Source of the DNA: Bacteroidota bacterium
Lineage (GTDB): Bacteria > Bacteroidota > Bacteroidia > Chitinophagales > Saprospiraceae
Reading direction: 5' to 3'
NCBI GenBank assembly: GCA_017857395.1
Contig: JAFMDF010000041.1
Coordinates: 1-45,832, forward strand
DNA length: 45,832 bases
Part shown: piece after piece, positions 1-45,832 of the stretch
How positions within the stretch are numbered: position 1 is the stretch's first letter
Layout of the letters: every line of letters starts with the position of its first letter
Made by a program: the position numbers and the translations under genes
The notes under the pieces: model-generated
The model's database searches: none
Told to the model about the DNA's origin: nothing
What the model saw: only the letters and a program-made list of their open reading frames with translations

Positions 1-136
1 AAATAATTAAGTTTAATTTAGTTCATAGAATAGAATAAGGTTAACTTTTTTCCCTTCAAATAGTATAAACTATAAAAAATCTCCTATCTTTCCGAACAGA
101 GAAAAATTTCACACAATTCACATAATTTGCACTCGT

Positions 137-3103
137 ATGGCTAAGCAGCAACCGAATAAAAAAGAGCACCCTAGCAAAAAAAAATCATCACCTGCTTCAA
201 AAGCACCTGATTTTTTAATAGTAGGTATCGGCGCTTCGGCAGGAGGATTGGAGGCATTCAAAGAATTTTTTAATAATATGCCGCCTGATACAGGTATGGC
301 TTTTATCATCGTACAACATTTAGACCCCACTCATAAAAGTTTTCTAAGCGACTTGTTAAGGCATTATACAAAAATGGAGGTGTTGGAAATAATAGATAAT
401 ACCAAGGTTTTACCGAATACCATTTATACTATTCCACCTAATAAGGAACTAGGCATTTTTAATAAAACCCTTCAGTTGATGGAGCCTGTCGAACTGCGGG
501 GACACCGACGAACCATTGATTATTTTATGCGCTCGCTGGCAGATGACCAAAAAGATAAGGCAGTCGGGATTATCCTTTCAGGTACGGGAATAGAAGGAGC
601 AATAGGATTGAAAGCGATTAAAGGAGCAGGAGGGTTGACCATGGTCCAAGACCCAAATACTGCCAAATATGATGGGATGCCTCGGAGTGCTATTGCCGCA
701 AGTTCCGCCGATTATATATTGGCTGCGGACAAGATGCCCTCCAAATTAGTGAATTATATGAAAAAAAGGCGGATAAAGCCCATTTCGGTACAAACAGAAA
801 TAGTGTTTCAACAAAATATATTGGAAAAAATCTTCTTGCTTTTACGAGACCAAACGGGGAATAATTTTTCTTATTATAAAACCAGCACTATTATCCGTCG
901 GATTAATAAACGGATGGCGATAAATCAAATTACCAAACTGGAAACCTATCTGAAATACCTACAGAAAACACCAGATGAAATTAATTTGCTTTTCAACGAA
1001 TTGTTAATTGGGGTCACTAATTTTTTTAGAAATAAAGCCGCTTTTAAAGCATTAGAAGATAAAATCATTGCTGAAATAGTAAAAAATAAATCTGCCAAAG
1101 ATGTGATTCGAGTTTGGGTGCCAGGTTGCTCAAATGGTGAAGAAGCTTACAGTATTGCCATGCTTTTTGACGAAGCTTTGAGGAAGCAGCGAAAAAAAAT
1201 ACCGTTTCAACTATTTGCTTCTGATATAGACGAACGGGCTATTGACACCGCAAGAATGGGCATCTATCCTAATAGTATCGCTGTCGATGTGGGGGAAACT
1301 CGATTACAACGCTATTTTATAGTAGAAAATCATGTTTGTAAGGTAAAAAAAGAATTGCGAGATAAGGTTATTTTTGCGGTACAAAACTTGATTATAGATC
1401 CGCCCTTTTCCAAACTGGATTTAATAAGTTGCCGCAATTTGTTGATTTACTTAAATACAGATGCTCAAAAACGCGTTTTTCCAATTTTTCATTATAGCCT
1501 CAATCCTGAAGGCAAGCTTTTTCTTGGAACTTCGGAAACGATTGGTCAATTTAGTAATTTATTTACGCCATTAGACCGAAAAAATAAACTCTTTATCAGA
1601 AAATCGGGCATAGTCAAACAAAGACCGATGTTGGATTTTGCTCGAACCGACATTGATTATGATTCGTTGCAGAAAATTAAAATGGGAGTGCCTCAAAGAC
1701 ATCCGACTTTGAAACTTTCAGATCTTACCGAAAAAATCCTACTCCGTAATTACGCACCTAGTTGTGTGGTGATTAACGAAAAAAATGTTGCGCTTTATTT
1801 TTATGGAAATACAGGCAAATATCTACAGCCCTCGACTGGAGAGGCCAATCTTAATATCCTAGAAATGGCTCGAACTGGTTTAAAATCTGACCTGCGAGCA
1901 GCTATTTCTATAGTTCGAAAAAATAAAACAGATGTAGTACGTGCAGGGGTTCGGGTAAAGTCTAATGGAGGGCATTCGACCATCACCCTAAAGGTAAAAC
2001 CAGTCAACCAATCGGAAACGGAAGAACAGTTGATAATGATACTTTTTGAAGATTTTGCACCGACTATTCAAACACCGATTCCTGTGAAACCAGCAAGCGA
2101 AGGGGAACAAGCGCATATCGTTGAATTGGAACATGAACTGGCTTCTACCAAAGAATATTTACGCACGACTATTGAGGAATTGGAAATATCCAACGAAGAA
2201 CTAAAGTCCGCCAATGAGGAACTGCAATCTGCGAATGAAGAGTTACAAAGTACCAATGAAGAATTGGAAACTTCCAAAGAAGAATTGCAGTCGGTCAATG
2301 AAGAAATGATTACGGTAAATACGGAATTGCAAAATAAAATATTTGAACTAGCACATGCCCACGATGACATGTCCAACCTATTGGCTAGTACAGAAATCGG
2401 TACTGTTTTTTTGGGGAGTGACCTAGAAATCAGGCGTTTTACACCGTCTATAACCAAAGTAATTAATTTGATTCAAACGGACATTGGTCGGTCTATCCGA
2501 GACCTCGCTACCAACCTACGTTACGATGACTTGGCAATAGATGCTCAAAAAGTGTTAGATGATTTAAGCGTCATTCGAAGAGTCGTTCAGGCAAAAGATG
2601 GACAATGGTTTCACATGCAGATAACCCCCTATCGCACGACCGACAATGTCATTGACGGTGTAGTGATGACCTTTGTGGATACTACCGAAGAAAAAAATAT
2701 AGAAGAAAAATTGAAAAAGGTCAATGAACATTTTAATTTAGCATTGGAAGCCCTGCCTGCTGTAGCTTTTACCTGCAAAGCAAACGATAATTTAGAATTT
2801 ATTTTTGTAGGGGCAAGTGCCAAAAAAATATTGGGCTTTAGCCCAGAAAATTTTATGGACAATCCTGGTTTCTGGATAAAACGCATCCACCCTCAAGACC
2901 GAAAAAACGTAATAGCAACTTTAGCAAAATTAAGTTCCGAAAAATTTATTGACTACGAATACCGCTGGAAATGTGCGGATGGGATATACAAACGATTCAT
3001 TAGCCATGTTCGCTATGTTAAGTCACCCAAAAAAGAAGAGGAGGACTATTTAGTGGGCATTTGGCAATATATTTCTGCTAACCCAAAAACCAAAGATTCA
3101 TGA
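137..3103 (+). CDS. CheB-CheR-PAS fusion signalling protein
   Basis: Domains read in order: CheB methylesterase (about residues 25-210), CheR methyltransferase (about 235-490), a long coiled coil of repeating NEEL/EELQ units (about 660-745), then two PAS domains reaching the C-terminus. In CheB the nucleophile Ser34 (GASAGG) and His61 (VQHL) are present, but the usual catalytic Asp of the TG-x-DG motif is Glu153 (TGIEG). CheR keeps the SAM-binding motif VPGCSNGEEAYS (about 328-339) and SCRNLLIYLN. Fusions of this type are common in Bacteroidota and usually end in a histidine kinase. Here the kinase is a separate gene that overlaps by four bases (ATGA). The likely role is reversible carboxyl methylation feeding a sensory pathway; the substrate is unknown. 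The ATG at 137 is the first in-frame start. Confidence 0.93.
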   Translation: MAKQQPNKKEHPSKKKSSPASKAPDFLIVGIGASAGGLEAFKEFFNNMPPDTGMAFIIVQHLDPTHKSFLSDLLRHYTKMEVLEIIDNTKVLPNTIYTIPPNKELGIFNKTLQLMEPVELRGHRRTIDYFMRSLADDQKDKAVGIILSGTGIEGAIGLKAIKGAGGLTMVQDPNTAKYDGMPRSAIAASSADYILAADKMPSKLVNYMKKRRIKPISVQTEIVFQQNILEKIFLLLRDQTGNNFSYYKTSTIIRRINKRMAINQITKLETYLKYLQKTPDEINLLFNELLIGVTNFFRNKAAFKALEDKIIAEIVKNKSAKDVIRVWVPGCSNGEEAYSIAMLFDEALRKQRKKIPFQLFASDIDERAIDTARMGIYPNSIAVDVGETRLQRYFIVENHVCKVKKELRDKVIFAVQNLIIDPPFSKLDLISCRNLLIYLNTDAQKRVFPIFHYSLNPEGKLFLGTSETIGQFSNLFTPLDRKNKLFIRKSGIVKQRPMLDFARTDIDYDSLQKIKMGVPQRHPTLKLSDLTEKILLRNYAPSCVVINEKNVALYFYGNTGKYLQPSTGEANLNILEMARTGLKSDLRAAISIVRKNKTDVVRAGVRVKSNGGHSTITLKVKPVNQSETEEQLIMILFEDFAPTIQTPIPVKPASEGEQAHIVELEHELASTKEYLRTTIEELEISNEELKSANEELQSANEELQSTNEELETSKEELQSVNEEMITVNTELQNKIFELAHAHDDMSNLLASTEIGTVFLGSDLEIRRFTPSITKVINLIQTDIGRSIRDLATNLRYDDLAIDAQKVLDDLSVIRRVVQAKDGQWFHMQITPYRTTDNVIDGVVMTFVDTTEEKNIEEKLKKVNEHFNLALEALPAVAFTCKANDNLEFIFVGASAKKILGFSPENFMDNPGFWIKRIHPQDRKNVIATLAKLSSEKFIDYEYRWKCADGIYKRFISHVRYVKSPKKEEEDYLVGIWQYISANPKTKDS

Positions 3104-4317
3104 AAGATAAATTTAACGAAAGCTTGAGAGCAAAGGCAGAAGCGCGATTACAGGCAATGCCTGAGTTAGGGGATAATCCCTCGGTGGAAGAAGTAAAAAC
3201 CCTTGTCCACGAATTGCGAGTTTATCAAGTAGAGTTGGAAATGCAAAATCAAGAATTGCGAGAAGCACAAGAACGACTGGAAGCCTCTAGAGACCGATAT
3301 ACCGACTTATTTGAATTCGCACCCTTGGGCTATTTTATTTTGGATAAAAATGGGCTGATTGTGAATGCGAATTTAACAGGATGTAGCATGCTGGGAATCG
3401 AAAGAAAACGGCTATTAAAAAAACCTTTTGCCCTATTTGTTGCGGGAGGGCTTAAAACAGTTGGTATTTTTCGCAAATATTTTAAAGAAGTTTTTCAAAC
3501 GGACACCCAGCATATCCTAGAAATCAAATTAAAAAGAAAAGAAAAAAACGATTTTACCGCTCGGCTGGATTCGGTGAGAATGCAAGATGAAAGGAATCAT
3601 CCGACCCTTTGTCGGATGGCAGTAACAGACATCACCAACGAAGAACGGGCAAAAAAACAATTGGAAGAAGTACTAGAAGCCCTGGAAAAAGAAAGAAGCA
3701 GGATTGCTGCCGACCTACATGACAGTATCAACCCCTTATTGTCCATCAGCAAATTAAGTATAGAATCTAGTATCAATGCACGCTCACCATCAGGGACCAA
3801 CGATAAAAATCCTTTGGATAATGCCGTCAATATGTTAGAAAGGGCTATCAAGGAAATAAAGGCTATTTCTGCCAACCTATTGCCAACTATTTTACGGGAT
3901 TTTGGAATCGTTACTGCCCTACAAGACCTAGTTGAAAAAATTAATCAAAGTGAATCTTTACAAGTTAATCTGGATATACACATTGCCAAACGACCAAATA
4001 AAAAAATTGAACTAGCCCTATTTCGGATAACTCAGGAGTTGTTGAATAATGTGCTCAAACATGCCAAAGCCAGTAAGGTGGAAGTCCAATTAATTCTCCA
4101 TAGACAGAGTATCGTGTTAATGGTCAATGATAATGGGAAAGGCTTTGATAGTAATAATCAACTATTTTTTACCAATGGCTTTGGATTCCACAATATATTC
4201 AGTAGAGTTAAAACCTTGGATGGTACGGTAGATATTGATTCAACTATTGGGTTAGGAACTTCTGTGGTGATAGAAATACCTTTAGGCAGTAGGCAGTTTG
4301 TTCAGAATTTGGGATAA
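3100..4317 (+). CDS. PAS-domain sensor histidine kinase (HisKA_3/NarX-like)
   Basis: This 405-residue soluble kinase has an N-terminal coiled coil (about 30-65), one PAS domain (about 66-185), a HisKA_3 dimerisation helix with phospho-acceptor His207 (AADLHDS), and an HATPase_c domain with an N-box (ITQELLNNVLKHA) and G-box (DNGKGF). No membrane segment is visible, so it probably acts in the cytoplasm. It starts inside the stop codon of the CheB-CheR gene, implying translational coupling. HisKA_3 kinases normally pair with NarL/FixJ regulators, and one lies nearby on the opposite strand (6526-5879). The last residues and stop codon fall within a short sequence repeated near 40,019, so the tail may have been altered by a repeat. 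Confidence 0.93.
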   Translation: MKDKFNESLRAKAEARLQAMPELGDNPSVEEVKTLVHELRVYQVELEMQNQELREAQERLEASRDRYTDLFEFAPLGYFILDKNGLIVNANLTGCSMLGIERKRLLKKPFALFVAGGLKTVGIFRKYFKEVFQTDTQHILEIKLKRKEKNDFTARLDSVRMQDERNHPTLCRMAVTDITNEERAKKQLEEVLEALEKERSRIAADLHDSINPLLSISKLSIESSINARSPSGTNDKNPLDNAVNMLERAIKEIKAISANLLPTILRDFGIVTALQDLVEKINQSESLQVNLDIHIAKRPNKKIELALFRITQELLNNVLKHAKASKVEVQLILHRQSIVLMVNDNGKGFDSNNQLFFTNGFGFHNIFSRVKTLDGTVDIDSTIGLGTSVVIEIPLGSRQFVQNLG

Positions 4318-4362
4318 AGTTCCCCGACTTTTTTTGTCCGATGAATCTAGTCTCCAGACTAG
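4299..4362. repeat. Dispersed repeat pair (locus 1)
   Basis: A 23-base sequence at 4299-4321 (core TTCAGAATTTGGGATAAAG) recurs at 40019-40041 with one mismatch in 23. Just downstream, 4347-4362 is the dyad CTAGTCTCCAGACTAG, whose family also appears at 26274-26291, 26375-26398 and, decayed, near 39998. The first part contains the stop codon of the histidine kinase. Function is unknown; it resembles REP-like intergenic DNA. Confidence 0.6.
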
Positions 4363-4702
4363 GAATATCGAAACAAAAATTACGGGTTGAAAAAATTCAT
4401 ATATCTCCTTAATTCTAAACCGTCTAAAAATTAACTATTTAGATAGCTATGATTTTGGTAGTTGATTTATCTACTATCAAAAATCCAGTATCTAGAATCA
4501 ATTTACCAATCAACTTTATTTATCTCTCAATAAAATCCACCCTCCTAAAAGCATTCGAAGCTTTGAGGGGGCGCACAGAAAGCGCCCCCGTAGCAGCTAA
4601 CCCGAAATCTACAGCTTATTTATTTATTTTTCCTAAAAATAAGGCGTTATATTAAATGACCACCTTATATCAATAAAATATAAATGGTTTGGAAATGATT
4701 AT
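4318..4702. other. Convergent intergenic region, no convincing gene
   Basis: About 385 bases between two convergent genes. It holds the repeat dyad at 4347-4362, an imperfect AT-rich hairpin near 4450-4484 and the GC-rich hairpin at 4567-4589. A 68-codon open frame at 4449-4655 runs through these hairpins, has no recognisable motif and is judged spurious. Confidence 0.6.
4567..4589. terminator. GC-rich hairpin between convergent genes
   Basis: GGGGGCGC and GCGCCCCC form a perfect 8-bp stem with a 7-base loop. It stands out in very AT-rich DNA between the 3' ends of the histidine kinase (+) and the receiver protein (-). There is no clear T-tract on either side, so the terminator call is tentative. 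Confidence 0.45.
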
Positions 4703-5107
4703 TTATTGAGGAACACATTCCAGAATTTCCTTAATATTTCTAAGCAAGTCCACCATCGTAAAAGGTTTAGTCAAATAGCGATCTGCGCCAGAACTTGCCC
4801 CCAACAGCTTATCTCCTTTTTGCGCCTTGGCGGTCAGAAAAACAAACGGAATCATAGCGGTTTTAGCATTGGCTCGGAGCGCATTCAACAACTCAAAACC
4901 ATTCATTTTAGGCATGGTGACATCACTGATAATGAGGTCAGGTCGCTCATTTTTTGCACTTTCCAACCCTATTTGTCCATTTTTTGCAGCAACGACTGTA
5001 TAGCCTTTTAATTCTAGCAACTCTGTAGTTGTTTCTAGAATGTCTACATCATCCTCGACGACTAGTATTTTTTTAGTGGATACTTTCTCGATTGGGGGCT
5101 TTATCAT
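4703..5107 (-). CDS. Single-domain response regulator (receiver only)
   Basis: This is a 134-residue CheY-like receiver with acidic pocket residues Glu18-Asp19-Asp20, phospho-acceptor Asp62 (SDVTMP), Thr92 (FLTAK) and Lys114 (LTKPF). It has no output domain, so it should act through protein contacts or as a phosphate relay or sink. It lies convergent to the CheB-CheR/kinase pair and is a plausible partner for that signalling protein. About 770 bases separate it from the NarL-type regulator on the same strand, so shared transcription is uncertain. Confidence 0.93.
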   Translation of the reverse strand: MIKPPIEKVSTKKILVVEDDVDILETTTELLELKGYTVVAAKNGQIGLESAKNERPDLIISDVTMPKMNGFELLNALRANAKTAMIPFVFLTAKAQKGDKLLGASSGADRYLTKPFTMVDLLRNIKEILECVPQ

Positions 5108-5285
5108 AGTTCTTGTTTTAATTAATGAAAAGTAATAAAGACTGTACGAAGTTTTGAAAATGCTTTAGTAACGCCTAATCTAGGGACGGGGCAGCACTAA
5201 AGCTCAATTCCAAAACACCAGAATAGACAAGCAGTATTTCGCTTTTCGCATATGATTAAAAGAAGTCAGATGAGCAAAAATGAGC

Positions 5286-5409
5286 TGATTCAATTGTTAG
5301 AAATTGAATCATGCTACATTTTGAGTTTAATGCCATTAAAGTGTTTCATAGTGGAAATAGGCATTTTGTTACTCACCCAAAAACAAAATTTGACTAAAGG
5401 ATTGGGTGA
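5286..5409. other. Two hairpins upstream of the receiver gene
   Basis: TGATTCAATT (5286-5295) and AATTGAATCA (5302-5311) form a perfect 10-bp stem around a 6-base loop, extendable by AGC/GCT with one bulged base. TCACCCAA (5373-5380) pairs with TTGGGTGA (5402-5409). Both lie in non-coding DNA 180-300 bases upstream of the receiver start. They could be a small RNA, a leader structure or decayed repeats. The rest of 5108-5461 shows no gene. Confidence 0.45.
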
Positions 5410-5461
5410 TTGAATGGGGATTTAGGCGTTAAATATTTACGAAGATAAGTAGTCTTAAATA

Positions 5462-5632
5462 AGAGCTTGTTGAGAATTTATCCTTTAGGCTAAAAAAACG
5501 CCTTTTTCGTCCTGATTTCGTATAGCTTATTAACAATATCGATAGCTATTGAGCTATTACAAAGAAATTTCACATCATCAGCACAAAAGATCCATCTTCA
5601 TTATCTCCAAAAACAAATCCCTAACAAGCTCT
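5462..5632. mobile_element. MITE-like or solo IS remnant (171 bp)
   Basis: The left end AGAGCTTGTTGAGAATTTAT and the inverted right end AGAGCTTGTTAGGGATTTGT match perfectly over the first 10 bases and in about 15 of 20 overall. The element is flanked on both sides by AATAA, consistent with a 5-bp target duplication, although the AT-rich setting weakens this. The interior is too short for a transposase. On the minus strand it carries about 29 codons without a stop, ending near the left end, which may be the last residues of a lost transposase. Ends of this kind are typical of Bacteroidota IS elements; no family can be assigned by eye. Confidence 0.5.
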
Positions 5633-5769
5633 AATAAAAAAGTCGGGTGATTTTTGGTTATATTAATCAGGTCATCAGCAATTTCACAAAACCTTGTTTG
5701 CGAAAGCTGATGCCATAGATTTTTGGGGTTACCCTTACCGATGTCTACAAAGATAGGTGAGAATAACAT
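5578..5769 (-). pseudogene. Short hypothetical ORF, possibly truncated by the MITE-like element
   Basis: A 63-codon frame starts at 5769 and runs into the MITE-like element at 5632, so its last 18 or so codons are element sequence. The first 45 codons encode a soluble-looking segment (ending NITKNHPTFLL) that I do not recognise. The most economical reading is the 5' remnant of a small gene interrupted by the element; a chance ORF is equally possible. Confidence 0.25.
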
Positions 5770-5860
5770 TTTTTTTCAGAGGGCAGGAACGTAAATTTAA
5801 ACTACGTTTTAGAACGTATATTTTAAATTATTTTTTAATATATTTTAAATTAAAATTCAT

Positions 5861-5887
5861 AAATCAAATCAAATCAAATCAAATCAA
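5861..5887. repeat. Pentanucleotide microsatellite (AAATC)5
   Basis: Five tandem AAATC units followed by AA overlap the last codons and stop of the NarL-type regulator. The minus-strand frame hits its stop at the start of the tract, so slippage would add or remove only untranslated sequence. Confidence 0.8.
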
Positions 5888-6526
5888 GCCTTTCTTTGCT
5901 GCATAATTAGTAAGTGCAGCCGCATTATGAAGATTGAGTTTTTCCATCATATTTCGGCGATGAGTATCTACAGTACGATGGCTAATAAATAGTTTTAAGC
6001 CGATTTCCTGATTAGTCAATCCTTGTGCCACCAATTTTAGTACCTCTATTTCTCGTTTGGTGAGTGGTGTATTATAAATTTTATCGTAAATACGGGGCTT
6101 TTCGTTCGAAAAAATTAATTTACTAGAAACCTCTTTACTGAAATAACTATCACCCGTACTTACTGTATTGATTGCTAGAAGTAACTCTTCTTTTTTGCAG
6201 GATTTTAGAATATATCCTTTGGCACCCTTTTGTAACATTCGGCGAAAGTAGTGTTCATCATCATGCATCGAAAAAACCAAAATATTTAGCGCTGGATATT
6301 TCTCTAAAAGCGGAGTAATTACTTCTAAACCAGAACATTCAGGCATATCTATATCTAATAAAAGAACATTTACTTGTTGCTGGCCTATATTATTAAGCAA
6401 TTCTTTGCCGTTTGATGCCTCCCCCACTACCGTTAAGTCCGTTTCATTTTCTAAAATACTTCGCAAGCCTTCTCGAAAAAGGTGGTGGTCGTCTGTTATA
6501 AAAATTTTAATACTCGATGTGTTCAT
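5879..6526 (-). CDS. NarL/FixJ-family response regulator
   Basis: 215 residues. The receiver domain (about 5-122) has acidic Asp12-Asp13, phospho-acceptor Asp58 (LLLDIDMP) and Lys108 (ILKS). A LuxR-type helix-turn-helix occupies about 150-212 (TKREIEVLKLVAQGLTNQEI; SHRTVDTHRRNMMEKL). It should bind DNA as a phosphorylated dimer. The natural partner type is a HisKA_3 kinase, and the one encoded at 3100-4317 is the nearest candidate. Transcription runs toward the receiver-only gene. The 3' end lies in an (AAATC)5 tract. The 227-base region upstream (6527-6753) contains no evident gene or strong promoter match. Confidence 0.94.
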   Translation of the reverse strand: MNTSSIKIFITDDHHLFREGLRSILENETDLTVVGEASNGKELLNNIGQQQVNVLLLDIDMPECSGLEVITPLLEKYPALNILVFSMHDDEHYFRRMLQKGAKGYILKSCKKEELLLAINTVSTGDSYFSKEVSSKLIFSNEKPRIYDKIYNTPLTKREIEVLKLVAQGLTNQEIGLKLFISHRTVDTHRRNMMEKLNLHNAAALTNYAAKKGLI

Positions 6527-6753
6527 TTTTTTTAATGGTTGATTAACTAAAGATAAAGCGTCTAAAAAGCTTATGTTATTGTAGCAATTTACTAATAGAC
6601 ATTATGTACAGCGATTATTTTGGACTTAAACAGCACGTAAATATATTGTCCTACGCACATGCAGGCAGAATATAACATTTTTCTAGACATAAGGTCTAAT
6701 AAAGGTACAATCCATTTTCAGAAAAGATGAAATGATATACTTTGTCGGGACAA

Positions 6754-7686
6754 TTAGCTAATAATTTCTGACGCCAACTCTTTTTTGGTCAACCAAGAAT
6801 CCATTAAAAAGGCAATTAAAAAACCAAAGCCTATGAATCCTCCTGCAAAAAATACTACTTTCCACGCATCAGTTCCCATCTCTGAAGGTTGTATGAATCC
6901 GCCAAAAATAAATTGATAAAGAAATAAAGCTATTGGCATACTAATCCCAAAAGAAATACCGTGTCTAAAAAAGAAATCCTTCCAGACTCTTTCAAAATTA
7001 CTTTCATGCTTTTTCCATCTAATTATACAGGCAATTAGTATCCAAATACCAAATAGCATAGCACTATACGGATTATCTCCTTCAATCACTCCGATGGCAC
7101 GCTCCAATCCATGTACCAATCCTGTAAAAATAGCAATGTATCCTCCGTTTACCCGATCTAAGCGGTCAGAAACGATTAGCCAAGCAAAAAATAAGAAGTA
7201 GAAAAAAAACTGTAGCCAATGACTCATCAATTCATCAATCCAATAAATTTGTTCATACAATTCTCCTGAAGTAATACCAAGCTGTTCTCTCGAGAATATT
7301 TCGATTGTATTAACAAAATGTATTCCTGTGGCATAAACATACATTGTTGCCAAAAATAATGCAAAAAACTTTGCTCTCCTAACAGATTTACCTAAGACTT
7401 CTTGTTCATTAGGTCCAAACACAATGAGAATGAGTCGATAAAATACGTACCATAAAATTGGAACATAAACAAATTGTTCAAACCAATGATTCGTAGATAC
7501 GCCATGAATTAGGGTATAACATATCCAATCGAAGCCCAATACTTTTCCTAAGAAACCACAAAAAATCACTTTATAATGGTAGGCAAGGCAAACATAAAGC
7601 ATCAACCAAGTCATTGATTTATTCGCTGATGCTGGTATTTTAGTACTGGTAATTAGCCGACTTTGGATAATCTGCGGTTGACTCAT
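6754..7686 (-). CDS. Multipass membrane protein of unknown function
   Basis: 310 residues with about eight hydrophobic segments (near 26-48, 70-90, 105-125, 155-173, 182-200, 208-223, 245-265 and 275-297). I do not recognise the family. Several polar residues sit in or next to membrane segments: His123 (GIHFVNTIE), Asp151-Glu152 and His156 (IDELMSHW), and His192/Glu195 (GLVHGLERAIG). This pattern would suit a metal-dependent membrane enzyme such as a lipid hydrolase or desaturase-like protein, but that is inference. It lies on the same strand as the patatin gene, downstream of it across a nested palindrome, so the two may be co-expressed. Confidence 0.75.
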   Translation of the reverse strand: MSQPQIIQSRLITSTKIPASANKSMTWLMLYVCLAYHYKVIFCGFLGKVLGFDWICYTLIHGVSTNHWFEQFVYVPILWYVFYRLILIVFGPNEQEVLGKSVRRAKFFALFLATMYVYATGIHFVNTIEIFSREQLGITSGELYEQIYWIDELMSHWLQFFFYFLFFAWLIVSDRLDRVNGGYIAIFTGLVHGLERAIGVIEGDNPYSAMLFGIWILIACIIRWKKHESNFERVWKDFFFRHGISFGISMPIALFLYQFIFGGFIQPSEMGTDAWKVVFFAGGFIGFGFLIAFLMDSWLTKKELASEIIS

Positions 7687-7746
7687 AAAATAGTTTTCTA
7701 AAATCTAGCATTTATCTTAGAATTGAAGTTGCAGGTGGTTAAACCT

Positions 7747-7920
7747 AGCTAATTAACTCAAGTTGCGGACAATTGTTTTATTGTTAAATTGCTATATTGT
7801 TATTCCTCTAAACAGCATATAAGTCTGGATTACCAGATAAATATAACAATATAATTGTACAACAATGTAGCCTATTTTTAATTATTTCACATGCTCCGCA
7901 ACTTAGATTAATTAATTGCT
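7747..7920. repeat. Nested palindromic intergenic element
   Basis: The outer arms AAGTTGCGGA (7760-7769) and TCCGCAACTT (7895-7904) are perfect complements, extended by similar AGC-TAATTAA-type sequence out to 7747 and 7920. The inner arms ATATTGTTAT (7794-7803) and ATAACAATAT (7843-7852) also pair perfectly. The whole 174-base block fills most of the gap between the patatin stop and the membrane-protein start. The outer-arm 10-mer TTGCGGACAA recurs at 12841-12850 in a similar post-gene position. Confidence 0.6.
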
Positions 7921-7940
7921 GGCTCTTCGACTGATAAAAG

Positions 7941-9134
7941 CTATGATACGGCCTCTTTAACATCTTTGGTAGTATTTATATCCCAAAAATTATTATGGTT
8001 ACACGGTTCTACAGTTTCTTCAAAAACTTTTTGTGCTGCTTGATAGCCTTTTTCAATTCTTGATAAAACTTGGTCTTTGCTAAAATCGAGCGTGTTTCCG
8101 ATGGTATCCTCTGGTTGAATAATCTTATAATAAAATTTCCGAAGCGTCCTACCATCTTTTAAATTGGTTAGGCAATAGGGTTCGTTATTCTCATCCATGC
8201 CAAATGCATCTACCTGTCGAAGCAAATCATTTATGCGAATAAATTCACTAATATCATTTTCAAATATTTCATTTAAGGTAATGTCTAACATGGACCGATA
8301 GGCGATATTTAAAAAATTCAGTTGCTTATCAGAGGCTTCCTTAAGCGGTTCTAATTTGCCACAATGATTGTTAATAATGATGATGTAGTAATCCGTATTC
8401 TTATCATAATTTTCATTTACATCTTTTACAATATCGCCCAGTGGGGAGACATTTCGAATGCCCCCATCCACTAATTTATTAATAGGTTGACCATCAATTG
8501 GAGCAATAGATTTTACCATGGGGAAAATAGCAGGCATAGCAGCCGATGCCAGTATCGCTTTTTTAAATTCTTTATCCGAAAGGGAACTATGTTTAATAGA
8601 GTAATACTTCCCGTTTTCCAAACTAACGAAACCTACTCGAAGAATTTCACTCTTAACCTCCGCTACATTCATGAGCTGGTTGATTTTTTCTTCTAAGGGT
8701 TTACTGGATGCTACTGCCTCCATATTCAATATTTTCTCAATGATTTGTTTGCCAAATTTTTCTTGATTTTTTTTAAATAATAAGCCAAGCTTATTCCGCC
8801 AGTTAAGTTTGGGTATCAATTTAAGAAAAATATTCTTCAAACTTGGTTGAAAATCCTTATTTACAAAATCAGAGACCCAGACTGCTCCAGGGTTTCCTGC
8901 AATGGTATTTGTCCATAAATCCTCTAATTCGGGGAATTTTCCAGCAGCTACCATCGCAGCATTCAGGCTCCCAGCAGATATCCCAGCTATATAATCAAAC
9001 AATACATCCTTTCCTTCTGTATGGCTGTCAGCGTGAGGTATGCCCTTTTCAAAGATGTATTTTAATGCGCCTATTTGGAAAGCGCCCTTAGCACCTCCAC
9101 CACTTAGTACGAGTATGTATTTTTTCTTTTTCAT
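7941..9134 (-). CDS. Patatin-like phospholipase
   Basis: The catalytic Ser-Asp dyad of the patatin family is clear. The oxyanion loop is SGGGAKGAFQIG (residues 11-22), the nucleophile is Ser53 (GISAG) and the aspartate is Asp223 (DGG). The family hydrolyses acyl esters of phospholipids and other lipids. I chose the ATG at 9134 (397 residues), because the upstream extension to 9236 encodes a poorly matching 34-residue stretch and the core fold begins right after MKKKKYILVLSGG. No signal peptide or transmembrane segment is visible, so it is probably cytoplasmic or peripheral. It is divergent from the hydroxyacyl-CoA lyase gene, which suggests it supplies or remodels fatty acids for that pathway (inference). 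Confidence 0.9.
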   Translation of the reverse strand: MKKKKYILVLSGGGAKGAFQIGALKYIFEKGIPHADSHTEGKDVLFDYIAGISAGSLNAAMVAAGKFPELEDLWTNTIAGNPGAVWVSDFVNKDFQPSLKNIFLKLIPKLNWRNKLGLLFKKNQEKFGKQIIEKILNMEAVASSKPLEEKINQLMNVAEVKSEILRVGFVSLENGKYYSIKHSSLSDKEFKKAILASAAMPAIFPMVKSIAPIDGQPINKLVDGGIRNVSPLGDIVKDVNENYDKNTDYYIIIINNHCGKLEPLKEASDKQLNFLNIAYRSMLDITLNEIFENDISEFIRINDLLRQVDAFGMDENNEPYCLTNLKDGRTLRKFYYKIIQPEDTIGNTLDFSKDQVLSRIEKGYQAAQKVFEETVEPCNHNNFWDINTTKDVKEAVS

Positions 9135-9242
9135 GATATTTTTTTGATAATAAAGACAGTTCAAAACATCAAATCTGTACTTTAAATTAGTATTAAATAA
9201 ATATATCAATGCAATGATATGCTTTATAGTGACCATACAAGA

Positions 9243-9277
9243 TGACTTTTGTTATTTCTACCGATTGACTTTTATCA
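9243..9277. promoter_or_regulatory. Tandem dyad-like sites in divergent patatin/lyase promoter region
   Basis: TGACTTTTGTTA (9243-9254) and TGACTTTTATCA (9266-9277) are direct near-repeats 23 bp apart. The second fits TGA-N6-TCA, the half-site arrangement of CRP/FNR-family regulators, and the first is a degenerate version. Similar tandem sites occur at 18841-18877 and 33579-33665. Confidence 0.35.
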
Positions 9278-9353
9278 TTAACTAGGAAGATTATTAAAGG
9301 TAAATTGGGAGAAAATTCATTTTATAAAAAAGATTTATCAAAACAAGGATAGT

Positions 9354-11081
9354 ATGAATGGAGGACAAATAATTGCACAAACACTACAACTTTATGGCGT
9401 TGACCATTTATTTACCCTTTGCGGGGGACATATTGCACCTATATATGTGGAAGCAGAAAATGCAGGAATGGAGGTAGTAGATGTTCGAGATGAAGCCTCA
9501 GCTGTTTTTGCAGCAGATGCCTATGCTCGGCTAAAAGGCATTCCTGGAGTAGTGGCGGTAACCGCAGGTCCTGGATTAACAAATTCCATTACTGCCTTGA
9601 AAAATGCACAAATGGCACAATCCCCCATTCTATTACTAGGTGGCGCAACCGCAACCATGTTAAAAGGAAGAGGAGCTTTACAGGATATTGACCAGATGGC
9701 TTTGATAAAACCTCATGTAAAGTGGGCGGTTCCCATAAAAAGATTAAGAGATTTGGCATCGGCTATTCACAAGGCAATGAAAATTGCTTTGCAAGATGTT
9801 CCAGGCCCTGTTTTTATAGAGTTACCGGTAGATTTACTCTATGGCGAAAAAGAAATAAGGGAATGGTATGCTAAGGACATCGCTAAAAATACAACGCTGA
9901 AAGATAAAATGGTCAGCTGGTATTTGAAAAATCACCTTCGCAAAATGTTCGCACAAGTACCGCCCATTCGCACGTTAGCACCACCAATACCTTCTTTTCC
10001 ACCAATCGCTTCTTTTAATATTCAGGATGCAAAGCAACAATTAAAAAAATCAAAAAGACCTGTTTTAATCATCAGTAGCGGAGCGATGCAATCCCCTAGT
10101 CAGGCAGTTCAATTATCCACAGCCGTCAAAAAATTAGGCATACCCGTTTACCTAAGCGGAATGGCGAGAGGGCTGACAGGACATCATGATGAAGTGCAAT
10201 TTAGACACCAACGAAAAATAGCACTTCGGGAAGCAGATTGTATTTTACTGGCGGGTGTACCCTGTGATTTTCGACTGGGATACGGAAAAGCGTTAAATCG
10301 AAAAGCTTTTAAAATTACCATCAATAAAAGTAAAACAGAATTAAGAAAGAATATAAAACCACAACTTCAATACCAATGTGACCCCGCCACTTTTTTGATT
10401 CAATTAGCTTCAGAAGCAACTGACTTGCCTAATTGGGCTGATTGGAAAGAAACCTTACAAAAAAGAGAAGCAGAAAGAGATGCCGAAATACAGGAAATGG
10501 CACAAAATGAAGTCAAAGACATCAACCCCTTAGCCTTATTTCTAAAAATGGAAAATTTGCTTCCCGATGCTTCGATTTTAGTCGCTGACGGCGGAGATTT
10601 TGCAGCATCCGCTTCTTATACCCTTCGCCCACGAGCACCCTTGAAGTGGTTAGACCCTGGTGCTTTTGGCACACTTGGTGTCGGTGGTGGCTTCGCCCTC
10701 GGTGCAGCCATTCACTATCCAGATGATTATATATGGATTATCTATGGAGATGGAAGTGCTGCTTATAGCCTGATGGAATTTGATACTTTTAAGAAAAGAA
10801 ATTTAAAGGTCTGTGCCATCATTGGAAATAATGGTTCTTGGGAGCAAATTGCCAGAGACCAAGTGACCCTATTGGGCGCAGCAACGGCTACTACCCTTCC
10901 GCAATCCAATTATCAGGATATTGCAAAAGCATTTGGAGCAGACGGAGAACGGGTGGACAATATGGAAGCATTTGAGCAAGCTATCGGTAATGCCAAGGAA
11001 AGTATGGATAAAGGAATCCCCTATGTTATCAATGCAATCATTGGTTCTACACCGTTTCGGAAAGGGAGTATTTCCATTTAG
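9354..11081 (+). CDS. ILVBL/HACL2-like 2-hydroxyacyl-CoA lyase (ThDP enzyme)
   Basis: A 575-residue thiamine-diphosphate enzyme of the acetolactate-synthase fold. The N-terminal Pyr domain holds the ThDP-activating glutamate ([17 protein letters not shown]). A central domain follows. The C-terminal PP domain holds the ThDP/Mg motif from GDGSAAYS to NN. The phrases [25 protein letters not shown] and [14 protein letters not shown]-like [14 protein letters not shown] closely recall vertebrate ILVBL (2-hydroxyacyl-CoA lyase 2), more so than true acetolactate synthases, and no regulatory subunit gene is present. The expected reaction is cleavage of 2-hydroxyacyl-CoA to an aldehyde one carbon shorter plus formyl-CoA. 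It lacks the N-terminal membrane anchor of the animal enzyme. A CoA-transferase gene follows after 42 bases. Confidence 0.85.
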
Positions 11082-11123
11082 TCATAACAAATAAATTACA
11101 AAACCAATTAAACGCTGCACGTT

Positions 11124-12830
11124 ATGAATATTTTAGAAAAAATGAAGCTTTTTGTACATGTACTAAAATGGCGATTCACTTGGAATAGAAGAAAGTTAAA
11201 CTACCTCCCCAAAAATGTGGATAACCCCAAATTTATTACGGCTCACCAGGCTGCTGCCTTAATTTCAGATGAGGCTACCGTCTTTTCGGCTGGCTTTGCT
11301 GGAAATGCTCGTTGCTCTGTCTTCTTTTGGGCAATTCGGGCCGCTTTTCAAAAAACAGGACATCCTCAAAAATTAACATGGATAAATGTAGCCGCTCAGG
11401 GCGGCAGAGGAAAAGTACCGGGAACGGTAGAAGAATTAGGTTTACCAGGCTTGTTTTCCAAATATATAACTGGACATTTAGAAACTACTAAAGCTCAATT
11501 AAAACTGGCAGAAAAAGGGTTATTGGAATTGCATACGATGCCACAAGGAGTCATGACTTATATTTTAGAACAACAGGCGAACAAACAATCTTATGTCCAA
11601 TCAAGGGTAGGTTTGGGGACTTTTATTGACCCTGCTACAGGAGGCGGCACTTCGGTCACGCCTAATGCTATGCAGGAATATGTGGAGACTTCCGAAGACG
11701 CTTTGACCTATCATTTACCAAAACTGGATTATACGTTGTTCAATGCGCCTTATGCAGATAAAGAAGGGAATATTTACTTTCACCACGCTTCTACCCTTAC
11801 TGAAAACCGAGTTTCCATAGATGCCACACGAGCTAATAATGGAAAGGTATTGGTGACGGTTAGCGGAATTATTCCTAAAGAGGAAGCCAAAATAAGTGTT
11901 CCTTCGGATAAAATAGATTATATTATTGTTCATCCCTATAACGAACAAATTATATCCATTCCCCAACAAAAAAATTGGCCCATATTTACACCTGATGGAG
12001 TTGGAAGTACCGATAAAACAGCGCAAAAATTAAAATTTATCAATAAACTATTAAAAATCACACCAGTAAGAGGGGAAGTAGGAAACCTATTGGCTAGACT
12101 GGCGGCAACTCTTTTTGTAGAAGTTGCACCAAAAGAGGCAATGATAAATATTGGGGGAGGTTTTCCAGAAGAGGTTGCTCGTATTATTGTAGAACAAGGT
12201 TTAGCCAAAGATTTACTATTTACAACCGAGGCGGGCGCTTATGGGGGCTTACCAGTTCCAGGTATCTTTTTTGGTGCCTCGATTAAACCAAGAAAAATTA
12301 TTAGTTCGGCCGAAATGTTTCACTTATATGAACAGCAATTGGATGTTGCTATATTGGGGTTTTTACAGGTAGATTATGCTGGGAATGTAAATGCTTCCAA
12401 ACGAGGGCCGAATATTACGGATTATGTAGGACCAGGCGGTTTCCCCGATATAGCTGATGGTGCTAAAACCGTAATTTTTGTGGGTAGCTGGATGGCAAAT
12501 GCAAACTACACTATTAATGCTAACAAATTGACCATTGCTGAAAGTGGAAAAGCAAAATTTGTAGCTGCAGTGGACGAGATAACCTTTAGTGCCAAAGAAG
12601 CCTTAAAACAAAAGAAACAGGTGTATTATGTAACCCATGTGGGCATATTCAAACTGACCAATCAGGGCTTGCGATTGATTCAAAGGATGCCTGGAATCGC
12701 GATTGAAAACGACGCTTTTATTCGCAAAACCCAATTGGCTATTGAAAATATCCCTTTTGTTGATTCATCTGTGATTACTGGAAAAAATTTTGCGCTTCGA
12801 TGGAAGAAAGAGGAGGCGATTTTCGATTAA
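11124..12830 (+). CDS. Family I acyl-CoA/acetate CoA-transferase
   Basis: A 568-residue fused alpha-beta CoA-transferase of the YdiF/propionate CoA-transferase type. The second half holds the oxyanion motif NIGGGFPEEVA (342-352) and the catalytic glutamate Glu369 in TTEAGAYGG, which forms the glutamyl-CoA thioester in this family. The first half contains the N-terminal core (SAGFAGNAR, AAQGGRGKVPG). It shares a direction and a 42-base gap with the hydroxyacyl-CoA lyase gene, so the two probably form an operon. Inference: it may move CoA from formyl-CoA, the lyase product, to a 2-hydroxy acid, so that activation costs no ATP. Substrates cannot be read from sequence. A strong hairpin follows the stop. 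Confidence 0.9.
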   Translation: MNILEKMKLFVHVLKWRFTWNRRKLNYLPKNVDNPKFITAHQAAALISDEATVFSAGFAGNARCSVFFWAIRAAFQKTGHPQKLTWINVAAQGGRGKVPGTVEELGLPGLFSKYITGHLETTKAQLKLAEKGLLELHTMPQGVMTYILEQQANKQSYVQSRVGLGTFIDPATGGGTSVTPNAMQEYVETSEDALTYHLPKLDYTLFNAPYADKEGNIYFHHASTLTENRVSIDATRANNGKVLVTVSGIIPKEEAKISVPSDKIDYIIVHPYNEQIISIPQQKNWPIFTPDGVGSTDKTAQKLKFINKLLKITPVRGEVGNLLARLAATLFVEVAPKEAMINIGGGFPEEVARIIVEQGLAKDLLFTTEAGAYGGLPVPGIFFGASIKPRKIISSAEMFHLYEQQLDVAILGFLQVDYAGNVNASKRGPNITDYVGPGGFPDIADGAKTVIFVGSWMANANYTINANKLTIAESGKAKFVAAVDEITFSAKEALKQKKQVYYVTHVGIFKLTNQGLRLIQRMPGIAIENDAFIRKTQLAIENIPFVDSSVITGKNFALRWKKEEAIFD

Positions 12831-12850
12831 ATAACCCAAATTGCGGACAA

Positions 12851-12882
12851 GTAAAGCGGATTGCCAATCCGCATTACTTTTT
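12851..12882 (+). terminator. Rho-independent terminator after CoA-transferase gene
   Basis: GTAA-A-GCGGATT, loop GCC, AATCCGC-A-TTAC: a stem of 11 pairs with one A-A mismatch, followed by a T-run at 12878-12882. It lies 20 bases past the CoA-transferase stop and abuts the PPK2 relic. Confidence 0.75.
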
Positions 12883-13193
12883 CCGCTAAATAGAAAAGTA
12901 GAATTTGATAAGCTAAGTTTTTGACTTAACTACCATCTTTTCAAAACTATTGACTTATCCCATAAAAATTTCATAATCTTAAGGGCTGCAAAATCCATTT
13001 ACAGGCTTCGCAACAACTCTATTATACCAACTTCGGTCAAAAAATATAATTTCTCCAAGTTTAGACAATAAAACAAATCCAATAATTAATCCTCCATTAT
13101 TTTGTAACACCATACTTTTAGTTATCTTGTAAGCAATGGTATTACCTTATCTATCATACATCCTGCTTTTGCCACACACCGTCTTCTAATGGC
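12874..13193 (-). pseudogene. Decayed polyphosphate kinase 2 (PPK2) gene
   Basis: Reading the minus strand gives a frame with the PPK2 Walker B signature FFDRSWYNR (about 13038-13018), then PVNGFC, DYEIFMG, FEKMVV and LIKFYFSI in the correct family order, interrupted by in-frame stops (after GFCSP, after EIFMG, after KSKT, after YFSI). Further upstream, in another frame, a Walker A-like remnant [14 protein letters not shown] (from about 13190) resembles the GRDAAGKGG region. PPK2 enzymes transfer phosphate between polyphosphate and nucleotides. The stops and the frame change mean it is not functional. It ends against the terminator of the CoA-transferase gene. Sequence from 13194 to 13369 shows no clear gene. 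Confidence 0.8.
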
Positions 13194-13369
13194 TATAGAG
13201 GTCTAGCACTAGAAATTGCATTAATCCAGCAGCAATAAATTGATTACCAAATAGTAGCAATTGTATATGAATTGCCTGTATCCTTTAATACTGCTGCTTT
13301 CCTTATCGACCTATAGTATTTTCAAATGAAAATTATTTTATTATTTAACTATTTTAAAACAGCGACTCT

Positions 13370-14743
13370 ATGGAAAAGTATCAAGCTATTACCTTAAAGA
13401 ATTTTAGAGATTTCCCACAAGTCGATTACCATCTTACCAAACAAGAAAAGTTTGCTGTTGATGTAGTTGGTAGTGTATTGCCTTTTAGGGCAAACAATTA
13501 TGTGGTCAATCATTTAATTGATTGGGATAACTACCAAAATGACCCTATTTATACCCTTACCTTTCCCCAAGAAGACATGCTTCGTCCTGCTCATTTTCAG
13601 GAAATGGCAGATGCCATTCTGGCGGGCGCAAAAAAGGGAGAAATAAAATTAATTGCCAATAAAATACGCCGCCAATTGAATCCTCATCCTGCTGGTCAGA
13701 TGGAGCAAAATTTACCTATTTTGGATGAAGTGAAGTTAACGGGTGTACAGCATAAATATCGAGAAACCATGCTCTTTTTTCCCAGTCAGGGACAAACTTG
13801 TCATGCGTATTGTACCTTTTGTTTCCGTTGGCCTCAATTTGTTGGAATGAATGAGTTGAAGTTTGCGATGAGAGATACCGAATTGATTATTAAATATTTG
13901 CGGGCTAATCCTACCATCACCGACATTTTATTTACAGGAGGCGACCCGATGATAATGAAAACAAAAGTATTAGCCACTTATTTGGATGCGTTGATTGAAG
14001 CAAAAATTCCTAATCTTCGCACTATCCGTATGGGCAGCAAAGCTTTATCTTATTGGCCGCAACGGTTTGTGACGGATGAAGATGCAGCTGATTTATTACG
14101 ATTATTTGAAAAGGCAAGAAAATCAGGTATTCACATTGCTTTTATGGCACATTTCAATCATCCAAATGAATTAAAAACGCCGATGGTTGAAAAAGCGATT
14201 GCAAAAATTTTGGATACAGGAACAGTCATTCGTACCCAATCGCCGATTATGAAACACATTAATGACGATCCCGATACTTGGGCAACAATGTGGCAACGAC
14301 AAGTCGAATTGGGATGTGTGCCCTATTATCTTTTTTTGGCTCGAGATACTGGCGCCCAACACTACTTTTCTGTTAAATTAGAACGAGCATGGCAAATTTT
14401 CCGAGAAGCTTATCAGCAGGTTAGTGGTATTGCGAGAACGGTAAGGGGGCCAAGTATGTCTGCAGGCCCAGGAAAAGTACAAATATTAGGTGTTTCGGAA
14501 ATAATGGGAGAAAAAGTTTTTGTTTTGCAATTCATTCAAGGTAGAAATCCTGATTGGGTTGCACGCCCATTTTTCGCTAAGTATGATGCTAATGCTATTT
14601 GGTTGGATGAGTTGTACCCAGCGTTTGGAGAGGCTAAATTTTTCTTTGAAACCGAATATCCTTTGAAAAGAAAGCAATTAAAAGTGTTTGGAAAAAATGT
14701 TAGTTTGAAGGAGGTAGTAAGTAGTCTGACAATTTTAAACTAA
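13370..14743 (+). CDS. KamA-family radical SAM protein (lysine 2,3-aminomutase-like)
   Basis: 457 residues. The 4Fe-4S cluster motif is CX3CX2C at Cys144, Cys148 and Cys151 (CHAYCTFC), followed by FTGGDPM (188-194), the family's SAM-binding GGDP element. A candidate PLP lysine is Lys369 in SAGPGKVQ, the position equivalent to the PGGGGK motif of lysine 2,3-aminomutase. These support a radical SAM/PLP aminomutase-like enzyme, but the substrate-binding residues of true lysine aminomutase cannot be confirmed by eye. The protein has its own promoter region and terminator and no metabolic partner beside it. It sits between two decayed minus-strand genes, which suggests it arrived after, or outlived, a lost gene set. 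Confidence 0.88.
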   Translation: MEKYQAITLKNFRDFPQVDYHLTKQEKFAVDVVGSVLPFRANNYVVNHLIDWDNYQNDPIYTLTFPQEDMLRPAHFQEMADAILAGAKKGEIKLIANKIRRQLNPHPAGQMEQNLPILDEVKLTGVQHKYRETMLFFPSQGQTCHAYCTFCFRWPQFVGMNELKFAMRDTELIIKYLRANPTITDILFTGGDPMIMKTKVLATYLDALIEAKIPNLRTIRMGSKALSYWPQRFVTDEDAADLLRLFEKARKSGIHIAFMAHFNHPNELKTPMVEKAIAKILDTGTVIRTQSPIMKHINDDPDTWATMWQRQVELGCVPYYLFLARDTGAQHYFSVKLERAWQIFREAYQQVSGIARTVRGPSMSAGPGKVQILGVSEIMGEKVFVLQFIQGRNPDWVARPFFAKYDANAIWLDELYPAFGEAKFFFETEYPLKRKQLKVFGKNVSLKEVVSSLTILN

Positions 14744-14758
14744 CATCTTTTAAAAATT

Positions 14759-14800
14759 AAGTACCAACTCATAATTACTAATAATTGTGTGTTGGTACTT
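14759..14800 (+). terminator. Hairpin after radical SAM gene
   Basis: AAGTACCAAC (14759-14768) pairs perfectly with GTTGGTACTT (14791-14800), and inner AATTA/TAATT segments can extend the pairing. It lies 16 bases past the stop codon. A modest T-rich stretch follows. Confidence 0.6.
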
Positions 14801-14880
14801 GGTGGAATTTTATTACGAAGGGCGTGTAAGACCGCTTTTAATACTCTGACTGCTCCATCTTTATCTTCAGGGTCGCCCAT
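14794..14880 (-). pseudogene. Fragment of a DUF2267-family gene
   Basis: The minus strand encodes 29 codons reading MGDPEDKDGAVRVLKAVL then HALRNKIPP. This matches the conserved DUF2267 core, in which a LG-x-PEDR-type start leads to LRAVLHALRDRLP. Neither the N-terminal helix nor the downstream AQLP-LLRG segment can be found, and the fragment ends inside the radical SAM terminator. It is therefore a decayed remnant. DUF2267 proteins are small and uncharacterised, often encoded among stress and polyphosphate genes, which fits the PPK2 relic 1.6 kb away (inference). Confidence 0.55.
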
Positions 14881-15379
14881 AGACTGTCAAAAGTCACCTA
14901 TTTAAAGTGATAATAGCCACCCCAAAATACCTTGATTATCTATTAATTTTGTTACAGAATAAGAATCGATTAAAATTTATTTAGTTAATGAGCTACAAAT
15001 CCAGTTAATAGGTATCTATAAGGCGTCTAAAAATATTTCGAAAGGCAGACAATTATCCCGTTCTTTTTGATGCCAGAGAAACTATCATTACTAAAGTAAA
15101 TAAATCCTACTTTCTAATGAAATAGTTAGGGGCTTTTCCAATTTTATAGGAATTGCTTTTTTTGATAGAGAAATTGCATTCCTATCAAAACCAATATAGA
15201 AATCAAAGATTCTGTGAAAGTTACCACTAGATATAAGGGAATCTTTACAAAGCCTTGCTTTATGGTCTCTATGAGATTTTCCTGTAAAAAAAAAGTAGGT
15301 TAGGTTTCCCATCTAGTGCATTCTCTTAGAGAAGAAAATTTCAGAATGAACAAACATGAATAAATAATAAACAGTTTGA
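14881..15379. other. Gene-poor AT-rich region with possible further relic
   Basis: No intact gene is supported. A minus-strand stretch (15284 down to 15144) reads as a short amphipathic start followed by one hydrophobic helix (KIPLYLVVTF, SLISILVLIGMQF) and then stops; it has no start codon and may be a decayed membrane-protein fragment. A 73-codon minus frame at 15312-15091 overlaps it in another frame and looks spurious. The promoter for the membrane glycosyltransferase gene must lie in the last part. Confidence 0.4.
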
Positions 15380-16936
15380 ATGCAAATTTCAAAAACTAAA
15401 ATTTCCTCAGAATTAAAAAAAGTATTACCTAAATCTTATCAGAAAAAAAGGAAACAATCCGATAGGGCGCTTTTTAATTGGACACCTCAACAAACTTGGT
15501 TATTTATAGCTTGCAGTCTTTTATTTACCTTAATTATCTACTACCTTTTACATACCCGATATGTACTCTATAATGGAGATGATGTATGGGATAATAGCCG
15601 AATTTATGAGTATATAAAAACGGGTTTTAATCGAGACACCATCTTTACAACCGTTGAAACCGAAGACAAAACCCTTATTTTTCAAATTTTTCGAAATGAA
15701 GTGTATGGTCATTTTTTGACCTTTTTTGGTTGGACAAAAAGTAATGCCCATATCCTTAGCACTAGTTTTATATTTTTAAGTGCTTTGATTTGGTCTTTTA
15801 TAGTAAGAGCCTTGAAATTTTCGGTTAGCCTGTCTATTATTTTTGGGTTGACCATGCTGTTATTCCCTGCCTATTTTGGGGCAGCTAATTTAACTAGACC
15901 AGATGCTTTTACTTTCTTTTGGGTCAGCACTTCCTTCTTTCTTTTTATCAAAAAACACTATTTCTTTTCGGCATTCACTATGCTGGTAGGGATGGAAACT
16001 CATGCGATGGGAATGATGGCAGGTTTCTATATTTTGGCTTACGTTTTATCAGAGTGGACCTATTTTTTTAGAGATTGGAAACGGCTAGGTAAAATAGCCC
16101 TATTTTTTGGAGCAGGTATTGGCGTAGGTGTTGGCTATTACTTGTTTTTGCATTGGGATATACTGACTTGGAATCGGTTTTCTGAAATCCTTTTGAATAA
16201 TAAAAACATCAAAAAGGAATTACCAAATTATCTGATTACTTACTTTATTTCGCCAGAATGGTACTTGCACGTTTGGGAATTATTCCTACTTATTTTTACC
16301 ATTGGGTTTTACCTGCAACAGAAAAATTATAAAAAAAATACATTTATTTGGGTCTTTTTTCTAACCCTAATCGTTTCCACTTTTCTTTCAGGTCGCCCTA
16401 ATCGTTTTTACATCATTTATATCTTTCCAGCCTTTCAACTGATGCTATTGTACTCAGCGGAACAAGTACACAAACTAAAAGAATTGACCTTCTTTTTAGG
16501 GGTCATTTTTGCGCTAAATTATGGGGGAATTTATTGGCAAAATCACAGTTATGATTTTGCTAACATCACTTCCCAAATACAAAAAAGTATTCCTGATAAA
16601 TCCATTCCAGTAGTTGGCATGTCTGATAATTGGTTTGCTGCCAAGGAACATCCATTTCACCTAATTTATAATTCTATTCACGACCTACCAGATAAAAATT
16701 TGCCAGCGCTCTATTTAATTGAAACAGGTTATCTACATACCGCACCTATTTCTTTAAAACTAGAAAGGTATATACTGAATAAAGGGTGGACAAAAGACCC
16801 ATTAATGAGCAAAAGAAACACCCATTATAAGGAGATGATTGACTATTTCAAAACCAATTACGATTGTCAATTAATCAATAAATTCAAGGCTTATGAACAA
16901 GAAAATGCAACAGTTTACTACTGTAAACAGCAATAA
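15380..16936 (+). CDS. Polytopic membrane glycosyltransferase (GT-C-like)
   Basis: 518 residues. A charged cytoplasmic N-terminus (about 1-35) leads to a first membrane helix near 38-58, then a loop with the acidic pair NGDDVWDNSR, about ten further hydrophobic segments, and a soluble C-terminal part of about 120 residues. This layout, with an acidic motif in the first outer loop, is typical of GT-C enzymes that use polyprenyl-phosphate sugars. The next gene, a polyprenyl-phosphate GT2, overlaps its 3' end by 44 bases, supporting a donor-maker/donor-user pair acting on envelope glycans or glycoproteins. The specific family is not recognised. Confidence 0.75.
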   Translation: MQISKTKISSELKKVLPKSYQKKRKQSDRALFNWTPQQTWLFIACSLLFTLIIYYLLHTRYVLYNGDDVWDNSRIYEYIKTGFNRDTIFTTVETEDKTLIFQIFRNEVYGHFLTFFGWTKSNAHILSTSFIFLSALIWSFIVRALKFSVSLSIIFGLTMLLFPAYFGAANLTRPDAFTFFWVSTSFFLFIKKHYFFSAFTMLVGMETHAMGMMAGFYILAYVLSEWTYFFRDWKRLGKIALFFGAGIGVGVGYYLFLHWDILTWNRFSEILLNNKNIKKELPNYLITYFISPEWYLHVWELFLLIFTIGFYLQQKNYKKNTFIWVFFLTLIVSTFLSGRPNRFYIIYIFPAFQLMLLYSAEQVHKLKELTFFLGVIFALNYGGIYWQNHSYDFANITSQIQKSIPDKSIPVVGMSDNWFAAKEHPFHLIYNSIHDLPDKNLPALYLIETGYLHTAPISLKLERYILNKGWTKDPLMSKRNTHYKEMIDYFKTNYDCQLINKFKAYEQENATVYYCKQQ

Positions 16937-17954
16937 AAATAAATATAAAAGAGGTTCAATACCAAGGTTAGACCATTATGAATTAAAGCATAATGTGCAA
17001 AAAAAAGTCACGTTATCCATTGTTATTCCCTTGTATAATGAAGAAACAATCATAGAAGAATTGTTTGCTAGATTGCAAATATTGCTAACTAAAATGGAGC
17101 AGAAATTTGCCATCAATAAAGGGCAATTAGAAATCATTTTTGTTAATGATGGCTCTAGCGATAGCACCTTATTCCGGCTCAAAGAAATATGCACGAACAA
17201 TATAGGATTCACCTTAATTAACCTATCAAGGAATTTTGGTCATCAAATGGCTTCTACTGCGGGTTTGGAACACACGAAAGGTGATTTTGTAGTATTGATG
17301 GATGGGGATTTACAAGACCCTCCAGAAATGGTCGTAGAGATGTATCAAAAAGCACAAGAAGGGTTCGATGTAGTCTATGCTAAAAGAATCAGTCGAGCAA
17401 AAGAAAGTCTATTTAAGAAATGGACGGCAAAGTTATTCTATCGTTCCTTGAGTATGTTGACCACGATTGATATTCCTGTAGATACTGGAGACTTTCGCAT
17501 TATGAGCAGAAGAGTCATCCAAGAAATGAATGCCATGCCTGAACGCCACCGTTTTATTAGAGGGTTAACCTCTTGGATTGGGTTCAAACAAACTTCCATC
17601 GAATACGAAAGGGCAGAACGGTTTGCTGGTCAGACCAAATTCTCTGTAACCAAAATGCTTTCATTTGCCATTGATGGCTTAACTTCTTTTTCTTCTATCC
17701 CACTTCGGCTCGCCTCTTTATTAGGCTACACGTTTACTTTTATTGCGGTAGTCTATACGTTTTACGTGCTATACAAACGATTTCTGACGGAGGATACGGT
17801 TCAAGGTTGGTCTTCCATGATGATTTTTGTATTACTCATTGGCGGCATTCAATTTATTTTATTAGGCATGATGGGGGAATATGTTGGACGGATATATGAT
17901 GAAGTGAAACAAAGGCCTTTGTATATTATAGAGGATATTTATAAAAAAGAATAA
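16893..17954 (+). CDS. GT2 polyprenyl-phosphate glycosyltransferase (GtrB/DPM1-like)
   Basis: 353 residues. The GT-A domain begins at LSIVIPLYNEE (about 41-51), with VNDGSSD, the metal/nucleotide motif MDGDLQDPPE, and a TGDFRIMSRR segment. Two C-terminal membrane helices (about 265-285 and 300-325) follow, as in GtrB/ArnC-type enzymes that load a sugar onto polyprenyl phosphate at the inner membrane. The start at 16893 lies inside the preceding gene; the ATG at 16905 is an alternative. A long AT-rich hairpin follows the stop. Confidence 0.9.
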   Translation: MNKKMQQFTTVNSNKNKYKRGSIPRLDHYELKHNVQKKVTLSIVIPLYNEETIIEELFARLQILLTKMEQKFAINKGQLEIIFVNDGSSDSTLFRLKEICTNNIGFTLINLSRNFGHQMASTAGLEHTKGDFVVLMDGDLQDPPEMVVEMYQKAQEGFDVVYAKRISRAKESLFKKWTAKLFYRSLSMLTTIDIPVDTGDFRIMSRRVIQEMNAMPERHRFIRGLTSWIGFKQTSIEYERAERFAGQTKFSVTKMLSFAIDGLTSFSSIPLRLASLLGYTFTFIAVVYTFYVLYKRFLTEDTVQGWSSMMIFVLLIGGIQFILLGMMGEYVGRIYDEVKQRPLYIIEDIYKKE

Positions 17955-17959
17955 CTTAT

Positions 17960-18011
17960 TTTTTTAGAAATTATTGCTTGCAAGAACTTGGCAAAATTTA
18001 TTTCTAAAAAA
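17960..18011 (+). terminator. AT-rich hairpin after GT2 gene
   Basis: TTTTTTAGAAAT (17960-17971) pairs perfectly with ATTTCTAAAAAA (18000-18011). The 28-base loop holds a minor TTGC/GCAA stem. It starts 5 bases past the GT2 stop. Confidence 0.6.
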
Positions 18012-18052
18012 TTGATAGTCAAGAGGTCAGAAGTTAGATTAAAAATTTTAAC

Positions 18053-18068
18053 TTGCTCGCCCGAGCAA
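18053..18068. terminator. Short GC palindrome between convergent genes
   Basis: TTGCTCG, CC, CGAGCAA: a 7-bp perfect dyad between the 3' ends of the GT2 (+) and pseudoprotease (-) genes. It is possibly a minus-strand terminator; the very short loop makes this tentative. Confidence 0.35.
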
Positions 18069-18096
18069 TTAGGCTGACCCTATATTTCGGTGATTT

Positions 18097-18771
18097 CTAT
18101 TGCCACAACAACATAGCAGTCGCCGTATTAATAGTAACAGCAATACTCATCTTACCATTTCCACCAGTTATTAAATTGGCACTAAGGATACCAAGTAACT
18201 CTCCTTTATTATTGAATAAAATACCATCACGGTTTTCATAAGGAGCATCGGTTTCCACCTGAATATAACCCACTAATTTCCCATCTGTGTATGTGCCCCG
18301 CATCATTTTCCCCGTTACCTGTGCCTCACAATGTATCGGGTACTTCTCTAAAGAATTATCAATTATTTTTATTTTTTCACCAGCCTTTAATTGGTCAACA
18401 TCTCCTATTTTAGCTACGGGTAAATACGTAGGAATTTGCCTTAATCGGAGTAGAGCAATATGCGCTTCGGGTATTGATTGAACTAAGTCTGCCTCTAGAA
18501 ATTGTCCTCCGTTAAATTTTACAGCAATGGCGGCTACCTTGGTCACCACTTCAGCTGTGGTCAAAATAAGTCCTGATTCAGCTATAATTACACCCGAAGA
18601 TATGGCAGTCGTTGGAAGGCTATCTTTTTCACGATTGCTCGTTTTTATGGTTCTTATGGTAACAACGCTATCTGTTGATTTAGCAATGGGTAAAATTAGA
18701 TTCGGTCTTGGTTTTATTGCTATACTGGTCATACTAAGATTAGTGACTAAAGCTGAGGCTGATAATTTCAT
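18097..18771 (-). CDS. HtrA/trypsin-fold protein lacking the catalytic triad
   Basis: 224 residues that follow the HtrA protease core in order. SSGVIIAESGLILTTAEVV corresponds to the GSGVII...TNNHVV strand, AHIALLRL to SDIALLKI, and NRDGILFNNKGELLGI to GNSGGALVN-GELIGI. The catalytic His is Glu74, the Asp is His104 and the Ser is Arg181, so all three are lost while the surrounding scaffold is kept. No PDZ domain and no clear signal peptide are present. It is probably a binding or regulatory pseudoprotease. It is transcribed divergently from a SPOR lipoprotein and a cytochrome c gene. Confidence 0.8.
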   Translation of the reverse strand: MKLSASALVTNLSMTSIAIKPRPNLILPIAKSTDSVVTIRTIKTSNREKDSLPTTAISSGVIIAESGLILTTAEVVTKVAAIAVKFNGGQFLEADLVQSIPEAHIALLRLRQIPTYLPVAKIGDVDQLKAGEKIKIIDNSLEKYPIHCEAQVTGKMMRGTYTDGKLVGYIQVETDAPYENRDGILFNNKGELLGILSANLITGGNGKMSIAVTINTATAMLLWQ

Positions 18772-18840
18772 GATAATTATTTTTTATTTAGGTGATTCGA
18801 TGTTTTTCCTGCAAGTTACTAGGTAAGTCATTGATAATGA

Positions 18841-18877
18841 GTGAGAAAAATCATTGCCTCGGAGTGATATTTATCAA
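18841..18877. promoter_or_regulatory. Tandem CRP/FNR-like dyads between pseudoprotease and SPOR lipoprotein
   Basis: GTGAGAAAAATCAT (18841-18854) and GTGATATTTATCAA (18864-18877) both fit TGA-N6-TCA and are 23 bp apart centre to centre, about two helical turns. They lie 70-107 bases upstream of the minus-strand start and 118-155 upstream of the plus-strand start. Confidence 0.45.
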
Positions 18878-18994
18878 AATGTAAAAGGTTAATTTATTGA
18901 AACTTTGTAACTAAGTAATCCTGAAATAATAAATTGAATAACTAAAATCCGTGGGTTTATTAAATCTGTGGGGAATTAAAAAAAAATTAAATCT

Positions 18995-19564
18995 ATGAAA
19001 AATATAAAATTAACGGTTAAAACAACCATTCTATTCGTCCTTATTATTTTGGTTTCCAGTTGTGCCACTAAAAAAGAATTGGCAGACCTTAAGGAGGTTC
19101 GCAACACAGAAAAAATATCCTATCAAGTGCTGGAAAAAGACAACGATTTACTAAAGACAGAACTTCAGTCCACGAAAAAATGGAATACGGAATTACAGGA
19201 AGTAAATGCCGAATTGACCGCCAAACTTCGAGCAGCCAAAGCATCACTCTGTCAAATATCAGGACAGGCGACAGAATGTCCAGCAGACTACGCACAAGGG
19301 GTTGTATTTAAGGTGCAAATAGGCGCATTTAAAGACAATGAACTACCCGAAGACCCGATAACTCCGGTTATCATTCTTGATACAGAAGATAAAGATGACC
19401 TGCAGAAAATTGTATTGGGTCAATTTAGAGATTACAGGAAGGCAGAAATATTGAAGTCTCATTTAAAAAACATGGGTATAAAAGATGCTTGGGTGGTTTC
19501 TTACAAGGATGGAATAAGAGTGCCCATTAAAACAATATTATCAGAGTTGGAGAAGAAACCATAG
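18995..19564 (+). CDS. SPOR-domain-like lipoprotein
   Basis: 189 residues. A lipoprotein signal ends at Cys23 (LVSSC), a coiled coil spans about 28-85, and a SPOR-like C-terminal domain (about 105-178) has the motifs FKVQIGAFKD and LGQFRDYRKAEILKSHLKNMG. SPOR domains bind peptidoglycan lacking stem peptides. It should sit in the outer or inner membrane facing the periplasm. A cytochrome c lipoprotein gene follows after 41 bases, probably in the same transcript. Confidence 0.8.
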   Translation: MKNIKLTVKTTILFVLIILVSSCATKKELADLKEVRNTEKISYQVLEKDNDLLKTELQSTKKWNTELQEVNAELTAKLRAAKASLCQISGQATECPADYAQGVVFKVQIGAFKDNELPEDPITPVIILDTEDKDDLQKIVLGQFRDYRKAEILKSHLKNMGIKDAWVVSYKDGIRVPIKTILSELEKKP

Positions 19565-19605
19565 TGGAATCCATATAATTTTCACCAAATCAAATAACAG
19601 TAATT

Positions 19606-20070
19606 ATGACTTCAAAAATTAATTTTTCCCGAATATTTATGCCGATGATGTTCTTCCTTATTATTTTATATATCGGTACAGGCTGCAATCCGCAAGGAAA
19701 AGGATTTGCCCTTCCAGAAGGCAATCTAGAAACTGGAAAAGCTACTTTTACCAAATTAAAATGCAACGAGTGCCACAGTGTTTCCGATATCGAATGGGCT
19801 GGCAATACCAATGATTTACATGTGGCTTTAGGAGGTAATGTTCGATTCATTAAAAGCTACGGCGAGTTGGTGACTTCCGTCATTAATCCATCTCATAAAA
19901 TTTCTACCAATTATTATGGGCAAAAAACAATCCGAGCAAACGAGGAAGGCAAATCTAAAATGGCCAATTATAATGAGGTGATGACGGTGCAGGAATTGGT
20001 AGATATTGTTACTTTTTTACAATCGGAATATAAAATTGAACGACCAGTTCATAACTATCCGATGTATTGA
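19606..20070 (+). CDS. Lipoprotein c-type cytochrome
   Basis: 154 residues. The signal peptide ends at lipobox Cys27 (IGTGC). The heme-attachment motif is CNECH (Cys53, Cys56, His57), and a likely distal Met lies in KSKMANYNEVMT, equivalent to the MPNF motif. A single-heme class I fold fits the length. It should be a membrane-tethered periplasmic electron carrier. No oxidase or dehydrogenase partner lies in the window. A perfect 15-bp hairpin follows 70 bases downstream. Confidence 0.88.
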   Translation: MTSKINFSRIFMPMMFFLIILYIGTGCNPQGKGFALPEGNLETGKATFTKLKCNECHSVSDIEWAGNTNDLHVALGGNVRFIKSYGELVTSVINPSHKISTNYYGQKTIRANEEGKSKMANYNEVMTVQELVDIVTFLQSEYKIERPVHNYPMY

Positions 20071-20140
20071 GAAGCGTTGGCATAAGTTCTAAGCATAATT
20101 AACCTAGTCAATAGCCAATAGGCTTTATTCCAAAGAGCTT

Positions 20141-20173
20141 AGTGCTTCCAGAACTTGGAGTTCTGGAAGCACT
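20141..20173 (+). terminator. Perfect 15-bp hairpin after cytochrome gene
   Basis: AGTGCTTCCAGAACT (20141-20155), loop TGG, and AGTTCTGGAAGCACT (20159-20173) pair without mismatch. A T-rich tract follows a few bases later. It is the strongest hairpin in the window. Confidence 0.75.
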
Positions 20174-20351
20174 TCTCGTACGATTTATTTTAGCATAAAC
20201 ACTAATCAGGTAAAAAATTGATAAATATCTGACGCCCTAAAATGATATAAGTCATTACAAATAAGGAAGTGTACAAAATTTATAAAAAAAGCCTATAGCT
20301 CTTACTACAAATCATGACTTTATAAAATTATCTAACCAAAATCCCCAAATT

Positions 20352-20495
20352 ATGAGTGTAAAAAAGCGATTTATAAAATCTAGAAAAAAATCTAAAGTCA
20401 CTTTCCAATTACCCATTAAAGGCGTTAATAGCGGAACAGCAGTAAAAGTCCTTGGTGACTTCAACTGTTGGTCTTGGGAAAACGGGATTTCACTT
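20352..20495 (+). pseudogene. Truncated glycogen-binding (CBM48/isoamylase early-set) domain
   Basis: The 48 codons from 20352 read like the start of the small early-set/AMPK-type carbohydrate-binding proteins common in Bacteroidota: MSVKKRFIKSRKKSKVTFQL, then a GTAVKVLGDFNCWSWE segment matching the VGDFN-W core. The domain stops about halfway and runs in frame, without a stop, into the signal peptide of the next protein. It is either a gene truncated by recombination or an N-terminal extension of the downstream protein. The former is preferred, because a signal peptide starts at Met49. Confidence 0.6.
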
Positions 20496-20984
20496 ATGTA
20501 CAACCAAAAAATAGGATTAAGCACCTTTCTCCTCTTTGCTTTTGTCCTGACTGGACTATATGCACAAGAAACCATACCTGCCGCAGGTGGTGTGGCTTCA
20601 AGTAGCGAAGGGACCGTCAGTTATTCCATTGGGCAAGTGGTATATACTACAAATATTGGAACAGATGGCTCTGTCTCACAAGGGGTTCAGCAACCTTATG
20701 AAATTTCGATTATTACTGGGCTTGAAGATGCAGCAGGAATAAACCTAGAAAGCGCTGTTTACCCCAACCCTACCTACAATTTCCTCTATATAAAAATTGA
20801 AAACTATAATAATGAAGACTTGTCCTATCATCTTTTTGACGGGAACGGTAAACTTTTAGAAGATAAAAGATTGACAGGCGAAGTGACTGCTATACCAATG
20901 TCTCACTTTGTTCCTGCTATTTATTTTCTAAAGGTAATTGATGAACAAAAAGCGCTTAAAACTTTTAAGGTTATTAAGCACTAA
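20496..20984 (+). CDS. Small secreted protein with T9SS type A sorting domain
   Basis: 162 residues if started at the ATG at 20496. I chose this start because MYNQKIGLSTFLLFAFVL-LYAQ is a good signal peptide; the longer frame from 20352 would bury it behind a partial carbohydrate-binding domain. The mature part holds a SEGTVSYSIGQVVYT-type segment frequent in such proteins. The last 75 or so residues form a T9SS sorting domain (AVYPNP near the start, YFLKV and KTFKVIKH at the end). It should be exported across the outer membrane and attached or released. It lies upstream of the tail-collar and subtilase genes. Confidence 0.85.
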   Translation: MYNQKIGLSTFLLFAFVLTGLYAQETIPAAGGVASSSEGTVSYSIGQVVYTTNIGTDGSVSQGVQQPYEISIITGLEDAAGINLESAVYPNPTYNFLYIKIENYNNEDLSYHLFDGNGKLLEDKRLTGEVTAIPMSHFVPAIYFLKVIDEQKALKTFKVIKH

Positions 20985-21120
20985 TCCAGTTCGCTCGTTA
21001 GTCTACCTTCACAATATACCGTGTTATTTTATAGTTTAAAAAAATATTATTGCTGATAACAACCTGAATGACTACGATACATCCTCTAGGATTTTCACCT
21101 CCAATAAAAACTAAAACATC

Positions 21121-22224
21121 ATGAAAAAGAAATTTACTTTAATTGCTGCAGTTTTATGCTCCATTAGTCTATTTGCACAGGCACCAGAAAAAATGAGTTA
21201 TCAGGCAGTCATAAGAGATGCCATGAATAATTTAGTAACTAGTGCCAATGTAGGCATGCAAATCAGCATTCTAAAAGATTCTATCGATGGAACAACCGTT
21301 TATGTAGAAACACAAACACCAAGTACCAATGCCAATGGATTGGTCAGTATTGAAATTGGGACAGGATCAACAAGCGATGATTTTTCGGCTATTGATTGGG
21401 CAAATGGTCCATATTTTATCAAAACGGAAACCGACCCCGTCGGAGGCACTAGTTATAGCATTTCAGGAATCAGTCAATTGATGAGTGTACCTTATGCCTT
21501 CTATGCTGCTAATTCTGGCAGCTCCACTCCTGGTCCACAAGGTCCTCCTGGAGTCGAAGGACCAATCGGTCCTGAAGGTCCAAAAGGTGATAAAGGCGAT
21601 ATGGGTGACCAAGGAATTCAGGGGCTTACGGGAGCTGATGGCGCAACTGGTCCTGAAGGTTCACAAGGTGACAAAGGCGATATGGGCGACCAAGGAATTC
21701 AAGGTCCCAAAGGAGACAAAGGCGACCCCGGCACCTTACCTGATACGGCAGAAACCAATGACTTGATAACCTATGACGGAACGAATTGGGTGGCAAAAAA
21801 CCTCTCCATTTCTGCATCTTCTACGGGCGGTAGTCAGTCGGTTAATAATATGCAACCATATCTCGCTTTAAATTATGTCATTGCATTGCAGGGAGTTTTC
21901 CCCTCAAGAAACGCAGTTGATCCCTTCATAGGGGAAATAATGTTGGTTGGGTTTAATTTTGCACCTCGTAGTTGGGCATCTTGTGATGGGCAATTACTTC
22001 CTATTTCACAGAATGCTGCCTTATTTTCCCTTTTGGGAACTATCTATGGTGGTGATGGGCGAACCACTTTTGCGCTGCCAGACTTAAGAGGTAGAACAGC
22101 GATTCATACAGGTACAGGCCCTGGTCTTACTCCCCGTCCACAAGGACAAAGAGCAGGTACTGAAACAAACACTATGACTGTTGCTCAAATGCCTTCACAT
22201 TCTCATACTATTACATACAACTAA
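21121..22224 (+). CDS. Secreted collagen-repeat protein with tail-collar domain
   Basis: 367 residues. Signal peptide 1-20 (ending LFAQ), a Bacteroidota-type N-terminal domain (about 21-130, QAVIRD to VPYAFYAANS), 22 uninterrupted Gly-X-Y triplets (residues 138-203) and a phage tail-collar domain of the microcystin-dependent-protein type (GEIMLVGFNFAPRSWASCDG, TTFALPDLRGR, QMPSHSHT). The segment NNMQPYLALNYVIALQG, which normally ends such collar domains, comes before GEIMLVG here, and the protein stops right after SHSH. The domain order is therefore permuted. The collagen block carries an internal duplication (GDKGDMGDQGIQG at 157 and 183). A trimeric surface fibre is the likely form. Confidence 0.85.
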   Translation: MKKKFTLIAAVLCSISLFAQAPEKMSYQAVIRDAMNNLVTSANVGMQISILKDSIDGTTVYVETQTPSTNANGLVSIEIGTGSTSDDFSAIDWANGPYFIKTETDPVGGTSYSISGISQLMSVPYAFYAANSGSSTPGPQGPPGVEGPIGPEGPKGDKGDMGDQGIQGLTGADGATGPEGSQGDKGDMGDQGIQGPKGDKGDPGTLPDTAETNDLITYDGTNWVAKNLSISASSTGGSQSVNNMQPYLALNYVIALQGVFPSRNAVDPFIGEIMLVGFNFAPRSWASCDGQLLPISQNAALFSLLGTIYGGDGRTTFALPDLRGRTAIHTGTGPGLTPRPQGQRAGTETNTMTVAQMPSHSHTITYN

Positions 22225-22227
22225 GAT

Positions 22228-23922
22228 TTGAAACATACTATTCAATTGGCGAGCATCTTGATGCTCGCCAGCTTTCTTTCCTTTCAAGCATTTTCACAAG
22301 CTACGACTTCCCGTTCGTGGGCTTTTGATTGTATTCATATTCCCAAGGCAACTACCACCAATAGCAGAAGTGCTCCTGTCATAGTTGCAGTAGTAGATGA
22401 TGCTTTCCGATTGTCTCATAAAGAATTAAAAGACTTTATTTATAAAAACCCCTTGGAAATACCTGACAATCAATATGATGACGATGGTAACGGTTACATA
22501 GACGATACGTATGGCTGGGATATTTCTGATAATGATAAAAATGTTGCTGTATTAGAAGGGCGAGACAAGGAATTTTTTCATGGCACATATATTGCCAGCA
22601 TTATCACCAAAGTGGCATCGCTCCATTATGGTAAAGCAGCAGCCAAGCGCATTAAGATTATGCCCGTCAAAGTGCTTGCTGACCAAGCCAACAGAACCTA
22701 TTTGAAAGATGGATATAAAGGCATTAAATATGCTATGGAAAATGGTGCAGATATAATTTGCCTTGCATGGAGTGGTGGAAATCCAAGTAAAGAAGATTTA
22801 AAAATCATTCAGGATGCGCAGGAGAAAGGTATCCTGATTATCAGTTCAGTAGGAAATTTCAATGAAGAAAAAATTCTCAATCCTGCTGTTATTCCCGAGG
22901 TGCTTGCCGTTGCTGGTATAAACCAGAATTTCCAAAAAGAAAAACACTCCAATTATGGGATGCGTGTTGATTTAGCAGCTCCAGCAGAAATGGTAATGGG
23001 CGCACATCCTGAGAAGGATAACGCCTATATTCATGATAACGGCACTTCGGCTTCAGCGGCATTGGTAACTGGATGTGCAGCCATACTTTTATCAAAAAAA
23101 GAAAGGTTGAAAAATTCAGCCCTAAAAGAAGCTTTGCTCAATACGGTAACACCTTATAACAAAGATTTCTCTACTTATGGAGGTAAAATGGGCGCAGGAG
23201 TTATTAATCTAAAAAATGCCTTGGATTACCTTTCTACTCCTTCTAATCGAAGTACTCATTATTCTGCTCTTCGGCCCAAAGGAATGATGGTTATTGATGC
23301 AGATAGTCGCTCTAAAAAATGGGAAATTAGACCTGTAGGAGACTATCATGGTTTTTATCTTAAACCTGATATTTCGGGTATTAAAAAACCCGAAAAACAT
23401 TTACTCCGAATTATTGTAAAGGATACTTTATGGAATGAATATAAGTTATCGAATTTGCCACCGCAGCTATTTGTTCCGTCTCCTTTTCTAACCCTTACTT
23501 TACCAAAAAATTCGCTTAAAAAAAAGGAACTAATCCAAATTAATTACCACGGTAAAACCATAGATTCTACTAAGTTATACTGTAGCGACTTACGTTATCT
23601 GAACCTTGAAAAAGGAGCGGTAACTGATGGAAGCGGTGAAAACAATTATGCTAATAGTTGTTCCTGCAAATGGCTGATAAACGTGCCCATCGGCAAAAGA
23701 ATCAAATTTACCTTTGAAAAAATGGATACACAACCCAACGTTGATTTTGTTTATCTTGTTGATGGAAAAACAGCTATTAAAGAAAATATCATCGCTAAAT
23801 TTAGTGGACAAAATCAACCACCAGTTGTTGTTTCCAGAACGAATGAGGTACTGGTTTGGTTTGTAACAGATAAAACCTCTACTGGTCAGGGATGGCAGTT
23901 TTATTATGAAGTGGTTGAGTGA
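22228..23922 (+). CDS. Secreted S8 subtilisin-like peptidase with CUB domain
   Basis: 564 residues from a TTG start 3 bases after the preceding stop. TTG is chosen because it gives a complete signal peptide (ending AFSQ at 24), whereas the first ATG would truncate it. The S8 triad is intact: Asp57 (VVDDAF), His118 (FFHGTY) and Ser274 (NGTSAS), with oxyanion Asn210 (SVGN). A DDDGNGYIDD loop (84-93) resembles a calcium-binding insert. The last 100 or so residues form a CUB-like domain (CSCKWLI, DFVYLVDG, VLVWFVTD). No T9SS sorting domain is seen. The stop is 1 base from the stop of the convergent tamL gene. Confidence 0.88.
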   Translation: MKHTIQLASILMLASFLSFQAFSQATTSRSWAFDCIHIPKATTTNSRSAPVIVAVVDDAFRLSHKELKDFIYKNPLEIPDNQYDDDGNGYIDDTYGWDISDNDKNVAVLEGRDKEFFHGTYIASIITKVASLHYGKAAAKRIKIMPVKVLADQANRTYLKDGYKGIKYAMENGADIICLAWSGGNPSKEDLKIIQDAQEKGILIISSVGNFNEEKILNPAVIPEVLAVAGINQNFQKEKHSNYGMRVDLAAPAEMVMGAHPEKDNAYIHDNGTSASAALVTGCAAILLSKKERLKNSALKEALLNTVTPYNKDFSTYGGKMGAGVINLKNALDYLSTPSNRSTHYSALRPKGMMVIDADSRSKKWEIRPVGDYHGFYLKPDISGIKKPEKHLLRIIVKDTLWNEYKLSNLPPQLFVPSPFLTLTLPKNSLKKKELIQINYHGKTIDSTKLYCSDLRYLNLEKGAVTDGSGENNYANSCSCKWLINVPIGKRIKFTFEKMDTQPNVDFVYLVDGKTAIKENIIAKFSGQNQPPVVVSRTNEVLVWFVTDKTSTGQGWQFYYEVVE

Positions 23923-23923
23923 T

Positions 23924-26224
23924 TTAAAAAGGATACCCAATCCCCAAATTATAAACTATATTTTCTTGTCGCCAATTCCTTTTCAAAAAGGAAATATCTT
24001 TCAACGTCCATCCCATTTCTCCATTTTGAATAGGCTGTCGAAGTGGAAAAGCAATATCTAATCGAATTACAAAAAAATCAAAATCTAGACGTAGACCAAA
24101 GCCTGTTCCAACGGCTAATTCTTTGTAAAAACGATTAAATTCAAAAACGCCATTAGGTCGAGTATCACTATCTAACAACCAGACATTTCCAACATCCATG
24201 AATAAAGCGCCTTCGAGGTATTTAACCATATCAAAGCGATATTCTAGGTTCATTTCCAACTTAATATCGCCCGTTTGGTCAAGCAATTGGTCATTGGTTG
24301 CAGCGCTATCATCTACAAAACTGCCTGGCCCTACCCCTCTAAATCGGAAGGCACGAATGCTATTTGCCCCGCCTGCAAAAAACTGTTCGACGTAGGGCAG
24401 TTCGCTAGAATTACCGTAGGGAAGACCGATACCAAAAAGGAAACGGCTTGCCCAAGTACTTTTTCTACGAGGAATATAATAACGGAAATCGGGGGTGATT
24501 CTAAAAAATTGGGCATAAACCCGCCCCCATAATAAATCCGTTTTTTCGCCCGATGCTTTTTGTTTGGCAAGAACCGATAAAAGATTGCCCGAACTACTAA
24601 TACTTGTTCGGAAAAACACATAAGGGCTGACCTCATTTCGAGGCGTTGAAGTATAGGTCAATGTGTAAGTAGAGCCTAAAATAAAGACGTTTTCAAAACT
24701 ATTCTCCAAGCGAGCATCTCCCGCTAATAGCGTTATAAAACGCTCCGATTTATTCCAAACATTTAATTGATTGAAGTTGAGTAAATTGAGTTGGTGACGT
24801 AGGTTGGCATTTTGTTTCCACTCGTAACCGAACTTCAAATTGGTAGAATTGATATTGTAAAAATCCCTTCTTTCTTGAAAATTACCACTTAAACTAATTC
24901 GTGTTTTCGGTACAAAACGAAAAGGTCGACGCCTAATTTTTTTAAAAGGCACTAAGAACTTGGGTAACAACAAACTAGCCTCTGCATCTAAGTAAAAAAT
25001 ATTAATCAATCGCTCTTTATTTTGGGATTGTGTCTCTACTCCACCCGACAATTTCATCAACAATTGTTCTGCCCCTCGAAACAGATTATTATGGCTGTAC
25101 TGCACCGAGGCAGCTGTTCCAAAATAACTACCTGAGCGATTGTTTAATTGAAATTCCGTTTGAATATTTTGGGTCAACCCTGGGGTTAAATAGAAATGAC
25201 GGTCTAAGATTTTAAGATTGGCACTATCCCTTCTTTCATACTTCAAACGCACAAATTTGAATAAACCCAAATCTAATAAATGACTGACTCCAATATCCTG
25301 CAACTCTCGATTAATTAAGTCCCCTTTATTTTGATAAATTTTTCGGGTGATAACCTTGGGTTTAATAACTTCTAAAGGCTGAATAATTCGGATATTTTCA
25401 TGGTAAATGGTATCTAAATTTTGCGTCGCAGCAGTATCTTCCAACAGATAAGTTGGATAAACCACCGTTTCGCCAATTTGGAAAGGTTCGTGCAGCGTGC
25501 TGTCGGTTGGCTGTTCAATTTTTAGGTATAGGTCAGCCTGTTGCACACCTTTAGTCGTATCCACCAGAAAAAATAAATTATTTTCTTGAAAATACATATA
25601 TCCATGACGACCAGCTACTTGTGTCAATCTCAATCGCTCCTTATCTATCGCTAATTTGGAATAAGGCTTATTTACATTAATTTTTGTTTCTTTTTGATAA
25701 TCGTTTATTAATCGACCAATTGCAATCGTATCTTCTGGAAAATGTAAACTATTGACTATAAATCGTCCCTTTGATTCCACTCGAAAAGTGATGGTCATTT
25801 GCTGTTTTTTGACGGTCGTATCAATGCTGACCGTTGCGCCAAAATAACCATGGTCTTTTAGGTGTTTTTCCAATACTAATTTGCTGCGATTCACCACTTT
25901 TGAATCGAATAATTGAGGTGGTCTGCCAAAAGTTTTTTTCAACCAATGCCTAACCCCTTTGGTCTTTTTATTTTTACTGGTAATATTATAGACCCATAAG
26001 TTAAAGCCGCCTAGACCATAATTAGGTATCGGTTTCGCTAATAGATGCAGCTCCGCTTTTAACTGCCGTTGGTTGTCAATTTTCTTGGGATTCTTGAAAT
26101 CAATTTTAATTTTTTTGACGAGTGATTCATTGGCAGGTAGGTATTTAGTACCAACGCAGCTTGTAAGGGCTAGGATTAGCAGACTTAGAAAAATGATGAC
26201 AGATCTGTATATGTTTAAGTTCAT
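23924..26224 (-). CDS. tamL: TamL-type outer-membrane lipoprotein (BamA/TamA family)
   Basis: 766 residues. The signal peptide ends in a lipobox (LALTSC), POTRA-type domains occupy the N-terminal half, and an Omp85 beta-barrel fills the C-terminal half, with typical late motifs (FAGGANSIRAFRFRGVGPG, FDMVKYLEGALFMDVGNVW). Lipidated TamA-like partners of TamB are characteristic of Bacteroidota. It lies downstream of tamB on the same strand, separated by 233 bases of palindromic repeats. The expected role is inserting outer-membrane components or moving lipids between membranes together with TamB. The 3' end is convergent with the subtilase gene, with no room for a terminator between them. Confidence 0.88.
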   Translation of the reverse strand: MNLNIYRSVIIFLSLLILALTSCVGTKYLPANESLVKKIKIDFKNPKKIDNQRQLKAELHLLAKPIPNYGLGGFNLWVYNITSKNKKTKGVRHWLKKTFGRPPQLFDSKVVNRSKLVLEKHLKDHGYFGATVSIDTTVKKQQMTITFRVESKGRFIVNSLHFPEDTIAIGRLINDYQKETKINVNKPYSKLAIDKERLRLTQVAGRHGYMYFQENNLFFLVDTTKGVQQADLYLKIEQPTDSTLHEPFQIGETVVYPTYLLEDTAATQNLDTIYHENIRIIQPLEVIKPKVITRKIYQNKGDLINRELQDIGVSHLLDLGLFKFVRLKYERRDSANLKILDRHFYLTPGLTQNIQTEFQLNNRSGSYFGTAASVQYSHNNLFRGAEQLLMKLSGGVETQSQNKERLINIFYLDAEASLLLPKFLVPFKKIRRRPFRFVPKTRISLSGNFQERRDFYNINSTNLKFGYEWKQNANLRHQLNLLNFNQLNVWNKSERFITLLAGDARLENSFENVFILGSTYTLTYTSTPRNEVSPYVFFRTSISSSGNLLSVLAKQKASGEKTDLLWGRVYAQFFRITPDFRYYIPRRKSTWASRFLFGIGLPYGNSSELPYVEQFFAGGANSIRAFRFRGVGPGSFVDDSAATNDQLLDQTGDIKLEMNLEYRFDMVKYLEGALFMDVGNVWLLDSDTRPNGVFEFNRFYKELAVGTGFGLRLDFDFFVIRLDIAFPLRQPIQNGEMGWTLKDISFLKRNWRQENIVYNLGIGYPF

Positions 26225-26273
26225 TTTGAAACTTGCCTTTTTTGTTTCTTAGTGAAGTCTTAGGTTCGATGTG

Positions 26274-26398
26274 TCAAGTCTCCAGACTTGATACAACTAT
26301 CTGGTCGTCCTCCTGACGACCAAAATATCGCTAACTTTGGTAGATTTCGGTCGTCAGGAGACGACCAGGTACCGATTCCTAGTCTGGAGACTAGGAAT
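26274..26398. repeat. Symmetric cluster of four palindromes between tamB and tamL
   Basis: Four dyads lie in mirror order. TCAAGTCT-CC-AGACTTGA is at 26274-26291 and GGTCGTC-N5-GACGACC at 26303-26321. GGTCGTC-N4-GACGACC is at 26349-26366, and ATTCCTAGTCT-GG-AGACTAGGAAT at 26375-26398. The inner pair are inverted copies of each other, and so are the outer pair, so the whole block can fold as one large cruciform or as four small hairpins. It is transcribed if tamB and tamL share an mRNA, where it could attenuate or stabilise the message. Confidence 0.7.
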
Positions 26399-26457
26399 AT
26401 CAGTTCTAGTTTATTTTGCAGGATATTATAAAAAGAGAATCAACCAATAATAAATAA

Positions 26458-29400
26458 TCAATCCTCCTTCCCCTTCCTTTTCAAAACATTCCCAAAAGAT
26501 TTTCTAAAATCAATTCCCACCCCTGTTTTACCTGTATTTTGGTCGGTCAAAATATCAAATTCGCTTAAATGAAAAACTCGCAAGAGGTAATCGCCTTTGG
26601 GTGTCAATTCGTATTCCAGAATAAAATCGCCGATGATATTTGAACCTGAAGTAGGTCTTTGATCACTCAAATTAATGTCCGCATCTGCCTTGATGGTCAC
26701 ACGGTCGTTGAATAATTTTTGAGAGACGCCCAAGCCTAGTTCTACCGTAGAGCTTAGCACATTATTCACACTCGTTTCATAGCTGGACAAGTCGAAAGTT
26801 AATTCTAAGCCCTTAACGTGTTGGGTTGCCAATTGATTTAATTGATTAGAAACCAGCTTACTAACACTTGAAAAAGCCACCTTTTGCCCCGTTTCAGCCA
26901 AGGAAATACCTGCATTTTCAGTAGCCAAAAAGCTATTGAATAACAGCAGGGCAAACACCTGTTTATTCATCTCATCAGGGTCATTTCGGAGTTCGTTCAA
27001 CTTCCGAACAAAGGTGCTACTGACATCAGCGGTGGCATTATCCGCTAATTGAATATCAAAATCAATTTCAGGTTTGGTCAGCGGTCCTTTCAGGTATAAA
27101 AGCGTTTCAATATCCGACCTTCTTCTTGCCGCCTGTGCTTCCCCTAGACTGTTAAAAGTGGTCTCATTTTTTATCAACTCATAGGTATTGGTTTTAACTT
27201 TATATTTCGCTGTAATATCAAATTGCGCATTTCGTGGATTGCCGTAAAAACGCACCCGACTATTGGGTGAAATCTCAAAATTCTTTTTCACCAAATTTTG
27301 GTAATTAAAATTATACTGCCCTTCCGTTATCACAAAATCTCCTAAAATTTTTAAATACCCCATTCGAGATAATCCGAAACTCATACCCGCCAATCCCCTA
27401 CCCTCCACTTGGTCGGCGGTCTCGGGGTCGATAATGATACGCACCAAAGCATCAGGGGTGACTTCTATATCAATATCTAAATTGAGGTTAAAAGCATTTC
27501 TAAATCTATACCTAAAAGCATTGTCTCCTTCTATTGCGTATTTTTCGGGGCTAATGAACAAAATATAATCATCGTTGGTCAGTAGTTCAGATTCCAATAA
27601 AGGTTGTAGGTTAAAAACCGAGTTAGACAACGTTTTAGCTTTTATTTGGATATTGGGCACTTGCAATTCGCCTGCTACGGCTGCGGTCACTGCCGCGAAT
27701 ATCTGCCCATAATATAAGGGGTTTTGTTCCGCTGTAGTATTGAGTACCTGAAAAGCATCCGATTGAAATTTCAACTTCAAATCAAAATCTGTAAAGAAAT
27801 CGTGTTGGATAATTCCCTTAATCACCCCCTTTTGTCCAGTCTCATCTCTCACTTGGAGGTTGCCTATTTGGATCGTTCGATTATCCATATAAAACAGATG
27901 GTTCGGAATGTAAATTCGAGTGCCTAAATAGTCCACTACTGTACTGGCTTTTTCCAATTTTAATTGTCCATTTACTTCAGGGTTTTGTGGACTACCCTCT
28001 AAGGAGAAATCACCCGATATTTTTCCTTTACTATCACTTACAATTCTCTTGGTAAAGGGATTGAGTAGGCGCATTTCCAAACTATCTATTGTACCTTCAA
28101 GGTCAAATTTTCGCTCTTGAATTCGGTAATTTCCGCCAATAGAAAATTTATTTTTTTTGCCCATCAAAGCGGTCGTTAATTGGATGGTCTTTCTATCTGC
28201 CTCCAATTGAGAATCTAGAAAAAATCGCCCAATTGGGTCATTATTCAATTTCAACTCATTGACTTGTAAGTCCGCTAGATAATGCAAGTTTCCAAAAGGT
28301 TCTTTTATAGTCAATTCGCCATTAATTAAGCCTTTGATTCTTTCTGGATTTAAGTCAACAAAATTGGTTACATCCGCCATTTCAAAATCATCATAAATTA
28401 TTTTTATCGGCGGTGTACTAATCCTATCCCAAGGGGACGCTTCGCTTTGAATAATAACTTCATGCTTTCCTTCTCTAATCGCTAAATTATTGACATACCA
28501 ATTTTTATCCCAAAAATATATCGCATTATCCGCCGACACTTGCCAAGGTCGAGTATTCAATACATAATCTTCGGTTAACTTACCCTCGTACCATTTTTCG
28601 GTTTCATAAACAATACCTCTAACATCCAGTCTTTGGTCTAAAGTATCTCCCAATACATTCAATCGAAAACGCAAACTGTCGTCCTTTAAATTGGTTTCCA
28701 AAATGGCTAAAGGGCTTGCCATAATCCCCGAATGAACATCTAATAAAGCGATATTTGCCTGTAAATTTTCGCTCACTCCTTCTGCAGTTAGTACCATTTG
28801 ATCACTATATACACCCGCAAATTCCACAACATCGACAATCGCATCTAGGTTAAATAGTTGTTGTTGCCGATTAAAATTTCCGAAAATAAGCGCATCTTCA
28901 AGTTGGGTTAATTTTGGTAAAAAAACTAAGGTTAACGGTGTAGGATTGGTAATGCTAATTTCAAAATTAAAAGCCTGCTGCATTTCATTAACCGCAACTA
29001 CTTCTGATTGAAAAGTAGTATCCAATAAATCATAAACTGGAAAATAGTCGTTGACATAATTGATGATAACTTTCGGCAAATCAGCAACATCAATATCTCC
29101 ATGCATATCAGCGGTTAAAAAATCAGATTTAAGGCTAATGTGAGTGCTATCTAAATCGGGTTGGCTAGCTGTTAAAATAATAGAATCTTCTTCGTAAAAA
29201 TCTTCTGGTCCGCTGATTTTAAAATTGGAAACAATGGATTTCCCCAACATATTATTCAGCTTATTTCCTCTAAAATCAATGGCTGCATTAAAGCTAAAGG
29301 ACAGTTCTTCTTTGGTAAAATTAAGCGGCAATAAATTGAGCCTATCCAAAGCTAAGGCAAAGTTAAATTCGGGGATACTATCGCTCAGATTCACTTGCCC

Positions 29401-31422
29401 TTCAAAGTCCAATTGGGCATTTTTATCTGCTAGATGGATAGAGCCGTCAAAGTTCTTTTTATCAAATTTCCCATCGACTTTGACGGTTCGATAGCGGTAA
29501 TTATTATAATCAATACTGTCAATAACTACCTGCGCATCTGCTATTAAAGTCTCTAAGGCAAAACCGCTTCCTTTCCCCTCTAATCGTAAACTTGTCTTAC
29601 CCAATTTATCATTTTCAGGAAAGGCTTGGCTTAAATCAAAATCAATTAAAGTGAGTTTTCCTTTATAATCTCCCGATTTATAATCAGGTGTAAAATCTAA
29701 TTGAAAATCATTGACTAAGTTACCAATTTCAGAGTGTAAATTGCCTTTCAACAAAAAGCTGTGCATATCTCCTTCTACCTTTCCACCAAAATGGATTTTC
29801 CCCAATCTTTCTAAAATGGAAGGTACTTTATTGTTCATAAATCCCGCCCAATCTGCTGCCCTAGTTTTCAGGGTGTCAATATCCAAATCGAAACGTAAAT
29901 AATCCGTATTGGGTAAACCCACCAAATAGGCATTTGCCTTGATTTGGGTATTAGAAGCAGTTGTTAAAAACAGGTCATTAAAATTAAAATCACTAACCTG
30001 TCCATCTAGATTCCCACTTAGCGTAAATTGTCCAAAAGCATCCAGACCTTCGGGTAAAGAAAGGTTATCCGTAATGCGATTCATTTTTTGGTAAGACGTA
30101 CTTAATTTTTCTAATTGCAAATTAAAAGTCGCTTGTTCTAAATCTATGGGGTTATTTATTTGTCCCGCCAATAATAATTCAACCGCTTCTCCAATTTTAA
30201 ATTGTAAATTGTTGATAGTCAAACTATCCCGATTGCCCCTTATTGTTCCTTTTAAAAACAATCGTTCTTCTACATCTGTATTCAATTGTTGCAAATTTTC
30301 AATGGCAGGCGCCCATAATTTTAAATCATGGAAGGCAATATTGACATCATCAAAAATCGTTTGAAAATATATTTTTTCATTTAATTTAACGAAATCGTTA
30401 AATCTTTCCCATCTTAAATTAGTGGTGTTTTCCAATCGACTATAAGGTGTTTCCACCAATAAATTTTCGATATTGAGTTGAACACTATCTGCTTTGAGTG
30501 CTGCCTTAAATTCTTGTAATTTAAAACCACTTTTTTCATTGCAGGCAAAGCGGTCGATAGACGCTGCTATCGCCTTCTTTTTCCACGAAAAATCATTGAT
30601 TAAAAGCGTGATTTCTGAAAAATTTAGGTCTTGAAAATTTATACCATACCGCTTTTCTATCCGTTTATTTTTATTATAAAAAACAAACTGATTGTCGGTT
30701 AAATTTATCTGATTGATAGCTAAATTCCAGCCTATTTCAGGGAAGGTTATAGTCGGTTTTTGTAGGCTATCTTTTGTGGCTATTACATCTTCCTCCCTTT
30801 GTTCTATTTGGTAATCTACCAAAGCATTATTTAAGGTCAAATTTTGTAAATCAATAATTTTTTGATTAAAATCAATAATATTTGCCTTGCCTGCTAAATT
30901 ACCAATTTGGACCTTTATAACATTGCTTGTTAGTTCGTCCTGAAAATTCAATTGTGCATTTTTTAATGCCAATTCCCCAAGGCTAAAAGTCCACGGAGTA
31001 GCCGTGGTATCGGTAGTAGGAGATTGAAAATGCCGGATTAAATAGTCAAAATTAAAAGTGCTATCTATGGCATTTTTGGATAAATTGATAGTAGCTCTTT
31101 CTAATTCAATTTTATTTAAAAATATATTTTTTTTCCATAAAGAGAATAGTCCAATATTGGTTGCTAATTTTTTGGCATATAATAAGGTATCTTTCGATTG
31201 GTCAGCAATGTAAATTTCTTCTAAGACAACCGTTTTAAAAAAATCAATAGCTACGCTTTGTATATGGACTTCACTATTCAGTTTTTGAGATAAATTATTA
31301 GTGATTTTTTGCGTAACCCAAGTTTGGACGGGAGGGAATTGTAACAGTAAAACAACTATTAAAAAGAGCCCTAATAGGACTCCTACGGTAATGCCTAGAT
31401 ATTTTAGTGTTTTTTTAAGCAA
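26458..31422 (-). CDS. tamB: TamB translocation/assembly module protein (DUF490)
   Basis: 1654 residues. One N-terminal membrane anchor (about 8-30, GVLLGLFLIVVLLLQF) precedes a very long region of repeating amphipathic beta-strands, ending in the conserved TamB/DUF490 domain (about 1180-1654; for example ADVSSTFVRKLNEL, GVGIDFRKSFGN). The family forms a hydrophobic groove bridging the inner and outer membranes and works with TamA or TamL, encoded next downstream. The start lies 14 bases after the pfkA stop, so it is probably co-transcribed with glk and pfkA. Confidence 0.93.
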   Translation of the reverse strand: MLKKTLKYLGITVGVLLGLFLIVVLLLQFPPVQTWVTQKITNNLSQKLNSEVHIQSVAIDFFKTVVLEEIYIADQSKDTLLYAKKLATNIGLFSLWKKNIFLNKIELERATINLSKNAIDSTFNFDYLIRHFQSPTTDTTATPWTFSLGELALKNAQLNFQDELTSNVIKVQIGNLAGKANIIDFNQKIIDLQNLTLNNALVDYQIEQREEDVIATKDSLQKPTITFPEIGWNLAINQINLTDNQFVFYNKNKRIEKRYGINFQDLNFSEITLLINDFSWKKKAIAASIDRFACNEKSGFKLQEFKAALKADSVQLNIENLLVETPYSRLENTTNLRWERFNDFVKLNEKIYFQTIFDDVNIAFHDLKLWAPAIENLQQLNTDVEERLFLKGTIRGNRDSLTINNLQFKIGEAVELLLAGQINNPIDLEQATFNLQLEKLSTSYQKMNRITDNLSLPEGLDAFGQFTLSGNLDGQVSDFNFNDLFLTTASNTQIKANAYLVGLPNTDYLRFDLDIDTLKTRAADWAGFMNNKVPSILERLGKIHFGGKVEGDMHSFLLKGNLHSEIGNLVNDFQLDFTPDYKSGDYKGKLTLIDFDLSQAFPENDKLGKTSLRLEGKGSGFALETLIADAQVVIDSIDYNNYRYRTVKVDGKFDKKNFDGSIHLADKNAQLDFEGQVNLSDSIPEFNFALALDRLNLLPLNFTKEELSFSFNAAIDFRGNKLNNMLGKSIVSNFKISGPEDFYEEDSIILTASQPDLDSTHISLKSDFLTADMHGDIDVADLPKVIINYVNDYFPVYDLLDTTFQSEVVAVNEMQQAFNFEISITNPTPLTLVFLPKLTQLEDALIFGNFNRQQQLFNLDAIVDVVEFAGVYSDQMVLTAEGVSENLQANIALLDVHSGIMASPLAILETNLKDDSLRFRLNVLGDTLDQRLDVRGIVYETEKWYEGKLTEDYVLNTRPWQVSADNAIYFWDKNWYVNNLAIREGKHEVIIQSEASPWDRISTPPIKIIYDDFEMADVTNFVDLNPERIKGLINGELTIKEPFGNLHYLADLQVNELKLNNDPIGRFFLDSQLEADRKTIQLTTALMGKKNKFSIGGNYRIQERKFDLEGTIDSLEMRLLNPFTKRIVSDSKGKISGDFSLEGSPQNPEVNGQLKLEKASTVVDYLGTRIYIPNHLFYMDNRTIQIGNLQVRDETGQKGVIKGIIQHDFFTDFDLKLKFQSDAFQVLNTTAEQNPLYYGQIFAAVTAAVAGELQVPNIQIKAKTLSNSVFNLQPLLESELLTNDDYILFISPEKYAIEGDNAFRYRFRNAFNLNLDIDIEVTPDALVRIIIDPETADQVEGRGLAGMSFGLSRMGYLKILGDFVITEGQYNFNYQNLVKKNFEISPNSRVRFYGNPRNAQFDITAKYKVKTNTYELIKNETTFNSLGEAQAARRRSDIETLLYLKGPLTKPEIDFDIQLADNATADVSSTFVRKLNELRNDPDEMNKQVFALLLFNSFLATENAGISLAETGQKVAFSSVSKLVSNQLNQLATQHVKGLELTFDLSSYETSVNNVLSSTVELGLGVSQKLFNDRVTIKADADINLSDQRPTSGSNIIGDFILEYELTPKGDYLLRVFHLSEFDILTDQNTGKTGVGIDFRKSFGNVLKRKGKED

Positions 31423-31436
31423 GATTTATTTGAATT

Positions 31437-32408
31437 TTAAGCCAGCAAATGTGCCAACTCTACCAAATAGGGATTCATCGTCTTTTTATTTTTAATCGCC
31501 TTTTCAAAAGTAGTTCGTTTTACCTTATTATTCACCATGCCAATCATTACACCTTTATCCCCTTCCAATAAAGCTTTCACCGCTTCCATGCCCATCCAAC
31601 TAGCATTGACTCTTTCGAGTGCCGTTGGTCGTCCACCTCTTTGTATATGCCCTAAAATAGACACTCTAATGTCCAATTCTTTAAATTTTTTGCCAACTGT
31701 TTTGGCTACTTTTAAAGCACCTCCCATTTCATCCCCCTCTGCAACCACAACAATTATAGAACGATTTTTCAAGCGATAATTTTTTTCAATTTCAGTTATG
31801 AGTCTATCATAATCGGTATGTCTTTCAGGTAATAAAACCGCTTCAGCACCCGTAGCAATACCACTTCGGAGGGCAATATAGCCCACATCTCTACCCATTA
31901 CCTCTACAAAAAACAAGCGATTATGCGAATTGGCGGTGTCTTTAATTCTATCAATAGCATCCATAGCCGTATTGACCGCAGTATCAAAACCAATGGTAAA
32001 ATCTGTTCCGTACAAATCATTATCAATGGTGCCGGGGCAACCAACTATTTTTATGTCTGGATATTCTTTCATAAAAATGTCCGCTCCCGTAAACGTTCCA
32101 TCACCACCGATGGCTACAATGCCATCTATTCCTACTTTTTTTAATTGCAGATAAGCCTTTTTTCGCCCCTCTTTAGTGATAAATGCTTTGCATCGAGCAG
32201 ATTTTAAAATCGTACCGCCCCGTTGAATAATATTACTGACCGATTGGGTATCCATTTGGCGAAATTCCCCTGCAATCATTCCTTTATAACCTTCCATGAT
32301 TCCAAATACTTCTAAATCATTTCGAATACCTGTTCGAACAACTGCCCGAAGGCAAGCATTCATGCCGGGGGAATCTCCACCTGAAGTAAAAACCGCAATT
32401 TTTTTCAT
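31437..32408 (-). CDS. pfkA: ATP-dependent 6-phosphofructokinase
   Basis: 323 residues, the standard bacterial PfkA length. It phosphorylates fructose 6-phosphate at the committed step of glycolysis. Visible motifs are GGDSPGMNA (10-18), GGDGTF (101-106), catalytic Asp129 in PGTIDND, MGRDVGYIA and GHIQRGGRPTALER. Gly104 in GGDG marks ATP use; pyrophosphate enzymes carry Asp there. It lies 5 bases downstream of glucokinase, so the first and third glycolytic kinases are made together, and 14 bases upstream of tamB. Confidence 0.96.
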   Translation of the reverse strand: MKKIAVFTSGGDSPGMNACLRAVVRTGIRNDLEVFGIMEGYKGMIAGEFRQMDTQSVSNIIQRGGTILKSARCKAFITKEGRKKAYLQLKKVGIDGIVAIGGDGTFTGADIFMKEYPDIKIVGCPGTIDNDLYGTDFTIGFDTAVNTAMDAIDRIKDTANSHNRLFFVEVMGRDVGYIALRSGIATGAEAVLLPERHTDYDRLITEIEKNYRLKNRSIIVVVAEGDEMGGALKVAKTVGKKFKELDIRVSILGHIQRGGRPTALERVNASWMGMEAVKALLEGDKGVMIGMVNNKVKRTTFEKAIKNKKTMNPYLVELAHLLA

Positions 32409-32413
32409 TTTCT

Positions 32414-33481
32414 TTATTTTAAAACAACAATAGGTTTCTGCATATGTGCTCCAAAATAAGCCGCACCCAATAAAGCCGTTTTAGTATTTAAGATGATATG
32501 TACAGGCACATTTTCTATAAGTGGTCGCAATCGACCGACTTCAAAAAAATGCAACAAAAAAACCGATTGATAATGTGCATTCCAGATTTTTGGAATAATA
32601 CCTCCACCAATAAATACACCACCAGTTGCATTTAATTTTAAAGCCAAGTTAGCCGCTTCTGCTGCTAAAAATCGAACAAAAATATTCATGGTTTCCTGTG
32701 CAATTATACAGTTTTGGGTGGCTGCTTGACTAATGGCGACAGCAGGGTCTCCTTGCTGAATTTGTACCTCTAAAAAACCAGGCGTATCTATATGTTGTTC
32801 ATCTCTCAAAAATTGGTAAATACTATAAATTCCAGGCCCTGAAACAACTCTTTCCCAACTAATATGCTCATATTTCTGATGAAAATAACGTACTAATTGC
32901 ACATCCAATTCATTGCGTGGACCAAAATCGGTATGCCCTCCCTCTGTAGCAAAAGGATTTAATTGTTGACCATCCCAATACAAGCCAGCTTCGCCGAGTC
33001 CTGTTCCAGGGGAAATAATAGCAGCATTTCCCTTTCCATCTCCTTTTCCTTTATAGATGGTTATTAAATCTTCCTGTTGTAAAGCGGCTAGACCATAGGC
33101 ATTCGCTTCTAAATCATTAATCAGAAAAATATTTTCTCTACTTAAATCTGTTTTCAAGTCTCTAATATCTACCGTCCAATCCAAATTGGTGACCTTGCAG
33201 CGGCCATTTTGCACAGGACCTGCAATGGCTAAACTGATACAATCGGGCATAGATCGTTTATTCAAAAAATGCCAAATCATATCCGTTAAGTTTTCCCATT
33301 CTTTAGAGGTGTAAACCGCCTCTTTTTGAGTAACTAGAATAGGTTTTTGCGTATGTTCTGAAAGAACACTTTTATATAAGGCTATATCCGTTTTTGTCGC
33401 TCCAATATCTGCCGCTAAAATACTAATTCCTAGCGGAGGGGTCTTGTTTGGAAAGGAAATAGGAACGGGCAGTAAATACAT
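32414..33481 (-). CDS. glk: Glucokinase (Glk family)
   Basis: 355 residues. The phosphate-1 motif is ADIGATKTD (24-32), with catalytic Asp123 in INDLEAN, plus ISPGTGLGEAG, EGGHTDFGPR and GGVFIGGGI. The EGGHTDF-type segment and overall layout fit the Glk (PF02685) family rather than ROK kinases, as no ROK zinc motif is seen. It phosphorylates glucose to glucose 6-phosphate. The N-terminal 20 or so residues are longer than usual, but no internal ATG precedes the fold. It is the first gene of the glk-pfkA-tamB run; its promoter region carries CRP/FNR-like sites. Confidence 0.93.
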   Translation of the reverse strand: MYLLPVPISFPNKTPPLGISILAADIGATKTDIALYKSVLSEHTQKPILVTQKEAVYTSKEWENLTDMIWHFLNKRSMPDCISLAIAGPVQNGRCKVTNLDWTVDIRDLKTDLSRENIFLINDLEANAYGLAALQQEDLITIYKGKGDGKGNAAIISPGTGLGEAGLYWDGQQLNPFATEGGHTDFGPRNELDVQLVRYFHQKYEHISWERVVSGPGIYSIYQFLRDEQHIDTPGFLEVQIQQGDPAVAISQAATQNCIIAQETMNIFVRFLAAEAANLALKLNATGGVFIGGGIIPKIWNAHYQSVFLLHFFEVGRLRPLIENVPVHIILNTKTALLGAAYFGAHMQKPIVVLK

Positions 33482-33578
33482 AGTTATTATTGGTTAAAAT
33501 CTCTGTTATTGGATAAATTCATAAGTCAAAGGTCCCCGAATTTTAATGAAGTATTAATAACTTATGTCAATTGTCTTA

Positions 33579-33665
33579 GTGATTTTTGTCACCGCCCAGC
33601 AATTTTCTTTTGTTGAACCCCCGCTTAAAGTGACAATTATCACCCTACCCATTGACAAAAATCAC
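33579..33665. promoter_or_regulatory. Three CRP/FNR-like palindromes in divergent glk/oxidoreductase promoter
   Basis: Sites: GTGA-TTTTTG-TCAC (33579-33592), GTGA-CAATTA-TCAC (33630-33643) and TTGA-CAAAAA-TCAC (33652-33665). The first two are perfect GTGA-N6-TCAC dyads, the core recognised by CRP/FNR-family proteins; the third differs by one base. Centres are 51 and 22 bp apart, close to whole helical turns. They lie 98-184 bases upstream of glk and 35-121 upstream of the oxidoreductase start. Confidence 0.65.
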
Positions 33666-33699
33666 CAATATTAGGCTGTATCTCTTCTAATTTCGTTTT

Positions 33700-35298
33700 A
33701 TGAAAATAGGAAAAACATATCATCAACATCCCTTTAAAACACCTACCTATGATGCTATTATAATTGGCTCAGGTATTGGTGGACTAAGTGTAGCGGCGAT
33801 ATTAGCTAAAGCTGGCAAAAAGGTATTGGTATTGGAACAGCACTATGAAATTGGTGGCTACACGCATACCTTTAAAAGGAAGGGGTACGAATGGGATGTT
33901 GGCCTACATTATGTGGGGGATGTCCATATTGAAGGAACGGTACTACATAAAGCTTTTCAATACATTACCGATGGACAACTCAAATGGGCAGCTATGCCTA
34001 AGGTGTATGACAAAGCTGTTTTTGGAAATCAAGTTTACGAATTTGTTAGTGGGAGGACTAGTTTAAAAACTCAGCTAAAAAAATATTTTCCAAGCGAAAA
34101 GGATGGTAAGTCCATTGATGCCTATTTTGAATTATTAAAAGAAGTGAGGCAACTAAACTCTAATTATTACATCGAAAAAGCTTTGCCGCCAATTCTATCC
34201 AAAATAACAGGAAAATTTCTTAGAAAAGGACTACTTAAATATGCCAATCAAACAACCTTATCTGTCTTAAAAGGATTAACAGATAACCCCAAACTTATTG
34301 GCGTTTTAACGGCTCAATATGGAGATTATGGCTTACCACCTGCTCAAAGCAGTTTTTATATGCATGCTATGTTGGCTAATCACTACATGGATGGGGCAGC
34401 CTTTCCAGTCGGTGGCGCAGGAAGCATAGCCCGCACGATTGTTCCTGTTATTGAAGAAAGAAGCGGTGCTGTTTTATTCAATGCAACAGTCCGCCAAATT
34501 CTAGTTGAAAATAACAAAGCCGTTGGGGTAAAAATGGCGGATGGAAATGAAATTTTCGCTAAGACTATTATTAGCGATGCTGGAGCAATTAATACCTTTT
34601 TAAAACTTTTGCCAAAGGAAACTATTGAAAAACATCAATTCAATAATTCATTAAAAAAATTACAACCTGCTGCTGCCCATATAGGTCTGTACATTGGCAT
34701 TAAAGCAGCTGCCAAAAAATTGGAATTGCCTAAAAATAATTTTTGGCTATTCCCTGATGCTTACGACCATGATGAATTGCAAGCCGCCTATACACATCTC
34801 GACGCAACTTTACCAGTCGCTTACATTTCCTTCCCTTCTGCTAAAGACCCAAGTTGGGAAAGTCGTTATCCTGATAGGGCAACCATTGAGGTAATTACCC
34901 TAATTCCTTATGAATGGTTTGCTCAATGGGAAGGCACAACCTGGAAAAAAAGGGATGAAAATTATGAACAATTAAAAGAAAAATTGGCACAACAACTATT
35001 AGCCCAACTGTTTCGGGTATTGCCCCAATTAAAGGATAAAATTGATTATTATGAGTTATCCACTCCCCTATCCACCGAAAAATTCACGCACCATCCAAAA
35101 GGCGCAATTTATGGTATTGCACATACTCCCGAACGTTTTCAACAACGATTATTGAGTGCGACTACGCCTGTAAAAAATTTATACCTAACTGGACAGGATG
35201 TTGTCATTGCAAGTATTGGCGGAGGATTGATGGGCGGTATAGTAGCGGCATCTGCTATATTAAAGCGGAATATGTTTAATCAAATCTGGAAACATTAA
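33700..35298 (+). CDS. FAD-dependent oxidoreductase, CrtISO/retinol saturase-like
   Basis: 532 residues. The N-terminal dinucleotide-binding motif is GSGIGG (23-28), followed by VLVLEQHYEIGGYTHTF and the WDVGLHYVGD segment typical of carotenoid isomerase and retinol saturase relatives. The C-terminal FAD motif is LTGQDVVIASIGGGLMGG. The family reduces or isomerises polyene or lipid substrates; the substrate here is unknown, as no other carotenoid gene is in the window. It is transcribed divergently from glk and followed by a second flavoprotein gene after 98 bases. Confidence 0.85.
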   Translation: MKIGKTYHQHPFKTPTYDAIIIGSGIGGLSVAAILAKAGKKVLVLEQHYEIGGYTHTFKRKGYEWDVGLHYVGDVHIEGTVLHKAFQYITDGQLKWAAMPKVYDKAVFGNQVYEFVSGRTSLKTQLKKYFPSEKDGKSIDAYFELLKEVRQLNSNYYIEKALPPILSKITGKFLRKGLLKYANQTTLSVLKGLTDNPKLIGVLTAQYGDYGLPPAQSSFYMHAMLANHYMDGAAFPVGGAGSIARTIVPVIEERSGAVLFNATVRQILVENNKAVGVKMADGNEIFAKTIISDAGAINTFLKLLPKETIEKHQFNNSLKKLQPAAAHIGLYIGIKAAAKKLELPKNNFWLFPDAYDHDELQAAYTHLDATLPVAYISFPSAKDPSWESRYPDRATIEVITLIPYEWFAQWEGTTWKKRDENYEQLKEKLAQQLLAQLFRVLPQLKDKIDYYELSTPLSTEKFTHHPKGAIYGIAHTPERFQQRLLSATTPVKNLYLTGQDVVIASIGGGLMGGIVAASAILKRNMFNQIWKH

Positions 35299-35396
35299 TG
35301 GTAACAATTTTCCAGATTCATAGATAATTAACATCTAAATTAAATTATCAAAAAAATATAAATTGTACCAATGAAACGCCAACCAACTTTAACAAA

Positions 35397-36644
35397 ATGA
35401 AAAAAGATAAAACGACTAGAATTGTCATTATCGGTGCGGGAGCAGCAGGTCTAACCGCAGCGGAAACCCTGCAAGAAAAAGGCTATCAAAACGTTACCCT
35501 TTTAGAAAAAGCCGCAGTAGCTGGAGGAAAATGCCACACGATAGAATTCGAAGGTAGAAATTATGAGTTGGGGGCAGGAATTATCGCAGGTAGCAATAAC
35601 ACTATTTTAGAACTATTGAAAAAAGTAGGGATGGTCCCAAAACTTATGGCATTAGGCCAATTCAATCTCTACGATTTGGAAAAGGGCGGTTTGTGCGATG
35701 AGAAAACACCGTTAAAAGAAAGAATCGCCTTTTGGTGGCAATTGTTATTAAACTATCGCCGCTTATCTTTATTGTATCAACCTAATCAGCATCCTGGTTT
35801 TGCGAATACGCACCCCGATTTATTCCTACCTTTTTCGGAATGGGCTAAACGGCATAAACTAGATTTGGTACAAAAAAATCTGGAATGTGTCTTTACTGGT
35901 TTTGGCTATGGCTATTGGGACAAAATACCTGCGGCCTATGTCTTAAAATATTATAGTTGGGAATCCTTAAAAGCCTATCTTAGAAAAGGGATTTATACCA
36001 TTCCAGCAGGAATTCAGACTTTATGGAAAAAAATTGCCAAAAATCATCGAGTCCGTTATAATACCACCATTCAGCAAATTCAAAGAAAAACTGAAATTTG
36101 TATTAAAACCAAACAACAAGAATTATTTTTTGATGAGCTAATATTAGCTTGTCCATTAGATGAAATCCTACCTTTTTTGGATGCTAGCATTATGGAGAAA
36201 ACATTATTTTCCAAAATAAAATATAATGATTATCAGACCTACGCTTGTACACTAGAAGGATTTCCGCAACAAACAGGTTTTATCCCTAATCATTTTCACA
36301 GCGATAAAAAAGGGCATCCAATTTTATGGTACAAACGCTACTCCGATTCTAATTTTTATACCATTTATGTTTTGGGCGATTGGCAAATATCGGAGTCAGA
36401 AATTATTCAGAATATCGAGGTTGCTGTTCAAAAATTAGGTGGTCAACTCAAACAAATCCATTCTATTACACATTGGAAATATTTCCCCCACGTTTCGTCT
36501 GAAGACATGAAGGCAGGTTTTTTTGAAAAGTTAGAAAACATGCAAGGAAAAAATAAAACCTATTATATAGGTGAGTTACCCACCTTCTCTATGGTAGAAT
36601 TAACGGCCGCTTATGCTAAAAATTTAATAGGCAATTATTTTTAA
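35397..36644 (+). CDS. FAD-dependent amine-oxidase-like protein
   Basis: 415 residues. A Rossmann FAD motif (IVIIGAGAAGLTAAE, from residue 9) precedes LLEKAAVAGGKCHT, the acidic-end strand and GG doublet of the amine oxidase/phytoene desaturase superfamily. The C-terminal YIGELPTFSMVELTAAYAK region takes the place of the final FAD-binding motif. It probably works with the preceding flavoprotein, given direction and spacing. The substrate cannot be inferred. The 144 bases after it, up to the convergent Asp-box gene, hold nothing obvious. Confidence 0.8.
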   Translation: MKKDKTTRIVIIGAGAAGLTAAETLQEKGYQNVTLLEKAAVAGGKCHTIEFEGRNYELGAGIIAGSNNTILELLKKVGMVPKLMALGQFNLYDLEKGGLCDEKTPLKERIAFWWQLLLNYRRLSLLYQPNQHPGFANTHPDLFLPFSEWAKRHKLDLVQKNLECVFTGFGYGYWDKIPAAYVLKYYSWESLKAYLRKGIYTIPAGIQTLWKKIAKNHRVRYNTTIQQIQRKTEICIKTKQQELFFDELILACPLDEILPFLDASIMEKTLFSKIKYNDYQTYACTLEGFPQQTGFIPNHFHSDKKGHPILWYKRYSDSNFYTIYVLGDWQISESEIIQNIEVAVQKLGGQLKQIHSITHWKYFPHVSSEDMKAGFFEKLENMQGKNKTYYIGELPTFSMVELTAAYAKNLIGNYF

Positions 36645-36788
36645 CGCACCGCTAACAATGGAAAACGTGTTCTGACAAGTTGGAAGTTCAAGAAGTCAAT
36701 TCATCCTCTTCAATTCCTATACTGTAAATCTTGCCTTAATAATTACTTGTTCATTATAAATTCCATCACGGACATAATCCCCAATCTC

Positions 36789-39700
36789 TTATTCTAAAAA
36801 AGTTAGCCAATTAATGTCTGCCTCCTTAACTTGTTGGAGGAAAGCTTTCCAATCGTTAACCAAAAACTGATTGGTACTTTCTTGAAATGCTTGCACCAAT
36901 TGGGTAGCTTGCTCCAGTAATTGTTGTTCTTGTTGAGAAATGGGTCTTGTTCTGGACATTGCTATTTGCTGGACTTCTTTTACTTTTGAATAAGGACTCA
37001 CTTTGGAAGTTTGCCAAGCACCCAGTTGTCTTTCTGGCCTAGGTGTTTGTCCTGTAGCCTTTAAAATTTTCAATTTTTTTTGCTGCTTTTCTATCCCCAA
37101 GAAAAGTGCATCTTTCGGGTCGTACTTTAATTCCTTCAATTGCTTTTCTAATTTTGATAAAGCAGTTTGTTTTTGGTCAATTAATTTCAATAAACCACTC
37201 AATTCCTCCACTTGTGCATCCACTCCTTTTTGGTAGACATATAGTTGTGCATCTATCTCTGGGGCTATATCGAATCGAGGGTCAGCTAGCACTTGAACAT
37301 AAGTAGAATCTTTAAATGATTCCTCCTGTAAAACAATTTTATATTTTCCTGGTAAAACGGGTATGCCTCTTGATTCTTCGTGTATCCATGCCCCTGGCAA
37401 GTTAGCTGCTTGCTCATCTAATTTCCAAACTAAATAATTTAAGCCTATTTGAGTAGGTTTTCCTTCTACCTTATTGACGAGTTGCTCCTTTTCATTATAG
37501 ATATTCGCTGTAATCTTAATGGAAGTTTTAGCTTTAGTCTTTAAATAATAGGGAATTTTTACCTTTTGAAAAACTTTATTCTCGCCTTCAAAGGTTGTAT
37601 TAAAACCTGTCCATATATTTCCGGGAGGAGCGATAAATAACCCCTTTACCTGTACAGCATCATTCATGGATAAAGCCGTTAATTCATTTTTTAAGCCTCC
37701 GCTCGCTACAGTCCGAAGCACATTTAAATCATCCAAAACCCAAATTGCTCGACCAAAAGTACCAACTATCAGCGCAGATTCACTTTCTTGAATCTTAAGG
37801 TCCATCGTAGAAACCGATGGAAAACCATTTTTAAATTGTACCCACGTATCTCCTTCGTCTATACTTACCCATAAACCATTCTCTGTCCCTAAAAATACTA
37901 AGTTGGGTTCTTTGAAATCTTGAACAACCGATAGCGCATAGCCTTTAACTTTATTTGTATCCGCTAATTTTGTCCAAGTTTTTCCGTAATCATTTGTTTT
38001 AAAAAGATAGGGTTGGTAATCTCCCTTTCGGTAATTATTGACAACGACCCAAGCGGAACCTGCCTCGAAACGACTGGCTTTAATTTGCGCTATCCAAGCC
38101 TCGTGGGGCATTCCCTTGATATTTTTAGTCAAATTATTCCAAGTTTTGCCACCATCTCTAGTCAATTGCAATTGCCCGTCATCTGTTCCTGCCCAAATAA
38201 CGGCTTTCTCAATGGAACTGGGTGCGATAGAAAGAATACTGTTATAATTCTCCGCTCCTGAAATATCCAGTGTCAGTCCACCATAATCTCCTTTTTGATG
38301 AACTGGGTTATTCGTGGACAAGTCTGGCGATATAATTTCCCAGGTTGCGCCTTTATCGGTGGATTTATGTACAAATTGAGAACCGTAATAAATCGTATTT
38401 TCATCAAAAAGGTCTTTGGCAAATGCTGCATTCCAGTTGAAACGCAAACTAGCCCCAAACTGGTCAGCATGTGGTTTGGTGCTACTATAATATCCTGTTA
38501 ATTTATCATATCGATATAAATCTCCATTCTGAGAAGTACCAAACCCGAAACGAGAATTATCCGCATCTGGTTCGATGTAAAATCCATCACCGCCAACAAG
38601 ATATTGCCAGTACAAAGTACGAATACCACCTCGTTTCCAAGTATATGCTGAACCTGACCAGTTTCCATTATCTTGCATGCCTCCATAGACATTATAAGGC
38701 AAGTCATTATCTGCATTAATATGATAAAATTGGGCTACTGGAATAGTTTCAGGAAAATACCAACTTTTACCATGGTCACGCGTGATACCTATTCCTCCGT
38801 CACCACCAATAATAAAATGCTTAGGGTCATTGGGGTTCATCCAAAAGGAGTGAAAATCAGCATGCACGCCTTTGGTTTCATCCGCAGGAATCATTGGCAC
38901 GGCATCGAAGGTTTTACCACCATCATAACTTAATGTCAAGGGCTGATAAATATTATACAATCTATTGGGGTCTTTAGAATCTACTGCCAATTCTTGGAAA
39001 TAGAAGGGGCGATTGTTCGTAAATTTGGGATTGTCATTGATTTCATACCAACTTAGTCCTCCATTATCACTTCTATACAAGGCATTTTTCGTCGCCTCTA
39101 TTTTGGCATAAATTCGATTAGGATCAGATGGAGCAATGGCTAGTCCAATTCTTCCTAATTCACCTAATGGAAGCCCGTCCGCATCTGTATATCTTTTCCA
39201 TGTTTTACCACCATCATAAGTAATAAAAAGACCGGAACCAGCACCACCAGAGGTGAAATAATAAGGTGTTCTACGATGTTCATAAACAGCCGCTATTAAT
39301 TTATTGGGATTGGTCGGATCCATCACTAAATCTGCAATGCCTGATTGATTATTGGTAAAAAGTATCTTTTCCCAAGTCTCTCCCCCATCGCTTGTTTTAT
39401 ATAAACCCCGATTTTCGCTGGGCTTAAAAGGGTCACCCATAGCGCCCACATAAACGATCTCTGGATTGGTGGGATGGATGATAATCCTATGGATTGTTTT
39501 CGTAGCTTCGAGACCAAGATGCGACCAAGTTAATCCCCCATCAAGGCTTTTAAAAATGCCCATACCCAAATTCATAGAATTTCTGGGATTTCCTTCACCA
39601 GTTCCTACCCAAACCACACTTGGATTATCTTGTTGAATGGCAACCGCTCCAATATTTTGAGTTGGTTGATCATCAAATACAGGCTTCCACGCAGTTCCAC

Positions 39701-39911
39701 CATTTTCAGATTTCCATACGCCTCCAGAAGCAGCCCCCAAATAAATGATATTTGGATTGTCACTAACTGCATCAATAGCTGTAATTCGACCACTCATATT
39801 AGCGGGTCCAACATTTCGAATGTTCAAATTTTTAAAATTCGATAAGTCCAATTGTTGTGCTTGTACGAGTGAAGTAAGGAATATTAGTAGAAAAATTAAT
39901 CTTGATTGCAT
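36789..39911 (-). CDS. Secreted Asp-box/VPS10-sortilin-like protein A
   Basis: 1040 residues. Signal peptide 1-18 (ending VQAQ), then beta-propeller repeats with about 11 Asp-boxes (S-x-D-x-G-x-T-W type: KSLDGGLTW, KTSDGGETW, ITYDGGKTW, RSDNGGLSW, KSTDKGATW, LTRDGGKTW, KTNDYGKTW, VSIDEGDTW among them), and a C-terminal beta-rich part plus a short coiled coil (about 925-965). Such proteins are often labelled glycosyl hydrolases, but no catalytic residues are evident; they more likely bind ligands or glycans. No T9SS sorting domain is seen. It is a tandem paralogue of the gene upstream at 40205-43480. Confidence 0.85.
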   Translation of the reverse strand: MQSRLIFLLIFLTSLVQAQQLDLSNFKNLNIRNVGPANMSGRITAIDAVSDNPNIIYLGAASGGVWKSENGGTAWKPVFDDQPTQNIGAVAIQQDNPSVVWVGTGEGNPRNSMNLGMGIFKSLDGGLTWSHLGLEATKTIHRIIIHPTNPEIVYVGAMGDPFKPSENRGLYKTSDGGETWEKILFTNNQSGIADLVMDPTNPNKLIAAVYEHRRTPYYFTSGGAGSGLFITYDGGKTWKRYTDADGLPLGELGRIGLAIAPSDPNRIYAKIEATKNALYRSDNGGLSWYEINDNPKFTNNRPFYFQELAVDSKDPNRLYNIYQPLTLSYDGGKTFDAVPMIPADETKGVHADFHSFWMNPNDPKHFIIGGDGGIGITRDHGKSWYFPETIPVAQFYHINADNDLPYNVYGGMQDNGNWSGSAYTWKRGGIRTLYWQYLVGGDGFYIEPDADNSRFGFGTSQNGDLYRYDKLTGYYSSTKPHADQFGASLRFNWNAAFAKDLFDENTIYYGSQFVHKSTDKGATWEIISPDLSTNNPVHQKGDYGGLTLDISGAENYNSILSIAPSSIEKAVIWAGTDDGQLQLTRDGGKTWNNLTKNIKGMPHEAWIAQIKASRFEAGSAWVVVNNYRKGDYQPYLFKTNDYGKTWTKLADTNKVKGYALSVVQDFKEPNLVFLGTENGLWVSIDEGDTWVQFKNGFPSVSTMDLKIQESESALIVGTFGRAIWVLDDLNVLRTVASGGLKNELTALSMNDAVQVKGLFIAPPGNIWTGFNTTFEGENKVFQKVKIPYYLKTKAKTSIKITANIYNEKEQLVNKVEGKPTQIGLNYLVWKLDEQAANLPGAWIHEESRGIPVLPGKYKIVLQEESFKDSTYVQVLADPRFDIAPEIDAQLYVYQKGVDAQVEELSGLLKLIDQKQTALSKLEKQLKELKYDPKDALFLGIEKQQKKLKILKATGQTPRPERQLGAWQTSKVSPYSKVKEVQQIAMSRTRPISQQEQQLLEQATQLVQAFQESTNQFLVNDWKAFLQQVKEADINWLTFLE

Positions 39912-39993
39912 TTGTTACTTTGTGAAATATGTTTTTGTTAAAATACCCAATTGGCGCTATTTTTTAGCATTGAAAAAGTAGTAACTGTAGATA

Positions 39994-40041
39994 TTTCAAG
40001 TCTCCAGTCAAGCTAGGCTGTTCAGAATGTGGGATAAAGTT
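39994..40041. repeat. Dispersed repeat pair (locus 2)
   Basis: TTTCAAGTCTCCAGTCAAG (39994-40012) is a decayed member of the AGTCTCCAGACT dyad family. The 23 bases at 40019-40041 (core TTCAGAATGTGGGATAAAG) match 4299-4321 with one mismatch. Both motifs thus co-occur at two loci 35.7 kb apart, in opposite order. Confidence 0.6.
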
Positions 40042-40085
40042 TCTTTGATTTTTGAGTGGGCGGCAAAAATCATAAATCTTAAATC

Positions 40086-40154
40086 ATAGTTCATACATCA
40101 TAAATCCATCTAATTTTTACGTGACAGATTTATTATTTAAGATGTATGAACTAT
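40086..40154. repeat. Long inverted repeat between the two Asp-box genes
   Basis: ATAGTTCATACATCATAAAT (40086-40105) and ATTTAAGATGTATGAACTAT (40135-40154) pair at 18 of 20 positions around a 29-base loop. It begins about 50 bases after the stop of the upstream Asp-box gene on the minus strand, and could act as its terminator or as an mRNA 3' stabiliser. Confidence 0.6.
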
Positions 40155-40204
40155 CATTCGCATAAGCCCTATCCAACATCATTATCTGTTCAAAAAATAC
40201 GGGG

Positions 40205-43200
40205 CTAAAACTTCCGCCCTTTCGTATAAGGAGCTCCTGCCGCCTCCAAAATTGCTTCATATTTTTCTAAGTCTTGAAAATAAGTCTGAACATCTTCCTT
40301 AAATTGGGTAAAATCACGAGTGGCAATTTCAAGATTATCTTGATAAGTTTGGGTTGGCATTTGTCTGGTCCCCCAATGTCCATATGCGACTCCCCCTACT
40401 CTACCACTAATAGAAGGTAACGTTGATTCATCTAAACCTTGACGAATTGGGTCGCCCCACAGACGCATCCGTAATTCTCCCAAATTATTCTTGAGTTCTT
40501 TCAATTTGGCAAAATGTACAGCAGTCGCTTTTGGTGTCTGTTTTAAAGCAGCGTCAATAAATCGTAACCGTTCATTTGCTTCTGATATTTTCCGACTGGC
40601 ACTAGAAATTTGCCGCATCAAATCACTGGTCTTTTTTTGAAATTCCGCCACCTCCTTAAAATCTATATCGTCTCCTGAAGTAGGAACTGGTTTTACTATA
40701 AATGACTGAGATGCACCTTGTGATTCTAGTTGTCCGTTATGTTCCATAAACAATTCGACGCTATATTTCCCTGGAGCCGCTAGTGGGCCTTCGGCATCTC
40801 CTACCCAAGGTGGTTTAAAAGCAGGGGTCGTCAAATTAATCGGATCAGGAGCTGACAATTTAAGATCCCAACTTGTCCGATGTAAGCCATTTTTAGCAAC
40901 ACCGGGTATCCACCTTACTTGATTTCCAGCTTCATCCCGAACTAATAACAAAATCTGCGGCTCACTTTCGGTTGATTCTGTTCGCAGTTTTTCCCAACCA
41001 GGAAAAGGGACATTCACATTTTGTTTACGTGCATTTTTTTTCGCTTCTTGACGTTCCATTTTTGCCGTTTTAGGCATATTCTGCAAATAATAAGTAAAGA
41101 CTGCTCCATAAGGTGGGTTAGCTGCTGCAAAACTAGTGGAACCTAAAGTAGGCATTCCTTTAGCCTGCGATGGAACAGCAGGAATATACCACCAAGCGTC
41201 TCTTACAGAAAACAGTGTATTCGAGGATGCTTTCATAGCAGCGCTAATATTTCTAAGTGCCGAATAATCATCTAACACATAAAAACCTCGACCAAAAGTA
41301 GCGCCCACTAAATCATTATCTCTTTGATGTAACTCAATATCTCTAAATGGAATGGTTGGTACGCCTGCTTGTAACTTTACCCAATTCACACCTTTATTAT
41401 AAGAAAAATAAAGTCCAAATTCGGTCCCTATAAATAATAGATTCTCTGCTTTATGGTCTTGTTTCACTACCCAGACAATCGTCCCCTTTGGCAAATCGCC
41501 CGCAATGGACTGCCAAGAGCGACCACGATTGGTACTCATAAAAAGATATGGCTGGTAGTCTCCAAATTTATGGGCATCTGCTACTGCAAAAACCGTATTT
41601 TCGTCATGCCTGGAGGCTTCGATGTCATTAATAAAAGACCGTGCAGGAACTTTAGGCAATGCCCCACTCTTTCGCCAATTTTGACCACCATCTTCACTAA
41701 TCTGAATTAGACCATCATCCGAACCAGTATAGAGTAATCCTTCCAACAAAGGAGATTCCGATATGGATGTAAGCGTGGCATACTTGGACATCGCCCCATT
41801 ATCGTACAAAGCATCTACACTCCAGACTCTATCCATCATTTCCAATTCATAGCGATTCGTATTCGTCGTCAAATCTTTGCTGATTGGTGTCCATGCATTT
41901 CCTTGGTCATCACTTCGCCATAGCCTTTGCGACCCAAAATAAATCCGATTATTATCGTGTGGGCTAATCAAAATGGGGCTATCCCAATTCCATCTTTCGG
42001 GTGCATCGTTAGGCCCTGCCTGTGGTTGAATATTTAATACTTCATGGCTTCGTCGATCATATCGATGCAAAAGTCCTCCTTGTATTTCTATATAAGCAAT
42101 ATTGGAATCTTTTGGGTCAAAATGCGAATCATAACCATCTGCTCCTAAAGGTACATACCAATCTTGATTCCGTACGCCCTCTACAGTCATCGTACGGGAA
42201 GGGCCAATCAACGTACCCAAATCCTGCGCGCCTCCAACAATGTTATAAAATGGTTCGGTATTATCCAATCCAAGCTTATAAAATTGCGAGATGGGCAAAT
42301 TTGGAAAATGTCGCCATTTGATGCCTTCATCAAAACTCTCATACAAACCAGCGTCAGTTCCAGCAAGTAAATGTTGACCATTATTGGGGTCTATCCAAAA
42401 AGCATGGTTATCGCTATGTTTTTCCCGTCCTGTTCCAAGATAATCGAAGCTTTTACCACCATCTCTTGAGACATGAATAAAAACATCCATTTGATAAATT
42501 AAATCTGGATTCTCTGGAGAGACCTCAATTTCTTGGTAATAGTGTGGACCTGTACCTCCAGATGTGTAACTACTACGTTTTTCCCAACTTTCTCCTTTAT
42601 CCGTAGATTTGTAAAACCCTTTCTCCTTATTATTGGCCTCAATCGTAGCATATACTAAATTGGGATTAGCAGGCGTAACCGCAAGCCCAATTTTTCCCAT
42701 ATCACCTTTTGGTAAACCCGTTTTTACCTGCTGCCAAACGTCACCATTATTCGTAGATTTATATATTCCCGATTGTGGTCCTCCAGCAAGCAATGACCAA
42801 GTATGTCGACGACGCTGATAGGTTGCAGCATATACTATATCTGGATTGGAAGGGTCGAATTCTAAATCAGTTACTCCTGTGTTTTTATCGATTTCCAAGA
42901 CTAATTGCCAAGTTTTTCCACCATCCTGCGTTTTATACACACCACGATCGCCACCTGATGACCATAAAGGGCCTTCCGCTGCTACTAATACGACGGCACT
43001 ATTTCTAGGGTCTATCAATATCTTACCAATATGCTCAGATTTGGCAAGCCCCATTTGATCCCAAGTTTTTCCACCATTCTTACTACGATAGACGCCATCT
43101 CCCCAACCAACATGACGACCACTCACATTCTCCCCAGTACCTACCCAGACAACATCTGTATTGTTGGGGTCAATAGCTATTGTTCCAATGGAATAGGAAG

Positions 43201-43480
43201 ACTGATTCTCAAAAATGGGCTGCCAAGTGATGCCACTATTGCTGGTTTTCCACAAATTCCCTGAACCTGCTGCCACATACCAAGTACTCTGATTAGTTGG
43301 ACTTACGGCAATATCTGAAATACGTCCTCCCATTAGTGCTGGACCTATACTCCGAAGTTGGAGACCATTAACTGCGTCGGTGATGGCTTGATTATTTTCT
43401 TTTTGAGCAAAGTTGCCCGTAAAAGGAAAGGTAAAGGCAGCTATCCATAAAAAAATTATATAAAACTTATTATTTAGCAT
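40205..43480 (-). CDS. Secreted Asp-box/VPS10-sortilin-like protein B
   Basis: 1091 residues. Signal peptide 1-25 (ending GNFAQ), a ten-bladed-propeller-like region with about 11 Asp-boxes (KTSNSGITW, RSKNGGKTW, KTQDGGKTW, KSTDKGESW, VSRDGGKSF, RSDDQGNAW, MSTNRGRSW and others), and a C-terminal beta and helical region. The openings of A and B (NIRNVGPANMSGRI and QLRSIGPALMGGRI) are clearly related, so the two arose by tandem duplication; B keeps a GENVSGRHVGWGDG segment where A has GEGNPRNSMNLGMG. No catalytic assignment is made. The upstream gap (43481-43788) is shared with a divergent phosphoesterase gene. Confidence 0.85.
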   Translation of the reverse strand: MLNNKFYIIFLWIAAFTFPFTGNFAQKENNQAITDAVNGLQLRSIGPALMGGRISDIAVSPTNQSTWYVAAGSGNLWKTSNSGITWQPIFENQSSYSIGTIAIDPNNTDVVWVGTGENVSGRHVGWGDGVYRSKNGGKTWDQMGLAKSEHIGKILIDPRNSAVVLVAAEGPLWSSGGDRGVYKTQDGGKTWQLVLEIDKNTGVTDLEFDPSNPDIVYAATYQRRRHTWSLLAGGPQSGIYKSTNNGDVWQQVKTGLPKGDMGKIGLAVTPANPNLVYATIEANNKEKGFYKSTDKGESWEKRSSYTSGGTGPHYYQEIEVSPENPDLIYQMDVFIHVSRDGGKSFDYLGTGREKHSDNHAFWIDPNNGQHLLAGTDAGLYESFDEGIKWRHFPNLPISQFYKLGLDNTEPFYNIVGGAQDLGTLIGPSRTMTVEGVRNQDWYVPLGADGYDSHFDPKDSNIAYIEIQGGLLHRYDRRSHEVLNIQPQAGPNDAPERWNWDSPILISPHDNNRIYFGSQRLWRSDDQGNAWTPISKDLTTNTNRYELEMMDRVWSVDALYDNGAMSKYATLTSISESPLLEGLLYTGSDDGLIQISEDGGQNWRKSGALPKVPARSFINDIEASRHDENTVFAVADAHKFGDYQPYLFMSTNRGRSWQSIAGDLPKGTIVWVVKQDHKAENLLFIGTEFGLYFSYNKGVNWVKLQAGVPTIPFRDIELHQRDNDLVGATFGRGFYVLDDYSALRNISAAMKASSNTLFSVRDAWWYIPAVPSQAKGMPTLGSTSFAAANPPYGAVFTYYLQNMPKTAKMERQEAKKNARKQNVNVPFPGWEKLRTESTESEPQILLLVRDEAGNQVRWIPGVAKNGLHRTSWDLKLSAPDPINLTTPAFKPPWVGDAEGPLAAPGKYSVELFMEHNGQLESQGASQSFIVKPVPTSGDDIDFKEVAEFQKKTSDLMRQISSASRKISEANERLRFIDAALKQTPKATAVHFAKLKELKNNLGELRMRLWGDPIRQGLDESTLPSISGRVGGVAYGHWGTRQMPTQTYQDNLEIATRDFTQFKEDVQTYFQDLEKYEAILEAAGAPYTKGRKF

Positions 43481-43732
43481 AAGGAAGATTTTAAGGTTAG
43501 GATTTGAGTTTTAATTTTTGCATCGAATTCCATTTTGGCTCAATATACGATGGCTTGCGCAAAATTTTAAATTTTTTCTTTCCTTACCAATCGATGCGAT
43601 ATATTTATAGGATTGTTGATCATTTTATTAACGTACCGTAATTTTCCAGCTTGTGAAGATAAAATTAATTTTTAAAATCCTATCCTATTCTGGAATAACA
43701 GAGATAGAAACCTATTTACATAATAAAATTTT

Positions 43733-43740
43733 TAACTTTG
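43733..43740 (+). promoter_or_regulatory. Candidate Bacteroidota -7 promoter element
   Basis: TAACTTTG matches the TAnnTTTG -7 consensus of Bacteroidota sigma-A promoters. No clear -33 TTG is seen at the usual distance. Its position 49 bases before the ATG at 43789 fits a promoter and overlaps the alternative TTG start, arguing against that start. The rest of 43481-43732 is AT-rich, with no gene. Confidence 0.4.
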
Positions 43741-43788
43741 TCGAATAGGGTATTCCTCAATGAGCAACAAAACGGAACAGTACAATAT

Positions 43789-44691
43789 ATGGAAAAGAAA
43801 AAAAGATTCTACTTAATTTTAATAATTGGTATCGTATGTTTATTTAGCTTACAAAGCTGTAGTTCGTATTCCTTTGGTGTAATTGCCGATTGTCAGTATT
43901 GCAAAGAAGCGGGAAAAGGTGTCAGAAAATATGCCAAGTCTGACACAAAATTGGCCGAATGTGTCAGTCATTTGAACACCCTAGATTTGGCCTATACGAT
44001 TCATCTAGGTGATTTTATAGACCGTGATTGGGAAAGCTTCGATGTGGTCACCCCTATTTATAACAGGCTCAATATGCCCCATTATCACGTACTGGGTAAT
44101 CACGATTTTTCTGTGGTTGATGAGAAAAAATCAGCGGTAATCAAAAAAATGGAAATGCCTAATGATTATTATGATTTTGAAGTAAAAGGTTGGCGTTTTA
44201 TAGTGCTTAATGGGAATGATATAAGCTTTCATGCTTATCCAAAAGATAGTGAAAATTATAAACTAGCTGTCGAATATTATACCCAAAATAAGCTAGACAA
44301 TCCAAAATGGAATGGGGCACTTGGCGTAACTCAGCTTAATTGGCTTAAAGCAGTTTTGGAAAAGGCGACTAAAAACGAAGAACAAGTAGTACTCTATTGT
44401 CATTTTCCTGTTTATCCAGAAAATAGACACAACCTATGGAATGCCAAGGAGGTTATTGATATCATTGAGGATTATCCCTGTGTAAAAGCCTATATAAATG
44501 GGCATAATCACGAGGGGAATTATGGGCAAAAAAATGGTGTTCATTATCTAACGATGAAAGGAATGGTGGATACAGAAGAAAGTGCCTATGGCGTTATAAA
44601 AGTCAATAAAGAATATTTAATAATTGAGGGATATGGTAGGGAATTGAATAGGACTTTACAATTAAGAAAGTCCGCTAGTATTCTAAAATAA
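43789..44691 (+). CDS. ADPRibase-Mn-like metallophosphoesterase lipoprotein
   Basis: 300 residues from the ATG at 43789. That start gives a clean lipoprotein signal ending at Cys24 (SLQSC); the upstream TTG at 43738 coincides with a promoter-like element. Calcineurin-fold metal ligands are visible: FGVIADCQY (29-37), HLGDFIDRD (72-80), LGNHDF (102-107), LYCHFPVYP and NGHNHEGNYG. Gln in place of His in the first motif, and the overall arrangement, closely recall the Mn-dependent ADP-ribose/CDP-alcohol diphosphatase ADPRM. A surface or periplasmic location would be unusual for that activity. A DUF1080 gene follows 14 bases on. Confidence 0.85.
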   Translation: MEKKKRFYLILIIGIVCLFSLQSCSSYSFGVIADCQYCKEAGKGVRKYAKSDTKLAECVSHLNTLDLAYTIHLGDFIDRDWESFDVVTPIYNRLNMPHYHVLGNHDFSVVDEKKSAVIKKMEMPNDYYDFEVKGWRFIVLNGNDISFHAYPKDSENYKLAVEYYTQNKLDNPKWNGALGVTQLNWLKAVLEKATKNEEQVVLYCHFPVYPENRHNLWNAKEVIDIIEDYPCVKAYINGHNHEGNYGQKNGVHYLTMKGMVDTEESAYGVIKVNKEYLIIEGYGRELNRTLQLRKSASILK

Positions 44692-44705
44692 TTTAAAATA
44701 AAAAA

Positions 44706-45407
44706 ATGGTACAGAAAATTGTCCTTACTGTCAGCTTCTTTCTTTTTTTAGGAATAGGAAATGCCATCACTCAAGATTTATCCTTTCGCCCTTTATTCAA
44801 TGGCAAAGACTTAAATGGTTGGGTTGATGTAAATACGGCCAAAGATACTTGGAGTGTCAAAGACAGCGTGCTTATTTGCACGGAGCATCCCATTGGGGTC
44901 ATGCGTACGGATAGACAATACGAAAATTTCATACTAGAAATTGAATGGAAACATTTAGAAGCAGGCGGCAATTCTGGCGTTTTTATATGGAGCGAAGGGA
45001 CGCCTTATGAAGGAAAGCGGCTCACCAAAGCCATAGAAGTACAAATGTTGGAACTCGAATATGCCACACAGCACAATCGAACAGATGCTTATGTTCATGG
45101 AGAACTATTCCCTACCATGGGAATGACGGCTGTTCCAGATAATCCCAGAGGCATCCGCAGTAAATCAATCGAAAAAAGATGCACTGGAAAAGGAACGTGG
45201 AATAAATACATTGTTGTTTGTGTAGATGGTACAGTAAAATTATCGGTAAATGGAAAATTTGTGAATGGCCTGAGTAAGTCTGAACGTAAAAAAGGCTATA
45301 TCTGTTTAGAAGCAGAAGGCGCTGAAATTCATTTTAAAAATATAAGGATTATGGAACTTCCTGCTGGGGTTACTAGTGCTGAACAAACTGCTCCTATAAT
45401 ACATTAA
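44706..45407 (+). CDS. Secreted DUF1080 (3-keto-disaccharide hydrolase-type) protein
   Basis: 233 residues. Signal peptide of about 22 residues (ending GNAIT-Q), then one DUF1080/PF06439 jelly-roll domain with family motifs [35 protein letters not shown] and [19 protein letters not shown]. Members bind or cleave oxidised disaccharides, or act as glycan-binding modules. It is 14 bases downstream of the phosphoesterase lipoprotein, surely one transcript. A weak GCCC/GGGC hairpin near 45435 may end it. Confidence 0.85.
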
Positions 45408-45498
45408 ATGGATTTGTAATTTTTCCGTTATTAGCCCCAAAGGGCGAAATATAGTAACTTAGCTAATTTTGATGGATACGTAAATCTTAATTGAAATT

Positions 45499-45588
45499 TA
45501 TTTATTTATTTCGTTAAATAACGATTTAAATATAAAGCTATCTAAAATGTCTATTTTTAAAGTTTACAAAATTTCTGCAAGCTTAATT
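45499..45588. repeat. AT-rich direct repeat, copy A
   Basis: About 90 bases starting TATTTATTTATTTCGTTAAA; the core TTAAAT-AACG-ATTTAA is palindromic, and the 3' part runs CTATTTTTAAAG to GCAAGCTTAATTT. It aligns over its full length with copy B, 245 bases downstream. Confidence 0.65.
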
Positions 45589-45640
45589 TATCATCCCTTT
45601 CTCTGGATTTAAACTTAGCTATCAATTAAAAGCTATCTCT

Positions 45641-45654
45641 TTATTTCGTTAAAT
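45641..45654. repeat. AT-rich direct repeat, partial copy C
   Basis: TTATTTCGTTAAAT repeats the central part of copy A exactly and then diverges. It lies between copies A and B. The remainder of 45408-45832 holds no gene. Confidence 0.45.
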
Positions 45655-45743
45655 CGTCATTAACAACGCTTAGATTTTTGTAAACAACTTCCAGCGATTG
45701 GATTCGAATGGTACAATGCCCAGAATGCGGAGGAACGATGAAG

Positions 45744-45832
45744 TATTTATTTATTTCATTAAATAACGATTTAAGTAAAATGCCTCCTACAATGCCTATT
45801 TTTAAAACTTGCAGGATTTCTTAAGCTTGATT
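45744..45832. repeat. AT-rich direct repeat, copy B
   Basis: Same start (TATTTATTTATTTCATTAAA), same palindromic core TTAAAT-AACG-ATTTAA and same CTATTTTTAAA to AAGCTTGATT ending as copy A, with scattered substitutions and a small length change. It runs to the window edge and may continue. Confidence 0.65.

Follow-up and report, generated by a model that had tools for sequence, protein, structure and literature searches.

Paired CRP/FNR-type dyads between glk and a flavoprotein gene belong to a large paired-site regulon, probably run by a low-oxygen sensor system, in a Saprospiraceae-like bacterium

The dyads located between the divergent glk and flavoprotein genes are one member of a large paired-site regulon, and a preliminary description, in which three dyads formed one array controlling glucose entry, was too narrow. 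Control of the promoter set probably lies with a sensor system for low oxygen that combines, in a single protein, two regulators which are otherwise separate. For the window (the whole stretch of 45,832 nucleotides analysed here) we consider it likely that two class II promoters are present, which would be part of this regulon and be run at low O2 by a heme-PAS kinase and a REC-CRP fusion. Computation established the paired sites, their fixed spacing, the promoter geometry, the association with the fusion gene, by linkage as well as by co-occurrence, and the heme-PAS similarity. Fusion and paired sites recur across Bacteroidota.

All gene calls (Table 1) are longest-ORF calls rather than those of a trained gene finder. 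The flavoprotein encoded next to the dyads matches the NCBIfam model carot_isom with 1.3e-49, yet below the cut-off. From gene order only, the second FAD oxidoreductase gene is possibly part of one transcript with it.

Table 1. Genes, dyads, predicted -7 boxes and tandem pairs in the window
Feature	Position	Strand	Remarks
pfkA, ATP-dependent 6-phosphofructokinase	31437-32408	-	5 bp after glk; TIGR02482 above cut-off
glk, glucokinase, 355 aa	32414-33481	-	Pfam Glucokinase 4.3e-95; TIGR00749 above cut-off
Predicted -7 box, glk promoter, GACCTTTG	33527-33534	-	predicted start ~33522, 41-nt leader
Dyad ATAACTTATGTCAA	33557-33570		one mismatch to NTGAYN4RTCAN; nearer site of glk-facing pair; predicted -41.5
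Dyad GTGATTTTTGTCAC	33579-33592		exact GTGA-N6-TCAC; farther site of glk-facing pair; predicted -63.5
Dyad GTGACAATTATCAC	33630-33643		exact GTGA-N6-TCAC; farther site of flavoprotein-facing pair; predicted -63.5
Dyad TTGACAAAAATCAC	33652-33665		nearer site of flavoprotein-facing pair; predicted -41.5; exact pair with 33630
Predicted -7 box, flavoprotein promoter, TAATTTCG	33688-33695	+	fixed offset; background frequency 0.0065
FAD oxidoreductase, carotenoid isomerase/CrtI kind, 532 aa	33700-35298	+	Pfam Amino_oxidase 5.7e-20
Second FAD oxidoreductase	35397-36644	+	Pfam Amino_oxidase 2.4e-23
Tandem pair, 23 bp, one mismatch	9242-9278		before TPP-dependent enzyme gene 9354-11081 and patatin-like gene 7941-9236 (-)
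Weaker tandem pair, 23 bp, one mismatch per site	14884-14920		nearest called gene start 466 bp off
Tandem pair, 23 bp, one mismatch	18841-18877		between divergent 18097-18771 (-, trypsin-like) and 18995-19564 (+)

The three dyads reported previously are present at 33579, 33630 and 33652 with the centre distances given for them (51 and 22 bp), and sequence evidence supports their reading as putative CRP/FNR-type operators. The exact motif GTGA-N6-TCAC occurs twice in the window against 0.20 expected, and two or more occurrences were reached in 3 of 100 shuffles. A fourth dyad, overlooked in the preliminary description, is located 22 bp from the 33579 site if one mismatch is allowed (33557-33570), and with it the sites group into two pairs, one next to glk (33557/33579) and one next to the flavoprotein gene (33630/33652). 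The idea of one array shared by both genes was therefore replaced by two tandem pairs, one per promoter. Both spacings had been regarded as close to whole helical turns; the 22 bp do carry meaning, as they are the spacing of the whole paired-site set, whereas the 51 bp are the gap between two divergent promoters. Altogether, five pairs at 22 or 23 bp with up to two mismatches were found in the window, all of them intergenic. One of these precedes the gene at 18995-19564 (+), the product of which is without a Pfam match and which is followed by a cytochrome c gene.

In the host genome bin (G000, 10.15 Mb), GTGA-N6-TCAC itself is not enriched (68 occurrences versus 61 for the reversed-pattern control). 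The refined motif GTGAYN4RTCAC was found 39 times (control 15), and pairs of TGAYN4RTCA separated by 0 to 30 bases 51 times (control 3). With 10 or 11 bases between the two dyads, corresponding to 22 or 23 bp from start to start, 43 pairs were counted and none in the reversed control. The site frequency, on which the preliminary description had made its reading depend, is thus far above the control for the refined paired motif, but not for the motif as originally given. The 28 G000 sequences analysed for geometry contain 127 exact intergenic sites, 46 of them without an exact partner. Of these, 36 have a partner with up to two mismatches at 22 or 23 bp; partners with one mismatch number 29 at these distances versus five over all other distances from 13 to 45. 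Lone sites are therefore mostly half-seen pairs.

For comparison, 13 contigs were chosen arbitrarily by their number. These 156,642 bases contained 11 single sites (control 7), all coding, and not a single one in their approximately 26 kb of non-coding DNA. The site-selected loci contained 117 intergenic and 24 coding sites, compared to 3 and 12 in the control; since these loci were chosen for having sites, only the genome-wide counts are free of selection bias. A foreign replicon as source of the tandem-site contigs was dismissed, as the G+C content of 20 site loci (0.324–0.377) is not visibly different from that of the 13 arbitrary contigs (0.327–0.372). The distribution of the tandem pairs is uneven, with strong clustering on a small number of contigs (C135, C367, C380 and C492), as if stress and micro-oxic genes formed islands. 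Identical copies of GTGATGTTTGTCAC are found at C132:39, C132:531 and C232:3132, two of them 492 bp apart; they are probably part of a repeated unit and not operators.

The promoter geometry was derived from 27 loci of G000 and the window, which were picked for having pairs and contain 43 exact pairs. Sides of pairs with a gene start within 350 bp were classified as facing (51 sides), the others as non-facing (35 sides); 16 of the 43 pairs sit between two facing genes. When the facing sides were superposed by the midpoint of their nearer dyad, a consensus near TAATTTTG was obtained at offsets 29 to 36, with A at 30 in 45, T at 34 in 49 and G at 36 in 31 of the 51 sides. The TTG of this -7 box is found at offset 33 or 34 on 37 facing sides (28 at 34, 9 at 33) versus 6 of the 35 non-facing sides, and at any other offset from 8 to 56 on never more than three facing sides. 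A background frequency of 0.01 or lower was calculated for the box on 34 of 49 facing sides (left-out-one model) and on 8 of 35 non-facing sides (full model), some of which precede genes just past the 350-bp limit. Offset 34 recurs at the fusion loci of other Bacteroidota, where TTG is present on 25 of 42 facing sides. In Bacteroidota sigma-A promoters TAnnTTTG occupies positions -12 to -5, according to the excerpts of PMC9723704; the nearer dyad is therefore predicted at -41.5 and the farther one at -63.5 or -64.5.

For both promoters in the window, the placing of the -7 box suggests the class II position -41.5. The glk-side box GGACCTTTG, located at the fixed offset, has a background frequency of 0.0003 and ranks at the top of both strands between 33482 and 33699, where the runner-up at 33599 (+) is strong, but unrelated and off the regulon offset. 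The flavoprotein transcript is predicted to start at about 33700 and would therefore be leaderless, a type of mRNA amounting to 5.5% in the species studied (PMC9723704, excerpts). In the minus direction the 33630 site has a weaker -7 box as well (background frequency 0.015), so that it may be used by both divergent promoters. The 33579 site alone was rejected as class II site for glk, as the corresponding -7 box is poor (background frequency 0.23). Of the suggested action of one regulator on both sides, the part that stands is that glk-pfkA and the flavoprotein gene each have a correctly placed -7 box; a single array of three sites used in common does not.

The activator of the paired sites is, from its sequence, most likely a REC-cNMP-HTH_Crp fusion. 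In G000, 14 matches to PF13545 were obtained, 11 above the cut-off, and ten CRP/FNR proteins were extracted, several with an E..(S)R-type recognition helix. Two fusions (351 aa each, 89% identical) are encoded on contigs C492 and C159, both from this bin, for which a contamination of 4.82% is given. The domains are PF00072 (3.6e-28), PF00027 (1.1e-20) and PF13545 (7.4e-13), the latter two above the cut-off, and the fusion also matches CRP structures. D52 and K104 of the receiver are invariant in 20 aligned fusions, as are E316 and R320 of the recognition helix (TAKESVIR), which we take to be the residues that read TGA/TCA. CRP contacts cAMP via E72, R82 and S83 (E. coli numbering); these contacts are absent from the fusion, which has Y, T and Y at these positions in the alignment with CRP structures, as read by eye. 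The iron-sulfur cysteine cluster of FNR is absent from it too, the only cysteines being those at 51 and 351. The earlier proposal of a CRP/FNR-family regulator is retained with respect to the operator type, but the protein acting there is likely to be a REC-CRP fusion of the two-component kind and not a classical CRP or FNR.

On C492 the fusion gene directly follows a gene for a FixL-like kinase, which is preceded by three exact sites. This kinase contains HisKA and HATPase_c domains and a PAS domain similar to the solved FixL heme domain (1d06, 3.9e-30). The PAS domain is aligned over its length, with the HD-Y and IIGIGR segments kept; the KHDSY motif has its His opposite the His of EHDGY, the proximal heme ligand of FixL. 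With 162.6 bits, the kinase scores far below the cut-off of 850 of the NCBIfam FixL model. The C159 copy is without an adjacent kinase gene; upstream of it are three sites spaced 23 and 22 bp apart, of which one is exact and the others have a single mismatch each (L022, 512-568). The window encodes a single-domain response regulator (4703-5107, -) with a receiver 52% identical to that of the fusion, near CheB/CheR-like and other signalling genes (137-6526). This protein might act as a competitor or as an additional input of that FixL-like kinase.

Co-occurrence was scored in 59 relatives as the presence of a full-length fusion (E below 1e-60) versus at least one exact pair. Pairs were found in 27 of 34 genomes with the fusion and 8 of 25 without it (Fisher 4e-4, kinship ignored and some genomes incomplete), in 21 of 24 versus 1 of 12 within the family (6.5e-6, kinship ignored) and in 3 of 3 versus 0 of 5 within the genus (0.018, kinship ignored). 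Exceptions in both directions are seven genomes with the fusion and no exact pair, and G035 (nine pairs), G053 (five pairs) and six one-pair genomes, which have pairs and no fusion that was found. In G053 a plain CRP gene adjoins one of the pairs, and the receiver may therefore be dispensable or lost.

A contig scan with the 20 aligned fusions was evaluated for the best 80 loci listed, all of which have titles that name Bacteroidota groups or uncultured bacteria; Phaeodactylibacter, Flavilitoribacter, Pontibacter, Spirosoma, Dyadobacter, Hymenobacter, Chitinophaga and Reichenbachiella are among them. Cultivated carriers of the fusion include Phaeodactylibacter xiamenensis and Flavilitoribacter nigricans. 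In these best 80 loci, a kinase gene is present in 73, the FixL heme pattern in 14 and an exact pair at 22 or 23 bp in 16; the pair spacings are 22 (18 times), 23 (nine times) and four others, with none in the control. The fusion was called in 63 of these 80 loci, 55 of which have an adjacent kinase gene on the same strand. In 29 of the 55 listed kinase-adjacent loci, a pair with no more than two mismatches in total precedes the kinase (interval searched: 300 bp upstream to 60 bp downstream of the kinase start), compared to a mean of 2.25 for control spacings. The FixL heme pattern was found in 12 of 30 loci of other relatives as well as in the 14 listed ones; O2 is therefore not the signal everywhere. 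Feedback on the regulator operon via paired sites is, as predicted from these loci, widespread, and a FixL-type sensor is present in only a part of them.

The genes near the sites fit a micro-oxic and stress regulon. In G000, the neighbours encode FtsH, PEP carboxykinase, universal stress (USP) and CBS proteins and a cation P-type ATPase, with OsmC within such clusters. The gene of NosZ is located behind a pair, one exact site is flanked by HemN on one side and a heavy-metal P-type ATPase on the other, and another is found 345 bp upstream of cbb3 subunit I/II, with CcoG downstream of cbb3. A PEP synthase gene beside sites has a poor box (0.648). Further neighbours are USP, CBS, glycogen-binding domain, AMP-binding synthetase, HMA, Rrf2, TonB and Hsp20 proteins, and 6 of 20 are without a Pfam match. 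The glucose-entry circuit proposed originally is replaced by a set that appears to be mainly micro-oxic and stress-related. In the window, the first residues of the protein encoded at 20352-20984 (+) resemble those of a small protein with a glycogen-binding domain, the gene of which (L047:817-1155, contig C236) has a tandem pair in front of it. The sequence ATGATATAAGTCAT at 20242-20255 is an imperfect site.

Conservation of the sites upstream of glk, by which the preliminary reading was to be judged, was not observed. A glk homologue is present in 4 of the 59 relatives, and none of the four has an exact site or pair within 400 bp. No glk was found in eight congeneric genomes (55–94% completeness), nor were glk relatives found among named genomes in the contig scan. 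Fifteen orthologues of the flavoprotein were identified, two without upstream DNA, and 0 of the remaining 13 have an exact site or pair within 400 bp; some of these glk and flavoprotein orthologues occur in genomes having the fusion. The wiring of both genes is therefore probably a lineage-specific addition.

Chance or relic sites between glk and the flavoprotein gene, with no effect on either, would be in line with this lack of conservation and with the missing genome-wide enrichment of the motif as first described. This is very improbable, as two pairs with the spacing of the regulon and two -7 boxes at the fixed offset are found within one 218-bp gap, and every pair of the window is intergenic. 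An ordinary one-component CRP/FNR protein (C543/C379 or C301 type) binding the tandem sites, with the REC-CRP operon as one more target, is unlikely. In its favour, several of the ten CRP/FNR proteins of G000 have a recognition helix that could bind similar sites, no fusion was found in G035 and G053 despite their tandem sites, and the C543 gene is in the network because of the sites upstream of it. Against this, orthologues of the C543 type (E below 1e-100) are present in the congeners G002, G005 and G008, none of which has a pair, while G004 has a pair and no C543-type match. Within the family, pairs were found in 14 of 18 genomes with and 8 of 18 without the C543 type (rank test 0.017, compared to 9.5e-5 for the fusion), and no C301-type orthologue below 1e-60 was found outside G000. 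Among the best loci listed, which span the phylum, the fusion operon was the only one found to have pairs ahead of its kinase gene. Both types were thus rejected as master regulators, their association with pairs being weaker or lacking. At the C543 locus (L048), the plain CRP/FNR gene is accompanied by SulP permease, rhodanese-like and MBL-fold genes, named by sequence reading, and several sites are located upstream; this locus may represent a branch of the network concerned with sulfur.

A third reading, somewhat less improbable, keeps the pairs and the fusion as described and replaces O2 by energy, redox or another PAS ligand as the signal. The differing kinase sensors in most of the listed loci and the prominence of stress proteins (USP, CBS, Hsp20) by the sites speak in its favour, but the PAS domain of the host kinase aligns to solved FixL over its length with both conserved segments, and cbb3, NosZ and HemN genes are found near sites. 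We therefore prefer O2 as the signal of the kinase in this host.

In the preferred reading, low O2 would leave the heme-PAS domain unliganded (deoxy-heme) and the kinase active, in line with the inactivation of FixL by O2, which is established in rhizobia (PMC4999443, excerpts). The FixL-like kinase would phosphorylate Asp52 of the fusion, two dimers of which might then bind side by side to paired TGAYN4RTCA sites at -41.5 and -63.5. The nearer dimer would make class II contact with RNA polymerase at a sigma-A promoter whose -7 box resembles TAnnTTTG. A micro-oxic and stress regulon would thereby be switched on, extended here to the entry of glycolysis (glk-pfkA) and the flavoprotein. The need for two dimers is compatible with cooperativity, with class II plus class I contact and with sharing by divergent promoters alike. 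What we infer from sequence is that the fusion is phosphorylated and binds the sites, that O2 is the signal, that the promoters are activated and not repressed, and that both glk and the flavoprotein gene are controlled in this way in vivo.

As to the wider proposal of a Bacteroidota-wide low-O2 and energy-stress regulon, with one REC-CRP, paired dimers at -41.5/-63.5, kinases varying with the lineage and glk-pfkA captured in this Saprospiraceae-like lineage, we regard the chances as even. If true, the capture of glk-pfkA would provide a transcriptional Pasteur switch, and the system would reveal that, and how, a two-step regulatory cascade was condensed into one protein. Since the paired operator and its fixed geometry have low noise (43 versus 0), circuits for low O2, N2O reduction and stress become predictable and testable. 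In the open-licence literature, no description of a REC-CRP fusion with paired sites and none of a master regulator of this form for aerobic Bacteroidota was found, both being weak evidence.

At class II promoters of FNR/ANR and CRP in Proteobacteria, a site with a TGA-N6-TCA core is centred at -41.5, and a second upstream site is also known. The predicted -41.5 site and the core are alike here, but the -7 box is of the type used by sigma-A in Bacteroidota, a second dimer adjoining the first at -63.5/-64.5 would be the rule, and the likely regulator is devoid of the FNR cysteine cluster and the cAMP contacts. Induction of cbb3 under oxygen limitation was reported for Flavobacterium, in a paper whose main text mentions neither CRP nor FNR (PMC9723704, excerpts). 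The one paper found in the open-licence literature with both FixL and Saprospiraceae describes CRP/FNR proteins of Saprospiraceae MAGs as MalR-like and treats them as carbon sensors; family and CRP/FNR regulation are the same, and neither a REC fusion nor a tandem operator appears in its excerpts (PMC8510549). The FixLJ-fixK circuit of Burkholderia shares the FixL-type sensor, induction at low O2 and a large affected gene set, the set being predicted here, but FixJ and fixK are separate there and the phylum is another one (PMC5234846, excerpts). With the FixL-FixJ-FixK cascade of Alphaproteobacteria the system shares a kinase with a FixL-like heme-PAS domain, an output protein of CRP/FNR type that is devoid of iron-sulfur cysteines, genes for cbb3, HemN and NosZ as likely targets and, as predicted here, feedback on the regulator operon (PMC4999443, excerpts). 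The cascade differs in that the roles of FixJ and FixK would be united in one protein here, without an intermediate fixK promoter step, and in that the operators here are pairs with a 22/23-bp repeat (PMC4999443, excerpts). The cascade would be condensed to two proteins by fusion of a FixJ-like and a FixK-like part, and because REC-cNMP-HTH_Crp after the kinase is one reading frame, the system would work like the FixLJ-FixK cascade rather than be a member of it.
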